14,109 bases of DNA from contig QMNM01000010.1 of NCBI GenBank assembly GCA_003647765.1, positions 1-14,109 of the forward strand, read 5' to 3'. This DNA is from Candidatus Cloacimonadota bacterium (GTDB lineage: Bacteria > Cloacimonadota > Cloacimonadia > JGIOTU-2 > B8-G9). The translations under genes and the position numbers were made by a program. Shown one piece after another: positions 1-14,109 of the stretch. Each line of letters starts with the position of its first letter. Position 1 is the first letter of the stretch. Under the pieces are notes generated by a model. It was not told where the DNA came from. It was given only the letters and a program-made list of their open reading frames with translations, and ran no database searches.

Positions 1-895
1 CATAAGAGCTTATCTGATTTGAGAAATAATCAACTGCGGCTTCAATTTCGTCATATTGTGGATGAGTTGGAGGAACTTCACGAATCATTATCTTATCCAC
101 AGAAAGATACTTTGCCCAACAATCTATATGCTTGATATATGTAGCATTAACATCAGGAACAACATGATAAGTATGTATGCCTAAAAAGTCATAAACTAAC
201 TGATCAATCTCTTGGTGAGTTAAGCCAGGATTTTCTTCCCAAACAAGTGTTGTAGATATAGCAATTCCTTGTCCATCAGTCATATAGTTGCCACCAGTGT
301 GAGTAATATCCATTCCATAAACAGGGATGTTATTTACATTACCAAAAACAACCGGGATATTGTCATCATAAGGTCTTGGTCTATTGTATGGAAAATCTGT
401 TATAGCTTGCTCATCATTTCCGTTAAAAATGAACCAAGGTCCGTAATCTCTTATCCAATATGTGTCTGTCTGTGCAATTAAGAAACTACAATTTGCTGTA
501 TTAACACCGTGACTATTATACTGTGAAAGCACATAATTCTGCTGACTTGTGCTACTTACGACAGTTACAACTTCAGTATCTTCTGACATTTCAGCAATAA
601 TGTCATAAGATATGCCGAAAGGATAGCGAATTAAAACGCCTTGCATTGGTTCAAACTCTGCTGGTTGTCTTACAGGTGCAGGTGGAGGGTCAGTTGGCGT
701 AAAGTCCTTTCCTATTTCATCTCTTCTCAATTCCTCTTCTGGTGTCATCCAGTGTGGCAATTCACCTGGATGCTCTTTAAGCCACTGCTTTTGCTCAGAT
801 GTTATATTGCCTGTTGACTCTATATTACTTGCCACAAGTAATACTGAATTGAAAATGAATATTATTGTTATACCGAGCAAGAATATTTTTTTCAT
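1..895 (-). CDS. Secreted peptidyl-arginine/agmatine deiminase-family protein, C-terminus beyond window
   Basis: The minus strand is open from an ATG at 895-893 to the window edge (298 residues, no stop). Residues 1 to about 22 are a signal peptide (MKKIF, then a hydrophobic stretch), so the protein is probably exported. Family marks are WIRDYGPW (146-154), HTGGN (199-203) followed by TDGQG, and KHIDCW (255-260). Asp150, His256 and Asp258 have the same spacing (106, then 2 residues) as the catalytic Asp130, His236 and Asp238 of Porphyromonas gingivalis PPAD, which converts arginine to citrulline. The catalytic Cys should lie about 95 residues after Asp258, outside the window. Free agmatine is an alternative substrate, but a signal peptide argues against a purely cytoplasmic agmatine role. 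An in-frame ATG at 901 is only 2 bases from the AAGGA ribosome-binding site; the ATG at 895 is 8 bases away and is preferred. Transcription is divergent from sppA. Confidence 0.88.
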   Translation of the reverse strand, partial: MKKIFLLGITIIFIFNSVLLVASNIESTGNITSEQKQWLKEHPGELPHWMTPEEELRRDEIGKDFTPTDPPPAPVRQPAEFEPMQGVLIRYPFGISYDIIAEMSEDTEVVTVVSSTSQQNYVLSQYNSHGVNTANCSFLIAQTDTYWIRDYGPWFIFNGNDEQAITDFPYNRPRPYDDNIPVVFGNVNNIPVYGMDITHTGGNYMTDGQGIAISTTLVWEENPGLTHQEIDQLVYDFLGIHTYHVVPDVNATYIKHIDCWAKYLSVDKIMIREVPPTHPQYDEIEAAVDYFSNQISSY

Positions 896-914
896 AGTCA
901 TAATCCTTTTATAT

Positions 915-957
915 TTTTTGACAATATAGCTAGTATTCTACGAAATTGTGTCAAAAA
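915..957. repeat. 9-bp perfect inverted repeat in the divergent intergenic region
   Basis: TTTTTGACA at 915-923 and its exact complement TGTCAAAAA at 949-957 are separated by 25 bases. It lies 20 bases upstream of the deiminase start. It could be an operator, a weak hairpin, or the edge of a lost mobile element, because GGGTCAGGTCT follows at 965-975. Each arm contains TTGACA, but no well-spaced -10 box was found on either strand, so no promoter is called. Confidence 0.4.
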
Positions 958-1015
958 TAAATTTGGGTCAGGTCTAAAAAGCCAACATTACTCTTTTAAA
1001 TACTTATGGGTAGGG

Positions 1016-1054
1016 CTTAGATTTTGGAAACGCAGAACTCTGCGTCTCTGTGGC
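1016..1054. repeat. Dispersed intergenic repeat, copy A
   Basis: This 39-bp stretch upstream of sppA resembles 6840-6876 upstream of glmS. Both begin CTTA-AT-TT (8 of 10 identical) and end in a CTCTG-GTCTCTG-GGC block; 1036-1054 matches 6858-6876 at 15 of 19 positions. It ends 21 bases before the sppA start codon. It could be a small dispersed repeat or a shared leader element; its function is unknown. Confidence 0.45.
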
Positions 1055-1075
1055 AAAAAATATTCAGGAGGAAAA

Positions 1076-3412
1076 ATGTTGAGAAAAAATAATCTTACTT
1101 ATTTCATTACAATTTGCTGGATGCTTTTATTGGCTAATTTATATGCATTACAACAGCCAATTTCGTTCTCTTCTCATCTAAATGACTTCTATTACAATCC
1201 AGCATTATTATCTGCTGATAAGGACAATGGTATAGCTGTTCAAACTTCTTTCTCGGATAATGATGACTTCAATATCTACTTACGGTCATCATCTAGTATA
1301 TCATTTGCATATCTGAATAATGATAAAAAATACTTTATTGGAAATGGCAGTAGAATTTTCAAGAACTTCTATCTTGGCACTGGATTGGAATTCAAAAAAC
1401 ACAAGAAAACAATAAAGAAAATTGGCATAATTTATCGTCCTTTTGATGTTAGCTCTTTTGGAATAGTAGCACAAGGGGTGAATTGGAAGCCAGATTTAAC
1501 TACAGAAATCGCTATTAGACCATTATTCTTCATTCGCAAATACAGCTCTTATCTTAATCTCTTTTTTCAACAACCCATATCTTATGACTATGAAAAAGAT
1601 AAATATCAAGATGATGATTTCATCATTGGTGGACAAGTTGAGCCAATCAATGGATTTCAGATTGAGGCAAGTTATATAAATGATAAAGACAGAACTTATC
1701 AGATAGGTTGTAAAATCAATTTCTCACAATTTGGCACTGCTTTTATTAGCGAAAGAACTTCTGATAACCATTCAGAATATAATATAACCGAGTTTTCCGA
1801 ACGCAAGAAAAGGAGTATATTTTCTATTGGCAAACATACAGCCAAAATAACAATTTCCGGAAATATTTCTCAAGAATATGAGGGATTTTCTATCTTTGGG
1901 CACAAATCTATAACTGACTTTGAAATTATTGAACAAATAGATAAAGCCATTAAAGATAAGAGCATCAACAAAATATTTATAGAGATAAAGCTATTCACCT
2001 GCAATTATGCTTCTTTGGAAGAAATTAGGAATAAATTGCTAAAATTTAAAGAGCAAGGTGGCGAAATTATCTGTTATTTTGAACAGACAGGCAGAGGTGG
2101 TTATTTATTAGCATCCACTGCTGATACAATTATTATGCCAGAATCTGGAATGCTAAATATCACAGGTTTTTATGCAGAGACCCCATTTTACAAAAGATTA
2201 TTGGAAAAAATTGGCATTAAAATAGATGTATTTAAAATCGGCAAATATAAGTCAGCAGATGAGCATTTCACACAAGAGGAATTTACTGAACCTGCTTATG
2301 AAGATTACAGGAAATTATTTGATAGCTATTATGAAACATATATAGAAGAGATTGCAGAAGCTAGGAAAATAATACGCGGAACTGATGCATTAAAGGAAGC
2401 AATTGATAATGGACCTTTTACAGCTGAAGAAGCATTGAAATATAACCTGATTGATAAAATCGGATATAAAAAGGATGCTGAAGAATTATATAAATCAAAA
2501 TCAACAGTAAAAGTAACAAAAGGGACTGTTAATCTGAAAAATGTATATTTTAAGAATTATCATTGGGTTGAGGCACCAAAGATAATGGTAATCAATGCAA
2601 TAGGCACAATTATTACAGGCAAAAGTCAAAAAAATCCTTTCTCTATACCGTTTTTGGGAAGGAAATTTTTCGGCTCAGACACTTTTAGTGAAATGATTGA
2701 AAAAGGGAAAAAGGATAGGAATGTCAAAGCAATTGTAGTAAGAATAAATAGTCCAGGCGGTTCTGCACTTGCTTCTGATTTGATGTGGCATAAAATTTAT
2801 CAACTAAATAAAGAAAAGCCCGTTATAATTAGTATGAATGGTGTTGCAGCTTCTGGAGGTTATTACATTGCTTCAGCTGGAACAAAAATATTTGCTGATA
2901 AAATGACAATAACTGGTAGCATTGGTGTCATTTCAATGAGACCTAATTTCTCCGGATTATACAGCAAATTAGGAATAAATAAGCAGGTTATAAGACACGG
3001 TAAAAATTCTGGTATGTTCCATACTTGCGAAAATCTAACTGATGACGAAACAGCAAAATTTAATAAGCTTACAAAGGATTGGTATAATCTATTCACAAAA
3101 AGAGTATCTTGTGGACGCAATGGATTAACTCAAAATGAAGTAGATAGTTTAGGACAGGGAAAAGTTTATATTGCAAGAGAAGCCGAGAAATGCGGACTCA
3201 TTGATGATATTGGCGGACTTTATGATGCTATTGAGTTTGCAAGAAAAATTGCTGGATTGGATGATTATTATGAAATCACATTCTGTCCTGAGCCAAAACA
3301 ACTGTTCAAGGGTCTAACTGATATTATAGACAGCAGAAGTATATTTTACATTCCTGATTTCGGAGATATGATTTTTCATTCAGATATTGACGAGGATATA
3401 TTAAAAGATTAG
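1076..3412 (+). CDS. sppA: Signal peptide peptidase SppA (67K-type, family S49) with N-terminal barrel-like domain
   Basis: This 778-residue serine protease of the S49 family would cleave leftover signal peptides or other membrane-associated peptides. Residues 1-24 form a signal peptide ending in LYA. Residues 25 to about 250 are rich in alternating polar and hydrophobic strands and carry NPALL (41-45), a motif common near the N-terminus of FadL/PorV-like outer-membrane barrels. Two S49 repeats follow, roughly 255-470 and 505-760. The general base is Lys392 in GKYKSADE and the nucleophile is Ser593 in AASGGYY. They are 201 residues apart, against 200 in E. coli SppA (Lys209, Ser409), so the double-domain protease is complete. 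E. coli SppA has 618 residues; the surplus is the N-terminal domain. The start has a strong AGGAGG site 4 bases upstream. The protease assignment is firm; the barrel assignment is inferred from sequence pattern only. Confidence 0.93.
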   Translation: MLRKNNLTYFITICWMLLLANLYALQQPISFSSHLNDFYYNPALLSADKDNGIAVQTSFSDNDDFNIYLRSSSSISFAYLNNDKKYFIGNGSRIFKNFYLGTGLEFKKHKKTIKKIGIIYRPFDVSSFGIVAQGVNWKPDLTTEIAIRPLFFIRKYSSYLNLFFQQPISYDYEKDKYQDDDFIIGGQVEPINGFQIEASYINDKDRTYQIGCKINFSQFGTAFISERTSDNHSEYNITEFSERKKRSIFSIGKHTAKITISGNISQEYEGFSIFGHKSITDFEIIEQIDKAIKDKSINKIFIEIKLFTCNYASLEEIRNKLLKFKEQGGEIICYFEQTGRGGYLLASTADTIIMPESGMLNITGFYAETPFYKRLLEKIGIKIDVFKIGKYKSADEHFTQEEFTEPAYEDYRKLFDSYYETYIEEIAEARKIIRGTDALKEAIDNGPFTAEEALKYNLIDKIGYKKDAEELYKSKSTVKVTKGTVNLKNVYFKNYHWVEAPKIMVINAIGTIITGKSQKNPFSIPFLGRKFFGSDTFSEMIEKGKKDRNVKAIVVRINSPGGSALASDLMWHKIYQLNKEKPVIISMNGVAASGGYYIASAGTKIFADKMTITGSIGVISMRPNFSGLYSKLGINKQVIRHGKNSGMFHTCENLTDDETAKFNKLTKDWYNLFTKRVSCGRNGLTQNEVDSLGQGKVYIAREAEKCGLIDDIGGLYDAIEFARKIAGLDDYYEITFCPEPKQLFKGLTDIIDSRSIFYIPDFGDMIFHSDIDEDILKD

Positions 3413-3421
3413 ATGACCGTG

Positions 3422-3465
3422 AAACCCGACTCGAGTTCAAAGAACCCGAGTCGAGTTTCTGTTTT
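3422..3465 (+). terminator. Probable Rho-independent terminator of sppA
   Basis: Ten bases after the sppA stop, 3422-3437 and 3443-3458 can form a 16-bp stem with two C-A mismatches and a 5-base loop. A short CTGTTTT tract follows. Each arm contains a near-palindromic CGA-TCGAG core, so the arms also read as near-identical direct repeats. The modest T-run keeps confidence moderate. Confidence 0.65.
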
Positions 3466-3514
3466 CAAGTAATATTAACGAATTAACAAAATCCTATGTC
3501 GTTAGGGGGCAGAT

Positions 3515-6500
3515 ATGAAATTTATTGCTGATTTTCACATTCATTCGCATTTTTCTATAGCGACAAGTAAGAAACTTATTCCAGAAAATCTTGTGAAATG
3601 GGCGCAATTAAAAGGAATAAAGCTTGTTGGTACAGGAGATTTTGTCCATCCTGGCTGGATGAAGGAATTAAAGGAAAAAATAGAACCAGCAGAGCAAGGA
3701 CTATTTAGGATTAAAAATGAATATAGAAATGATAAACTACATGTTTTCAGTTCTTGCAAAGATGAAGTGAGATTCATTCTTACAGCAGAGATAAGCAACA
3801 TCTATAAAAAGCAAGGGGAAGTTCGTAAAGTGCATAATCTCATCTTTGTTCCTGACTTTACTATTGCAGAGAAAATTCAAAAAGCATTGGCAAAAATTGG
3901 CAATATTACTTCTGATGGCAGGCCCATTTTAGGATTGGATTCTAAAAACCTATTAGAGATTGTATTAGAATCATCTGATGATGCATTTTTAATTCCAGCT
4001 CATATATGGACGCCATGGTTCTCGGTTCTCGGCTCAAAATCAGGATTTGACAATATAACAGAATGTTACGATGAACTGACTGATTACATTTTTGCTGTGG
4101 AAACCGGGCTGTCTTCAGACCCTCCAATGAATTGGATGTGTAGTTTCTTGGACAGATTTACTATTGTTTCCAATTCTGATGCACATTCCCCTGAAAAATT
4201 AGGCAGAGAAGCAAATATATTTGATACTGAACTATCTTACAATTCTGTAAAAGAAGCAATGAAAACTGGCAATCCCAAAAATTTTCTTGGCACTATTGAG
4301 TTCTTTCCGCAAGAAGGTAAATATCATTTTGACGGACATAGAAAATGTGGTATTAGATGGAGTCCTATACAAACATTGCAAAATGATGGAATATGTCCAG
4401 AATGTCATAAAAAGGTAACTATCGGTGTTATGAATAGAGTTGCACAACTGGCTGATAGAGAGAATTGTTATGAAAGAAGGAATAGGCATCCATTTTACTC
4501 ACTTATCCCTCTTAAAGAAATAATTGCTGAATTTCTACATATCGGAGTAAGCGCGAAAAGTGTTGATAGAACATATAATTCTCTCCTAGAAAAAGCTGGC
4601 TCAGAATTTACTATACTATTAGACATTCCAGAAGAGGAGTTAAAAAACATAATGAATAAAGAACTTGCTCAAGGCATAATTAGAATGCGAAAAGGAAATG
4701 TCTATATAGAAGAGGGTTATGATGGTGAATTTGGTAAAATAAAGGTATTTAACAAACAACTAAAAGCACACACTTCACAAAAGAAAATGTTTGGTAGTAT
4801 ATCAACCGAAAATCAAGAAGCAAAAGAGAAAACCATTATCCACATAGGATTTAATCTTAAAGAGTATAAGAGATTAGTCCAAAAAATGAAAACTCGGCAA
4901 TCTGACGATATTTCTGAAGTTAAAGAAAAGAAGAAAAATTTCATCTCTTTGAACACTCAACAAGAGAAAGCAATAGAACATCATTCTGGACCCATTTTAA
5001 TTATAGCAGGGCCAGGTACAGGAAAAACTCTAACTCTTACATCAAGGATTGCTCATTTAATCCGTAATAGACATATTAAGCCAGAGCATATACTTGCAAT
5101 AACTTTTACAAATAAAGCATCAATGGAAATGAAAGAACGATTAAATCATTTATTAGAAGATGAGCATATTATAGCAGATTTAAATGTTTCTACTTTTCAT
5201 TCTTTTGGACTCTCTATTCTAAAAGAGCATTGTAATAAATTTGGAAGAGATAGTAATTTCTCTATTTTAGACGAAGAGGAAAAGAAACAGGCATTTTCCA
5301 AAATCGGTATAACTCAAAAAGAGATTAATTCTTATGTCAAAAAGATAACTTCTGCAAAGCAACTTGTTAAGTCATATAAAGACATATCTGACGAAAATTT
5401 TGCTAGGATATATAAAAAATATGAGCAATTACTTAAAAAATATAATGCTTTTGATATTGATGATTTAATCTATTATCCAGTCAAATTATTGTCGGAGTTT
5501 TCTGATATTGCTAATCAATATAGAGAGAAATATCAATGGATACTTGTGGACGAATATCAAGATATAAACTATGCTCAATATCAGTTTATACGATTATTAG
5601 CACCTAATAAACATTCCAATTTATCAGTGATTGGAGATCCAAATCAAGCAATTTATGGTTTTCGTGGTGCGAATGTGAAATTCATTAAGGACTTTACAAA
5701 TGATTATCCAAATGCAACTGTGTATATACTACAAAAAAGCTATCGTTGTTCTGACAGAATTTTAAAGGCATCGGATCAAGTAATAGGCAATATTTCTAAA
5801 ACTATGTTAAAAGGAATGGAATCAGGCATTAGGATCAACATTGCTGAGAATGCTACTGATAAAAGTGAAGCAGAATTTGTTGCTCGCACAATAGAAAGTA
5901 TGATGGGTGGATTACGGTTCTTTTCTATAGATAGTCAGGTAGCGGATGGATATAAAACATTGGGTATGGAAGGGCTATCAGATTTTGCTGTGCTGTGCAG
6001 AATCAATAGGCAAATGGACGCCATAGAAAAAGCATTTATTGACCATAGTATCCCATATCAAAAAATTACGAATAAACCATTTTTCCAACAGAGACCTGTC
6101 AACACGATCATTGATTTCTTGAAATTATCTATGAACCTCAAAAATGATATTATTTTGGACAAATTAGCAAAACAGTTAAGTGCAAATCACAAAGTTAATA
6201 TAGATAATTTAAGAAATTTTGCTGATACTTTACAAAATATGGCAATTAGTAAAGCAGTAAAAATGATTGTAAGTAATTATCTTAAAGATGAAACGGATAA
6301 TGTATTGATTAAAGAATTGTTAAACATTACACATGATTTTGGGAAAAATGCCAAGGAATTTATTAGATATACAATATTAGGCAGTGGTATAGATGCTTAT
6401 AAATCTGATGTAGAGAATGTTGCATTGATGAGTATTCATTCGGCTAAAGGATTGGAGTTTAAAACTGTTTTTATAGTGGGTTGTGAGAATGGATTATTGC

Positions 6501-6760
6501 CTTATACGATTTTCAATGCGCATGGAATAGACCTTGATGAAGAAAGACGGCTCTTTTATGTAGGAATGACAAGGGCAAAAAAATTCCTATTTCTTACTTA
6601 TGCAAAAAAGAGGATGCTTTTTGGACAGATAATGAATTTAAGTAAAAGTCCTTATTTATCTGATATAGAAAAAGAGTTGGTGAAATTATCAAAATCCGAG
6701 TATAAGAAGCCAAAAAAGAAAAAGCATGATGATCAGGAGACCTTATTTTCCCTGAAATAA
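3515..6760 (+). CDS. Endonuclease Q-like PHP nuclease fused to UvrD/Rep-family helicase
   Basis: This 1081-residue protein joins two repair activities. Residues 1 to about 412 match endonuclease Q, which nicks DNA 5' of deaminated bases (uracil, hypoxanthine) and abasic sites. The PHP metal ligands are visible: His8 and His10 (FHIHSH), Asp42 and His45 (GDFVH), Glu92, His107, His163, Asp222 and His224 (SDAHS). A zinc-binding segment has Cys278, Cys294 and Cys297 with His275 nearby. The EndoQ C-terminal signature EEGYDGEFGKIKVF is at 399-412. A charged linker (about 413-476) leads to a superfamily-1 helicase: Q-motif LNTQQEKAI, Walker A GPGTGKT (499-505), Walker B DEYQD (679-683), GDPNQAIYGFRG (from 707), a C-terminal HSAKGLEF motif, and motif VI GMTRAKK (Arg1020). 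All key residues are present and the frame is continuous. The start has an AGGGGG site. Coupled nicking and unwinding is an inference; the domain calls are firm. Confidence 0.92.
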   Translation: MKFIADFHIHSHFSIATSKKLIPENLVKWAQLKGIKLVGTGDFVHPGWMKELKEKIEPAEQGLFRIKNEYRNDKLHVFSSCKDEVRFILTAEISNIYKKQGEVRKVHNLIFVPDFTIAEKIQKALAKIGNITSDGRPILGLDSKNLLEIVLESSDDAFLIPAHIWTPWFSVLGSKSGFDNITECYDELTDYIFAVETGLSSDPPMNWMCSFLDRFTIVSNSDAHSPEKLGREANIFDTELSYNSVKEAMKTGNPKNFLGTIEFFPQEGKYHFDGHRKCGIRWSPIQTLQNDGICPECHKKVTIGVMNRVAQLADRENCYERRNRHPFYSLIPLKEIIAEFLHIGVSAKSVDRTYNSLLEKAGSEFTILLDIPEEELKNIMNKELAQGIIRMRKGNVYIEEGYDGEFGKIKVFNKQLKAHTSQKKMFGSISTENQEAKEKTIIHIGFNLKEYKRLVQKMKTRQSDDISEVKEKKKNFISLNTQQEKAIEHHSGPILIIAGPGTGKTLTLTSRIAHLIRNRHIKPEHILAITFTNKASMEMKERLNHLLEDEHIIADLNVSTFHSFGLSILKEHCNKFGRDSNFSILDEEEKKQAFSKIGITQKEINSYVKKITSAKQLVKSYKDISDENFARIYKKYEQLLKKYNAFDIDDLIYYPVKLLSEFSDIANQYREKYQWILVDEYQDINYAQYQFIRLLAPNKHSNLSVIGDPNQAIYGFRGANVKFIKDFTNDYPNATVYILQKSYRCSDRILKASDQVIGNISKTMLKGMESGIRINIAENATDKSEAEFVARTIESMMGGLRFFSIDSQVADGYKTLGMEGLSDFAVLCRINRQMDAIEKAFIDHSIPYQKITNKPFFQQRPVNTIIDFLKLSMNLKNDIILDKLAKQLSANHKVNIDNLRNFADTLQNMAISKAVKMIVSNYLKDETDNVLIKELLNITHDFGKNAKEFIRYTILGSGIDAYKSDVENVALMSIHSAKGLEFKTVFIVGCENGLLPYTIFNAHGIDLDEERRLFYVGMTRAKKFLFLTYAKKRMLFGQIMNLSKSPYLSDIEKELVKLSKSEYKKPKKKKHDDQETLFSLK

Positions 6761-6832
6761 TGCATTAGTTATACATCGGCTAAACATTTTCCTGGCATTA
6801 GATTATTAAATAGATTGATAACTAAAATTATT
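6756..6832. repeat. Interrupted inverted repeat after the EndoQ-UvrD gene
   Basis: AATAAT (6756-6761) and TTAGTTAT (6765-6772) are complementary, in order, to ATAACTAA (6818-6825) and ATTATT (6827-6832), with a 45-base loop. It overlaps the stop codon of the upstream gene. It lacks GC pairs and a T-run, so it is a poor terminator and may be a chance match in AT-rich DNA. Confidence 0.25.
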
Positions 6833-6839
6833 CCGTGTC

Positions 6840-6876
6840 CTTAAATCTTACTCTGTGTTCTCTGTGTCTCTGAGGC
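6840..6876. repeat. Dispersed intergenic repeat, copy B
   Basis: This 37-bp copy matches the element at 1016-1054 upstream of sppA in its first 10 bases (8 identical) and last 17 bases (15 identical), with a 2-base length difference in the middle. It ends 61 bases before the glmS start. No protein is encoded here. Confidence 0.45.
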
Positions 6877-6937
6877 TAATAATTAATGAAAAGGTTTGTA
6901 AAAGTTTCTTTTTAAGTGTAATTAAAAGGGGTCAAAA

Positions 6938-8776
6938 ATGTGTGGAATAGTTGGATATGTTGGTAATCGTGAAGCATTGCCAATTCTAATACAAGGCATA
7001 AAGTGTCTTGAATATCGTGGTTATGATTCAGCAGGTGTGGCAATTATCAATAATGAGCAAAAATTAGTAATTCATAAATGTAAAGGTAAAATAGTAGATT
7101 TAGAGAGAAGTTTTCCAAAAAATCTAAATTTTCAAGGTAATATTGGTATATCTCATACTCGCTGGGCTACTCATGGAAAATCCACAGAAGAAAATGCGCA
7201 TCCTCATACAGATTGCACAGGTAATATTGCTCTTGTCCATAACGGTATTATAGAGAATTATAAAAAATTACGAGCAATGCTAAAAAAAGAAGGGCATAGA
7301 TTTGTCAGTGAGACAGATACGGAAATTCTAGCTCATTTAATTGAAAAATATTATAACAACAATAATGATTTACATTTAGCAGTCCAATGCGCATTGAATT
7401 TAGTACAAGGGACTTTTGGTATTGTTGTGATAGATAGAGCTAATCCACAAAAGATTGTTGCGGCAAGAAGAGGCAGTCCATTGATAATTGGAATTGGCAA
7501 TGGCGAGAATTTTGTCGCTTCTGATGTAAGTGCTTTGATTTCTCATACAAAAAGTGTTATCTATTTAGACGATAATGAAACAGTGGAGATAACTAAAGAT
7601 AGGTATATTATCAAGAATTTGGAGAATGCAGAGATTGAAAAAGAGATTTCAAGTGTGTCCTGGGATGTATCTGATATTTCCAAAAAGGGCTTTAACCATT
7701 TTATGTTGAAAGAGATTTTTGAACAGCCAGAATCTATTACTAATGCGTTTCGTGGAAGATTTATGGAGAATTTAGATACAGCACGATTAGGCGGTTTGCA
7801 ACTTAGTGCTAACGAATTACTGAAAATAAAACATATCCAGATAGTTGCTTGCGGCACTTCTTGGCATGCTGGACTTATAGGTAAATATTTATTGGAGGAT
7901 ATAGCGCGTATACCTGTAAAAGTAGAATATGCATCTGAGTATCGTTATCATAATCCAGTAATTCCGTCTGATACTCTTGTAATAGCGATTAGTCAGTCAG
8001 GTGAAACTGCTGATACTCTTGCCGCTTTGAGAGAAGCAAAAGCAAGAGGTGCAAAAGTTATAGGCATTACTAATGTCATTGGCAGTACAATTGCCAGAGA
8101 AACAGATAGTGGAAGTTATATTCACGCTGGAGCAGAAATTGGTGTTGCCTCAACAAAAGCATTTACTTCTCAAATTACTATTCTTATACTACTTTCTATC
8201 ATTTTAGGCAGAATGAAAAGTATATCCCCTATGGAAGGCAGAGAATATATTGAGGAATTAAAAAAAATTCCGGATAAGGTCCAACACATTTTAGATAAGA
8301 ATGATGAAATCAGAGAAATTGCGAAGATTTACAAACATGCAAAAAATGCACTTTATTTGGGTCGCGGCGTCAACTTTCCTGTTGCATTAGAAGGTGCATT
8401 GAAATTAAAAGAGATCTCTTATGTTCATGCAGAGGGCTATCCAGCCGCAGAAATGAAACACGGTCCTATAGCTTTAATTGATAAAAATATGCCTGTATTT
8501 TTTATTGTTATTAAGGATTTTATACATGATAAAGTTATAAACAATATGGAAGAGGTAAAAGCACGGTCAGGTAAAATTATTGCTATCGCTAATGAAAACG
8601 ACATTGCTGTGGAAAAATTAGCAGACAGTATAATTACTATTCCAAAAACATTGTCTAATCTGTCGCCATTATTAACAGTTATACCATTACAATTATTAGC
8701 ATATCATATAGCAGTATTGCGAGGATGTAATGTTGATCAACCAAGAAATCTAGCAAAGAGTGTTACAGTTGAATAA
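6938..8776 (+). CDS. glmS: Glutamine-fructose-6-phosphate aminotransferase (isomerizing)
   Basis: This cytoplasmic enzyme makes glucosamine-6-phosphate from fructose-6-phosphate and glutamine, the entry step to UDP-GlcNAc for peptidoglycan and lipopolysaccharide. It has 612 residues, against 609 in E. coli. It begins MCGIVGYVG, so Cys2 becomes the N-terminal nucleophile after Met removal. The glutaminase domain shows HTRWATHG, LVHNGIIEN and SETDTE. Two SIS sugar-isomerase domains follow, with ACGTSWHA, ISQSGETADT and ASTKAFTSQ, then EMKHGPIAL (His508). The C-terminus is the canonical NLAKSVTVE with Lys607 as the Schiff-base lysine. Everything needed for activity is present. The site AGGGG lies 6 bases before the start. 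The 177-base upstream gap is too short and lacks the recognisable core of a glmS ribozyme, so regulation by that route is unlikely. recO follows after 3 bases, suggesting one transcript. Confidence 0.98.
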   Translation: MCGIVGYVGNREALPILIQGIKCLEYRGYDSAGVAIINNEQKLVIHKCKGKIVDLERSFPKNLNFQGNIGISHTRWATHGKSTEENAHPHTDCTGNIALVHNGIIENYKKLRAMLKKEGHRFVSETDTEILAHLIEKYYNNNNDLHLAVQCALNLVQGTFGIVVIDRANPQKIVAARRGSPLIIGIGNGENFVASDVSALISHTKSVIYLDDNETVEITKDRYIIKNLENAEIEKEISSVSWDVSDISKKGFNHFMLKEIFEQPESITNAFRGRFMENLDTARLGGLQLSANELLKIKHIQIVACGTSWHAGLIGKYLLEDIARIPVKVEYASEYRYHNPVIPSDTLVIAISQSGETADTLAALREAKARGAKVIGITNVIGSTIARETDSGSYIHAGAEIGVASTKAFTSQITILILLSIILGRMKSISPMEGREYIEELKKIPDKVQHILDKNDEIREIAKIYKHAKNALYLGRGVNFPVALEGALKLKEISYVHAEGYPAAEMKHGPIALIDKNMPVFFIVIKDFIHDKVINNMEEVKARSGKIIAIANENDIAVEKLADSIITIPKTLSNLSPLLTVIPLQLLAYHIAVLRGCNVDQPRNLAKSVTVE

Positions 8777-8779
8777 ACT

Positions 8780-9562
8780 ATGTCAAAACAAATTATTTGT
8801 TGTAATGCATTTATTTTACGAGTAATAAATCATAGTGAGACCAGTCAGATTATCCATTTTTTCACTGACAGATTTGGGCATATTTCAGCTATTGCAAAAG
8901 GCAGTCGCAGACCGAAAAGTAAATTTCTGGGCTATCTGGAACAATTAAATGAAGTAGAAATTGTTGTGTACTACAAGGAACAAGGACTCTCAATTTTAAC
9001 TGAAATTAGTTTGATAACTTCTCATTTAGCATTATTTAAAACTTTTAGTAAATCAGTGATAATAAATGCGGCTGTAGAAGTATATCTTCAACTCCTATTT
9101 AGCGATGAGGAAGTGAAAAAATTTTATCTATTGTTAAAGAATTTCTTAGAATATTTACATAAAGTAGAGAAAAACGAAATTCTGATTCTCTGGCGATTTT
9201 TACTGCGGATTACTTATTATTTAGGTTTTCCTTTACATATTAGCAGTTGTGTAATGTGTGGCACAAGAGATATTAGTATTTTATCAGGAGTGTCTTTTCT
9301 TAATAATGGAATAATCTGTCAAAATTGTGAAAAGAATATAAAAGTCAATCATTATAATGAAATATATTCAGAAAAAGTAACTTATCATTGTAGTAAAGAG
9401 GCATTAGCTATTTTAAGCACATTGAAAAATATTTCTGAAAAGATAAATAATTTGAATATGAGCAAACAGACAATAAGAGAGATAACTGCCATTTTTAAAA
9501 TTCATTTTAGCAATCATTTACATAAAGATTTTCATTTAAATAGCTTGAAGCTATTTTATTAG
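8780..9562 (+). CDS. recO: DNA repair protein RecO
   Basis: RecO loads RecA onto SSB-coated single-stranded DNA with RecR (RecF pathway) and anneals complementary strands. The 260-residue protein has the N-terminal OB-fold region (CNAFILRVINHSETSQII, then GHISAIAKGSRRPKSKF), the helical middle, and a zinc finger with Cys157-X2-Cys160 and Cys180-X2-Cys183. Length is typical (240-270). The start codon is 3 bases after the glmS stop and no good ribosome-binding site precedes it, so translation is probably coupled to glmS. The neighbouring EndoQ-helicase is also a DNA repair gene, but shared regulation is not shown. Confidence 0.94.
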   Translation: MSKQIICCNAFILRVINHSETSQIIHFFTDRFGHISAIAKGSRRPKSKFLGYLEQLNEVEIVVYYKEQGLSILTEISLITSHLALFKTFSKSVIINAAVEVYLQLLFSDEEVKKFYLLLKNFLEYLHKVEKNEILILWRFLLRITYYLGFPLHISSCVMCGTRDISILSGVSFLNNGIICQNCEKNIKVNHYNEIYSEKVTYHCSKEALAILSTLKNISEKINNLNMSKQTIREITAIFKIHFSNHLHKDFHLNSLKLFY

Positions 9563-9578
9563 ATGTGCAGAGTGTTAT

Positions 9579-9773
9579 GATGTATTCTTAATTTCTTTTG
9601 ACCCTAGCATTGGACATGAAATAAAGAAATCTCGTCCTTGTGTTGTAATATCTCCTGATGAAATGAATGAGAATATTTCAACAGTAATCTTTGCACCTAT
9701 GAGGACTCAGTCGCATTCATATCCAATTCGTGTTCCCATATACTTTAAAGTAAAAACTGGAAAAATACACTAA
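9579..9773 (+). pseudogene. mazF: mazF/pemK toxin remnant lacking start and C-terminus
   Basis: The frame starting at 9579 reads DVFLISFDPSIGHEIKKSRP, then CVVISPDEMN, and later YPIRVPI and KTGKIH before TAA at 9771-9773. This is the first half to two-thirds of a MazF/PemK mRNA endoribonuclease: the GDVFLxxFDP start of the fold, the conserved GHEIKKxRPCVVIS block and the YPxRV strand. There is no in-frame ATG, GTG or TTG between the recO stop (9560-9562) and the conserved block. The usual LDQIRTVD region and C-terminal helix are absent. It is therefore very probably inactive. It sits 17 bases after recO and ahead of a mazE-tail fragment, the reverse of the normal mazE-mazF order. A sequencing error alone cannot explain loss at both ends. 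Confidence 0.85.
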
Positions 9774-9798
9774 TTATTATATCAATATTGATTAGTGC

Positions 9799-9863
9799 GA
9801 TAATATCCACCTAATTGGTGAGAGTACCAAAAAATATAAGGAGTAATTATGTTAGCAATTAAA
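9799..9863 (+). repeat. 65-bp perfect direct repeat, copy 1 (antitoxin leader)
   Basis: Positions 9799-9863 are identical, base for base, to 10704-10768. The unit covers the end of a mazE coding region (the GATAATATC codons), a short inverted repeat, the ribosome-binding site and the first five codons (MLAIK) of an antitoxin gene. Weaker similarity continues leftward to about 9783 (ATTGATTA shared). The following coding sequences differ between copies. Confidence 0.95.
9808..9843 (+). promoter_or_regulatory. Leader with small inverted repeat and Shine-Dalgarno site for vapB
   Basis: CACC-TAATT-GGTG at 9808-9820 is a short inverted repeat that could be an autoregulatory operator. AAGGAG at 9838-9843 is a strong ribosome-binding site 5 bases before the vapB ATG. 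The same arrangement recurs at 10713-10748 in repeat copy 2. The operator role is an inference from the TA habit of autorepression; the four-base arms are weak evidence. Confidence 0.4.
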
Positions 9864-10094
9864 AATAAAGGCAGATATATTAACGATAGAGAGATTTTAA
9901 TAGACAAACCATTAAAAGATATTCCTATTGGAGCAAGTATTGAAATTATCGTTTTATTCCCAGAAGAGAAAAAAAGTAGTAAAAATGAGTGGCTATCTAA
10001 AGTTGAGAAAATGTCTGTCTGGGATGAAGAAACTTTGAACAGAATAGAAAATGTAGGGAGAGAGATAAACAAATGGAAAATAACGACATTTTAG
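9849..10094 (+). CDS. vapB: VapB-type antitoxin, partner of the PIN toxin
   Basis: This 81-residue small protein lies directly before and overlaps (22 bases) a PIN-domain toxin, the usual VapB-VapC arrangement. Its N-terminus, MLAIKNKGRYINDREI, resembles the short DNA-binding strand region seen in several antitoxin families. Its C-terminus has WDEETLNRIENVGREINKWK, like the toxin-binding helix of VapB proteins that ends INKWxI. It would neutralise VapC and repress the operon. The first five codons lie in the 65-bp repeat also found before the second antitoxin. AAGGAG is 5 bases upstream. The specific VapB subfamily is not resolved. Confidence 0.75.
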   Translation: MLAIKNKGRYINDREILIDKPLKDIPIGASIEIIVLFPEEKKSSKNEWLSKVEKMSVWDEETLNRIENVGREINKWKITTF

Positions 10095-10471
10095 TTGATA
10101 CGAATATCTTGATTGACTTCTTTCGTAAGAAAAATAAGCAAAAAACAATTCTGAAGCCGCTATTACCTGACTACAATTTCTATTTATCAGTCATAACAAT
10201 CTTTGAATTTGATTGTGGAGTAACTGACCAACAATTTAGAGATGAATTTAAAACCTTAATAGAACCTTTTACAATTTTGGATTTTGATCTGGAGTGTAGT
10301 TATGTTGCATCAAAAATCTATAAAGATTTGAAGAGAATAAACAAAATGATTGAGATGAAGGATATGTTTATTGCAGCTACCGCTCTTGAAAATAATCTGA
10401 AATTGTTGACCTTAAACAATAAACACTTTGAGAATATATCTGAAATAATTTTATTTAGTAAAATCAAATAA
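10073..10471 (+). CDS. vapC: VapC-type PIN-domain ribonuclease toxin
   Basis: This 132-residue PIN-domain protein has the normal size for a VapC toxin, a Mg2+-dependent RNase that typically cuts tRNA or rRNA. Acidic active-site residues are visible: Asp9 in ILVDTNILIDFF, Glu45 in SVITIFEFDCG and Asp97 in EMKDMFIAATAL. The fourth position, in TLNNKHFE, is Asn115, common in this family. The frame is intact and overlaps vapB, so the pair is translationally coupled and looks functional. It is the only complete type II pair in the island. The RNA target cannot be told from sequence. Confidence 0.9.
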   Translation: MENNDILVDTNILIDFFRKKNKQKTILKPLLPDYNFYLSVITIFEFDCGVTDQQFRDEFKTLIEPFTILDFDLECSYVASKIYKDLKRINKMIEMKDMFIAATALENNLKLLTLNNKHFENISEIILFSKIK

Positions 10472-10494
10472 AAAAATAAAGCAGAAAGGTCAAA

Positions 10495-10751
10495 ATGAAA
10501 ACATCAATAGTTCCGATAGGAGATTCCATAGGCATTAAAATACCAAGAACAATATTAGAACAATGTCATATTAAGAAAAATGTCATTATGGAAGTGAATT
10601 TGACAAAATCATTATCAAGCCTATTAAAAATAAGCCAAGAGAGAATTGGAAATGGTCTTTCAAGAAAATGCACGAAAATGAAGATGACCAATTGATTATT
10701 GAGGATAATATCCACCTAATTGGTGAGAGTACCAAAAAATATAAGGAGTAA
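10495..10751 (+). pseudogene. mazE: mazE antitoxin (AbrB/SpoVT fold) with a frameshift
   Basis: The first frame, from ATG 10495, gives the MazE N-terminal swapped-hairpin DNA-binding domain: MKTSIVPIGDSIGIKIPRTI. After EVN (about 10599) the frame drifts into an unrelated tail ending at 10695. In the frame of GAC 10602 the normal MazE continuation appears: DKIIIKPIKNKPRENWKW, then KKMHENEDDQLIIEDNI, to TAA at 10749-10751. One missing base near 10599-10602 explains both halves. Asp10 replaces the Asn usual in IGNSxGIxIP. The C-terminal end is also odd: after EDNI it reads through the 65-bp repeat instead of the acidic, Trp-rich MazE end. No mazF follows; a mazF remnant lies about 900 bases upstream. 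A sequencing or assembly error at the frameshift cannot be excluded. Confidence 0.85.
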
Positions 10752-10768
10752 TTATGTTAGCAATTAAA
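10704..10768 (+). repeat. 65-bp perfect direct repeat, copy 2 (antitoxin leader)
   Basis: This copy is identical to 9799-9863. Its left end is inside the mazE reading frame (codons for D-N-I) and its right end is after the fifth codon of the next antitoxin gene. The unit between repeat starts is 905 bp and carries vapBC plus mazE, so homologous recombination between copies could excise or amplify it. Confidence 0.95.
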
Positions 10769-10982
10769 GGCATCTACGAAAATGGTAAAATACACTTGCA
10801 GGGGAAAAGTTAGAATTACTAAACTAGTTAATGTTATAGTTACATTTATGGAAGATATTAAAACATCTATTCACAAAAAACTTGATTTGAAAAAGTTCTC
10901 ATTTGAGAAAAGTAGAGAACTTCTGAAAGATTACAAGGGTTCGTTAAGTGAAGCAGTTATAGAAGAACTAAGGAGTCCATAA
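10754..10982 (+). pseudogene. VapB-like antitoxin with +1 frameshift, no cognate toxin
   Basis: ATG 10754 starts MLAIKGIYENGKIHLQGKS and meets TAG after 19 codons. The frame one base along continues the same kind of protein: GKVRITKLVNVIVTFMEDIK, then FSFEKSRELLKDYKGSLSEA and VIEELRSP, to TAA 10980-10982. Removing one G from the GGGG run at 10801-10804 joins both parts into a 76-residue antitoxin of the type usually found before a VapC toxin. The internal ATG at 10782 in the second frame has no ribosome-binding site and is an unlikely true start. No toxin follows; an MntA-HepT pair begins 2 bases later. The GGGG tract could also be a sequencing error, in which case the gene is intact but still an orphan. 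Confidence 0.75.
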
Positions 10983-10984
10983 AA

Positions 10985-11254
10985 ATGATAACAGAAAAAG
11001 ATAAAGAAATAATTTTAAAGTATGCTAAAAAATATAATGTTTCATATATTATTTTATTTGGCTCCTCAATAACAGAATATAAAGAAACGAATGACATTGA
11101 CATAGGAGTAAAGGGAATCAAACCTCAACTATTCTTCAAATTTTATGCTGAGTTATTTAAACATTTATCAAAACCTGTTGATCTTGTTGATATTTCTAAA
11201 GAGTCGTTATTTAATCAGATTATAGAAGAAACCGGGGTAAGAATTTATGGATAA
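10985..11254 (+). CDS. mntA: MntA-type minimal nucleotidyltransferase antitoxin
   Basis: This 89-residue MNT-domain protein has the nucleotidyltransferase signature GSS (26-28) followed by NDIDIGV, giving Gly26-Ser27 and Asp37-X-Asp39. A third carboxylate, Asp66, is in PVDLVD. The known role of MntA proteins is to neutralise a HEPN toxin by adding AMP units to a tyrosine next to its active site. It overlaps the HEPN gene by 8 bases (ATGGATAA), so both are translated together. Its ribosome-binding site AGGAG (10971-10975) lies inside the end of the frameshifted antitoxin. All catalytic residues are intact. If it did not act on HepT it would be an uncharacterised small NTase, but the overlap makes the pairing very likely. 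Confidence 0.9.
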   Translation: MITEKDKEIILKYAKKYNVSYIILFGSSITEYKETNDIDIGVKGIKPQLFFKFYAELFKHLSKPVDLVDISKESLFNQIIEETGVRIYG

Positions 11255-11684
11255 ACTAAATAGGCAGATTCTTGCAGAAAAGGAGAATGTTGATATAGCT
11301 CTGGATAATCTCAAAAATGCAATGGCAAGAACAGATAAATCAATTATTGAATTAGCCGCTATTGGTACATTTCTTCACAATATCTACAATGGGATAGAAA
11401 ATATCTTAAAGCAAATTCTATATGCAAAAAGTGTTGATATACCTAAATCTGATACATGGCATAAAGACCTCTTAAATCTATCAGTTTCTATTGGTGTTAT
11501 TTCAGAGGATTTATCTGATAAACTTTATGAATATCTAACTTTTAGACATTTTTTTGTTCATTCTTATGGATTTATGCTTGTAGAATTTCATTTAGAAGAT
11601 TTAGCTAATAACATTCCTGATATTTGGTCGCAATTTCTATTGGAGATACAGAATTTATTAAATGAGTTGGAACTTAATGGATAA
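11247..11684 (+). CDS. hepT: HepT-like HEPN ribonuclease toxin
   Basis: This 145-residue, mostly helical protein carries the HEPN RNase motif R-X4-H-X-Y as Arg100, His105 and Tyr107 in RHFFVHSYGF. In HepT toxins the Arg and His cut RNA and the nearby Tyr is the site that MntA AMPylates; all three are present. Length matches HepT (about 130-150). The N-terminal helices (AEKENVDIALDNLKNAM) resemble the HepT dimer bundle. The start codon lies within the end of mntA. The reading frame is complete, so this pair looks functional and is the last element of the TA island. The tRNA-cleaving activity reported for some HepT proteins is known for the family, not shown here. Confidence 0.9.
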   Translation: MDKLNRQILAEKENVDIALDNLKNAMARTDKSIIELAAIGTFLHNIYNGIENILKQILYAKSVDIPKSDTWHKDLLNLSVSIGVISEDLSDKLYEYLTFRHFFVHSYGFMLVEFHLEDLANNIPDIWSQFLLEIQNLLNELELNG

Positions 11685-11819
11685 TAGTTCCGATAGATAA
11701 CAAAAGCCTGACTTCCAAACCTGAAACAAAAAAATAAATAGCCAAGGATTATTTACAGTAACAAAAAATTTTGCACAAAAAATAAATTAGTGGAATAATA
11801 GAAAAATAAGGAGATAATA

Positions 11820-13736
11820 ATGAAAAGATTACTTTTATTGACGGTCATTTCTATTTTGTTGTTCAGCTGTGCAACACAAATGGATTATTCATTCTTACAG
11901 CAAATCAACAAAGATAAGTATGAGAATGCTAATGCAGTTATTGTGTTAGATAGCACTTATACTGATGTTGAAGAATCAGGAAAATATGTAACGACACAGC
12001 ATAAACTTGTAAAAATACTGACGATGAAAGGAAAAGCACAATATTCAGAGGCAACTTTTGGCTATTTTACTTTATATGATACAGTAATTGTAGAAATGGC
12101 AAAAGTAATTAGTCCTGATGGCGAGGTGATAAAAGTTCAAAAAGAGGATATTAAAGATCTAAAAATCCCTGCTTTTGGTAAATTCTTTCTGCCCAATGTT
12201 AGAATGAAAAAGATTATCTTCCCAAATGTTGAGGAAGGTTCATCTGTTGAATATGTAGTGAAAAGTATAATGAGAAATCCTCCAATGGAAAATAATTTTG
12301 ATACTTATGTTCTTTTTGAATCTAGTGAGCCGATAGAAAAAATGGTGTATGTAGTAGCATGCCCAATTCCTCTGAATTGGAAAGTAAAAAATGATGATAG
12401 CCAATCAATACAATTTCAGCAAACCGAGAAAAAAGGTAAACAAATTTACAAATGGTCTGCTGAAAATGTGGCTGGAATAATTGAAGAACCTATGGTGCCA
12501 CCTATTCCAGATGTATGCAAAAAACTCCTTATTACTTCTGTTCCATCGTGGGAAATCTGGTCAAAGTGGTATTGGAATCTTTGTAAGGATAAATTCGCTA
12601 CTAATGATACTATGAATGCAGTAATAGACAGTGTTCTTGTTGGAAAAGAGACAAGAGAGGACAGCATAAGGGCATTGTATTATTATGTCTCAAAAAATGT
12701 AAGATATGTAGCAACTAAAATGTCAGGTAAAAAGGGTGGTTATGAGCCATTCCCAGCAGCAAAATGTTTTAGAGACAAATATGGCGTGTGTCGTGATAAA
12801 GCATGTCTGCTTGCCGCAATGTTGAGAAAAGCAGGATTTGATGCTTATACTGTTTTGACTAATCCATCTTTGAATATAGAAAAGGATATTCCTGTTGACC
12901 AGTTCAATCACGCTATTACTGCTGTAAGAGAAAAAGATGGCAGTTTTTTGTATATTGACCCAACAGCAGAGAATACAAAGGAGTTCTTAATTTCAATTGA
13001 GCAAGATAAGGCAGTGCTTGTATGTGATGAGCATGGTGAAGACCTTGAATATACGCCAAAAGTACCAGCAGAAAAGAATCTCTTTTATATGGAATCAACA
13101 GGATATTTGCAAGAGAATGGTTCACTGAAAGAGACATTGACAATGAAGTTATCAGGGCTGATGGATATGGCTTTCAGACAACTTCTAACAATGCTTCCAC
13201 CAGAACAAATGAAACAGGTATTTCAATCTATGGTAAGTGGAGTGGCAACAGGTGCAATTCTGGATACATTTTATTATAGCGATCCAAAGGACCTTTATAA
13301 GCCATTGGAACTTACTCTTATATTCAATGCTGAAAATTATGGTCTATTTCTTGACGAAACTTTCTCATTCAAATTTCCTTTTTCTTCTGGCGGTGGAGGT
13401 GCCTCTATCTCATTTGGCGGAGGTGGAAATCCATTTGCACTTGAAGAGAGAAAATATCCACTCTATATGTATAGTACGATAAAAACAGAGGTAATAGAAA
13501 CGATTTACATTCCTGAAGGATATGAAGTTATAGAAGTTCCAGAAACTGTTAAAGAGAATCTCGGCTTCTTTAGTATGGAAAGTCAATATAGAGTAAGGGA
13601 TAAGTTTATTTCTCACAATGCTGTGGCTACCTTTAATGACTTTATTTTTCCACCTGATAAGTATAAGAAGATTAAGTCCATTATGGATAAAGTATCAGAA
13701 AAGAGCGGTCAAGAAGTGATTCTTAGGAAGAAATAG
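11820..13736 (+). CDS. DUF3857/transglutaminase-like lipoprotein
   Basis: This 638-residue protein has a lipoprotein signal: a hydrophobic stretch ending LLFSC with Cys17 as the lipidated residue. Residues about 34-240 match the DUF3857 beta-rich domain (ITTQHKLVKI-like strands, SPDGEVIKV, VEEGSSVEYV). A transglutaminase-like papain-fold domain follows, with Cys324 in YGVCRDKACLLAAMLRKAG, His364 in DQFNHAI and Asp380 in YIDPTAE, a complete Cys-His-Asp set. The C-terminal third contains two Gly4 tracts at 524-527 and 533-536 and no recognised domain. It is probably anchored in the outer or inner membrane facing the periplasm. The function is not known: candidates are peptide cleavage, crosslinking or cell-wall modification. 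AAGGAG is 6 bases upstream. The next gene downstream is a paralog. Confidence 0.88.
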   Translation: MKRLLLLTVISILLFSCATQMDYSFLQQINKDKYENANAVIVLDSTYTDVEESGKYVTTQHKLVKILTMKGKAQYSEATFGYFTLYDTVIVEMAKVISPDGEVIKVQKEDIKDLKIPAFGKFFLPNVRMKKIIFPNVEEGSSVEYVVKSIMRNPPMENNFDTYVLFESSEPIEKMVYVVACPIPLNWKVKNDDSQSIQFQQTEKKGKQIYKWSAENVAGIIEEPMVPPIPDVCKKLLITSVPSWEIWSKWYWNLCKDKFATNDTMNAVIDSVLVGKETREDSIRALYYYVSKNVRYVATKMSGKKGGYEPFPAAKCFRDKYGVCRDKACLLAAMLRKAGFDAYTVLTNPSLNIEKDIPVDQFNHAITAVREKDGSFLYIDPTAENTKEFLISIEQDKAVLVCDEHGEDLEYTPKVPAEKNLFYMESTGYLQENGSLKETLTMKLSGLMDMAFRQLLTMLPPEQMKQVFQSMVSGVATGAILDTFYYSDPKDLYKPLELTLIFNAENYGLFLDETFSFKFPFSSGGGGASISFGGGGNPFALEERKYPLYMYSTIKTEVIETIYIPEGYEVIEVPETVKENLGFFSMESQYRVRDKFISHNAVATFNDFIFPPDKYKKIKSIMDKVSEKSGQEVILRKK

Positions 13737-13747
13737 CACACAAAAGG

Positions 13748-13816
13748 ACACTGATAAGAAATTATAAAATGTGAATTGGTGAACTTGTGAATTAGGAAAA
13801 ATTTGTCAGTGTTTTT
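13748..13816 (+). terminator. Possible terminator with long loop after the DUF3857 gene
   Basis: ACACTGATAA (13748-13757) pairs with TTGTCAGTGT (13803-13812), one pair being G-T, and is followed by T5 (13812-13816). The 45-base loop is long for an intrinsic terminator and contains the short tandem repeat at 13771-13794, so the call is tentative. Confidence 0.4.
13771..13794. repeat. Three tandem 8-bp units, GTGAA-type
   Basis: GTGAATTG, GTGAACTT and GTGAATTA follow one another without gaps. They lie in the intergenic loop between the two DUF3857 genes and have no coding frame of note. They may be slippage-derived. Confidence 0.5.
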
Positions 13817-13827
13817 CTGCTTCGCCA

Positions 13828-13882
13828 CGTTAAATAACTTAAAATAAACGCTAAAGGATTAATAAAGTGGTTCTATTTAACG
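13828..13882. repeat. 9-bp inverted repeat upstream of the second DUF3857 gene
   Basis: CGTTAAATA (13828-13836) and TATTTAACG (13874-13882) are perfect complements 37 bases apart, ending 46 bases before the ATG at 13929. This could be an operator pair for the downstream gene, or chance in AT-rich DNA. No clear -35/-10 promoter was identified. Confidence 0.3.
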
Positions 13883-13928
13883 GGGTAAATTTATGTTTTT
13901 GCGAATTAAATTACACAAGAGGTGAATA

Positions 13929-14109
13929 ATGAAACGACATATTTTAACGATTTTATTGATGATAATGATTATACCGCAATTTGTAATGGCAAAAGAGTAT
14001 CCTAATGCATCAGGTATTGTGCTTCTTGATAGCACAACCATTACTCTGCAAAAGGATATGAAGGTTGTTAAAGAGAGATATTTGAGGATAAAAATATTAG
14101 AAAAGAGAG
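13929..14109 (+). CDS. Second DUF3857-type exported protein, cut by window edge
   Basis: Sixty codons are visible. Residues 1-21 form a signal peptide (MKRHILTILLMIMII, cleavage likely after VMA), without the lipobox Cys of the upstream gene. Residues 24-36, YPNASGIVLLDST, align with 34-46 of the upstream protein, YENANAVIVLDST (7 of 13 identical, most others conservative), and the next strand, ERYLRIKILEK, matches its QHKLVKILT. This marks it as a paralog starting a DUF3857 domain. GAGGTG precedes the ATG by 5 bases. Whether it keeps a transglutaminase domain cannot be seen. Confidence 0.8.
   Translation, partial: MKRHILTILLMIMIIPQFVMAKEYPNASGIVLLDSTTITLQKDMKVVKERYLRIKILEKR

Follow-up and report, generated by a model that had tools for sequence, protein, structure and literature searches.

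The locus described here raises the question of whether a single protein could cut DNA beside a deaminated base and then unwind the duplex from its own nick. In the window, i.e., the whole stretch of 14,109 nucleotides analysed, a reading frame on the forward strand (3515-6760) starts at an ATG and is uninterrupted for 1081 codons plus stop; AGGGGG (3504-3509, forward strand), read from the sequence 5 nt before the ATG, is its probable ribosome-binding site. The initial annotation regarded the product as Endonuclease Q (EndoQ) fused to a UvrD-type helicase in one chain of 1081 residues. This was confirmed, as the reading frame is intact and both halves were matched by sequence and by fold. An assembly artefact or a chance joining of two genes is ruled out by the 30 distinct full-length fused proteins known from independent genomes, to which the forms of Elusimicrobiota and Omnitrophota are added. 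The reading favoured here, which is considered moderately probable, is that the protein acts on deaminated bases as an excision-repair enzyme tethered to the sliding clamp.

The source genome has been assembled incompletely, to 1.97 Mb and a completeness of 88.8%, and the named relatives nearest to it belong to Candidatus Cloacimonadota. The fusion gene is flanked by sppA upstream and by glmS (assigned from sequence), recO and toxin-antitoxin-like genes downstream, and a scan for consensus terminators found none near it. Both halves fall into known families, and the novelty lies in their fusion, in the corresponding operon and in the pairing of clamp motifs. A full-text literature search, with subscription papers and database annotations outside its scope, found no published study of an EndoQ-helicase fusion, in agreement with the statement in the initial annotation that no biochemical work on one is known; similar proteins may well be present in databases under a UvrD-helicase label. 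The events following the nick in EndoQ repair have been proposed only in outline, as strand displacement and flap cutting (PMC4357722). The fusion with its clamp motifs offers a proposal for this missing step that can be tested with one purified protein.

The EndoQ module and its likely substrates

The EndoQ module comprises residues 1-419 (3515-4771, forward strand, as are all features below), with a PHP nuclease domain, a zinc-binding domain and the C-terminal signature GYDGEFG (phmmer, VIA-align). In phmmer searches against solved structures, residues 5-419 matched PfuEndoQ with an E value of 3.7e-54, and the only entries returned for the N-terminal half were those of EndoQ (5zb8, 7k30, 7k31). 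The PHP, zinc and C-terminal domains are present together as a complete EndoQ fold in the AlphaFold2 model. In the comparison with the crystal structure that the initial annotation had called for, this model was aligned with 5zb8_B with a Z score of 48.1 over 386 of 398 residues, an rmsd of 2.6 and 34% identity (VIA-align). A better match of the N-terminal half to some other PHP family would have spoken against EndoQ; no other PHP family scored on this half in Pfam and NCBIfam profile searches, and such an assignment was ruled out. TIGR00375, the NCBIfam model covering EndoQ, gave 188 bits, which is under its curated cut-off of 326.6. This cut-off excludes the whole bacterial EndoQ branch, since it was reached in none of the 121 Cloacimonadota and none of the 334 Omnitrophota genomes surveyed.

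Mapping and alignment placed the PHP metal ligands at H8-x-H10 (3536-3544). E92 (3788-3790), H107 (3833-3835) and H163 (4001-4003) correspond to E76, H84 and H139, which are essential in PfuEndoQ (review PMC8307549), and D222-A-H224 (4178-4186) corresponds to D193/H195. G198-L-S200 (4106-4114) corresponds to G169/S171 of the base-discrimination pocket, which is also lined by H163; in PfuEndoQ, normal T and A are kept out by H139, G169 and S171 (review PMC8307549). No variation was seen at the catalytic and base-pocket positions across 56 fused modules, 15 operon EndoQs and 36 solo EndoQs, apart from a single gap, among the fused modules, in place of the first two histidines. The putative zinc site, H275/C278...C294/C297 (4337-4405), is composed of three cysteines and of His275, where PfuEndoQ has Cys249. 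The same histidine was found at the first zinc cysteine in every bacterial EndoQ examined, whether fused, operon or solo. Histidine is able to bind zinc. The complete EndoQ-like module that had been claimed, with PHP ligands and C-terminal signature, is borne out by the fold and the conserved residues, and a zinc site is predicted in it. Compared with the known Endonuclease Q proteins (PfuEndoQ, TkoEndoQ and Bacillus EndoQ), the fusion shares the fold (Z 48), the catalytic ligands, the base pocket, the zinc domain and the GxDGxxG signature; however, it differs in having a helicase, in the histidine that stands for the first zinc cysteine of PfuEndoQ, and in a clamp motif at the junction that often lacks its glutamine.

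It had been suggested that the fusion provides an alternative to base excision repair and that uracil-DNA glycosylase (UDG) or EndoV might be lost together with its presence. No such co-loss was seen. Of the 121 genomes surveyed in the phylum of the window, 113 kept a UDG-superfamily gene, among them the genome of the window itself; outside this phylum the gene was kept in 18 of 20 genomes with the fusion or the operon. EndoV is rare regardless of the fusion (5 of the 121 genomes). Because UDG is retained, the fusion would add a route to base excision repair rather than be the sole route for uracil, and the earlier suggestion is corrected in this sense.

By homology with EndoQ, the lesions recognised would be deaminated bases. 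The module could also have kept the EndoQ fold while its specificity shifted, so that the clamp-linked nick-and-displace repair would serve a different lesion, e.g., other small lesions or ribonucleotides. Such a shift would be in line with the identity to PfuEndoQ of only 35%, with the retention of UDG, and with the action of PfuEndoQ on oxidised pyrimidines as well (PMC8307549). However, the counterparts of H139, G169 and S171 in the base pocket do not vary, and active EndoQ has been reported from B. subtilis and B. pumilus (PMC4357722, PMC8307549). A shifted specificity is accordingly regarded as improbable.

A reshaped UvrD-family helicase

Residues 478-1060 (4946-6694) constitute an SF1A (UvrD/PcrA/Rep) helicase with a shortened 2B region, as identified by profiles, PDB search and fold. 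The Pfam, NCBIfam and PDB searches agree on this family (PF00580, E 4.9e-81; PF13361 also matched). Motifs I to VI are all present, among them motif I AGPGTGKT (5006-5029), motif II DEYQD (5549-5563), motif V HSAKGLE (6437-6457) and motif VI YVGMTR (6557-6574), read from the sequence and the alignment. The UvrD fold is also present, with the AlphaFold2 model aligned to 4c2u over 559 residues (Z 41.7, VIA-align) and to UvrD-DNA complexes over 550-559 residues. Profiles, alignment and fold therefore agree with the description of a helicase with all motifs intact. With both the EndoQ residues and the helicase motifs intact, the idea that one protein could nick and then unwind is supported in principle.

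The helicase shares its motifs and fold, including domains 1A, 1B and 2A and the 2B region (Z 36-42), with PcrA, UvrD and Rep, the SF1A 3'-5' helicases. However, it is not a PcrA/UvrD orthologue, scoring 429 bits with the curated PcrA model against a cut-off of 911. The cell's own PcrA is a separate gene of about 36% identity to the fusion helicase, and the fusion-bearing genomes keep a PcrA-like gene of their own too. Other differences from PcrA, UvrD and Rep are that the fusion helicase falls into a separate clade, ends in a beta-clamp motif and is joined to a nuclease. Its span from motif III to motif V is also shorter, with 268 residues compared with 313 in PcrA of the same phylum, and the span is shorter again in the operon helicases of Omnitrophota (median 182 residues vs 313 in PcrA). 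The tail after motif VI has 67 residues, whereas that of PcrA has about 125, and hence there is no Tudor-type tail.

Deletion of the 2B subdomain activates a helicase monomer, and partner proteins are known as activators, i.e., RepD for PcrA, MutL for UvrD and PriC for Rep (PMC13238157). The shortened autoinhibitory 2B region and the lost PcrA tail suggest that the helicase of the fusion is freed from the usual partners, with the attached nuclease and the clamp taking over its control. It would then exemplify a motor of the UvrD family that has exchanged its usual partners for the sliding clamp. RepD, which acts in plasmid rolling-circle replication, is origin-specific, becomes covalently linked to DNA and is not fused to PcrA. 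The nick of the EndoQ-UvrD fusion, in contrast, would be directed by the lesion; the likeness between the two lies in a nicking enzyme through which a helicase of the UvrD family becomes active and unwinds the DNA from the nick, as described for RepD and PcrA (PMC13238157).

Distribution and inheritance of the two parts

The fused form is present in at least eight bacterial phyla. Fused proteins were found in Cloacimonadota, Calditrichota, Spirochaetota, Elusimicrobiota, Bacteroidota, Aminicenantes/Acidobacteriota, Omnitrophota, Planctomycetota (Brocadiia) and Actinomycetota, with phylum names taken from record titles, mostly those of metagenome bins. EndoQ was first described from Thermococcales and some methanogens. 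The assumption that it is mainly archaeal did not hold, as 239 of 334 Omnitrophota genomes have EndoQ, where it is near-universal as a solo gene, and EndoQ is common in uncultured bacteria. In a subset of Omnitrophota the EndoQ gene is followed by a related helicase gene, on the same strand, at most of the 19 helicase loci.

Fused and operon proteins formed one clade apart from PcrA in the helicase tree (100% support), and the operon forms clustered together (99%). Similarly, the modules of fused and operon proteins grouped in the EndoQ tree, with the stand-alone EndoQs of Omnitrophota, Parcubacteria and Deltaproteobacteria outside. Since the two trees agree, the association of EndoQ and helicase looks old and the two parts appear to travel together. 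When the helicase tree was rooted with PcrA, the Omnitrophota operon was nested inside the fused forms. This placement would favour an ancient fusion that later split rather than several separate fusions, but only tentatively, as the deep branches are long and have a support of no more than 90-94%. Three solo EndoQs of Cloacimonadota, which carry no clamp motif, were also nested inside the fused clade, probably through loss of the helicase. On the tree of 37 main-clade fused modules the phylum labels change 11 times for six phyla, which suggests horizontal transfer of the fusion among phyla, to which mis-binned contigs may contribute.

Phage and plasmid records gave no match to the fusion and no support for its carriage on phages or plasmids; a single distant helicase was all that the viral collection yielded. 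In the neighbourhood comparison no third gene recurred next to the fusion across phyla, and the fused form has no fixed operon partner there. The absence of a conserved third gene was counted against the clamp-tethered reading.

The Gabija system consists of the GajA nuclease and the UvrD-like helicase GajB. The fusion resembles it in pairing a nuclease with a UvrD-like helicase, but the nuclease family is different and a defence context is lacking. A defence system with Gabija-like logic, directed against phages with uracil- or base-altered DNA, could account for the horizontal spread that the 11 phylum changes suggest and for the matches of GajB profiles to the helicase half, and an antiviral role has been suggested for bacterial EndoQ (review PMC8307549). 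However, the best GajB profile reached 315 bits, far below the 429 bits of PcrA, so that these matches reflect general UvrD kinship. As the profile search also found no GajA-type nuclease next to the fusion in the window, membership in GajB was ruled out. Moreover, a neighbour gene common to the phyla and a phage or plasmid match are both lacking, EndoQ in Omnitrophota has the near-universal distribution of a housekeeping gene, and the C-terminal clamp motifs suggest a role in replication or repair. A defence role is therefore considered very improbable.

Clamp motifs and the proposed repair route

The AlphaFold2 model of the whole protein has a mean pLDDT of 87.7 and a pTM of 0.67; at this pTM the relative placement of the EndoQ and helicase domains is uncertain, and this was counted against the clamp-tethered reading, with its predicted coupling in cis. 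The linker, residues 420-477 (4772-4945; alignment, model), is disordered at 419-437 and 466-476, and has a helix at 448-473 beside the family motif (I/L)NFDLxEYRRL. A clamp-type motif, Q422-KKM-F426 (QKKMF, 4778-4792; alignment, pattern count), is located at the junction. F426 is invariant in the 30-sequence alignment of fused proteins. Among 42 fused proteins the complete QxxLF was found in 17 and a hydrophobic residue followed by F in 40; the glutamine is missing from most of the fused proteins examined, and this was counted against the clamp-tethered reading. In archaeal EndoQ (PIP box) and in Omnitrophota EndoQ (QLxLF) a clamp motif follows directly after the module, as in the fusion. Judged from sequence, the junction motif is the residual, partly decayed C-terminal clamp motif of a stand-alone EndoQ.

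A second predicted beta-clamp-binding motif, Q1074-ETL-F1078 (6734-6748), was identified by pattern count at the C-terminus. The model is of low confidence from residue 1063 and the tail has a pLDDT of about 50 or below; like the junction motif, the C-terminal one thus falls in a disordered stretch. QLxLF is an experimentally validated beta-binding consensus and is usually C-terminal (PMC4549789). The fusion has a peptide of this type in a free C-terminal segment, as in client proteins of the beta clamp, and would be expected to bind it. The C-termini of nearly all fused proteins are QLSLF, QLNLF, QLELF, QETLF or similar peptides. When a fixed pattern (QLxLF type) was counted in the last 14 residues, with shuffled tails as the chance control, it was present in 39 of 42 complete fused proteins, compared with about 1% by chance. 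It was also present in 18 of 19 operon helicases and 13 of 15 operon EndoQs, which carry separate copies, and in 12 of the 13 solo Omnitrophota EndoQs counted, and was absent from all 11 PcrA controls. Archaeal EndoQ binds PCNA through its C-terminal PIP box, which stimulates nicking, and bacterial EndoQs have also been noted to contain a clamp motif (PMC4858679). A gene for the beta clamp was detected in 24 of the 25 genomes with the fusion or the operon that were checked. A search for dnaN gave no match in the window's own genome, which is 88.8% complete; this was also counted against the clamp-tethered reading.

As an excision-repair enzyme held on the clamp, the fusion would act in three steps. 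Judging from close homology, the EndoQ module would flip out a uracil, hypoxanthine, xanthine or abasic residue and cut the phosphodiester directly 5' of the lesion. The products would be a primer with a 3'-OH and, downstream of it, a strand with the lesion at its 5' end. The linked SF1A helicase would then load at the nick, translocate along the undamaged strand in the 3' to 5' direction, as expected from its family, and peel off the lesion-bearing 5' end as a flap. Only loading on the undamaged strand would remove the lesion; on the other strand, the primer end would be peeled off. Finally, with the protein held on the beta sliding clamp by the QLxLF-type C-terminal peptide and, in part of the family, by the junction peptide as well, a clamp-bound polymerase could extend the 3'-OH, and a 5' nuclease and ligase would finish. 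The coupling of nicking and unwinding is suggested by the linkage of the two parts.

The helicase could also serve delivery or clearing rather than excision, i.e., it would travel with the replisome on the clamp, and clear proteins or open the duplex for EndoQ scanning ahead of or behind the fork, with repair then proceeding as for stand-alone EndoQ. The clamp motifs, which put the enzyme at replication sites, agree with this, and Rep and UvrD have been described as accessory motors at replisomes. In addition, many solo EndoQs have a clamp motif but no accompanying helicase, from which it follows that the helicase is dispensable for the basic EndoQ pathway. However, the linkage of a nicking enzyme to a helicase, in operon as well as in fusion, fits the use of the nick itself. 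Further, the Omnitrophota helicases are without much of 2B (182 vs 313 residues), and the 2B subdomain of Rep is reported to couple translocation to the displacement of proteins (PMC6158625). A delivery or clearing motor is considered rather unlikely.

The clamp-tethered excision-repair reading is preferred because the EndoQ fold and residues are kept, the helicase is intact, the two parts are inherited together and recur in operon form, and clamp motifs are present. It is also preferred because EndoQ is known to work with the clamp (PMC4858679), 2B deletion is activating (PMC13238157) and nearly all of the genomes checked have the beta clamp. A wider form of this reading, in which the protein represents a self-contained excision route that is coupled to replication and distinct from both base excision repair and nucleotide excision repair, can be put forward only tentatively. 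In this route one polypeptide would recognise deaminated bases, nick beside them and strip the damaged strand on the clamp, with the junction and tail motifs in both pockets of the clamp dimer, and the route would have spread among many bacterial phyla by horizontal transfer, with a two-gene operon as its form in Omnitrophota. To what had been noted in the initial annotation, the analysis added the clamp motifs, one at the junction and one at the C-terminus, as well as the operon form and the reshaping of the helicase.

Solo EndoQ-like proteins and intein-like inserts

A set of solo EndoQ-like proteins of Cloacimonadota, which carry no fused helicase (loci L083-L095), showed 29-33% identity and formed a strongly divergent group in the tree, set apart by a branch of 3.15. 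The catalytic residues were all retained in these proteins and one Cys of the zinc site was substituted, mostly by Asp or Asn. In Omnitrophota, two EndoQ genes (L109:244-2721, + strand; L111:1444-3918, - strand) contained an intein-like insert within the open frame, with matches to Intein_splicing and LAGLIDADG_3.

A methyltransferase-UDG protein near the fusion gene

In two related Cloacimonadota genomes, a methyltransferase domain and a UDG-superfamily domain were found in one protein encoded downstream of the EndoQ-helicase fusion gene (L004:4834-5889 and L032:7964-9064). This protein is itself a repair-related fusion of an unusual kind.

Spacer and other genes of the window

The spacer between sppA and the fusion gene contained an imperfect inverted repeat followed by TGTTTT (3422-3459), which was terminator-like by eye; a consensus terminator scan made no call for this repeat. 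Two toxin-antitoxin-like pairs were also present, i.e., a PIN/VapC-type gene preceded by a small gene with weak RelN likeness (9849-10471), and an MNT-like nucleotidyltransferase gene whose partner is HepT-like (10985-11684). A DUF3857 and transglutaminase-like protein with a lipoprotein-type start was encoded at 11820-13736.
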